From an uncultured Geobacter sp. (lineage in GTDB: Bacteria; Desulfobacterota; Desulfuromonadia; Geobacterales; DSM-12255): DNA of 35,593 nucleotides. Below are positions 1 through 35,593 of this stretch, one piece after another. Made by a program: the position numbers and the translations under genes. Where the stretch lies: the NCBI GenBank assembly GCA_937871715.1, contig CALMOE010000012.1, positions 1-35,593 on the forward strand, read 5' to 3'. The notes beneath the pieces are model-generated. The model was not told where the DNA came from and did not search any database. It saw only the letters and a program-made list of their open reading frames with translations. Position 1 is the stretch's first letter; each line of letters opens with the position of its first letter.

Positions 1-1
1 C

Positions 2-2299
2 CTCCTTAAGGGGGAGCTGGCCGCCGGGGAAGAGGGTGGGGCACTGCTCCAATCCCTGCGGGCCCCCTTCGAGCTGCGCCTCTCCCCAAGGGGGAGGCCC
101 GGGAAGGGGAGCCTGACCCTGGTGCAGGCAAGGATGGCGGGTATCGACCTCTCCGGCCGGGCCGGCTTCGACCGCTTCGCCGCCGAGCCGTTCCGTGCCA
201 TACTCAAGGGGAGGCTGGACGATCCGGCCGGCCTCAACCCCCTCCTCGCCCCCTGGGGGGTGCGGCTCCATGCCGCAGGGGGGAGCGCCAGCCTCACCGT
301 CGCCGCCAGTGGGAAGGACGACCTGGGCGGCACTCTCGACCTCTCCCTTGCCGGCCTGCAGGGGGAGAGGTCGAAGCGCGCCGCCTCCCTGGCCAGGGGT
401 GGTTTTACCGCCCGCTTCTCCCGAAGCGGCGGGAAGCTGGCCGCGGCCGGCGACCTGCAGCTGCAGGGGGTTACCGCAGCCGGCAAGGCCGGTAGCGCCC
501 GCCTGGGGTACCGGCTGGCCGACCGGCTGCTCTTCCTGGAGGGGGTCGGCCTGGAGTGGGCCGGCAGCAGGGTCGAAATCGCCAGTGCCAGGGTGACGCT
601 CCCTACGGTGCACTCCTTCGAGGGTAGAGTCCGCTACCCCCTGGAGGCGGCGCTCGAGGGGGGGAGGGTGGTGCGCGGTGGGCATGAAATTGCCGGCCTC
701 TCGGCGCGGCTGAACGGCCAGCTGGTAAGGGAGGGGGGAGGCCGCTGGCTTGAGGGGTCGGCAGAGATGAGCGGCGGCCGCCTCCTGCGCCAGGGGGTTC
801 CCCTTGCCGAGCCCCTGGCACAGGTTCGCTTCGACCGCGGCGGCGCCAGGGCGCGGCTCGGCGGCACCATCCTCAAGGGGGGGGTGGAGGGTGACGCCAC
901 CTTCGACCCATTCTCCCCGCCGTCGGGGGGGAGCTTCAGCCTCTCCGTCCGGGGTGCGGAGCCCGCCGCCGCCACCCCGCTCCTCCCCGGGAAAGCCGCC
1001 ATGACAGTCACCGAGGGTCTGCTCGACCTCTCCCTGCAGGGCAAGTATGTTCAGGGGAGAGGGGTCAGCGCCAGGGTCGAGGCTAGGGGGAGGGGGGTCA
1101 CCCTGGCGAAGGGGGGGCGTACCATGCTCTCCCGGGCAGGGCTCTCCCTTGCCGGCTCCGTCAGTGGCGAGAGGCTGTCCGTCGAGCGGGCAAGGGTATC
1201 AGCCGGCGAGGGGATAGAGATCTCGGCCGAGGGTGGGATGGAGGAGCCCTTCTCCCCCGGCCGCCGCGGCAGCTTCAGGCTGCGCCTTGCCGAGGCACCC
1301 CTGGACTCCTTCGTCACCACCTTCATCAACGCCATGCCCCGCCCGGTGCAGGAGGCGACGCTTACCGGGACGCTAGCCGCCGAGGCCACCCTCGACCTGG
1401 GAGAGGAGCGGCGACTGCTGCAGGGGGCGCTGCTCCTGGGGGGCATCGGCCTCGACTCCCCCGGCCAGGGTATGGACCTCTCCGGCATGAAGGGGAGGGT
1501 CCCCTTCTCCCTCGACCTCTCCGCCAGGGGGGCGTCCATCGGCCGCAGCCGCTTCGATTTTACCAGGAAAAACTTCGCCAACCTGTACCGCGACCTCGGC
1601 AGCCTGCCGGCTGGGGGCGAGGAGGTGGTGATCGACAGGGTCAGCCTCGGCAGGATTGAGCTGGGCCCACTGAAGCTGAGGGTAAGGGGGGAGGAGGGTG
1701 TGACCGAGATCGTCTCCATGCAGGCGCCCCTCCTGGGGGGGAGCCTGCTCGGCACCGGCTCCATCTACCTGAAGGAGGGGCTGAGATACCGGGGCGACCT
1801 GCTCCTTAAGGGGCTCAGCCTCGCCGAGCTCTGCAGCCGCTTCCCCGGCATCGGCGGCTACATCTCCGGCCGGGTGAACGGCATCGTCAGCATCTACGGC
1901 GAGGGGGGGGGACTATCCCGGCTCTACGGTTTCGTCGATCTCTGGGCCAACGAGGCCGGCGGGGAGAAGATGCTGGTCAGCCGGGAGTTTCTCCAGCGCC
2001 TGGGGGGGAAGAAGCTGAGCGGCATCTTCTTCCGCAGCAGCCTCCCCTACGACCGAGCCGAGATCGGCGCCACCCTGGAGAGGGGGGACCTCACCTTCGA
2101 TACCCTCGACATCGTCCATACCAATTTTTTCGGTGTCCGCGACCTGAACGTCTCCATCGCCCCCTCCCAGAACCGTATCGCCCTGGGTCACCTGATCGAC
2201 TCCGTCAAGCAGGCCTCGGCCAGCGGCAAGGGGGGGGTCACCAAGGGGAAGGCAAAGGCGGAGGAGCCCCCCCAGGCGGAGTTCAGGTGGGAGGAGTAG
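2..2299 (+). CDS. YdbH-like / AsmA-type large periplasmic envelope protein (5' end outside window)
   Basis: The reading frame is already open at the left edge, so the N-terminus is missing. The visible part is about 766 residues of repetitive beta-rich sequence with recurring Leu-Gly-rich strands, as in AsmA/YdbH proteins that bridge the inner and outer membranes and are linked to lipid transport. A GTG at 122 could be read as a start, but it has no clear ribosome site and the frame runs through it, so an internal position is more likely. The C-terminal part (from about 1840) has the denser, less repetitive composition typical of the conserved end of such proteins. The main support for YdbH rather than a generic AsmA protein is the next gene, a YdbL-family protein, because ydbH and ydbL are neighbours in enterobacteria. 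The gene carries long G runs (nine G near 1903) and stays in frame. Confidence 0.6.
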   Translation, partial: LLKGELAAGEEGGALLQSLRAPFELRLSPRGRPGKGSLTLVQARMAGIDLSGRAGFDRFAAEPFRAILKGRLDDPAGLNPLLAPWGVRLHAAGGSASLTVAASGKDDLGGTLDLSLAGLQGERSKRAASLARGGFTARFSRSGGKLAAAGDLQLQGVTAAGKAGSARLGYRLADRLLFLEGVGLEWAGSRVEIASARVTLPTVHSFEGRVRYPLEAALEGGRVVRGGHEIAGLSARLNGQLVREGGGRWLEGSAEMSGGRLLRQGVPLAEPLAQVRFDRGGARARLGGTILKGGVEGDATFDPFSPPSGGSFSLSVRGAEPAAATPLLPGKAAMTVTEGLLDLSLQGKYVQGRGVSARVEARGRGVTLAKGGRTMLSRAGLSLAGSVSGERLSVERARVSAGEGIEISAEGGMEEPFSPGRRGSFRLRLAEAPLDSFVTTFINAMPRPVQEATLTGTLAAEATLDLGEERRLLQGALLLGGIGLDSPGQGMDLSGMKGRVPFSLDLSARGASIGRSRFDFTRKNFANLYRDLGSLPAGGEEVVIDRVSLGRIELGPLKLRVRGEEGVTEIVSMQAPLLGGSLLGTGSIYLKEGLRYRGDLLLKGLSLAELCSRFPGIGGYISGRVNGIVSIYGEGGGLSRLYGFVDLWANEAGGEKMLVSREFLQRLGGKKLSGIFFRSSLPYDRAEIGATLERGDLTFDTLDIVHTNFFGVRDLNVSIAPSQNRIALGHLIDSVKQASASGKGGVTKGKAKAEEPPQAEFRWEE

Positions 2300-2405
2300 T
2301 CCTTTACGCGAAGGTGGTCACTGTCTGGCTGCCGAATCCGGGTTTATTTGTCCCGGGGATGGGGTAACATTTGCATGCGGGAAAAAACGATCCAGGGAGG
2401 AACTC

Positions 2406-3065
2406 ATGAAAAAAAGAATCTGCATCTGGTTGGCGTCGGTCTGCTGCGGGCTTTTCACCGCCTGTGCCGTGATAACCATCAACGTCTACTTCCCGGAGAA
2501 GGCCGCCAAGGAGGCTTACAAGTCCCTTGACGACATGATGCTCAAGAACCCGGCGGCATCCCAGGAGAAACAGCCGGCGGCAGACCAGCCGGCCGCTCCA
2601 CCGGAAACCCGGCCCCAGAGTCTGCTCCGCCGGCTCCCCTCCATCTCCCTGGTGGCGAGCGCCCATGCCGCCGAGGATGTGGGGGACGAGCTGGCGGTGG
2701 AGGTGGCCGGCATGCCGGAGGTGACCAGGGCCTACGAGGAGATGAGCCGCAGGCTGCCGGCACTGACCGCCCTTTTCAACAGCGGCGCGGTCGGCCTGAC
2801 CAACCAGGGGCTGGTCACCGTCCGGGACAAGTCCAGGGTGACCCCGGCTGACGAGGCGCTGCTGGCGGCGGAAAACAGCAGCCGCAAGGTGGTGGTGGGG
2901 GCCATGGCCAGGGCGATCCTGAAGATCACCAGGCAGGAGGATACCAGGGAGAGCCGCAGCCAGGTGCTGGCCAGGGCGGCCGCCACCTTTGCCGAGGCGA
3001 GGCGGGAGGCGGCCAGGCCTGGGTGGTGGGTTCAGGGGCAGAACGGCAGGTGGCTGCAGAAATAG
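2406..3065 (+). CDS. DUF1318 (YdbL-family) lipoprotein
   Basis: This is a 219-residue exported protein. A strong ribosome site (GGGAGGA) sits just before the ATG at 2406. The N-terminus is a short basic and hydrophobic signal ending in a lipobox-like LFTAC, so Cys20 should be lipidated. Directly after it comes ITINVYFPEKAAKEA, the hallmark of the DUF1318 family in Deltaproteobacteria-type genomes. Residues of about 45-95 are Pro/Gln/Ala-rich and look like a linker. The C-terminal half is helical and ends in WWVQGQNGRWLQK, which resembles the end of E. coli YdbL (VQGINGKW). The gene lies 106 bp behind the YdbH-like gene and probably acts with it in the envelope. In E. coli the lipoprotein YnbE and the soluble YdbL are separate proteins; here a lipidated N-terminus and a YdbL-like C-terminus share one chain. 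Confidence 0.75.
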   Translation: MKKRICIWLASVCCGLFTACAVITINVYFPEKAAKEAYKSLDDMMLKNPAASQEKQPAADQPAAPPETRPQSLLRRLPSISLVASAHAAEDVGDELAVEVAGMPEVTRAYEEMSRRLPALTALFNSGAVGLTNQGLVTVRDKSRVTPADEALLAAENSSRKVVVGAMARAILKITRQEDTRESRSQVLARAAATFAEARREAARPGWWVQGQNGRWLQK

Positions 3066-3086
3066 ACGTGGCCGGGCTGAAAGGGT

Positions 3087-3115
3087 GGGGAGCGTTGCTC
3101 CCCTTTGTCTCTTTT
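3087..3115 (+). terminator. Rho-independent terminator after the YdbL-family gene
   Basis: A 7-bp GC stem (GGGGAGC / GCTCCCC, loop GTT, 3087-3103) is followed by a T-rich stretch containing five consecutive T. It lies 22 bp after the stop codon and should end the YdbH-YdbL transcript. Confidence 0.7.
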
Positions 3116-3194
3116 TGACAGAGGGTGGCTGTTTGTGATAAGTAAACGCTACAGTTGATTTGAATTGTTATTAAATTTACCTTTAGGTTTGCAA

Positions 3195-5082
3195 TTGATA
3201 AAGCCCCGCCTGGCTGAATTCAAGCTCATTATCCTGGCCGCCATTTTTGGCCTGACAGCTCCTGCCTGGGGGGGCAGAGCGGCGACGCCCTGGACCTGTA
3301 CGATCTGGTCGCCGAGGAGAAGCCGGCCATTGCCACCAGTCGCTCCCCCCGCCCCATCTCCAAGATCTCCGAAAACGTCACCATCATCACCAGCGACGAG
3401 ATCGCCCGGCTGAATGCCCACAGCCTCGCCGACGTGCTGCAGACCGTGCCCGGCCTGCAGATGCAAACCAGCCGGACCCCGGGAGAGTTCACCTTTTTCA
3501 GCATCCAGGGGCAGGGCGATGGCTACGCCACCATCCTGCTCCTGGTGGACGGCATCAGCCAGGGTGCCCTGGTGCAGGGATTCATCGATCCGGGGATGTT
3601 CCCGGTGCAGAACATCGAGCGTGTCGAGGTCGTCAAGGGGGCAGCCTCGGCCGCCTGGGGGGCTGCCCTGGGGGGGTGGTCAACGTGGTCACCAGGAGCC
3701 CCGAGACGGGCCGCCCCGTCAGCGGCACCTTGTCAGCCTCCTACGGGGAGAAGAAGAGCAGCGACCTGGCCGCGGAGCTCTCCGGCAGCAGCAGCGGCAT
3801 CGGCTACTACCTTTCCGGCGGCAATCTCCACTCCGACGGCCTCCTCCCCAACAACGGCGTCAACCGCAACAGCCTCTACGCCAAGCTGGCCTACGATCTG
3901 CCGGCAAGGGGGAACCTGACCGCCGGCATATCCTACCTGGAGTCACGGCGGGGGCTGCTCGAGGCCCAGGACCTGGACATGCTCCTGACGCTGCATCAGG
4001 ACGGCAATACGCGGCGTTACCACTCCTTCCTCACCCTCAGCTACCCCCTGCGGCCGGATCTTGAACTGGAGCTGACGGGGCACGACAGCACGTTCCACTC
4101 CCAGAGCATCACATGGTTTCTGGACGAGAGCAGCAGCACGATTGTTTTTCGCAGAGACGCCATACTGGAGCAGCGCAACACCGGCGGCAAGGCCAGGCTC
4201 ACCTGGGGGGACAGCCGCCGCAACCTGGTCACCGGCGCCGAGTACCTCCACAGCTCGCTGACGGAAAGCTACAACTCCACCCTGGGGCCGGGTTACCTGG
4301 GCCGTGACCGGGACAGCCTCTCCCTCTATGCCAACGGCACCTATACCCTAGGCAAGCTGACCATCCTCCCCGGAATCCGCTACGACAAGACCGGCCTGGA
4401 CGAGAATACCACCAACTACACCATCGGTGCCACCTACCGACTTGGTGGTGCCACCCTGCTGCGCAGCTACTGGGGGACAGGCTACGGCATGCCGAATGCT
4501 TACCAGAAAAGCGTGCCGGCCCGGGTCAGGACCTTCCAGGCGGGGATCGAGAGCGAGGCTGTACCCTATCTCTGGCTGAAGGGGACCTACTTCTACAACC
4601 ACATCTGGCATTTCCAGGATTACTGGCGCGATCCCGCCGTCTTCTTTACCAATGACTTCCAGGGTTTCGAAGTGGAAGCACGCACCGTCCCGCTGGCCGG
4701 TTTTTCCTTCAAGGGGGGGTACACCTTCACCGAGGCCAGGGAGAAGAGCTCCGGGGAGACCATCAAGGGGGTGCCGGTTCACCTGGCCAAGCTGGGGCTC
4801 TCCTACCAGGAACCCTCCCTGGGGAGAGACCTGCTCCTTTCGGGCAGGTACGCCTGGCTCAACATGGACTCCTGGGATACTGATCATACCATGAGCCATC
4901 GCCCCCATTACAACCCGATCATCTGGGACCTGCATCTTACCCAGAAGCTGCTCCCCGAAAGAGATCATTCCCCGGAGCTCTTCTTCAACGTCAACAACAT
5001 CTTCAACGGCTCCCACTACTGGGACTACCATTTCAAGAACAGCGGCCGGTGGATAGAGGGTGGCGTGAGGTTCAGGTTTTGA
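3195..5082 (+). pseudogene. TonB-dependent outer-membrane receptor, interrupted by two frameshifts
   Basis: Three successive frames together encode one receptor. The first piece (from about TTG 3195; the start is uncertain, with TTG 3189 or 3165 as alternatives) gives a signal peptide ending LTAPAWGG. After a G7 tract at 3268-3274 the protein continues one frame back as GQSGDALDLYDLV and then a plug domain, with IATSRSPRPIS, LADVLQTVPGLQ, LLLVDGI and VEVVKGAASAAWGAALGG. After a second G7 tract at 3670-3676 it continues as VVNVVTRSPETG and a full beta barrel ending in GGVRFRF, with the terminal Phe expected for outer-membrane insertion. One extra G at each tract restores a single reading frame of about 630 residues. 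The ligand cannot be told. The gene overlaps the following substrate-binding protein. It could be a true pseudogene, a phase-variable gene caught OFF, or the product of homopolymer sequencing errors. Confidence 0.85.
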
Positions 5083-5960
5083 GATACCTCATATTTGCCA
5101 TGGCGATACTCTCTTGCGCAACCATCGACGCCTTTGCAGCGGATATCCTCATCCTGCAGTCGAGCCGCACCCAGGTCATGGAGCAGATGATCCGCCTGGT
5201 GCAGAACGGCTGTGCTCCTGAAAGCCGCACCCTGGTGCTCTCCGACTATGCCGAAGCCGACGTCGCCCGGATCGTGCGGGAGGAGCGGCCGTCGGTGGTG
5301 GTAGCCATCGGCGACCGTGCCCTGGCCGAGGCGAAGAAAACCCGCAATCTGCCGGTGGTTTACGGCATGGTACTTAATGAGTGGGAGGGGAACCTGGCGC
5401 GCAATGTCTCCGGAGTGAGCAGCATGGTTGCCCCGAAAAGCTACCTGAAGCTCTTTGCCAAGCTGAACCTGCGCCGGGTCGGTATCGTTTATGACCGGAG
5501 AAAGAGCGGCGCCTACCTGGACCGCGCCCGGGAGGCAGCAGACAGCATGGGGGTAGAGCTGGTACCCCTGCAGGTTCGTTCCCCCAGGCAGGTCATGCAG
5601 AAGCTGGCCGAACTTAGGGAGCGCAAGGTGGATGCCATCTGGCTCCTGCCGGATTCGACCGCCGTTTCTCCGGAAACGGTAGACAGCTACTTCGTGTTTG
5701 CCCAGGGCAACAGCCTGCCGGTAATCGGTTTCTCCACCGCCTTCCTCTCCAAGGGGGCACTGGCCGCAGTGGAGCTCTCAAGGAGTGAGCTGAGCGATCT
5801 GATATGCAGCAAGATCAAGGCGGGACGAAGCGGTGAGCATTCAGGGACCACCGACATCACCAGCGGCAGGCTCTTCTTCAACAGGGCAGTGGCGGAAAAG
5901 CTGCGCATCTCCATCCCCCCGTTTTCCACCCTGGAACCCTCTTTCAGCAGAGGCGGCTAG
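5079..5960 (+). CDS. ABC-type substrate-binding protein (PF04392-like)
   Basis: This is a periplasmic protein of about 293 residues. I chose the TTG at 5079 as start because it overlaps the receptor stop (TTGA), has GAGG about 8 bp upstream, and makes the protein begin with a clean signal peptide (LRYLIFAMAILSCATIDAFA) cut before ADILILQSS. A GTG at 5049 is in frame but would place a charged stretch in front of the signal. The mature part has two alternating alpha/beta lobes with VVVAIGDRAL, LPVVYGMVLN, LRRVGIVYDR, DAIWLLPDSTAVSPETV and LPVIGFSTAFLSKGAL, the pattern of the ABC_sub_bind family. No permease or ATPase gene is adjacent. The overlap suggests it is made together with the TonB receptor and may handle the same unknown ligand in the periplasm. 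Confidence 0.75.
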   Translation: MRYLIFAMAILSCATIDAFAADILILQSSRTQVMEQMIRLVQNGCAPESRTLVLSDYAEADVARIVREERPSVVVAIGDRALAEAKKTRNLPVVYGMVLNEWEGNLARNVSGVSSMVAPKSYLKLFAKLNLRRVGIVYDRRKSGAYLDRAREAADSMGVELVPLQVRSPRQVMQKLAELRERKVDAIWLLPDSTAVSPETVDSYFVFAQGNSLPVIGFSTAFLSKGALAAVELSRSELSDLICSKIKAGRSGEHSGTTDITSGRLFFNRAVAEKLRISIPPFSTLEPSFSRGG

Positions 5961-6012
5961 GGACTAAAGGGTGCGTTGGCCGCCGCGAGCAGGCTCCCAT
6001 CCCCGCCAGGTC

Positions 6013-6040
6013 TTGACAAATGCCGGTTCTCCTTTACCTT
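6013..6040 (+). promoter_or_regulatory. Possible sigma-70 promoter for the zinc-ribbon gene
   Basis: A perfect -35 hexamer TTGACA (6013-6018) is followed after 16 bp by TACCTT, a weak -10. It lies about 50 bp before the ATG at 6093. Confidence 0.4.
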
Positions 6041-6092
6041 TCTACTGCAGGTGGGGGCTGTCCCCGGTTTTCTGCCAGAGGAGGGGGTTGAG

Positions 6093-6257
6093 ATGCCGAT
6101 ATACGAGTACCGTTGTGAGGGGTGCGGCAAGAGCTTCTCGCTGAGCATGCACATCGCCGAGCACGACAAGGGTGGGATCGCCTGCCCGGAGTGCCGCGGA
6201 ACGTCGGTGGTGCAGCAGTATTCCGCTTTCTGCGCCAAGACGAGCAGGAAGAGTTGA
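6093..6257 (+). CDS. FmdB-type small zinc-ribbon protein
   Basis: This 54-residue protein begins MPIYEYRCEGCGKSF and contains a second cysteine pair, ACPECRG. The two CxxC pairs form the zinc ribbon of the FmdB/CxxC_CxxC_SSSS family of putative regulatory proteins, and the MPIYEY start is the family signature. A strong ribosome site (GAGGAGGGGG) precedes the ATG. The frame is open upstream of this ATG, but the extension has no family resemblance. Its molecular role is unknown; it is presumably cytoplasmic and binds one zinc ion. Confidence 0.85.
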   Translation: MPIYEYRCEGCGKSFSLSMHIAEHDKGGIACPECRGTSVVQQYSAFCAKTSRKS

Positions 6258-6302
6258 GGCCGGTTGCAAGAAGGATGGAGTAGGAGGGGGTTGGGAGGAG
6301 TC

Positions 6303-6572
6303 ATGACCATTGCCGGCAGCCCGAAGAAGCTCTGCCAGGATATAGCCGACGGTTACCTGATCCTGACCGTGCCGATGCTGAAGAACTATGCCCCGGCAGA
6401 CCTGAAGACAATCGTCGCCAACATCGCCGTCGTCGCCCGGGAGCTGCGCCAGGAGGCGATCCCCCTGGAGGATGTCATGGCCATCAAGATGCGCAACATG
6501 AAGCTCTCCAGGCTCAACCAGGCCCAGGTGGTAATCCAGGCATTCTGCAGGAAGATGCGCTATCCGCTCTGA
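6303..6572 (+). CDS. Conserved-looking small protein of unknown function
   Basis: This 89-residue protein has its ATG at 6303 and a strong GGGAGGAG ribosome site directly upstream. It has no signal peptide or membrane segment. It is mostly helical, with a basic, Met-rich C-terminal half (EDVMAIKMRNMKLSRLNQAQVV) that would suit nucleic-acid or protein contact. I do not recognise a family. It follows the zinc-ribbon gene by 45 bp on the same strand and may share its transcript. Its stop lies 6 bp from the stop of the convergent transglycosylase gene, with no room for a terminator between them. Confidence 0.65.
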   Translation: MTIAGSPKKLCQDIADGYLILTVPMLKNYAPADLKTIVANIAVVARELRQEAIPLEDVMAIKMRNMKLSRLNQAQVVIQAFCRKMRYPL

Positions 6573-6578
6573 CCTATG

Positions 6579-7007
6579 TCAATTCTCGCCGATCTCCCGC
6601 AGCTTTTTGTAGACCAGGCGGGCATAGCGGTCCCGCTTGTCGGGGGTGCGGCTGTTGTAGCAGCCGATCGCCTCCCATGAGTAGCCGTAGCGCTTCATGC
6701 AGCCGGCCAGGATCATGGCCCCCCCCTTGATGTTGCTGCACGGCTCGCCCAGGGTGTTCCACCACTCCCGGCCGAGTGCGTACCCCCAGGAGGAGTTGAT
6801 CTGCATCACCCCGAAGTCGTAGCTGCCGTTCCTGTTCCAGTTGATCGCCCGGGGCTTGTAGTCAGACTCGACCCGGGCGATGGCCCTGAGGATGTCCGGG
6901 TGGATGCCGTACTTCTCGCCAGCCTCGTCGAAGCAGTACTCCTCCCCCCTGGCAACGCCCGTCGCCAGGAGCAGCGCCGCCACGAGCCATATCCCCATCC
7001 TCCCCAT
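6579..7007 (-). CDS. IagB/VirB1-like lytic transglycosylase (SLT domain)
   Basis: This is an exported lysozyme-like protein of about 142 residues that should cleave peptidoglycan glycan strands. I start it at the ATG at 7007 because a GGGAGG ribosome site lies 6 bp upstream and the protein then begins with a normal signal peptide (MGRMGIWLVAALLLATGVARG). The mature domain shows EKYGIHPDILRAIARVES with the catalytic Glu, then FGVMQINSSW, GAMILAGCMKRYG and IGCYNS, the usual order of motifs in the small SLT family. Three cysteines may form disulfides. Such small enzymes often accompany secretion systems or pili, but none is encoded nearby. It is divergently oriented from the TSCPD/SlyD genes. 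Confidence 0.88.
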   Translation of the reverse strand: MGRMGIWLVAALLLATGVARGEEYCFDEAGEKYGIHPDILRAIARVESDYKPRAINWNRNGSYDFGVMQINSSWGYALGREWWNTLGEPCSNIKGGAMILAGCMKRYGYSWEAIGCYNSRTPDKRDRYARLVYKKLREIGEN

Positions 7008-7106
7008 CGCCTGCCTCCCGGTAAGATGCTCTTCTTTACTGCATGTTAGCACATCCCTGCGGCGAAATGGCAGCGATTTCCATTCCCCTCCAGGGGCAGG
7101 AAAGCC

Positions 7107-7135
7107 TTGAGCTTCTCCCTCAGCTGACGTACTAT
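7107..7135 (+). promoter_or_regulatory. Possible promoter for the TSCPD-slyD pair
   Basis: TTGAGC (7107-7112) and TACTAT (7130-7135) are separated by 17 bp and lie 55 bp before the ATG at 7190. The divergent transglycosylase starts on the other side of the same gap. Confidence 0.4.
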
Positions 7136-7189
7136 AAATTTCCGCCCGCAGCTTGCTGGCGTGGATTTTTCGAGAAAGAAGGAGAAGGG

Positions 7190-7447
7190 ATGCAATTCAG
7201 CTATGCAACTGCCGGTTCGTGCGCCACGCGCATAGATATCGAGATAGATGGCGGGGTGATCGTCGCCGCCAGGTTCGTCAGCGGCTGCGCCGGCAACACC
7301 AGGGCGGTGGCCGCGCTGGTGCAGGGGATGCCGGTGGTGGAGGCGGTGCGCCGCCTGAAGGGGATCGCCTGCCAGGGGGATACCTCCTGTCCTGACCAGC
7401 TGGCCAGGGCGCTGGAGGCTGCGGCCCTGCAGGAGGGGGCGCCATGA
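7190..7447 (+). CDS. TSCPD-domain protein (TIGR03905-like)
   Basis: This 85-residue cytoplasmic protein has a GGAGAAGGG ribosome site just before the ATG at 7190. It shows the TSCPD-domain pattern: GSCATRIDIEIDGGVI near the N-terminus, FVSGCAGNTRAVAALVQGM in the middle, and GDTSCPDQLARAL near the end, where TSCPD names the family. The conserved cysteines resemble the C-terminal zinc-binding region of class II ribonucleotide reductases, but stand-alone versions have no proven role. It overlaps the next gene by four bases (ATGA), so the two are probably translationally coupled. Confidence 0.85.
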   Translation: MQFSYATAGSCATRIDIEIDGGVIVAARFVSGCAGNTRAVAALVQGMPVVEAVRRLKGIACQGDTSCPDQLARALEAAALQEGAP

Positions 7448-7935
7448 TGGAGGGGGGGAGAACTGTTGCCAGGGACACTGTGGTCACCCTGGCCTACACC
7501 CTGGCGGATGTGGATGGGAACGTGATTGACGACGGCAGGGAGCCCCTCTCCTACCTCCACGGAGGCTACGACGAGATCTTCCTCCCGGTGGAGGCGGCCC
7601 TGCACGGCAAGTCCCTGGGGGAGTCGGTGGCGGTGAAGCTGCAGCCGGCCGACGCCTTCGGCGAGTACGACCCGGAGCTGGTGAGCATCGTCCCCCTCGC
7701 TGAGCTCCCCCAACCCCTCACCGTCGGGATGCAGGTGGAGGGGGTCGCTGCCGCTGAGGAGGGGGGAGGGGTTTTCGCCACGGTTACGGATATCGCCGAA
7801 GGGGTGGCGGTGCTGGATGCAAATCACCCCCTGGCCGGGGTGGCACTGATCTTCGCCGCGACGGTGCAGGATATCCGCCCGGCGACCGCGGAGGAGATCG
7901 GCTCGGCAAGGGGGAAGAAGGGGGCGGAATTATGA
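7444..7935 (+). CDS. slyD: SlyD-like FKBP-type peptidyl-prolyl isomerase
   Basis: This is a 163-residue predicted cytoplasmic prolyl cis-trans isomerase and chaperone. The FKBP part opens with VARDTVVTLAYTLADVDGNVIDD and PLSYLHGGYDEIFLPVEAALHGKSLGE. The inserted chaperone (IF) domain follows at roughly residues 72-125 after PADAFGEYDPELV. The chain returns to the FKBP fold at DANHPLAGVALIFAATVQDI, a SlyD signature. The His- and Cys-rich metal-binding tail of E. coli SlyD is absent; the protein ends in a short Lys/Glu tail. Two adjacent ATGs (7444, 7447) are possible starts, and the first overlaps the TSCPD stop. The symbol is by family; a more specific paralogue name cannot be assigned. Confidence 0.85.
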   Translation: MMEGGRTVARDTVVTLAYTLADVDGNVIDDGREPLSYLHGGYDEIFLPVEAALHGKSLGESVAVKLQPADAFGEYDPELVSIVPLAELPQPLTVGMQVEGVAAAEEGGGVFATVTDIAEGVAVLDANHPLAGVALIFAATVQDIRPATAEEIGSARGKKGAEL

Positions 7936-8279
7936 GAGAAAATGTTTGTCCTCTGTAATTTTGCCGGTTTTCCCGCCCGGTTATCCACCGCTCTCCTCGT
8001 GAGGGGGGTGGTGGCCCCTTTTCCGGGGCAAAAAATACTGTATGCAGTTGCAATTAACTATTGACACGTGATATCAGTTAGTTGCATTGTGTGCCCAAAT
8101 TTTAGGCAAAGCGGAGAAACTGTCGGGATCCGCCCGTTTCTCGCCACTTTTCCACAGATAATTGTCAGTTATCCACAGACGTTGTCGATAACGGTATATC
8201 TAATTATGGGGAGCTAATCATTGCCACCGGGTTGCCGTTCTTGGAGCATTTTAGAGCTGAGATTACAGAGGGGGGAACC
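7936..8279. other. 344-bp AT-richer intergenic region with DnaA-box-like sites and a palindrome
   Basis: No coding sequence is visible here. Sites matching the DnaA-box consensus TTWTNCACA lie at 8148-8156 (TTTTCCACA) and 8169-8177 (TTATCCACA), spaced 21 bp apart. Near matches are at 7981-7989 (TTATCCACC) and, on the other strand, 8183-8191. An 11-bp inverted repeat with one mismatch (8049-8059 and 8076-8086) brackets a TTGACA and a CACGTG. A further inverted repeat, GAGAAAC / GTTTCTC, spans 8114-8142. The region probably carries the promoter of the cytochrome gene. Confidence 0.6.
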
Positions 8280-8807
8280 ATGAAACTGTTGCTGCTTTTT
8301 GCCCTGCTCGCCTTCGGGGAGGGGGTCGCATCCGCAGATCAGGGGAGGTTCAGCACGACCCTCTTCGCCAAGTTCCAGGTGAAGGGGTGCACCACCTGCC
8401 ATGACTTCCACGAGAAGGGGCGTTGGGGGCTGGCCTTCGGCAGTCACCGGGAGCGCTCGGTGGAGATGTGCGTCGTCTGCCACTCGAAGAGCGTCACCGG
8501 CTTCGAGCACCCGGAGGAGTGGTTCGCCATGCCCGGGCTCTACACCTCGGGGATGGATGCCAGGCAGACCTGCGAGGCGACCAGGAGCGCCCTGCACGCC
8601 AAATTCAAGAGCCGAATCCTGCTGCAGAAGCAGCTGGAGAAGCATCTCTTCGAGGATCCCCGGGTACTGTGGGCCATAGAGGGGGCTACCCCCCAGAGCG
8701 GCGTCCTCCCCGGGGGGAAGAGGGAGAGTGATCTGGTCAGGGGTGGTCTGGACAGGTGGAAGAGCGATGTGCGCAGCTGGATCGAGGGGGGGATGGCCTG
8801 CGATTAG
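8280..8807 (+). CDS. Small periplasmic diheme c-type cytochrome
   Basis: This 175-residue protein starts at the ATG at 8280 behind a GAGGGGGGA ribosome site. The signal peptide (MKLLLLFALLAFGEGVASA) is cut before DQGR. Two CxxCH heme-binding motifs follow: CTTCH at residues 37-41 and CVVCH at 64-68. They lie close together in the first half. The second half has no further heme motif; it is charged and helical, with a lone Cys in RQTCEATR and another near the C-terminus. It should be a periplasmic electron carrier or redox subunit. I do not recognise a named family. It stands alone between a regulatory-looking gap and a strong terminator, so its partner is not evident. Confidence 0.8.
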   Translation: MKLLLLFALLAFGEGVASADQGRFSTTLFAKFQVKGCTTCHDFHEKGRWGLAFGSHRERSVEMCVVCHSKSVTGFEHPEEWFAMPGLYTSGMDARQTCEATRSALHAKFKSRILLQKQLEKHLFEDPRVLWAIEGATPQSGVLPGGKRESDLVRGGLDRWKSDVRSWIEGGMACD

Positions 8808-8831
8808 CTCGGCCCAACGGGAGTGCCGTGT

Positions 8832-8874
8832 AATAAAATAGGGTTACCGCATTCAGCGGTAACCCTATTTTATT
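8832..8874. terminator. Bidirectional terminator between the cytochrome gene and cysS
   Basis: A perfect 19-bp inverted repeat (8832-8850 and 8856-8874, loop ATTCA) has a GC core (GGGTTACCGC) flanked by A/T arms. It therefore gives a U-rich end in both directions. It lies between two converging stop codons. Confidence 0.92.
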
Positions 8875-8891
8875 CATATGTGAAGAGTGGC

Positions 8892-10364
8892 CTATTTGAC
8901 CCGCCACTCGGTCCCGCCGGGGCCGTCGAGGAGCTCGATCCCCATGGCCAGGAGGGTGTCGCGGATCTCGTCGCTCCGCTTGAAATCCCGGGACTTGCGG
9001 GCGGCGGTCCGCTCGGCCACCAGTGCCTCGATCTCCACGACGGAGATGGCGAGCTGTGAGCTCTTGCGAGCCTTGAGCCTTGCCTGGTACTCGCACGGGA
9101 CGGATGTGGCCACGCCGAGCACCCCGGCCACCACTGAGATCTCCCGCTTGACGCGGCCGAGCAGCTCCATGAGGCGCGGGGAGTGCCGCTTTTCCGCCAG
9201 GACCCTGTTCAGGGAGCGGACCAGCTCGAAGAGGTGGGCGATGGCCAGGGCGGTGTTGAAGTCGTCGTCCATCGCCTCGGAGAAGCGCTCCCCGAGGGAG
9301 AAGCACCTCTCCTCCAGCTCCTGCTCAGCCTCGCTCGCCGTACTCCCCTCTTCTCCCCCTGCAGCAGGGGCTGCCAGGGCCTCGTCGAGGATGGCCAGGG
9401 CGGCGTAGATCCTGTCCAGCCCGGCCTCGGCGTCGGCCAGGTTCTGGTCGCAGAAGTCGATGGGGGAGCGGTAGTGGGCCGAGAGGAGGAAGAAGCGGAG
9501 CACCTCGCTGTCGTAGCGATCAAGAACCTCGCGGATGGTGAAGAAGTTCCCCAGGGACTTGCTCATCTTCTCGGCGTTGATGTTGACGAAGCCGTTGTGC
9601 ATCCAGTAGCGGACGAAGGGCTTGCCGCTGGCAGCCTCGGACTGGGCGATTTCGTTCTCGTGGTGGGGGAAGACCAGGTCCTTGCCGCCGCCGTGGATGT
9701 CAAAGGTCTCGCCGAGGAGCTTCATGCTCATGGCCGAGCACTCGATGTGCCAGCCGGGCCGCCCCTTCCCCCAGGGGGACTCCCAGTAGGGCTCGCCGGG
9801 CTTGGCAGATTTCCAGAGGGCGAAATCCATGGGGTGTCGCTTGCGCTCGTCAACGTCGATGCGGGCGCCGGCCTGCATCTCTTCCAGGTTCCGTTTGGAG
9901 AGCTTGAGATAGCCGGTGAACTTCTCCACGCAGAAGTAGACATCCCCTTCAACGGCATAGGCAGCCCCCTTCTCCACCAGGGACTCCACCAGGGAGATGA
10001 TCTCGGCCACGTACTCGGTGGCCTTGGGCTGGTGGGTGGGGATGGAGAGCCCCAGTCTGGCCATGTCCTCGTCGAAGGCCTGGATGTACCGCTCGGAGAT
10101 GACGTTGAACGGCACCCCCTCCCTGTTGGCCCTGTTGATGATCTTGTCGTCGATGTCCGTGTAGTTGCGCACGTAGGTGACGTCGTAGCCGCTGTGGAGC
10201 AGGTAGCGGTAGACCACGTCGAAGGCGACGTTGGCCCGTGCGTGGCCGATGTGGCAGTTGTCGTAGACTGTCACACCGCAGACGTACATGCTTACCTTGC
10301 CTGGGTGGAGGGGGACGAACTCCTCCTTCGCCCCGGAAAGGGTGTTGTAGATTCTCAGCGCCAT
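8892..10364 (-). CDS. cysS: Cysteinyl-tRNA synthetase
   Basis: This 490-residue class I synthetase charges tRNA-Cys with cysteine using ATP. The ATG at 10364 follows a GAGGAG ribosome site 5 bp upstream. Cys29, the first zinc ligand, lies in [19 protein letters not shown] with the HIGH motif at 38-41. Further family blocks are [42 protein letters not shown] and the KMSKS loop in [11 protein letters not shown]. The C-terminal DALR-type helical region follows and the protein ends GGTEWRVK, close to the usual family length. It lies 98 bp behind the receiver gene at the end of a long minus-strand gene run. In related genomes cysS usually follows ispD-ispF directly, so the chemosensory genes in between look like an insertion. 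Confidence 0.97.
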
Positions 10365-10462
10365 TATTCTCCTCGCATCAGTACAGTGTACAAAGACTGA
10401 ATAGATATCACAGGGAAGGGTTGTTGTGAAGTCTTATCCTGGCGGCCGGCCAGGCGCTGTAA

Positions 10463-10840
10463 TCAACCCTTGAGAACCGCCCTGACGCTTGAGACGATCC
10501 CCTGGGGTGAGAACGGCTTGCAGATGTAGCCGTCGGCGCCGGCCTCGGCGACGAGGGTTACCAACTCACTCTCCGGTTTCGAGGAGATGAACATGATGGG
10601 GATGTCCTGGCTGTGGGGCTGCTGCTTGAGGATCTTTGCCTTCTTGTTGCCGTCAAGGAGGGGCATCATGATGTCCATGATGATCAGGTCGGGACGGTTG
10701 TGGGTGGAGAAGATGTAGCTGTTGGCCTCGATGCCGTTGGCGGCGGTGAAAACCGTGTAGCCGGCCCCTTCCAGGGCATCCTTGGCCATGGCCAGCACCA
10801 GTTCGCTGTCGTCGATGATGAGGATCTTTTTTGCTGACAT
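10463..10840 (-). CDS. Single-domain response regulator (CheY-like)
   Basis: This 125-residue protein consists of one receiver domain. All key residues are present: the acidic pair Asp10-Asp11, the phosphoacceptor Asp56 in LIIMDIMMP, Ser86 in the switch position and Lys108 in YICKPF. An AAGGAG ribosome site overlaps the end of cheB 11 bp upstream, so it is the last gene of the chemosensory unit. It has no output domain and could be the diffusible output of the CheA kinase, or a phosphate sink. A flagellar-type CheY role cannot be told from sequence alone; the Asn-Lys-Lys stretch after the GNKK turn is unlike classical CheY. Confidence 0.88.
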   Translation of the reverse strand: MSAKKILIIDDSELVLAMAKDALEGAGYTVFTAANGIEANSYIFSTHNRPDLIIMDIMMPLLDGNKKAKILKQQPHSQDIPIMFISSKPESELVTLVAEAGADGYICKPFSPQGIVSSVRAVLKG

Positions 10841-10851
10841 TAATAGCTCCT

Positions 10852-11886
10852 TCAGTGGGAAAAGATTCTGCTGATGGCCGCCGGGATCTCCCCCAGCGGC
10901 AGTATTTCGTCGGCGGCGTTCAGGGCGATGGCCGCCTTTGGCATGCCGAAGATGACGCTGCTCTTCTCGTCCTGGACGATAGTGGCGCTGCCGCTCTCCC
11001 GCAGCATGGCCAGCCCCTGGGCGCCATCCCTCCCCATGCCGGTGAGGAGCACGCCGACTGACTCCGCCCCCCTGCTCTCCGCCAGGGAGGTGAAGAAGAC
11101 GTCGATGGATGGCTTGCAGCAGTTTACCGGCGGGGAGTCGGTGAGGATGAGGCGCTCCCCATCCAGGAGCATCTGGCAGTCGGTCGGGGCGACAATCACT
11201 TCACCCTCTCTGGGGATCTGACCCGACTCGGCCAGGCGGACCGGCAGGGGGCACTCCATGTCAAGCCACTGGGCGAGACCCCTGGCGAAGCCGGAGGCGA
11301 TGTGCTGCACCACGAATACCGTCCCCCTGAAATCGGCTGGCAGGCTCCTGACGATGCTCATCACCGCCTTGGGGCCTCCGGTGGAGGCGCCGATGGCCAG
11401 GATGCTCCTCCTGTTCTCCGGCCTGGCAACTGGCTGCGCCTGGCGGCTCCTCTGCCGGTTCATATGGTGGATCACCCGGATGCGGGAGAGGAGCCTGATC
11501 TTCTCCACCAGCCTTTCGAAGAACTCCCGATCATCATGGAGCACGGCCGAAGGCTTCCCCATGACATCCAGGGCCCCCTTCTTGATGGCGCTGAAGGCGA
11601 GCTTGACGTCGTTCTCCTCCAGGGTGGCGGAGAGGATGAGGATCGGGGTGGGGGCTCTGGCCATGATTGCCTCGGTGGCCTCCAGCCCCCCCATGACCGG
11701 CATGAGTATGTCCATGATTATGATGCTGGGCCTGAGCTCCTCAGCTATGGCCAACGCCTCGGCGCCGTTTGACGCCTCACCCACAACCTCCATGTCGGCC
11801 ATGCCTGCTAGTGCGTCGCGCAGCACGGTCCTGACGAGGAGGGAATCGTCCGCCAGAAGTATCCTGATCATCTGTCCTTTTTCCAT
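10852..11886 (-). CDS. cheB: Chemoreceptor glutamate methylesterase CheB
   Basis: This 344-residue two-domain protein removes methyl groups from (and deamidates) chemoreceptor glutamine/glutamate sites. The receiver domain has Asp13-Asp14, phosphoacceptor Asp59 (IIIMDILMP) and Lys111 (GKPS). After a basic linker the catalytic domain shows Ser168 in AIGASTGG, His195 in VVQHIASGFARGLAQWL and Asp287 in TGMGRDGAQG, a complete triad. It starts 3 bp after the cheA stop. A second ATG five codons downstream is an alternative start. The conserved receiver implies activation by phosphotransfer from the neighbouring CheA, giving adaptation of the receptor encoded two genes upstream. Confidence 0.95.
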   Translation of the reverse strand: MEKGQMIRILLADDSLLVRTVLRDALAGMADMEVVGEASNGAEALAIAEELRPSIIIMDILMPVMGGLEATEAIMARAPTPILILSATLEENDVKLAFSAIKKGALDVMGKPSAVLHDDREFFERLVEKIRLLSRIRVIHHMNRQRSRQAQPVARPENRRSILAIGASTGGPKAVMSIVRSLPADFRGTVFVVQHIASGFARGLAQWLDMECPLPVRLAESGQIPREGEVIVAPTDCQMLLDGERLILTDSPPVNCCKPSIDVFFTSLAESRGAESVGVLLTGMGRDGAQGLAMLRESGSATIVQDEKSSVIFGMPKAAIALNAADEILPLGEIPAAISRIFSH

Positions 11887-11889
11887 TAC

Positions 11890-13944
11890 CTAGCCTATGA
11901 GTGATTCCACCGTGTCCAGAAGGGTCCCCTGCTCGAAGGCCCCCTTGACGATGTATGCCTGGGCGCCGGCCTCCATGGCCTGGCGCTTGTGTTCGTCCTT
12001 GGATAGGGAGGAGACGATGATCACCGGCACCTCCCGGTACTCCTCCATGGCTCGCAGCCTGGCTGTCAGCTGGAAGCCGTTCAGCCCCGGCATCTCCACG
12101 TCGGAGATCACCAGGTCGAAGGCGGCGGTTGCCACCTTCTCCAGGGCATCCTCGGCGGAGATGGCTATGGTCACGTCGTAGCCGTGGGCGGTGAGGATGC
12201 TCTTCTCCATGGTGCGGGTGGTGATGGAGTCGTCCACCACCAGCACACTGCCGCGGGAGGCCCTTATCTGGCTTTCGTGGATCGCCTTGCGCATGTCGAC
12301 GCTGGAGACCCCCTCGGAGGTGGTGAAGATATCGGGGACATCAAGGATCAGGGCTGGGTTGCCGTCGCCGAGGATGGTGGCGCCGAAGGTGTGGCGCACC
12401 CTTTTGAGCTGCCCACCCAGGCTCTTGACGACGATCTCCGAGGTGCCGTTGTTCCTGTCGATGATGCAGGCCACCGCCTGGTCCCGCTGCTTGAGGATGA
12501 CCGCCGACACCTTGCCGCCGGAGATGAGCGCCTTCTGCTCCTGCAGGCCGAGGAGCCCGGCCAGGGAGATGAGGGGGACTGTGCTGTTCCGCACGGAGAT
12601 GACCTCCTTGCCGGCCACGGTGGAGATGTCCTCGGCGCGGATCTTGATGGTCTCCTGCACGTAGGAGAGGGGGATGGCGAAGGGCTGCTCGGCGCAGGTG
12701 ACGATCAGGGCGTCGATAACCGCCAGGGTGAGGGGGAGCTGCAGCTGCACCTCGGTATATGCCCCAACCTCGCTCTTCAGGGTCAGGTTCCCCTTGACCT
12801 TCTCGATACTCATCTTCACCACGTCCATCCCCACCCCGCGGCCGGAGATGTCGGTGACGATCTCGCTGGTGGAGAACCCCTGGCGCAGGGTCAGGTAGAG
12901 TGCCTCCTCGTCGCGCATCATCTCAGCCTCTTCCCTGTCGATGACGCCGCGGCGCAGGGCGGTCTGCTTGATCCTGTGGGGGTCCATGCCGGCCCCGTCG
13001 TCCCGGATCTCGATGGCCACGCTGTTCCCCTCGTGGCGGGCGGTGAGGCGGATCGTCCCGGCCCGTGGCTTCCCCCGGGCGACCCTCTCCTCGGGGAGCT
13101 CTATGCCATGGTCGACGGCGTTGGTGAGCATATGCAGGAACATCGGCTTTAGGCTCTCCAGGAGGATCCGGTCCACCTCGATATGGTCGCCGACAATCTC
13201 GAAGTTGACCTCCTTCCCCTGGGACTTGGAGAGGTCGCGCACCATGCGCACGTAGCCGTCGGTGATGGTCTTCAGGGGGAGCATGCGCAGAGCCATGGCC
13301 TCGGCATGGAGCTGCTGGATGATGAAGCCCAGGTAGAGGACATCCTCCTCCAGGTTGCGGTGGAAATCCTTCAGCCTTGCCAGGTTGTCCATACCATCAG
13401 ACTCCCGGCAGATCTCCTTCAGGTCGCTGGTCTTGTCCTCGAAGCGCTTCTTGTTGATGATCAGCTCCCCCAGGAGGTTCACCAGGGAGTCCAGGGTCTT
13501 GACGCTGGTCCTGACCGTGTCGATCTGGGTCTCCGCCTCCCCGCTCTCCTGGGTGGTTATCGCCTCTGCTGTCGAGCCGCCGCTGTCAAAGGCAGCGATG
13601 AACTTCTCCAGGTCGATTGGCGATGGTGCCCCCTTGGCCAGGGCGTCGGTCATCCGGTTAATGGCATCGGTACCCTGGAGGAGGAGATCCACGCCGGCGC
13701 TGTCCACCGCCCGCTCCCCATCCTCCATCTCCTTGAGGAAATCCTCCATCCGGTGGGCGATGACGCTGATATCCTCGAAGCCGAGCATCCGGGCGGAGCC
13801 CTTGAGGGTATGGGCGTTGCGCAAAAGGTCGTGGATAAGCACCTTGTTGCCCGGCTCCTTTTCCAGCACCAGGAGCCGGTTCTGCAGCGAGCCGATATGC
13901 TCTTCCGCCTCTTTTAGAAAGATGTCCAGATATTTGGTTGCCAT
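11890..13944 (-). CDS. cheA: Hybrid chemotaxis histidine kinase CheA with C-terminal receiver
   Basis: This 684-residue kinase has an HPt domain at the N-terminus with phosphorylatable His45 in NAHTLKGSARMLGF. After a short linker without an obvious P2 domain comes the dimerisation helix pair (VRTSVKTLDSLVNLLGELIINKKRF). The HATPase domain has MLTNAVDHGIELPEER, EIRDDGAGMD and GRGVGMDVV. A CheW-like regulatory domain and a C-terminal receiver (VLVVDDSITTRTMEKSIL, phosphoacceptor in LVISDVEMPGLNG, lysine in YIVKG) complete it. Hybrid CheA with a receiver is typical of non-flagellar chemosensory systems such as Wsp or Frz/Dif-like sets. The attached receiver could be the direct target or a sink competing with CheB and the separate single receiver. 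Ribosome site AGAGG lies 5 bp before the ATG. Confidence 0.95.
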   Translation of the reverse strand: MATKYLDIFLKEAEEHIGSLQNRLLVLEKEPGNKVLIHDLLRNAHTLKGSARMLGFEDISVIAHRMEDFLKEMEDGERAVDSAGVDLLLQGTDAINRMTDALAKGAPSPIDLEKFIAAFDSGGSTAEAITTQESGEAETQIDTVRTSVKTLDSLVNLLGELIINKKRFEDKTSDLKEICRESDGMDNLARLKDFHRNLEEDVLYLGFIIQQLHAEAMALRMLPLKTITDGYVRMVRDLSKSQGKEVNFEIVGDHIEVDRILLESLKPMFLHMLTNAVDHGIELPEERVARGKPRAGTIRLTARHEGNSVAIEIRDDGAGMDPHRIKQTALRRGVIDREEAEMMRDEEALYLTLRQGFSTSEIVTDISGRGVGMDVVKMSIEKVKGNLTLKSEVGAYTEVQLQLPLTLAVIDALIVTCAEQPFAIPLSYVQETIKIRAEDISTVAGKEVISVRNSTVPLISLAGLLGLQEQKALISGGKVSAVILKQRDQAVACIIDRNNGTSEIVVKSLGGQLKRVRHTFGATILGDGNPALILDVPDIFTTSEGVSSVDMRKAIHESQIRASRGSVLVVDDSITTRTMEKSILTAHGYDVTIAISAEDALEKVATAAFDLVISDVEMPGLNGFQLTARLRAMEEYREVPVIIVSSLSKDEHKRQAMEAGAQAYIVKGAFEQGTLLDTVESLIG

Positions 13945-13992
13945 TCAGGCCTCTTCTAACCTGTAATCGTGACTACGTTTTCCCCTGCCGAC

Positions 13993-15729
13993 CTATACCT
14001 CTTCCTCGGCCAGGGTCTGAAGCTTCTCAGTGAGGGTGATGATCTCGGCGATGGCCCTCTCCGTCTCCCTGGCGCTCCCCGCCACCTGCTGGGCCACGTC
14101 GCGCACCTCGTTCATTGTGTCGGCCATCTGCTCGCAGGCCGAGGTCTGCTGCTGGGTGGAGAGGGTGATCTCCTTGGCTGAGCGGGCGGTATCCTCCACC
14201 AGGCCGATGATGCTGCCGAAGGAGAGATGCACCTTGTCCACCAGCTGGGCCGCAGCATCCACCGCCTTGGTCCCCTCCTCGGTGACCATGATGGTCGAGT
14301 TGGTTGCCTTCTGTATCTCCTCGATGAGCCCCTTGATCTGCCTCGTGGCGTCCACGGTCCGCTCGGCCAGGCGGCGTACCTCCTGGGCGACGATGGCAAA
14401 GCGTTTCCCCGCCTCTCCTGCGCCGGCGGCCTCGATGGCCGCATTGAGGGCCAGGAGGTTGGTCTGGTCGCTGATCTCGTCGATGATCTCCACGATGCCG
14501 CCGATCTTCTGGCTGTTGTCACCCAGCTTGAGCATGCTCTCGGCGATGCTCTGCACCTGGGCCTTGAGGACCGCCATCCCGTCGATGGCGTTGCTCACCT
14601 CGCCGGTCCCTTCGTGGCAGCTCTTGCTGGTGGTTTCGGCGATATGCTCGACCGACAGGGCGTTTTCGGTGATCTGCTTGGCGGTGATGGCGATCTCCTC
14701 CGAGGTGGTGGTCACCTCCTGGACTGCCGCCGCCTGCTGGGCAGCCCCCGAGGACTGCTGCACGCTGATGGCCATCATCTCGTTGGCCGAGCTGGATAGG
14801 TGGACGATGGCATCCTTGATGGAGGCCATGAGGCGGTTGCTCTTCTCGATCTCCACCTTCAGGTTCTTGACTATGACCGTGGTCATCTTGTTGAATGCCT
14901 CCGCCAGGGTACCGATCTCGTCGTTGCTCTCGATGACCACCTCCTCGTCCAGGTTGCCGTCGGCGATGCGCCGCGCCACCTGGGTCAGCCTGAGGAGGGG
15001 CTGGGTGTACCTGCTGACCACGATGTAGATGGTGATGCTGGAGATGAGGAGCATGATGAGCATGGCGCCGATGATCTGCATCTTGAGGGCGGCGATCTTC
15101 TGCTGGGTCTTGACCATGGAGAAGCCGATGCGGAACCCCCCCCAGTGCTTACCCTTGACAAGCACGGGTGCGGAGATGTCCCACATCTGCTCGCCGGTGT
15201 CCCGCTTGTAGACCTGCTTCAAGAGCTCCTGCTGGTTCTTGGCCGCCGCCAAGCCCACCGGATCGTTGAAGAGCCGCTTGGTGCGGTTGCTCAGCTTGTC
15301 CTTCTCCTTGTCGCCGGTGAGGGGCTGGGAGTACTTGGTGTTGTGGGTGGGGAGGTAGCCGTTGCGGTCCACCAGGGCGGCGAAGACCACCTGCTCGTCC
15401 TTGAGGTACTCGTCCTGGATCTCTTTTATGGTCTTGTCCAGGTAGGAGTCGTACTTGGTTGTGTATTTCGGCGGATCGGTATTTGGGATCGGCACGTAGT
15501 TGGTGTCGAAGATGTCGTCCAGGGTGAAGCGGCCGCTGGCCAGGGCCTCTTCCAGGAGCTGCTCCATCATCTTCGCCCCGGTCATGGCCTCGATCCTCCC
15601 CTTGGAGAGGAGCTCCTCCTCCATGTGCCTGGTGCGGGAGTTGACGAAGTAGATGGTGAATACGGTCATGATGACGACCATAACCATGATGAGGATGGCG
15701 GCGATCTTGATGGAGAGTTTTCTCGACAT
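13993..15729 (-). CDS. Methyl-accepting chemotaxis protein with Cache-like sensor
   Basis: This 578-residue membrane receptor starts with an AAGGAG site 6 bp before the ATG. TM1 lies at about residues 8-28. A periplasmic domain of about 180 residues follows, with [15 protein letters not shown] and [26 protein letters not shown], resembling Cache-type ligand-binding domains. TM2 ([20 protein letters not shown]) leads into a HAMP domain ([23 protein letters not shown]). The cytoplasmic signalling region contains the conserved hairpin tip [34 protein letters not shown]. There is no CheR-docking pentapeptide at the C-terminus. The ligand is unknown. Being the only receptor in the cluster, it is the likely dedicated input for CheA. 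Confidence 0.93.
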
Positions 15730-15779
15730 GGGCGACTCCTTGTGAGTTACTTGTATGGATATCTATTGCCGTTAAGTTG

Positions 15780-16319
15780 TTAATCGTGGTTTACCGTCAG
15801 CTCCGGCGATTCCAGCAGCCTGACGATGTCCAGCAGCATGGCCATCCGGCCGTCGTGGTTGATCTGGCCGCGGATGAACTCCCTGGCCCCTGCTGCAACC
15901 GACTTGACCACCGGTTCGAACATCTCCAGGGGGAGAGCCACCACCCCCTGCACCCCCTCGGTGATGATGCCGGTGGTGAATCCGTCCCGCTTGATGACGA
16001 TGATCCTCGCCCCGGCGGTGAGCTGGGGGGAGGGGATACCCAGAAGGGACCTGATATCCACCGCGGCGATGATCTCCCCGCGCAGGTTGAAGATGCCGAC
16101 GATCAACTGCTGCACCCCCGGGACCTTCACCAGCTTGGGGACGCGGATCACCTCGGAGGCGTGGATGGTCTCAAAGGCGTAGGTCTCGCCTCCGAGGGTG
16201 AAGGTGACGCACTCCAGCAGCTCCTCCGGGCTCTCCTCGCTCTCCGCCAGCCCCTGCCAGTACTCCTGGCGCATCTCTTCCAGTATGGAGCGGATATCGT
16301 ATGTTCTGTTGTCAGCCAT
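15780..16319 (-). CDS. cheW: Chemotaxis coupling protein CheW
   Basis: This 179-residue cytoplasmic protein links the receptor to CheA. The N-terminal 35 residues are an acidic helical extension (SILEEMRQEYWQGLAESEESPEELLE). The CheW fold follows: CVTFTLGGETYAFETIHASEVIRV, VPGVQQLIVGIFNLRGEIIAAVDIRSLLG and IIVIKRDGFTTGIITEGVQGVVALP. The NLRGEIIAAVDIR block is the CheW signature. The extension makes it longer than E. coli CheW and could serve specificity for this cluster. It lies between cheR and the receptor gene with short gaps and an AGAGGTTG ribosome site. Confidence 0.93.
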   Translation of the reverse strand: MADNRTYDIRSILEEMRQEYWQGLAESEESPEELLECVTFTLGGETYAFETIHASEVIRVPKLVKVPGVQQLIVGIFNLRGEIIAAVDIRSLLGIPSPQLTAGARIIVIKRDGFTTGIITEGVQGVVALPLEMFEPVVKSVAAGAREFIRGQINHDGRMAMLLDIVRLLESPELTVNHD

Positions 16320-16343
16320 TAGTCAACCTCTGCTTTCTTACGT

Positions 16344-18203
16344 TCAGGCCGCGGTGGCGGTATCCACCCGCAGGATCTCCTCCCGCAGCTGTTCGAGGAA
16401 CACCTCCCTGGAGAGGCCGCCCGAGTAGGGGATGATCGACTCCCGCGCGCTCTTCTCCAGGAGTTTCATGCTGTTCTTCAGCTCCCGCAGGCCGTCCTTC
16501 TCCTGTCCGGTGCGGAAGTAGAGTCTCCCCAGATGGTAGTGGGGCATGACGAAGTCCATCTTCAGGAGGATCGCCTTTCTGTACTCCTGGCAAGCCTCCC
16601 TCTCACGGTCCAGCATCTCATGGACCAGGCCCCGGAGTAAGTAGGCCTCGGGGAGGAGGTCGTCCAACTGCAGCGCACGGCCGCACTGCTCCAGGGCTGC
16701 GTCGAAGCTGCCGTTGTTGGCAAGGATCAGGGCGATGCCGAGCATCGCCCCGGTATGTTCATGCTCTTTCTCCAGTATCCGGCGGAAAACGGTTTCAGCC
16801 TGTTCGAACCTCTCCTCCTCCACCAGGGTGAGGGCCTCGGCGTGGAGCTCCTCGATACTCTTCTCCCGGGCCGCCGTGGCAGTGGGCGTCGCCCTGTCCG
16901 GCCGGGGAGGGGGAGGTGCTGGCCTGGACTGGGGCAGGCTTTTTTGGGGGGGAGCCGCCACTGTCCCGCTCCCAGCTTCGGGGTACTGCTCCCTCTTGCG
17001 GTAGTAGAAGCCGCCGTCGTGCAGCTGACGCTCGAACCTGGTGGAGATGTGGGAGAGGGTCTCCGAGTGGCCGAGGAATAGGTACCCCCCCTCCCTGAGG
17101 GAGGAGGCGAACCCCTCCACCACCCGCTTGGTGGTGGGGGTGGTGAAGTAGATCATCACGTTGCGGCAGAAGATGGCATCGAACCCCTCCCCCTGCATGG
17201 GGTGCGGTGAGTTATGGGCCGTCTGCAGGTTGAGGTGGGCGAACTCCACCAGGCTCTTCACCTCGTCCCTGACCACGAAACTGGCGCCGATCCTGCGGAA
17301 GTACCTCTCCAGGTAATGCTTCTCCGTGACTCTGAGCTTCCACTCGCTGTAGACCCCCTCCCTGGCCCGCATCAGGGAGCGGTTGTTGATATCCGTCGCC
17401 AGGATCCTGATGTCCCGCTTGTCCCAGTCGGGAAGCGCTTCCATGACCGCCATGGCCATGGTGTAGGGCTCCTCACCGGTGGAGCAGCCGGCGGACCAGA
17501 GGCGGATTCTGCCGTCGGCCCCTCTACCGGCGATCTCCGGCAGGACCTGCTGCATCAGGGCGGAGAAATGGGCATGGTAGCGGAAGAAGAAGGTCTCGCC
17601 AACGGTGAGGAACTGGAGGAGTTTCTGCAGCTCCTGGCGGCGATCCATGTTGGCGGTGAGGTAGTCGTAATAGTCGCCATAGGAGCCTATTCTCAGGGCC
17701 GCCATGCGGCTCTCCAGCCCCCGCTCCAGCATCTTGATGTTGCGCCTCTCGAAGTGCAGGCCACTGTGGGCGATGAGGTAGTCGTGGAACTTCTGGTGCT
17801 CCTCCTGGGTGAGATGGATGGGGGGGTGCAACGCCCCCCGTCGCTTCCTGCCGCTGGCGATGGTCTCCACATCCTCCCGCAGCCTGGCCAGGTCCACCGG
17901 CCTGCAGATGAAGTCGAAGAGGTGGAGCAGTTCGAACTCCAGGTCAGGGAAGTCGGAGATGACGATTACCGGCAGCTGCTTCAGGGATGCGGAGCGCTGC
18001 AGGCGGTTGACGATCTCGATGGCCGACAACTCCGGCATGGCCACTTCGATGATGATTAGATCCGGCCTTAGCTCCATCGCCACCTGCACCGCATCGATGC
18101 CGACCGGTACGCAGGTGGGGTTGTGCCCCTCGGAAATTAAAAAGCTGCTCAGTATGCCGCAGATATCCTCGTTCTGGTTTATGATCAGGATGTTCAGTTT
18201 CAT
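16344..18203 (-). CDS. cheR: Receiver-CheR-TPR fusion: chemoreceptor methyltransferase with degenerate receiver
   Basis: This protein has about 619 residues and three parts. Residues of about 1-115 form a receiver-like domain lacking the phosphorylation chemistry: the acidic pair is Asn9-Gln10, the phosphoacceptor position is Glu53 (LIIIEVAMPE) and the usual Lys is Arg101 (FICRPV). Residues of about 130-400 are CheR, an S-adenosylmethionine-dependent methyltransferase for receptor glutamates, with LTVGETFFFRY, LWSAGCSTGEEPYTMAM, ILATDINNRSL, FDAIFCRNVMIYF and GGYLFLGHSET. A Pro-rich linker is followed by about four TPR-like repeats (SIEELHAEALTLVEEERFEQAE onward). TPR-bearing CheR occurs in Wsp- and Frz-like systems. 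The ATG at 18203 is preferred; a TTG three codons upstream is possible. The gene starts 46 bp after ispF with no promoter visible. Confidence 0.93.
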   Translation of the reverse strand: MKLNILIINQNEDICGILSSFLISEGHNPTCVPVGIDAVQVAMELRPDLIIIEVAMPELSAIEIVNRLQRSASLKQLPVIVISDFPDLEFELLHLFDFICRPVDLARLREDVETIASGRKRRGALHPPIHLTQEEHQKFHDYLIAHSGLHFERRNIKMLERGLESRMAALRIGSYGDYYDYLTANMDRRQELQKLLQFLTVGETFFFRYHAHFSALMQQVLPEIAGRGADGRIRLWSAGCSTGEEPYTMAMAVMEALPDWDKRDIRILATDINNRSLMRAREGVYSEWKLRVTEKHYLERYFRRIGASFVVRDEVKSLVEFAHLNLQTAHNSPHPMQGEGFDAIFCRNVMIYFTTPTTKRVVEGFASSLREGGYLFLGHSETLSHISTRFERQLHDGGFYYRKREQYPEAGSGTVAAPPQKSLPQSRPAPPPPRPDRATPTATAAREKSIEELHAEALTLVEEERFEQAETVFRRILEKEHEHTGAMLGIALILANNGSFDAALEQCGRALQLDDLLPEAYLLRGLVHEMLDREREACQEYRKAILLKMDFVMPHYHLGRLYFRTGQEKDGLRELKNSMKLLEKSARESIIPYSGGLSREVFLEQLREEILRVDTATAA

Positions 18204-18249
18204 TCCGGTCAAGGGCTCCTTGGTGCGGTTTTACTCTGGCGTTGCTCGA

Positions 18250-18723
18250 TCAGCCGCGCTCCAGAAGGGTCACTGCGTAGGCGGCTATACCCTCTTTTCT
18301 GCCGGCAAAACCCAGCTCCTCGGTGGTCGTCGCCTTGACGTTGATCCTGTCGACTTCGGCTCCCACCGCTGAGGCGATGTTCAGCCTCATACCCTCGATG
18401 TGGGGGGCCAGCTTCGGCCGCTGGGCGACTATGGTGGCGTCAATGTTGGCTACGCGGTAGCCGCGCCCTTCCGCCAGCCCCATTACACGGCGCAAGAGCT
18501 CCATGCTGTCCGCCCCCTTGTATGCCGGGTCGCTGTCCGGGAAGTGCTTGCCGATGTCCCCGGCGGCGATTGCCCCTAGGATGGCGTCGCAGATGGCGTG
18601 CAGCAGCACGTCGGCGTCGGAGTGGCCGAGGAGGCCGGTCTCGTGGGGTATCTCCACCCCGCCGAGGATCAGTTTTCTGCCGGGCACCAGCCGGTGCACG
18701 TCGTAGCCGTGTCCTATGCGCAT
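18250..18723 (-). CDS. ispF: 2-C-methyl-D-erythritol 2,4-cyclodiphosphate synthase IspF
   Basis: This 157-residue enzyme forms the cyclic diphosphate from CDP-methylerythritol phosphate in the non-mevalonate isoprenoid pathway. It begins [12 protein letters not shown] with the first metal-binding Asp/His pair. It continues with [20 protein letters not shown], the second metal-site block, and later [25 protein letters not shown], the CDP-binding end. Length is normal. The ATG at 18723 overlaps the ispD stop (TGATG), so the two consecutive enzymes are translationally coupled. A TTG one codon upstream is less likely. Confidence 0.97.
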
Positions 18724-19442
18724 CAAGGTCTCTTCTCCTCTTTCAATTGCTCGATAGCTTCCCGGAGGAAGAGCTCCCCCAGGAGCATGTCCTCCGGTGT
18801 GGTGATCTTGATGTTGCGGTAGTCGCCGATCACCACGTGCACCGGATCCCCGAGCCTCTCCAGGAGGGAGGCGTCGTCAGTGCCGACAAACCCTTCCGCC
18901 TCGGCCAGCTCATGGGCCGAGCGGATCACCCCGTAGCGGAAGGTCTGGGGGGTCTGGGCCAGCCAGATGGTCTCCCTCGGGGGGGTCTGCACGGCGCACC
19001 CCTCGGCCACGATCTTCACCGTGTCCTTAGCCGGCACGGCCACCACGGCGCTGTCGTGCTCCATGGCCGCCTCCACCGAGCGGCGGATGATAGGGGTGGT
19101 GACAAAGGGGCGAACACCGTCGTGGATGATGACGATGTCCCCCTCGCCGCAGCCGTCCAGGGCGCGCAGGCCGTTCAGTACCGACTCCTGCCGCTCTGCG
19201 CCTCCGGCAATGATCCCCTTTACCTTGTCCAGTCCGTAGGGCTCCACCACCCTGCTGCGGCAGAAGTCGAGCTCATCCTCCGGCAGGATGGGGTAGATTT
19301 CGTCGATGAAATCCGCCTCCTGGAAGAGCCGCAGGGTATGGGCCAGGATTGGCCTGTCCCCCAGGAGGAGGTACTGCTTGTTGATCTCCCCCCCCATCCT
19401 CTTCCCCATGCCGGCAGCCGGTATCAGCGCGACTGTTTTCAC
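18723..19442 (-). CDS. ispD: 2-C-methyl-D-erythritol 4-phosphate cytidylyltransferase IspD
   Basis: This 239-residue enzyme couples methylerythritol phosphate to CTP, the step two before IspF. The GTG at 19442 is chosen because it follows a GGGAGAG ribosome site and gives the family start [17 protein letters not shown], the CTP-binding loop. The open frame extends 15 codons upstream without family resemblance. Other conserved blocks are [44 protein letters not shown] and [11 protein letters not shown]. It lies 10 bp behind the glycosyltransferase gene. Confidence 0.97.
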
Positions 19443-19452
19443 TCTCTCCCCC

Positions 19453-20460
19453 TCATGTGACGCAGATGAAGTCCTTCCCCTCGACAAAGCCGGCGCCGAT
19501 GGCCCAGCTGCGGATGCCCCGGCGCGCCCCCCGTGTGCCGACGGTGATGAGCATCATCCCCTGGCTTGGTGAAATCTCCCCCGGTGGGTGAATGGTGGCG
19601 CCGTGGAGGGTGCGACCCTGCTTGCGCGGGTCCACGTCCACCCAGCGGGAGACGGAGACGCCGGCCTTATCCAGGGCCCGCTGCCAGGCCCTCCCCTCCT
19701 TGCCAGCCCCGGCAAGGATCACCTCTCTCCTCCCCGCAAGGGGGCCGCTTTGCAGGTGGTGGAGCTTGCAGGCGCGGAATGCCTCCTGGGAGTACTCATC
19801 CATGGTTCTGGTGGCCCGTTCCGGGCGGTCCCGCCAGAAGAAGAGGGGCTCGGGAAGCCTGGCGAAGCGTACCCCGGCGGCGGCAAGGCGAAGCCAGAGG
19901 TCGTAATCCTCGGCCCACCCCATATCCCGGTACCCCCCGAGGAGGGTGACGGTTTCCCGGCGGAACATCACCGCCGGATGGACGAAGGGGGACTCGACGA
20001 ACAGGTCTGCCATCACCATGTCGTGGGAGACGAGGGAGTTCTGCCACTCCTCGTAGGCCAGCATGCCGAGCCGCAGCTCGTGGCGGGGGAAGTGGCGAAA
20101 GGAGCAGGCGACCAGGCCGCACTCCGGGTGGCTCTGCATCAGGCGCAGCTGCCTTTCCAGTCTCTTCGGGTGGGAGATGTCGTCGCCGTCCATGCGCGCC
20201 ACCAGGGGGGCTCTGCAGGAGGCGAGGCCGTGGTTGAGAGCCTGCACCAGCCCCTTCCCCGGGTTGGGAAGGAGCTTGATCCTCCCGTCTGCCGCGGCAG
20301 CGGTTGCCAGGATCCGGGGGGTGGCGTCGACCGAGCCGTCGTCCACCGCCACCAGCTCCCAATCACGCATGGTCTGGCGCCTGATGGATTCGAGGGCCAT
20401 GGGGAGGTGGCGCTCCTCGTTGCGCAGCGGCATGAGTATGGAGACTGCCGGCCCACCCAC
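19453..20460 (-). CDS. GT2 glycosyltransferase with C-terminal nucleotide-binding-like domain
   Basis: This protein has about 335 residues. The GTG at 20460 overlaps the upstream thioesterase stop (TAGTG) behind a strong GAGGAGGT site; the open frame upstream of it is Pro/Gly-rich and not credible. Residues 1-240 are a GT-A fold family 2 transferase: [28 protein letters not shown] at 38-43, the metal-binding DGDD at 91-94 and [10 protein letters not shown], the likely catalytic base region. Residues of about 245-335 form a second unit beginning [19 protein letters not shown], a GxGxxG Rossmann-like turn followed by [10 protein letters not shown] and MLITVGTRG. The acceptor and donor sugars are unknown. 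Its place before ispD-ispF hints at a lipid-linked substrate, but that is inference. Confidence 0.87.
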
Positions 20461-20855
20461 TAGGGTGCCACCTCCTCGGCGGCCAGCTCCAGGAGCCGGG
20501 GTGGGAGGCGCCTTGCCTTCATTTCGCTGCCGACGCACACCAGGGTGACCTTCCCCTCAGCCAGGAGCCTGCTGTCCTCGGAGCGGATCAGTCGCTGCTG
20601 CATGACGAATGAGGTTCTCCCTAGGGAGAGGAGCTCCGTCTCCACCTTCACCAGGTCGTCCAGTCTCGCCGGGGAGCGGAAATCAATCTCCATTTTCACC
20701 ACCGGGAAGATGCACCCATCATCGTGTAGCTGCTGCACGGAGAGGCCTCGCTCGCGGAAGAACTCGGTCCTCCCCCGCTCGAAAAAACCCAGGTATCTAG
20801 CGTGGTAGACGACCCCGCCGGCATCGGTGTCCTCGTAATATATCCTGAATTCCAT
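20460..20855 (-). CDS. ybgC: YbgC-type acyl-CoA thioesterase (hotdog fold)
   Basis: This 131-residue hotdog-fold enzyme starts at the ATG at 20855 (a TTG one codon before is possible; AGGA lies upstream). The signature EFRIYYEDTDAGGVVYHARYLGFFERGRTEFF holds the catalytic Asp and the Tyr-His pair of the YbgC/4-hydroxybenzoyl-CoA thioesterase group. The middle strands (FPVVKMEIDFRSPARLDDLVKVET) and length also match. In Proteobacteria ybgC is usually next to tol-pal genes; here it is the first gene of the minus-strand run leading to the glycosyltransferase and ispD. It should hydrolyse short- or medium-chain acyl-CoA in the cytoplasm. Confidence 0.9.
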   Translation of the reverse strand: MEFRIYYEDTDAGGVVYHARYLGFFERGRTEFFRERGLSVQQLHDDGCIFPVVKMEIDFRSPARLDDLVKVETELLSLGRTSFVMQQRLIRSEDSRLLAEGKVTLVCVGSEMKARRLPPRLLELAAEEVAP

Positions 20856-21105
20856 CAATGTCCTGATTCGTGTTCCTTCAGTGGGGATTTAAGAAGATTA
20901 ATTTGGTATTCTTGCAAATAGTCGAAATTATATAAAAGTGTTACATATAACCGGGATTATGTCCATTTTTAAAATGAAAAATATTTGCCAGGGCCGATTC
21001 GGAGGAGCCCCAATCCCCACCAGCAAAAGCTGGTTGACGTGGCAGGCTTATTTTTAATAACGTGGAGGAGTTGTCAGCGAAGCGGATGTTGAAGGAAGCC
21101 GGGCC
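20856..21105. promoter_or_regulatory. Divergent AT-rich intergenic region between ybgC and the MoxR gene
   Basis: A perfect -10 for the minus strand (TATAAT, 20932-20927) faces ybgC, without a clear -35. Toward the MoxR gene there is TTGACG at 21034-21039, touching a small hairpin (ACCAGC-AAAA-GCTGGT, 21019-21034), with only a weak -10. The stretch is markedly AT-richer than its surroundings. No gene is visible in it. Confidence 0.45.
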
Positions 21106-22173
21106 ATGAACATAGAACAGATGAAGAGCGTGCTGCGGGAGATCGTGACGAAGACCGACCTCACCCCCTGCGTGGTAGGCCATCGCGGCGTGGGGAAGAG
21201 CGCAGCCATCTCCCAGCTCTGCAGGGAGATCGGCTATGGCTACGTACCCTTGCGCCTGGGGCAGATGGAGGTGGGGGACCTGGTGGGGATACCCTACCGG
21301 GAGGGGGGGGTGATGCACTGGTCCAGGCCCTCCTGGTGGCCGATGCCCGAAGCCCCCCCCACGGTGGTCCACTGCGACGAGCTGAACCGCGCCCAGCAGG
21401 AGGACACCCTGCAGGCGATCTTCCAGTTCGTCGAGCCCCCAATGACGGGTATGGAGAGGGCGCTGCACACCCACAAGCTTCACCCCAGTCACAGGGTGAT
21501 CATCACCATCAACCCGCCGGACGGCACCTATCAGGTGGCCCCCCTGGACAGGGCACTGGTGGATCGGATGATAATGCTCTACGTGGAGAGCGATTACGCC
21601 TGCTGGTCCAGGTATGCCAGGCAGCAGGGGTTTGACGCCGGGGTGCGGGAGTTCCTGGCCGCCAACCAGAACCTCCTGGCCGTCGCCAACCTCCCCCTGG
21701 AGATGGAGGCTGAGCCGAGCGAGCGGGGGTGGGAGATGGTGAGCATCCTGCGCCAGCGCTGCTCTTTCCCCAGGGAGCTGGAGATGGAGGTGTACGCCGG
21801 CATCATCGGCCGGGAGGCGGCCATCGCCTTCTTGCGCTGGCAGAACGAGCAGCACTCACGACCCCTGACGGCCATGGAGATTCTCCACGACTGGGAGAAG
21901 GTCTCTGCCAGGGCCGAGTCCCAGCGGGAGGAGCGCCACTCCGCAACAATCGCCTCCCTCCTGGACCATTTCCGCGGCGGCGGGGAGCTCTCCGACCCCC
22001 AGGAGGAGAACCTGGTGAGCTACCTGGACATCCTCCCCCGGGACCTGCGCTTCGCCGCGGTGAAGAGCCTGATCACCATCCCGACGGTGGCGCTGCGCCT
22101 GGCCAGCGACCGCCACGACCGGGTGGTCTTGGAGGCGATCCGGGCCATCGGCGGAGAGGCGGCAGGTTGTTGA
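21106..22173 (+). CDS. MoxR-family AAA+ ATPase
   Basis: This 355-residue ATPase is probably a chaperone acting with the VWA-domain protein encoded next. Walker A is GHRGVGKS (residues 25-32), Walker B is VVHCDE (87-92), sensor 1 is TINP (134-137), and the LDRALVDR block carries the arginine-finger region. The segment LGQMEVGDLVGIPYREGGVMHW matches the substrate loop of MoxR proteins that open complexes by ATP hydrolysis. The C-terminal 130 residues are helical and charged, ending in a HEAT-like stretch. The GAAGGA ribosome site supports the ATG. The last two sense codons and the stop lie inside the left end of a palindromic repeat, so the natural C-terminus may have been altered by its arrival. 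Confidence 0.88.
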   Translation: MNIEQMKSVLREIVTKTDLTPCVVGHRGVGKSAAISQLCREIGYGYVPLRLGQMEVGDLVGIPYREGGVMHWSRPSWWPMPEAPPTVVHCDELNRAQQEDTLQAIFQFVEPPMTGMERALHTHKLHPSHRVIITINPPDGTYQVAPLDRALVDRMIMLYVESDYACWSRYARQQGFDAGVREFLAANQNLLAVANLPLEMEAEPSERGWEMVSILRQRCSFPRELEMEVYAGIIGREAAIAFLRWQNEQHSRPLTAMEILHDWEKVSARAESQREERHSATIASLLDHFRGGGELSDPQEENLVSYLDILPRDLRFAAVKSLITIPTVALRLASDRHDRVVLEAIRAIGGEAAGC

Positions 22174-22303
22174 AAACGAAGTTTCAGCGCAGCTAAAAAC
22201 GGCCATCTCGCCGCCGTCCTCGAAAGCCGCCGTGTGCGGCGTAGCGCTGCTACGCCTCCGTGGGGCTTTCTGGGGTGCGACGATCTGACGGTTTTTGAAC
22301 AAC
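22166..22303. repeat. Interspersed imperfect palindrome, copy A
   Basis: The element has outer ends GTTGTT / AACAAC, A5/T5 inner ends, and an apical hairpin GCGTAGC-GCT-GCTACGC (22239-22255). It is about 90% identical over about 100 bp to a second copy at 30994-31114. Paired differences between the copies preserve the stem. It begins at the MoxR stop codon and ends inside the apparent start of the VWA gene. Confidence 0.85.
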
Positions 22304-23623
22304 CTTGATTATTATAAAGAACTGGCGCCGTGGCAGATGGCTGCTGCCGTAATGAGCCAGGAAGTGCAGAAATGGCCCGGCAGCACGAATGCAGGCGGTA
22401 GCCAGCTGCCGCCCCTCGACGGATACACCATGTCCCGAACCCTTGAAAACACCATCGTCCGCCTCCTTCGGGAGCGCCCCTTCTACGGCCACCTGCTGGT
22501 GGGGCTGCGCAAGGGGGTCGGGGGAGACGCCCCCCTGGGGATCACCCTGCGCCAGGGGATCCCCACCCTGACCGTCAACGACGGTCTCCTTGCCTCCTAC
22601 CCCCCCGGGGAGCGGGGAGCACTGCTGGAGCACTGTGTCCTCCACCTTCTCCACCTCCACCCCTCCAGGCGCAAGGAGCGCAGTCGCCACGACTGGGACC
22701 TGGCCTGCGACCTGGCCGTCAACGACCTGGTGGAGGGGATGCCCGCCGCGGCACCCCGGGCAGTTTACCTTTCCCTGCCGGAGGGGCTGGCGGCTGAGGA
22801 GTACTACCGCCTCCTGGTAGACCCCTTCGATACCGGCTCCATTGCCGGCAGCGGCAGCGGCAGCGCCAGCCGGGAAGAGCGGGGCAAGTCAGGCAAAGGT
22901 CACGGTGATGCCGCTGCCGAGGAGAGTGCCGCGCCACTCTGCGATGCCATGCCCCTGGATGACCACACCGTCTGGGAGGAGTCGGACAGCACCCCACTTC
23001 GCCTTGCGGAGGAGATGGTGCGCGGCATGGTGCGCCATGCCTGGCAGAGGTGCGACGGGGTGGTCCCCGGCGAGGTCCGCCCCCTGGTGGAGGGGCTGCT
23101 GGCCCCATCCCCCACCCCCTGGCGGATGGTGCTGCGCCAGTTCGTGGCCACCGCCGGCAGGATCGGCCGCCGCTCAACCTGGATGCGGGAGAGCCGCCGC
23201 TTCGGCCATGCCACCCCGGGGAGCAGGAAGCGGCGGCGCCTCTGTCTCCTCGTCGGCGTCGATGTGAGCGACTCCACCGATGCCTCGGAGCTGCGCGAGG
23301 CCTTTGCAGCCGAGCTGCTGCGCATAGCCCGGGGTAGGGACGCATCCCTGACAATCCTCTACGCCAACAGCCGCATACAGAAGATCGAGACCATGAAGGG
23401 TCATGCCGCCACTGTGGAGAGCTACCACGGCGGAGGCTTCACCGACCTGCGCCCTGTATTCGACCATGCCCGCACCATGCACCCCCGACCTGCGGCGGTG
23501 ATCTACCTCACCGACGGCATCGGACCGGCGCCGGAGAGGATGGAGTTCCCAACCCTCTGGGTGCTGACCCGCGAGGGGGAGAGGCCGGCCCCCTGGGGTG
23601 TGGAGCTCCGCCTGGAAGTCTGA
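22295..23623 (+). CDS. VWA-like/metallopeptidase-like protein (DUF2201 type), HExxH lost
   Basis: This protein has up to 442 residues. The TTG at 22295 lies in the palindromic repeat, so the true start is uncertain; ATGs at 22337, 22352 and 22430 are alternatives, none with a good ribosome site. The N-terminal part resembles the DUF2201 metallopeptidase domain, with RERPFYGHLLVGL, LEHCVLHLLHLHPSRR and HDWDLACDLAVNDLV. At the HExxH position it reads HCVLH (113-117), so the catalytic Glu is replaced by Cys. A Gly/Ser/charged linker (about 180-215) follows. The C-terminal VWA-like domain keeps a metal-ion site: DVSDS (323-327), Thr383 in GGGFTDL and Asp407 in YLTDG. Such proteins pair with MoxR ATPases, as here. 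Confidence 0.85.
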   Translation: MNNLDYYKELAPWQMAAAVMSQEVQKWPGSTNAGGSQLPPLDGYTMSRTLENTIVRLLRERPFYGHLLVGLRKGVGGDAPLGITLRQGIPTLTVNDGLLASYPPGERGALLEHCVLHLLHLHPSRRKERSRHDWDLACDLAVNDLVEGMPAAAPRAVYLSLPEGLAAEEYYRLLVDPFDTGSIAGSGSGSASREERGKSGKGHGDAAAEESAAPLCDAMPLDDHTVWEESDSTPLRLAEEMVRGMVRHAWQRCDGVVPGEVRPLVEGLLAPSPTPWRMVLRQFVATAGRIGRRSTWMRESRRFGHATPGSRKRRRLCLLVGVDVSDSTDASELREAFAAELLRIARGRDASLTILYANSRIQKIETMKGHAATVESYHGGGFTDLRPVFDHARTMHPRPAAVIYLTDGIGPAPERMEFPTLWVLTREGERPAPWGVELRLEV

Positions 23624-23644
23624 TTTATTGCGAGGTAATCAAAC

Positions 23645-24055
23645 ATGAACGAACGAACAGCAATGACCGTCGATTCGGTGCGGCAGCTGCTGGAGGGGGC
23701 AGGCGCCCAAGTCATGGCCCGCTCGGGGAGGAGTGAGCACTACAGTGCTCCCAGGGAGTTCTCCTTCGAGGTGCGCGGCGTCTTCCCCAACGGACTGGAG
23801 CTGCACGTGGTGGCCCGCCAGTTCACCTACCGCGATCCCTGGGAGGCGAGCGGCCGGGTGAACGACCTGGTGGACGCCTCGCTGCTGCGGGATGGCTCCT
23901 TCTCCCCCCTCCCCAAGGGGTACCCCTTCTTCCAGGGGGGTGACGAGGAGGTCGGCCTGGACGAAGCCCGACTGAGCGCAATGGTGGAGTGCGTCAGGGG
24001 GGTGAACCCCAGGCTCTACGAGCTGCAGAGGCTGACCGGCGATCTCCCCGCATAA
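23645..24055 (+). CDS. Small protein of unknown function downstream of the MoxR-VWA pair
   Basis: This 136-residue soluble protein has a GCGAGG ribosome site about 9 bp before the ATG at 23645 and lies 21 bp after the VWA gene, so it is likely co-transcribed. It is acidic, with no signal peptide or membrane segment. The centre has a beta-rich stretch (FSFEVRGVFPNGLELHVVARQFTY) and the end is helical (EARLSAMVECVRGVNPRLYELQRL). I do not recognise a family. Context suggests it could be a partner or substrate of the MoxR-VWA pair. Confidence 0.65.
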   Translation: MNERTAMTVDSVRQLLEGAGAQVMARSGRSEHYSAPREFSFEVRGVFPNGLELHVVARQFTYRDPWEASGRVNDLVDASLLRDGSFSPLPKGYPFFQGGDEEVGLDEARLSAMVECVRGVNPRLYELQRLTGDLPA

Positions 24056-24144
24056 TCTTCTTGCCGTTTGCGCCCATTTCGGGTATCTCTTCCCCTGCTT
24101 GAAGCAGTACGGCGCAACATTCTGTTTTGAAAGGTGAACTAAGA

Positions 24145-25482
24145 GTGAGCAAAGAAAAAGTCAGCATGGTCAGCCTCGGCTGCCCGAAAAATCTCGTCGA
24201 TGCGGAGGTCATGCTCGGCTACCTGGGGAAGGACGGTTACGAGATCACCACCGACGAGCAGCAGGCGGACATCATCATCGTCAATACCTGCTCCTTCATT
24301 AAAGAGGCGAAGCAGGAGAGCATAGACACGATCCTCGATCTGGCTGACCGGAAGCACGACGCTAACTGCAAGCTGCTCATCGTCACCGGCTGCCTCCCTC
24401 AGCGCTACCAGGAGGAGCTGGCAAAGGAGCTCCCCGAGGTGGATATCTTCGTCGGCACGGCCGACTACCCGCGCATCGCCGAGATCATCGCCGAGAAGCG
24501 GGGGATCAGCGGCCAGATCCGCTACATCAGCGACCCCAACTACCTCTACGACGCGGAGATGCCGCGCATGCAGTCCTCACCCCGCTACTACTCCTACCTG
24601 AAGATCGCCGAGGGGTGCTCAAACTGCTGCTCCTACTGCGTCATCCCGAGCCTTCGGGGGAGCTTCCGCTCCCGCCCGCTGGACCTGGTGCTGGAGGAGG
24701 CGCGCCGCCTGGTGGGGAGCGGGGTGAAGGAGCTGAACCTCATCGCCCAGGACATCACCGTCTACGGCTCGGACCTCCCCGGCGGGGTCACCCTGGAGAC
24801 CCTCCTGGCAGAGCTGGTGAAGATCGCCGGCCTGCGCTGGATCCGCCTCCTCTATGCCTATCCGGACGGGATCACCGACGGCCTGATAGCCATGATCAAG
24901 AACGAGGAGAAGATCTGCAAGTACCTGGACATCCCCCTGCAGCACGTCAGCGACCCGGTGCTGCAGCGGATGAACAGGCGCAGCAGCGAGGCTCAGATCC
25001 GCGAGCTGGTGAGGAAGCTGCGCACCGAGATCCCGGAGATCGCCATCAGGACCTCCCTGATCGTCGGCTTCCCCGGGGAGACGGACGCCGATTTCAAGAA
25101 GCTCTGCCAGTTCGTGGAGGAGACCCAGTTCGACCGCCTCGGGGTGTTCTGCTACTCGAAGGAGGATGGGACCCCGGCGGCGGAGATGTCGGACCAGATC
25201 ACCGAGCGGGTGAAGAGGGAGCGTTACAAGAAGCTGATGCAGCTCCAGGCCAGGGTCTCCTTCAAGCGCAACCGCCGCCTGATGGACACGGTGGAGGAGG
25301 TGATCGTCGAGGGGGTGAGCGACGAGACGGAGCTCCTCCTGAAAGGGAGGTCGTCCCGCCAGGCGCCGGATATCGACGGCATGGTCTACATAACCGCCGG
25401 CAACGCCAACGTGGGGGATATCGTCAGGCTGAAGATCACCGACAGCTCCGACTACGACCTGATCGGCGAGATCGTTGAGTAA
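24145..25482 (+). CDS. rimO: Ribosomal protein S12 methylthiotransferase RimO
   Basis: This 445-residue radical SAM enzyme adds a methylthio group to a conserved Asp of ribosomal protein S12. The GTG at 24145 is chosen because AAGGTG lies 8 bp upstream and the product then starts [16 protein letters not shown]. The N-terminal UPF0004 domain has three cluster cysteines ([23 protein letters not shown]). The radical SAM motif is CSNCCSYC (CxxxCxxC) followed by [12 protein letters not shown], the RimO form rather than MiaB. A C-terminal TRAM domain ([20 protein letters not shown] to YDLIGEIVE) completes the family layout. A terminator follows 24 bp after the stop. Confidence 0.96.
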
Positions 25483-25506
25483 TGGGCATTTGCTCCTTGC
25501 GAATTG

Positions 25507-25535
25507 AAAAGCCGCCCACTATGTGGGCGGCTTTT
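25507..25535. terminator. Rho-independent terminator after rimO
   Basis: A 13-bp perfect stem (AAAAGCCGCCCAC / GTGGGCGGCTTTT, loop TAT) has T and A runs at its two ends, so it can work in both directions. Confidence 0.92.
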
Positions 25536-25762
25536 CCTTTGTTGATCCGGCATCGGGGGGAGGAGAGGGATCCCCCTCCGAAAAATATCCAATGCGGTTG
25601 CCCGAGACGCTCTGGTGAACATCTCCCCGTAGTAAACTCTGTTTCTGTCGAACCGGTTCCTTTTTTCGCTGGATATTTTCTCCGGGGAAACTCTCTCCTC
25701 CCCAGCAGCGGTGCCGTTATGCTGCCTGAACACGACAAATTCACGCTATTGGATGGAAATAG

Positions 25763-27397
25763 ATGGAAACCGACATCGTCAACATATCATTGCCATTGAA
25801 GGAGATGGCCCGGCTGCAGCCCGACCGGCCGGCGATCATATTCCCCCGGGAGGGGCGCACCCTCACCTTCCGCCAGCTGGACGAGCGGAGCGACCGGTTG
25901 GCCGCCGGACTGGCCGGTATAGGCATCACCAGGGGGACCCGAACCGCCCTCCTGGTGCCGCCTGGGCCGGAGCTCTTCGCCCTCACCTTCGCCCTCTTCA
26001 AGGCAGGGGCGGTGCCGGTGTTCATCGACCCCGGGATCGGCGCACGCAACATGAAGGGGTGCCTGGCCGAGGCCCGGCCGGAGGCGTTCATCGGCATCCC
26101 CAAGGCCCACCTGGCCAGGCGGCTCCTGGGGTGGGGGAGGGGGAGCCTGCGCATCCTGGTGACTGTTCACGGCGGCCGCCTCTGGGGGGGGATCCCCCTG
26201 GCCGAAATCGAGGCGTCCGCTCCTGAGGCCGAGTTCCGGCCGGCCGACACGCGACGGGATGAAACCGCGGCCATCCTCTTCACCAGCGGCAGCACCGGCC
26301 CACCCAAGGGGGCGGTCTACAGCCACGGCACCTTCGCCGCCCAGGTAGAGGCGCTTCGCCGGGTGTACGGCATCCGTCCGGGGGAGATCGACCTCCCCAC
26401 CTTCCCCCTCTTTGCCCTCTTCGCCCCGGCCCTGGGGATGACCGCACTGATCCCCACCATGGATTTCACCCGTCCGGGGAGCGTAGATCCGGAAAATATA
26501 CTCGGTCCGGCCAGGGAGTACGGCGCCACAACCATGTTCGGCTCACCGGCCCTCCTGGGCCGGGTGGGGCGCTACGGCGCCGAGCGCGGCATCACATTGC
26601 CGGCCATGAAGCGGGTAATTTCAGCCGGGGCGCCGGTGCCGGCCGGCGTGCTGGAGAGGTTCAGCCGGCTCCTTCCCCCCGACGGGGAGATATTCACCCC
26701 CTACGGTGCCACCGAATCCCTGCCGGTCAGCTCCATCGGCAGCAGGGAGATCCTTGGCGAGACCAGCCACGCCACCGCCCAGGGGAGGGGGATCTGCGTC
26801 GGCTTGCCGGTGTCCGGCATCGAGGTGGCAATCATCCCCATCAGCGACTCTCCCCTGGACGGTTGGGACGAAGCCCTGCGCCTCCAGCCGGGTGAGATAG
26901 GCGAGATCGCGGTGCGGGGTCCACAGGTCACCAGGGAGTATTTCTCCCGCCCCGAGGCGACCCGCCTGGCCAAGATACATGCACCGGACGGCTCTCTCTG
27001 GCACCGGATGGGGGACTCAGGCTACCTGGACGAGCAGGGGAGGATCTGGTTCTGCGGCCGCAAGTCCCACCGGGTTGATACGGCCAGGGGAAGGCTCTTC
27101 ACCATCCAGGTGGAGGGGGTGTTCAACTCCCACCCCGAGGTCTTCCGCACCGCCCTGGTGGGGGTCGGCGAGAGGGGTGGGCAGCTGCCGGTCCTCTGCG
27201 TGGAGCTGGAGAAGGGGGTGCCACGGGGTGAGGAGGAGCGGATCCGCCAGGAGCTGCTCCGCCTGGGGAGCAGTTATCCCCACACCGCCGGCATCGCCAC
27301 CATCCTCTTCCACCCGGCCTTCCCGGTGGACATTCGCCACAATGCCAAGATCTTCCGGGAGAAGCTGGCGGTCTGGGCGGAGAGGAGGCTGCGGTGA
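25763..27397 (+). CDS. oleC: OleC-like AMP-dependent synthetase (beta-lactone synthetase family)
   Basis: This 544-residue ANL-superfamily enzyme uses ATP. The core P-loop is AILFTSGSTGPPKGAVYSHGTF (from about residue 170). FTPYGATESLPVSSI is the A5 motif, and HRMGDSGYLDEQGRIWFCGRKSHRV holds the ribose-binding Asp and the hinge. In the long-chain olefin pathway OleC closes a beta-hydroxy acid to a beta-lactone, which OleB then opens to an alkene. The OleC identification rests on the overall sequence style (FALFKAGAVPVFIDPGIG, the TESLP block) and on the overlapping oleD-like gene. oleA and oleB, usually adjacent, are not in the window. The ribosome site is weak. A general fatty-acyl-CoA ligase is the alternative. 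Confidence 0.82.
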   Translation: METDIVNISLPLKEMARLQPDRPAIIFPREGRTLTFRQLDERSDRLAAGLAGIGITRGTRTALLVPPGPELFALTFALFKAGAVPVFIDPGIGARNMKGCLAEARPEAFIGIPKAHLARRLLGWGRGSLRILVTVHGGRLWGGIPLAEIEASAPEAEFRPADTRRDETAAILFTSGSTGPPKGAVYSHGTFAAQVEALRRVYGIRPGEIDLPTFPLFALFAPALGMTALIPTMDFTRPGSVDPENILGPAREYGATTMFGSPALLGRVGRYGAERGITLPAMKRVISAGAPVPAGVLERFSRLLPPDGEIFTPYGATESLPVSSIGSREILGETSHATAQGRGICVGLPVSGIEVAIIPISDSPLDGWDEALRLQPGEIGEIAVRGPQVTREYFSRPEATRLAKIHAPDGSLWHRMGDSGYLDEQGRIWFCGRKSHRVDTARGRLFTIQVEGVFNSHPEVFRTALVGVGERGGQLPVLCVELEKGVPRGEEERIRQELLRLGSSYPHTAGIATILFHPAFPVDIRHNAKIFREKLAVWAERRLR

Positions 27398-28386
27398 AGG
27401 CGCTGGTGACCGGTGGCGGTGGGTTCCTGGGTGGGGTGATCGTCCGGATGCTCAGGGAGCGGGGGGACGAGGTGGTGAGTCTCTCCCGTGGGGAGTACTC
27501 CGCGCTGGCGAAGCTGGGGGTCGAGCAGGTCGGCGGCGACTTGGCCGACCGGGGGGCAGTGGTGCGGGCCGCCCGGGGGTGCGACATCGTCTTCCACGTG
27601 GCGGCCAAGGCCGGGGTGTGGGGAGAGCTGGAGGAGTACCGCCTGGCCAATGTGACCGGCACTGAGAACGTCATCCACGCCTGCCGGATGAACGGCATCG
27701 GGCGCCTGGTGCACACCAGCTCCCCCAGCGTGGTCTTCGCCGGCAGGGACATCGAGGGTGGGGACGAGTCGCTCCCCTACCCGGAGCGATTCGAGGCCCA
27801 CTACCCCCTCACCAAGGCCCTGGCGGAGCAGCTGGTGCTGGCTGCCAACTCCCCGGAGCTGGCAACCACGGCCCTGCGCCCCCATCTCATCTGGGGGCCG
27901 GGGGACAACCACCTGGTGCCGCGCATCATCGGCCGGGCAAAGAGCGGCAGGCTGCGGCGCATCGGCAGCCGACCCTGCCCGGTGGATACCGTCTACGTGG
28001 ACAACGCCGCCGAGGCCCACCTGCAGGCTGGGGACGCCCTCTACCCGGGGAGCCCGGTTGGGGGCAGGGCCTACTTCATCTCCAACGGCGAGCCGATCCC
28101 CCTGTGGGAGATGGTCAACCGGATCCTGGCAGCAGCCGGCCTCCCCCCGGTGGAGAAGAGTGTCTCTCCCCGGGTCGCCTACGCCGCCGGGGTGCTCTGC
28201 GAGGCCGTGTGGGGAGCCTTGCGTCTCGGTGGGGAGCCCCCCATGACCCGCTTCGTCGCCCACGAGCTGGCCACGGCCCACTGGTTCGACATCACCGCCG
28301 CCCGGCGGGACTTCGGCTACGAGCCCCGGGTCTCCATAGGGGAGGGGCTGGTCCGGCTGAAGGGGTGGCTGGCGAAAAAGGGCTGA
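27394..28386 (+). CDS. oleD: OleD-like NAD(P)-dependent beta-ketoacid reductase (extended SDR)
   Basis: This 330-residue enzyme overlaps the OleC-like gene by four bases (GTGA), so the two are coupled. The N-terminus MKALVTGGGGFLGGVIVRML is the GxxGxxG nucleotide-binding turn of extended SDR enzymes. FHVAAKAGVWG, the VHTSSPSVVFAG Ser region and the YPLTKALAEQLVL Tyr-xxx-Lys pair form the catalytic set, with RPHLIWGPGDNHLVPRI downstream. The 3beta-HSD-like type fits OleD, which reduces 2-alkyl-3-keto acids to the beta-hydroxy acid used by OleC. Reduction and activation are thus encoded together, but the condensing and decarboxylating enzymes are not adjacent. A terminator follows. Confidence 0.85.
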   Translation: MKALVTGGGGFLGGVIVRMLRERGDEVVSLSRGEYSALAKLGVEQVGGDLADRGAVVRAARGCDIVFHVAAKAGVWGELEEYRLANVTGTENVIHACRMNGIGRLVHTSSPSVVFAGRDIEGGDESLPYPERFEAHYPLTKALAEQLVLAANSPELATTALRPHLIWGPGDNHLVPRIIGRAKSGRLRRIGSRPCPVDTVYVDNAAEAHLQAGDALYPGSPVGGRAYFISNGEPIPLWEMVNRILAAAGLPPVEKSVSPRVAYAAGVLCEAVWGALRLGGEPPMTRFVAHELATAHWFDITAARRDFGYEPRVSIGEGLVRLKGWLAKKG

Positions 28387-28412
28387 TCAGGGCGGGAATC
28401 GCTTTGCAAATG

Positions 28413-28449
28413 AAAAGGCCGTGCAATCTAGAGGATTGCACGGCCTTTT
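28413..28449. terminator. Bidirectional terminator between oleD and pit
   Basis: A perfect 16-bp inverted repeat (28413-28428 and 28434-28449, loop TAGAG) has a GC core and A/T ends on both sides. It lies between converging genes. Confidence 0.93.
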
Positions 28450-28470
28450 TGCTGTCAGGGGGAGAAGCGT

Positions 28471-29472
28471 TTATTTCCCCAAAAACGGCGACATGAGCAG
28501 GTAGGCGGCGAAGGCGACTATCGCCGAGGCCGGGATGGTCAGCACCCAGGCCACCAGGATCCGCTGGGCAACGGTCCAGTTGACCGCCGAAATCCGCTTG
28601 GAGAGGCCGACACCGAGGATGGTGGAGGTGATGACGTGGGTGGTGGATACCGGCATGCCGATGGAAGATGCGCCAAGGATGACTCCGGCGGAGGCTGTCT
28701 CCACGCAGAAGCCGTGCACCGGCTGGAGCTTGACGAAATCGTGCCCCACGGTCTTGATGATCCGCCAGCCGCCGGCAGCCGTGCCGATCCCCATGGCAAC
28801 CGCGCAGGCGATCTTCACCCAGAGGGGTACGGCGAACTCCGGAATCATGCCGTAGCTTAGAAGGGCCATGGTGATGACACCCATGGACTTCTGGGCGTCT
28901 GCTGTGCCGTGGGAGAAGGCCATGAAGGCTGCCGAGACCACCTGCAGGCGGCGGAAGTTCTTGTTCAGGCCGCTGGGGTTGTTGTGGCGGAAGGCCCAGT
29001 AGACGATCACCATGAAGAGGAAGCCGAAGATCGTACCGACGACGGGGGAGATGAGCAGGGCGAGGATGATCTTCTTCAGACCGGCCCAGTGGAGGGCTGC
29101 CATGCCTGCGTGGGCCATGACCGCACCAATGATGCCGCCGATGATGGCGTGGGAAGAAGAGGATGGGAGGCCGTAGTACCAGGTGATGATGTCCCAGATG
29201 ATCGCCCCGAGTATGCCGGCCAGGACCACCATCTGGGTGACGTTGTCCTTGTCGACTATCCCCTTGCCGATGGTTGCCGCCACCTTGGTGGAGACCATTG
29301 CGCCGGCGAAGTTGAGGAAGGCGGCCATGAAGATCGCCGACTTGACTGACAGCGCCTTGGTGGAGACGCAGGTGGCGATGGCGTTGGCGGTGTCGTGGAA
29401 GCCGTTGATGTAGTCGAAGGCCAGCGCGGCGAGAACAACCAGCACCAGCATGATCATGGTAACGTCAAGCAT
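28471..29472 (-). CDS. pit: PiT-family inorganic phosphate permease
   Basis: This is a 333-residue integral inner-membrane protein with about 10 hydrophobic segments that should take up phosphate by ion symport. The duplicated family signatures are present: DYINGFHDTANAIATCVSTK near the N-terminus and FMAFSHGTADAQKSMGVI in the second half, with GLPSSSSHAIIGGIIGAV and GMPVSTTHVITSTILGVG as the paired Ser/Thr-His loops. Length is that of the short bacterial PiT type. The ATG at 29472 lies 8 bp inside the end of the DUF47 gene, so the two are translationally linked. Ion specificity (proton or sodium) cannot be told. Confidence 0.95.
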   Translation of the reverse strand: MLDVTMIMLVLVVLAALAFDYINGFHDTANAIATCVSTKALSVKSAIFMAAFLNFAGAMVSTKVAATIGKGIVDKDNVTQMVVLAGILGAIIWDIITWYYGLPSSSSHAIIGGIIGAVMAHAGMAALHWAGLKKIILALLISPVVGTIFGFLFMVIVYWAFRHNNPSGLNKNFRRLQVVSAAFMAFSHGTADAQKSMGVITMALLSYGMIPEFAVPLWVKIACAVAMGIGTAAGGWRIIKTVGHDFVKLQPVHGFCVETASAGVILGASSIGMPVSTTHVITSTILGVGLSKRISAVNWTVAQRILVAWVLTIPASAIVAFAAYLLMSPFLGK

Positions 29473-30082
29473 TCTTCACCACCACGCTTTCAAGGATGTT
29501 GGCCGCGTCTTCGCACTTGTCGGTCGCCTTCTCCAGGGTCTCGTAGATCTCCTTCCACTTGATCAGCTGGATCGGGTCCTTCTCCTCGTCGAACAGGCGG
29601 CTGACCGCCTCGCGGCAGACCCGGTCAGCCTCATTCTCCAGGGCGTTCACCTGGACGCAGTGCTCGGCGATCGGCTCAAGCTTGCCACCCATGATGTGCA
29701 GGGCGCGGTTGATTGTTTCCGCCCCCTGGAGGATGAGGAAAGCCAGCTCCCTGGCCTCGGTGGTGGTTGCCTCCACGTTGTACATGACGAATCGCTGGGC
29801 CGAGGCGTCGATCAGGTCGAGGATGTCGTCCAGGGCCGACGCCAGGGAGTAGATGTCCTCCCTGTCGAAGGGGGTGATGAAGCTGGTGTTCAGCTTTTTG
29901 ATGATCTCGTGGGTCTTCAGGTCGCCGCGGTGCTCCACCTCCTTGATGGCCCGCTGGCTGGCTACGGGATCGCCGTAGTTGTCGAGCATCTCCTTGAGTA
30001 GCCTGGCTCCATCAACGATGATCCCCCCCATCTCTTGGAACAGGGTGAAAAATTTCTCTTCCTTGGGTATAAGTCCGAACAT
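29465..30082 (-). CDS. DUF47 (YkaA/PhoU-like) phosphate transport accessory protein
   Basis: This is a cytoplasmic all-helical protein of about 205 residues, distantly related to PhoU. The family blocks are MFGLIPKEEKFFTLFQEMGG, IKEVEHRGDLKTHEIIKKLNTSFITPFDREDIYSLASALDDILDLIDA and VNALENEADRVCREAVSRLF; the two acidic DREDI and ENEAD stretches are the expected metal-binding helices. DUF47 genes commonly precede pit and are thought to modulate Pit activity. The ATG at 30082 matches the family start, with AAGGAG about 12 bp away; a GTG three codons upstream is 3 bp from the same site and remains possible. Confidence 0.92.
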   Translation of the reverse strand: MFGLIPKEEKFFTLFQEMGGIIVDGARLLKEMLDNYGDPVASQRAIKEVEHRGDLKTHEIIKKLNTSFITPFDREDIYSLASALDDILDLIDASAQRFVMYNVEATTTEARELAFLILQGAETINRALHIMGGKLEPIAEHCVQVNALENEADRVCREAVSRLFDEEKDPIQLIKWKEIYETLEKATDKCEDAANILESVVVKNA

Positions 30083-30154
30083 ATGGGTCACATTCTCCTT
30101 TTGGTCTGGTAATGACGTCTGATCCGGCCGATGTCCGTGCTATCAAACCGATGC

Positions 30155-30186
30155 AATATAACAGGAATGGTTACTATTGTGTTACA
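30155..30186 (-). promoter_or_regulatory. Putative PhoB-box promoter for DUF47-pit
   Basis: On the minus strand TGTAACA-CAAT-AGTAACC (30186-30169) forms two 7-bp half-sites 4 bp apart, the 11-bp period of PhoB boxes. After 8 bp comes TATATT (30160-30155), a good -10. The box sits where a -35 would be, as in activator-dependent Pho promoters. Confidence 0.55.
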
Positions 30187-30222
30187 AAAAAACAGGGGAG
30201 ATGGAAACCCCATCTCCCCTGT
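30186..30222 (-). terminator. Terminator of the pst-phoU operon
   Basis: A 12-bp stem (ACAGGGGAGATG / CATCTCCCCTGT, 30192-30203 and 30211-30222, 7-bp loop) is followed on the minus strand by a run of T. It lies 85 bp after the phoU stop and abuts the DUF47 Pho-box candidate. Confidence 0.88.
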
Positions 30223-30307
30223 CCTTTAAGGATGAAAATACTTTCGTTTTGCTTGTCGCCGGTGTTGCCGCGGATAAATTTTATGCCCGGGACTGGTTAA
30301 CAATGCT

Positions 30308-30979
30308 TCAGATGGTCGTATGTCTGATATCCTTCCCCTTGACCATGAAGATGACCATCTCGGCAACGTTGGTGGCGTGGTCGGCGATCCTCTCCAGGCA
30401 CTTGGAGATGTGGTTGATCTTCATGGCACGGCTGATGGTGGAGACGTCGGCGATCATGTAGGTGAGGAGTTCCCTCTGGATCTGCTCGTTCAGGTCGTCG
30501 ACGAAGCTGTCGTCCCTGCATACCTTGTAGGCCAGCTCCACGTCACCGCGGACGAAGGCGTCCAGTGCCTCCTTGACCATGGTGCCGGCATGCAGCGCCA
30601 TGCGCGGCAGGTCTATGTACGGCTTGAGGGGGGGCTCCGCGTTTAGCTCCTTGGCCCGCTTGCCGATGTTGCGGCACTGGTCGCCGATCCGCTCCAGGTC
30701 GGTGACGATCTTCAGCGCCAGGGTGATGAAGCGCAGGTCCCGGGCCGCCGGCTGGCGCAGGGCCAATACCTCCAGGCATTTGCCGTCCACTTCCATCTCC
30801 AGGCGATTGATCTCGTGGTCAAAGGCGATCACCCTGTCGGCCAGGTCCGAGTCCCGCTCCACCAGGGACTTGAGCGAGTCGTTGATCATCAGCTCCACCT
30901 TCCCCCCCATCTCCAGGAGCTTCTCTCGGATGGTGTTGAGTTCCGCGTCGTACTGTCTGCTGAAATGCTCTCTTTCCAT
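30308..30979 (-). CDS. phoU: Phosphate signalling regulator PhoU
   Basis: This 223-residue cytoplasmic helical protein connects the Pst transporter to the PhoR kinase and represses the Pho regulon when phosphate is sufficient. Two PhoU repeats are visible, each with the metal-binding acidic helix: DHEINRLEMEVDGKCLEVLALRQPAARDLRFITLALKIVTDLERIGDQCRNI and DDLNEQIQRELLTYMIADVSTISRAMKINHISKCLERIADHATNVAEMVIF. Length is normal. An AAGGGA ribosome site precedes the ATG. It follows pstB, but a copy of the palindromic repeat separates them. Confidence 0.96.
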   Translation of the reverse strand: MEREHFSRQYDAELNTIREKLLEMGGKVELMINDSLKSLVERDSDLADRVIAFDHEINRLEMEVDGKCLEVLALRQPAARDLRFITLALKIVTDLERIGDQCRNIGKRAKELNAEPPLKPYIDLPRMALHAGTMVKEALDAFVRGDVELAYKVCRDDSFVDDLNEQIQRELLTYMIADVSTISRAMKINHISKCLERIADHATNVAEMVIFMVKGKDIRHTTI

Positions 30980-30993
30980 ATCAGATCCCTTGG

Positions 30994-31114
30994 GGGCTGC
31001 TGAAAAACGGCCATCTCGCCGCCGTCCTCGAAATCCACCTTGTGCGGCGTAGCGCTGCTACGCCTCCGCGGGGATTTCTGCGGGTGCGGCGACCTGACCA
31101 TTTTTGATCAGCCC
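30994..31114. repeat. Interspersed imperfect palindrome, copy B
   Basis: This is the second copy of the element at 22166-22303. Its outer ends are GGGCTG / CAGCCC (different bases from copy A but again complementary), then A5/T5, and the same apical hairpin. It fills most of the pstB-phoU gap and could act as a processing or partial termination site. Confidence 0.85.
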
Positions 31115-31151
31115 GAGTATAGTCATTACTAATTCAATGCTGAGATGTGGT

Positions 31152-31910
31152 CTATCCAAATCGGCCGGTGATGTAGTCCTCGGTCTGCTTCATCTCCGGG
31201 TTGGTGAAGATCTTCTTCGTCGGTCCGCTCTCCACCATCTCCCCCATGTACATGAAGGCGGTGGAGTCGGAGACCCGGGCGGCCTGCTGCATGTTGTGGG
31301 TGACGATGATGACCGTGTACTGCTCCTTCAGCTCTTCCACCAGCTCCTCGATCTTCAGGGTGGCGATGGGGTCGAGGGCCGAGCAGGGTTCGTCCATCAG
31401 GATCACCTCAGGCTGCACCGCGATGGTCCGGGCGATGCAGAGCCGCTGCTGCTGACCGCCGGAGAGGTCCATGGCGCTCGACTTAAGCCGGTCCTTCACC
31501 TCGTCCCAGAGGGCCACCCGTCGCAGGGAAGATTCGACGATTTCGTCCGCCTCGCTCCGCTTGAGGGTGTTGTTCAGCTTGTAGCCGGCGACGACATTAT
31601 CATGAATCGACATCGCCGGGAAGGGGTTCGGTTTCTGGAAGACCATGCCGATGGTCCGACGGATCGACACCGGGTCAACGCCGGCACCGTAGATATCCTT
31701 GCCGTCCAGGGTGATCCGGCCGCTGACCCGGGCCGTGGGGACCAGGTCGTGCATCCGGTTGATGGAGCGGAGCAGGGTCGACTTGCCACAGCCGGACGGG
31801 CCGATGATGGCGGTGACGCTGTTGGCAGGGAAGTCCAGGTTGACCGATTTGACGGCGTGGTTGCCGCCGAAGTGGACACTCATGTTTTCAAGGGAAACTT
31901 TTGCGTTCAT
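31152..31910 (-). CDS. pstB: Phosphate ABC transporter ATP-binding protein PstB
   Basis: This 252-residue cytoplasmic ATPase powers the Pst high-affinity phosphate importer. The ATG at 31910 is chosen (GAGGAT just upstream, giving [23 protein letters not shown]); an ATG five codons upstream is less likely. Walker A is GPSGCGKST, the Q-loop [16 protein letters not shown] is typical of PstB, the signature is [13 protein letters not shown], Walker B is [13 protein letters not shown] and the switch His is in [13 protein letters not shown]. Length equals that of E. coli PstB. It lies 21 bp behind pstA. Confidence 0.98.
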
Positions 31911-31931
31911 GCAATCCTCGTACATCCTAGT

Positions 31932-32771
31932 TTAGTTCAATCGTTGCGTTTTCCCCATCATCCTCGCCCCCAGATTGAGGGCGAACATGATGCAGACCAG
32001 AACCAGCGCCCCTGCCCAGGCCAGCTTATGCCAGTCCTCGTAAGGCGCGATGGCGAAGTTGAAAATCTGCAGCGGCAGGGCGGCAATGGGCTCGGTGAGC
32101 TTTTTGCTCCAGAACTGGTTCCCCAGGGCGGTGAAGAGGAGCGGTGCCGTTTCCCCGGCAACCCGGGCGATGGAGAGGAGAATGCCGGTGACCACCCCCT
32201 TGGCGGCACTGACCAGCATCACCTTGAGGCTGGTGCGCCACAGGGGGACACCGAGGGCGAGGGACGCCTCCCGCAGGGTTCCCGGTACCATCTTGAGCTG
32301 CTCCTCGGTGGTGCGAAGGACGATGGGAATCATGATCAGGGAGAGGGCCACGGCGCCGGCCAGGGCGGAGAACCCCTTCATCGGCACGACGATCAGGGAG
32401 TAGGCGACCATGCCGGTGATGATGGAGGGGACACCGGCGAGGACGTCGGCGCTGAAGCGGATGGCGGTCGCCAGCTTGCCGCTGCCGAATTCGGTCAGGT
32501 AGACGGCGCCGAGGACCCCCACGGGGAGGCCGATGATGGAGGCCATCAGGATCAGCAGCCCTGAGCCGAAGAGCCCGTTGGCCATCCCCCCGCCGCTCTC
32601 GCCGGTCGGCTTCGGGATCTGGGTGAAAAAGTCGAGGGAGATTGAGGAGAGCCCCATCTTCAGGATGTGGAGGAAGATGAGTCCGAGGGGGGTCAGCACC
32701 GCCAGGGTCGCCAGTACCATCAGGAGGGTGACCACGCCGTTTGTCAGGTGTCTGAATGTCAGTGATTTCAT
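31932..32771 (-). CDS. pstA: Phosphate ABC transporter permease PstA
   Basis: This 279-residue inner-membrane permease has about six transmembrane segments. The cytoplasmic EAA loop contacting PstB is LREASLALGVPLWRTSLKVML. Other conserved parts are FFTQIPKPTGESGGGMANGLFGS and ADVLAGVPSIITGMVAYSL. The ATG follows the pstC stop with no gap, so translation is coupled. The role is to form the membrane channel with PstC. Confidence 0.96.
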   Translation of the reverse strand: MKSLTFRHLTNGVVTLLMVLATLAVLTPLGLIFLHILKMGLSSISLDFFTQIPKPTGESGGGMANGLFGSGLLILMASIIGLPVGVLGAVYLTEFGSGKLATAIRFSADVLAGVPSIITGMVAYSLIVVPMKGFSALAGAVALSLIMIPIVLRTTEEQLKMVPGTLREASLALGVPLWRTSLKVMLVSAAKGVVTGILLSIARVAGETAPLLFTALGNQFWSKKLTEPIAALPLQIFNFAIAPYEDWHKLAWAGALVLVCIMFALNLGARMMGKTQRLN

Positions 32772-33767
32772 CTATGCAGCCCCCTGTTTCTGCCCCTTGG
32801 TGACGCTCCAGATGAGCAGCCGGGCAAGGATGTTGATCAGCAGGGTGACGGCCAGGAGGATCAGGCCGATCTCCATCAGGGCAGCGGTGTGGATTTTGGC
32901 CGTGGTCTCGGCGAATTCGTTGGCAATGACGCTCGGCATGGTGTAGGCCGGCGAGAGGAGTGACCAGGAGATCTGGGGGGTGTTGCCGATGACCATGGTG
33001 ACTGCCATGGTCTCGCCGATGGCCCTCCCCAGGCCAAGGATCACCGCACCGAGAATACCCGACTTGCCGTAGGGGAGTACCGCTATCCGGATCGCCTCCC
33101 AGCGGGTCGCCCCCAGGGCCACCGCCGCCTCCCGCTGGCTGCGGGGGACCGCCAGGAGCACCTCCCGGCTGATGGCGGTGATGATCGGCACGATCATGAC
33201 CGCCAGGATCAGCACTCCGGCCATCATGCTCACCCCGTAGGGGGCCCCTTCGAAGAAGGGGAGGAAGCCGAAGTGGTCCACCAACCAGGGCTGGACGCTC
33301 CGCTGTAGCCAGGGGGCCATCACCAGAACCCCCCAGAGTCCGTAGATGACGCTGGGGATGGCCGCCAGCAGCTCGACCAGGGAGGCGATGGCGCTGCCGA
33401 GCCGGTGCGGCACGATTTCGGTGATCAGCAGGGCGGTTGCCACGCTCAAGGGGGTGGCGAGGAGAATGGCGAGGACCGAGGAGATGACGGAGCCGAAGAG
33501 AAAGGGGAGGGCGCCGAACTCCTCCTGGACGGCATCCCACTCACTCCCGGTGAGGAACTTCCCGCCGAACGCCGTGATTGAAGGCAGACTCTCCCTGGTC
33601 ATCTGCCAGATCATGAGAAGGAGAATTGCCAGGATGGAGAGGGCGAAGAAGGCGGTCAGTCTCCGGAATATCCTGTCCCCCGCCCGTCCCGGTGCTGCAA
33701 CGGTTTCCGCATGCGTTTGTTCACTGGTCATGGTTTTGTTCCCGAGAATCAAGTCCTGCTGTTGCAT
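32772..33767 (-). CDS. pstC: Phosphate ABC transporter permease PstC
   Basis: This permease has about 331 residues and six predicted membrane segments. The N-terminal segment (RRLTAFFALSILAILLLMIWQM) is followed by the PstC-type loop SLPSITAFGGKFLTGSEWDAVQEEFGALPFLFGSVISS. The EAA loop is REAAVALGATRWEAIRIAVLPYG. A start 12 codons downstream at the second ATG (33731, GGGA upstream) is about as likely as the ATG at 33767. The gene lies 133 bp after pstS, a gap that holds a double-hairpin repeat. Confidence 0.96.
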   Translation of the reverse strand: MQQQDLILGNKTMTSEQTHAETVAAPGRAGDRIFRRLTAFFALSILAILLLMIWQMTRESLPSITAFGGKFLTGSEWDAVQEEFGALPFLFGSVISSVLAILLATPLSVATALLITEIVPHRLGSAIASLVELLAAIPSVIYGLWGVLVMAPWLQRSVQPWLVDHFGFLPFFEGAPYGVSMMAGVLILAVMIVPIITAISREVLLAVPRSQREAAVALGATRWEAIRIAVLPYGKSGILGAVILGLGRAIGETMAVTMVIGNTPQISWSLLSPAYTMPSVIANEFAETTAKIHTAALMEIGLILLAVTLLINILARLLIWSVTKGQKQGAA

Positions 33768-33827
33768 GGTTGTAACACTCCACCGGACGAAAAAGAGCCC
33801 GGAAGACGGTCGTCGACCGGGTGGACG

Positions 33828-33904
33828 GTAACCCCTCCAAACCTCCCCTTGTCAGGGGAGGCTGAAGACTTCCCCCCTGATAAGGGGGGATCGAGGGGGG
33901 TTAC
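33828..33904. repeat. Double-hairpin repeat between pstS and pstC
   Basis: Two perfect 8-bp stems, CCTCCCCT/AGGGGAGG (33842-33861, loop TGTC) and TCCCCCCT/AGGGGGGA (33871-33890, loop GATA), are enclosed by an outer stem GTAACCCC / GGGGTTAC (33828-33835, 33897-33904). The result is a three-way-junction fold. It overlaps the pstS stop codon. Confidence 0.88.
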
Positions 33905-34917
33905 TTGATGGTCTTGATGCTTTTCTCCACCATCTTCGCCACGTTTTCCGGCAGCGGCGCGTAGAGCAGAGCGCTTGCCATCTTTTGCCCCTTGTGGAGA
34001 CTCCAGTTTAGGAACTCGACCAGTTTCTTCCCCTTGGCCGGGTCTTTCTGGTTCTCGTAGACCAGTAGCCAGGTGAAGCCAACGATGGGGTAGGCGTCCT
34101 TGCCGGGCTGGTTGACCAGGGAGATCCGGTAGTCGGCCGGCATGCTTTTCACTGCTGCAGCGGCTGCGGCACTGGTGGTCTTGATGGAGGGGACGACCCA
34201 GCTGCCGCTGGCGTTGCGCAGGGTTGCGAAGGGGAGCTTGTTCTCGAAGGCATAGGCCAGTTCCACGTAGCCGATGGTGTACTGGGTGGTCTTGATCTGG
34301 CCGGCAACCCCCTCGTTACCCTTGCCGCCGAGACCGACCGGCCACTTGACCGATTTCCCCTGGCCGACCTTGGATTTCCACTCGCCGCTCACGCCGGAGA
34401 GGAAGTCGGTGAAGATGCTGGTGGTACCGCTGCCGTCGGAGCGGTGTACGACGATGATCGGCTTGTCGGGGAGTGCCACACCCTTGTTGTCGTCGGCGAT
34501 GCGCGGGTCGTTCCACTTGGTGATCTTGCCGAGGAAGATGTCGGCCACATCCTCGACCTTCAGTTTCAGGCCGGCGGGTACGCCGGGGAGGTTGTAGGTT
34601 ACCACGACGGCGCCCATGACTGTCGGGATGTGGAGCAGCTTGCCCGGGGCAGCGGCGAGCTCCTTGTCCGTCAGAAAGGCATCGCTGGCGCCGAAATCCA
34701 CGGTCTGTGCGGTGATCTGCTTGACGCCGCCGCCGGAGCCGATGGACTGGTAGTTGAACTTGACCGACTTGTCGATCTTGGCGTACTCGCTGAACCACTT
34801 GGAGTAGAGCGGGTAGGGGAAGGTGGCGCCGGCGCCGTTGATCAGGGTCTCGGCGCTGGCAAGGCTGGCGAGGGCCAGAAGACCTGCCGCGGTGAGGGAC
34901 AGTATTTTCTTGAGCAT
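33901..34917 (-). CDS. pstS: Periplasmic phosphate-binding protein PstS
   Basis: This 338-residue exported protein captures phosphate for PstCAB. The ATG at 34917 is chosen (GAGGAG 8 bp upstream), giving the signal peptide MLKKILSLTAAGLLALASLASA. The mature protein shows the PstS motifs INGAGATFPYPLYSKWF, FNYQSIGSGGGVKQI, VDFGASDAFL, VVHRSDGSGTTSIFTDFLS and GNEGVAGQIKTTQYTIGYVE; these Ser/Thr/Asp/Arg-containing loops bind phosphate. Length matches the E. coli type. An upstream in-frame ATG (34950) would put a charged stretch before the signal. A Pho-box-like repeat lies about 60 bp upstream. Confidence 0.97.
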   Translation of the reverse strand: MLKKILSLTAAGLLALASLASAETLINGAGATFPYPLYSKWFSEYAKIDKSVKFNYQSIGSGGGVKQITAQTVDFGASDAFLTDKELAAAPGKLLHIPTVMGAVVVTYNLPGVPAGLKLKVEDVADIFLGKITKWNDPRIADDNKGVALPDKPIIVVHRSDGSGTTSIFTDFLSGVSGEWKSKVGQGKSVKWPVGLGGKGNEGVAGQIKTTQYTIGYVELAYAFENKLPFATLRNASGSWVVPSIKTTSAAAAAAVKSMPADYRISLVNQPGKDAYPIVGFTWLLVYENQKDPAKGKKLVEFLNWSLHKGQKMASALLYAPLPENVAKMVEKSIKTIK

Positions 34918-34958
34918 GTTCGTTTTCTCCTCGTGTTGGTTCCGTTTCATTGACTCTC

Positions 34959-34991
34959 AGGCTAGCAGCTCGATGTTACAGCTCTGTTACG
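34959..34991 (-). promoter_or_regulatory. Putative PhoB-box promoter for pstS
   Basis: On the minus strand CGTAACA-GAGC-TGTAACA (34991-34974) gives two 7-bp half-sites 4 bp apart. After 9 bp comes TAGCCT (34964-34959), a weak -10. Layout and GTAAC core match the site before DUF47-pit. Confidence 0.6.
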
Positions 34992-35016
34992 ACTCTGCTA
35001 AAGTTACGGCAAATTG

Positions 35017-35454
35017 TCACAAATCCTCCCTGACCCTGCGCGGCGAGAAGCGCACCGCCACGATCCGCACCCCCGCCAGGGAGAGTACCAGGGCGATGAC
35101 CATGGCGATCTGCTGCCACTCCATCTCCCGGTACCAGAAGGCCATCACCTCGGTGAGCACGGAGACGATGACCGTGTCGATGATGTAGGTCACCTTCACT
35201 CGTCCCTCGGTGAAGTAGGCCAGGGCGGTGCGCAGTACCTCCACCATGGCGAGAACCGTCAGGGTGTCCACCAGGATAGTTCTGAAAAACTCGTGGAACT
35301 CCAGGTGGAAGACCAGGCGCAGGTCGCGGAAGGTCCAGGCGATCCCCGCCAGGATGGCGATGAAGATGGCGACGATTAGCAGGGAGAGGAGCAGGCGGGC
35401 GAGGGCTTCGAAGAAACGGGTTATTTTCAGGTCGACTGCTTCGGTCTGGAACAT
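35017..35454 (-). CDS. psiE: PsiE-family (phosphate-starvation-inducible) membrane protein
   Basis: This is a 145-residue inner-membrane protein of unknown biochemical role. Four hydrophobic segments are visible: ARLLLSLLIVAIFIAILAGI, FRTILVDTLTVLAMVEVLRTAL, VTYIIDTVIVSVLTEVMAFW and IAMVIALVLSLAGVRIVAV. The LVDTLTVLAMVEVLRTALAYF and YIIDTVIVSVLTEV blocks are characteristic of the PsiE domain. A perfect AAGGAGGAG ribosome site precedes the ATG. It lies 99 bp upstream of pstS on the same strand, which fits a phosphate-linked role; E. coli psiE is Pho-regulated. Its own promoter is not in view. Confidence 0.8.
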   Translation of the reverse strand: MFQTEAVDLKITRFFEALARLLLSLLIVAIFIAILAGIAWTFRDLRLVFHLEFHEFFRTILVDTLTVLAMVEVLRTALAYFTEGRVKVTYIIDTVIVSVLTEVMAFWYREMEWQQIAMVIALVLSLAGVRIVAVRFSPRRVREDL

Positions 35455-35464
35455 CGCTCCTCCT

Positions 35465-35593
35465 TCAGGCTGCCTGCAACTGTTCCTCGGCAGGGTTGGT
35501 GCAGCGGGCCGGCAGGTGGCAGGCTCCGCAACTCAGTTCCAGCCGGCTAAGCAGGCTCCAGTGGATCTGGTTGGTGCTGTCGCACCGGTCGCA
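35465..35593 (-). CDS. C-terminal end of a cysteine-rich protein (start outside window)
   Basis: Only the last 42 residues are present, running in from the right edge. They hold five cysteines: CDRC at the very edge, CGACH in the middle and one later Cys. The CGACH could be a heme motif, or the cysteines could bind a cluster or zinc; the fragment is too short to decide. Its stop is 10 bp before the psiE ATG, so the two genes probably share a transcript. Confidence 0.5.
   Translation of the reverse strand, partial: CDRCDSTNQIHWSLLSRLELSCGACHLPARCTNPAEEQLQAA

Follow-up and report, generated by a model that had tools for sequence, protein, structure and literature searches.

We found that a CheR methyltransferase encoded in the window (the whole stretch of 35,593 nucleotides that was analysed, from an uncultured Geobacter sp.) carries an N-terminal receiver (REC) domain in which the residues for phosphorylation have been replaced. 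It is one of 73 REC-CheR-TPR proteins, mostly orthologues, in which this chemistry was lost repeatedly, yet the domain was retained and is under purifying selection in its degenerate members. We favour, with moderate confidence, the explanation that the pseudo-receiver descends from an ancestral phospho-receiver whose chemistry was repeatedly lost, and whose alpha4-beta5-alpha5 surface was kept for phosphate-independent binding. As the domain is retained across the whole class despite the lost chemistry, its present role, judged from sequence, is probably to bind in a fixed manner and no longer to switch.

The gene and its parts are listed below, with residue numbers of the 619-aa form that begins at the ATG; the open reading frame form (622 aa) starts three residues earlier.

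16344-18203, minus strand: REC-CheR-TPR gene (ATG at 18203 with aaggag ahead of it; 619 aa)
17844-18203, minus strand: N-terminal pseudo-receiver REC, residues 1-120 (PF00072, AlphaFold2 model, and alignment of 73 orthologues)
18174-18179, minus strand: codons of N9-Q10 at the acidic-pair site (alignment with the window's CheY, CheB, and CheA receivers)
18045-18047, minus strand: codon of E53 at the phosphoacceptor Asp site (alignment; Glu in 6/6 of the window's family and 21/73 overall)
17955-17957, minus strand: codon of S83, the conserved Thr/Ser, retained (alignment; Ser in 62/73)
17901-17957, minus strand: shortened alpha4-beta5 stretch from S83 to R101 (18 residues apart versus 22-25 in ordinary receivers)
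17883-17885, minus strand: codon of R107 (K+6), a family-specific invariant (Arg in 73/73)
17811-17843, minus strand: REC-CheR linker, residues 121-131 (part with pLDDT under 50 in models)
16995-17810, minus strand: CheR_N and CheR methyltransferase, residues 132-403 (Pfam; catalytic and SAM residues present)
16449-16856, minus strand: TPR domain, residues 450-585 (Pfam TPR models; helices in the predicted model)

Pfam models match the protein in the order Response_reg (PF00072), CheR_N, CheR (188.8 bits), and TPR. The PF00072 match scores 38.6 bits against a cut-off of 30.2 and covers residues 8-115 of the 622-aa form (5-112 in the 619-aa numbering). AlphaFold2 predicted a confident receiver fold for the domain (mean pLDDT 91.3, pTM 0.86), and the best PDB fold matches of this model (Z up to 19.2) are receivers, including the FrzS pseudo-receiver. 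By its PF00072 score and its modelled (beta-alpha)5 fold the domain is a receiver, as the original prediction, made from the letters alone, had said when it placed a receiver layout at 17840-18203, an interval that agrees with the extent of the domain. The rest of the protein is a CheR-TPR, with a CheR SAM domain that has its catalytic residues and a C-terminal TPR. Alignment with the window's CheY, CheB-REC, and CheA-REC, which have D-D, D, S, and K, places N9, Q10, E53, S83, and R101 at the five receiver sites, instead of the full active-site set of a functional receiver. The three substitutions named earlier (Asn-Gln for the acidic pair, Glu for the acceptor, and Arg for the Lys) are all real, and the statement that the domain cannot be phosphorylated has its basis in the absence of both the acceptor Asp and the metal-binding pair. 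It is an Asp-less receiver, with a receiver fold and E53 in place of the acceptor. The Ser/Thr site (S83) and the beta5 aromatic F98 are retained, and helix alpha4 is short, comprising only 4-6 residues (88-91 or 86-91) in predicted models. The source genome has eight CheR matches, seven of them above cut-off; of these seven, judging by frame length, only the window's CheR is long and multidomain (frame of 628 aa versus 293-314 aa for the other six).

The gene is part of an operon-like run in the window, all on the minus strand, of ispD, ispF, REC-CheR-TPR, cheW, a receptor gene, hybrid cheA, cheB, cheY, and cysS. Its other chemosensory members are:

15780-16319, minus strand: cheW (Pfam PF01584)
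13993-15729, minus strand: methyl-accepting receptor with HAMP and the C-terminus LAEEEV (Pfam; end read from the sequence)
11890-13944, minus strand: hybrid CheA with Hpt, dimerisation, HATPase, CheW, and REC domains (Pfam; P2 not found)
10852-11886, minus strand: cheB with intact receiver (Pfam and alignment)
10463-10840, minus strand: cheY with intact receiver (Pfam and alignment)

Most orthologues reside in the same class-wide operon, ispD-ispF-[REC-CheR-TPR]-cheW-mcp-cheA/REC-cheB-(cheY)-cysS. The window's cluster is Frz-like in that a CheA-CheY fusion occurs together with a CheR-TPR. With regard to the multidomain response regulator of ACF-type clusters, it has hybrid CheA-REC and REC-CheR, but a single-domain CheY as the separate regulator. 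FrzCD is a cytoplasmic receptor; the window's receptor has a HAMP domain and, towards its N-terminus, a hydrophobic stretch. A cheY next to the operon scores high in the window's order and is mostly absent, at the cut-off used, from the class's other families, in which cysS comes immediately after cheB. At one locus (L211), a cheY-like gene separates REC-CheR-TPR from cheW, and two receptor genes follow; at another (L201), REC-CheR-TPR adjoins ispD-ispF, but the roughly 8 kb downstream of it contain no match to cheW, a receptor, or cheA. Elsewhere in the window (21106-23623), a 355-aa frame without Pfam match at 1e-6 precedes a DUF2201 gene (metallopeptidase-like and VWA-like).

Full REC-CheR-TPR proteins were found in 73 of the 277 genomes of the class and in 38 of the 141 genomes of the window's order. 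In the order, a wide score gap separates them from other CheRs: REC-CheR-TPR matches score at least 452 bits, and all other matches reach at most 274 bits. One match under the gap (G042:C68, 11-607, 257.8 bits), whose best frame had no REC coverage, was left out, and 17 of the 55 order genomes with a match carried only CheR or CheR-TPR. The 73 orthologues are 72 fetched stretches plus the window (for G034 the neighbourhood is short). Because ispF lies upstream in 51/73 loci and cheW was found in 68/73, the set consists mostly of orthologues by descent; the loci missing either gene include contig ends and a one-family group where ispF is not beside the gene. REC residues are present in every match above the threshold (the two shortest begin at profile position 41, with the rest of the domain visible) and no REC-less orthologue occurs among the 73 at this threshold; the set therefore contains no case of loss of the domain. 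In a phylum sample of 395 genomes, REC is absent from the nearest CheR-TPRs beyond the class. Control receivers and the rows for structure alignments came from among the matches listed in the genome-contig scan, which are mostly plain CheR.

All five receiver residues are intact in 7 of the 73 orthologues. The acceptor site is occupied by Glu (21), Asp (17), Gly (17), Ala (15), and Val, Ser, or Tyr (one each); the Lys site by K in 33, R in 15, and 12 other residue types among the remaining 25; and the Thr/Ser site by S in 62, T in one, and others in 10. Control receivers from the same loci keep the Asp in 35/35 CheY, 56/56 CheA-REC, and 53/54 CheB-REC (the last being a gap), have the Lys in all cases, and have the acidic pair in all except the gapped CheB-REC row. 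Within the window's family (n = 6), a Glu acceptor and a non-acidic pair are present in 6/6, and the Lys is retained in 4/6, so that Lys-to-Arg is a detail of two species. The homologue alignment suggested earlier as a check on conservation thus bore out the Glu and the non-acidic pair for the window's family and did not do so for the Glu across the class (21/73) or for the Arg within the family (2/6). Loss of the active site showed no pattern by eye with the presence of cheY in the operon, as both states occur with and without it, and we set this association aside.

We built a quick maximum-likelihood tree from the CheR and TPR columns, with five REC-less CheR-TPRs as outgroup; intact members appear in both of its main clades. 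Parsimony requires five changes of the intact state, or, with regain excluded, eight losses of the complete set and 10-12 losses of individual parts, exact counts that are soft as the tree has no bootstraps and 17 open forks. An intact ancestor followed by repeated loss of receiver residues is the likeliest history suggested by this topology.

The Glu at the acceptor site had been read as a possible fixed ON state, in which Glu53 and the neutral Asn-Gln would lock an active-like conformation and keep CheR permanently on or partner-bound in the window's clade. Among Asp-less receivers, Glu replaces the acceptor most often (26%) and can be activating together with other changes (PMC4395418, as far as its accessible text goes); PhoB D10A/D53E, which Asn-Gln/Glu resembles, is described as constitutively active in the title of entry 2jb9; and CheV D238E binds the receptor McpN at 8 nM, while unphosphorylated CheV does not (PMC12691637, accessible text). 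The presence of Glu53 with a non-acidic pair in all six members of the window's family and the retention of S83 and F98 also agree with such a mimic. However, Gly, Ala, Val, Ser, or Tyr occupies the acceptor site in 35 of the 73 orthologues, all of which keep the domain, and a Glu mimic cannot explain why REC persists where this residue is Gly, Ala, or Tyr. Most of the replacement codons can be reached from an Asp codon in a single step, a pattern expected under relaxed constraint, and alpha4, the usual outward carrier of the ON signal, is short in all orthologues. The conservation of Glu that marks a constitutive mimic is seen in the window's family and not among the orthologues overall. We therefore consider a phosphomimic unlikely, conceivable for the window's clade and not general, as Gly and Ala domains are kept as faithfully.

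The feature common to intact and degenerate members is a signature in the alpha4-beta5-alpha5 region. The spacing from Ser/Thr to Lys is 18 residues in 73/73 orthologues, intact or not, which amounts to a four-residue deletion relative to the 22 residues of CheY (35/35) and CheA-REC (56/56); it is 25 in CheB-REC (54/54), and 26 of the 28 other receivers among the matches listed have 22 residues as well. An Arg at K+6 (R107) is found in 73/73 orthologues versus 1/35 CheY and 0/56 CheA-REC, and T+8 (E91) is acidic throughout (Glu in 72, Asp in one). E89, D97, and P102 are each present in 73/73, independent of the active-site state. The deletion, R107, and E91 are rare or absent in control receivers, whereas E89, D97, and P102 are common there, so only the former three are special. 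Since the signature is fixed in intact and degenerate members alike, it appears to be older than the loss of chemistry and to outlast it. The Y-T coupling residues are also widely retained (the F98 position in 69/73 and the S83 position in 62/73). Mean entropy is lower in beta4 (0.83 bits), beta5 (1.13), and alpha4 (1.61) than in the five active-site columns (2.16).

These data also bear on the idea that REC is a partnerless leftover, kept for the folding or solubility of CheR-TPR or because its loss needs a clean in-frame deletion. REC is the fastest evolving of the three domains (median pairwise identity of 33% versus 50% for CheR and 43% for TPR), its active site is gone in many lineages, and the linker after it is modelled with low confidence, all as a leftover would lead one to expect. 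Against it, REC is missing from none of the 73, and its dN/dS of 0.00-0.29, measured in ten closely related pairs that all have degenerate sites, indicates purifying selection in degenerate members (CheR 0.07-0.24, TPR 0.04-0.24). E91, R107, and the deletion show no or almost no variation within the class, and plain CheR and REC-less CheR-TPR occur in the same genomes and phylum. We regard a mere leftover as quite improbable. The CheR catalytic and SAM residues are retained in 70-73 of the 73.

Control of CheR by phosphorylation, with REC genuinely switching in the seven intact species and some residual or indirect CheA control elsewhere, is very improbable: those seven have D/E-D/E, D, S, and K, and six have a CheA match at the locus (the seventh locus ends at a contig end), but the window's protein is without acceptor Asp, metal pair, and Lys, and the alpha4-beta5 stretch is shortened even in intact members. 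Homologues with intact Asp and Lys and demonstrated phosphorylation had been named as evidence against the original prediction; the part of this that concerns sequence is seen, with intact residues in 7/73 at the same locus.

The phosphate-independent binding that we favour suggests the following course. The class ancestor would have had a working receiver on CheR, as the tree position of the intact members indicates, and phosphorylation by CheA could have regulated CheR in much the way that it regulates CheB. Loss of the acidic pair, the Asp, and/or the Lys then followed in the window's lineage as well as in several more, and the switch would have gone with these residues. The domain may have been kept through phosphate-free docking via the face formed by the short alpha4, beta5, and alpha5. 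Its likely job would be to hold or orient CheR on its own receptor array, beside the TPR, with a putative effect on methylation. REC would then stand in for a receptor pentapeptide tether: no NWETF-like pentapeptide is apparent at the C-terminus of the receptor of the window's operon (which ends LAEEEV). Three features qualify this picture. REC as a whole evolves faster than CheR and TPR; E91, R107, and the deletion could serve to stabilise the short alpha4 from within instead of forming a docking site; and the retention of S83 and F98 suits a domain that still changes conformation.

A docking surface that recruits CheR to the hybrid CheA was proposed earlier. A binding or docking role fits best, and the usual route through the response-regulator-binding P2 domain is doubtful. 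P2 had no Pfam match in 11/11 operon CheAs, and in the eight operon CheAs with both flanking domains matched, these lie 43-52 residues apart. The accessible text of PMC5907407 describes such hybrid CheAs as P2-less. Because no P2 was found, docking via P2 is unlikely and was set aside, which concerns this route and not other CheA surfaces.

Two contigs suggest how such fusions may arise. On an unrelated metagenome contig of an unclassified bacterium (WY5.bin157; L089, 8977-10844), a complete intact receiver gene and a CheR-TPR frame overlap at the start of the latter, an arrangement that is possibly what the parent of the REC-CheR-TPR fusion looked like. A Candidatus Wallbacteria contig (L092, 6021-7433) encodes a CheR with an N-terminal REC-like stretch that scores 20.8 bits, under the Pfam cut-off, and is without canonical active-site residues; this is perhaps an independent degenerate REC-CheR fusion.

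Pseudo-receivers, CheR-TPR proteins, and hybrid-CheA clusters are already known, and we compared them with the window's protein as far as the accessible portions of the cited papers describe them. WspC and FrzF also have a CheR with C-terminal TPR, in clusters with P2-less hybrid CheA-REC (PMC3447774, PMC5907407, PMC2535941), but no N-terminal receiver is described there on their CheR. Deletion of the TPR alters the choice of methylation sites by FrzF (PMC2535941), so extra CheR domains can steer it. FrzS, RitR, and ChxR likewise have a receiver fold without acceptor Asp, for which Glu is the commonest replacement (PMC4395418, PMC12632262), whereas the window's REC is also without the acidic pair, has a short alpha4, and is fused to CheR. 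Receivers without Asp are uncommon (2.0% of 152,269 sampled), and how pseudo-receivers switch was termed a mystery in a 2025 perspective (both PMC12632262). CheB, encoded in the same operon, is likewise an adaptation enzyme that begins with a receiver, but the CheB receivers of the sister operons retain the active site and the CheR receiver of the window does not. CheV (CheW-REC) is a chemosensory protein with a receiver whose Asp-to-Glu mutant gains receptor binding (PMC12691637), yet it retains its own Asp and has a different partner domain. Geobacter Frz-like clusters with a CheA/Y fusion resemble the window in gene content and hybrid CheA, a likeness rather than an established identity of cluster, and no receiver on CheR is mentioned in the accessible text (PMC2577667). 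The Geobacter sulfurreducens Esn genes are a different set as far as described, with no CheR among them (PMC5585712, accessible text). In the PMC literature on fusions, CheR-TPR, and Geobacter chemosensory genes, in its accessible portions and with subscription papers outside this scope, we found no description of a receiver on CheR, nor of the combination of pseudo-receiver, CheR-TPR, and hybrid CheA seen here, with receivers that range from intact to dead across the class.

CheR is usually described as constitutive. Here, the same domain is found on the same enzyme, usually in the same operon, with and without phosphorylation chemistry; intact and degenerate versions coexist, and therefore the question of how pseudo-receivers switch becomes testable. 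The series makes it conceivable that CheA once controlled CheR directly. More tentatively, and with some doubt, both adaptation enzymes, CheB and CheR, may once have been phosphorylated by CheA via fused receivers, with the CheR arm frozen into a docking module in many descendants. If the ancestor did have a CheA-controlled CheR, one and the same enzyme would exist in this operon, within one class, in both a switchable and a frozen version.
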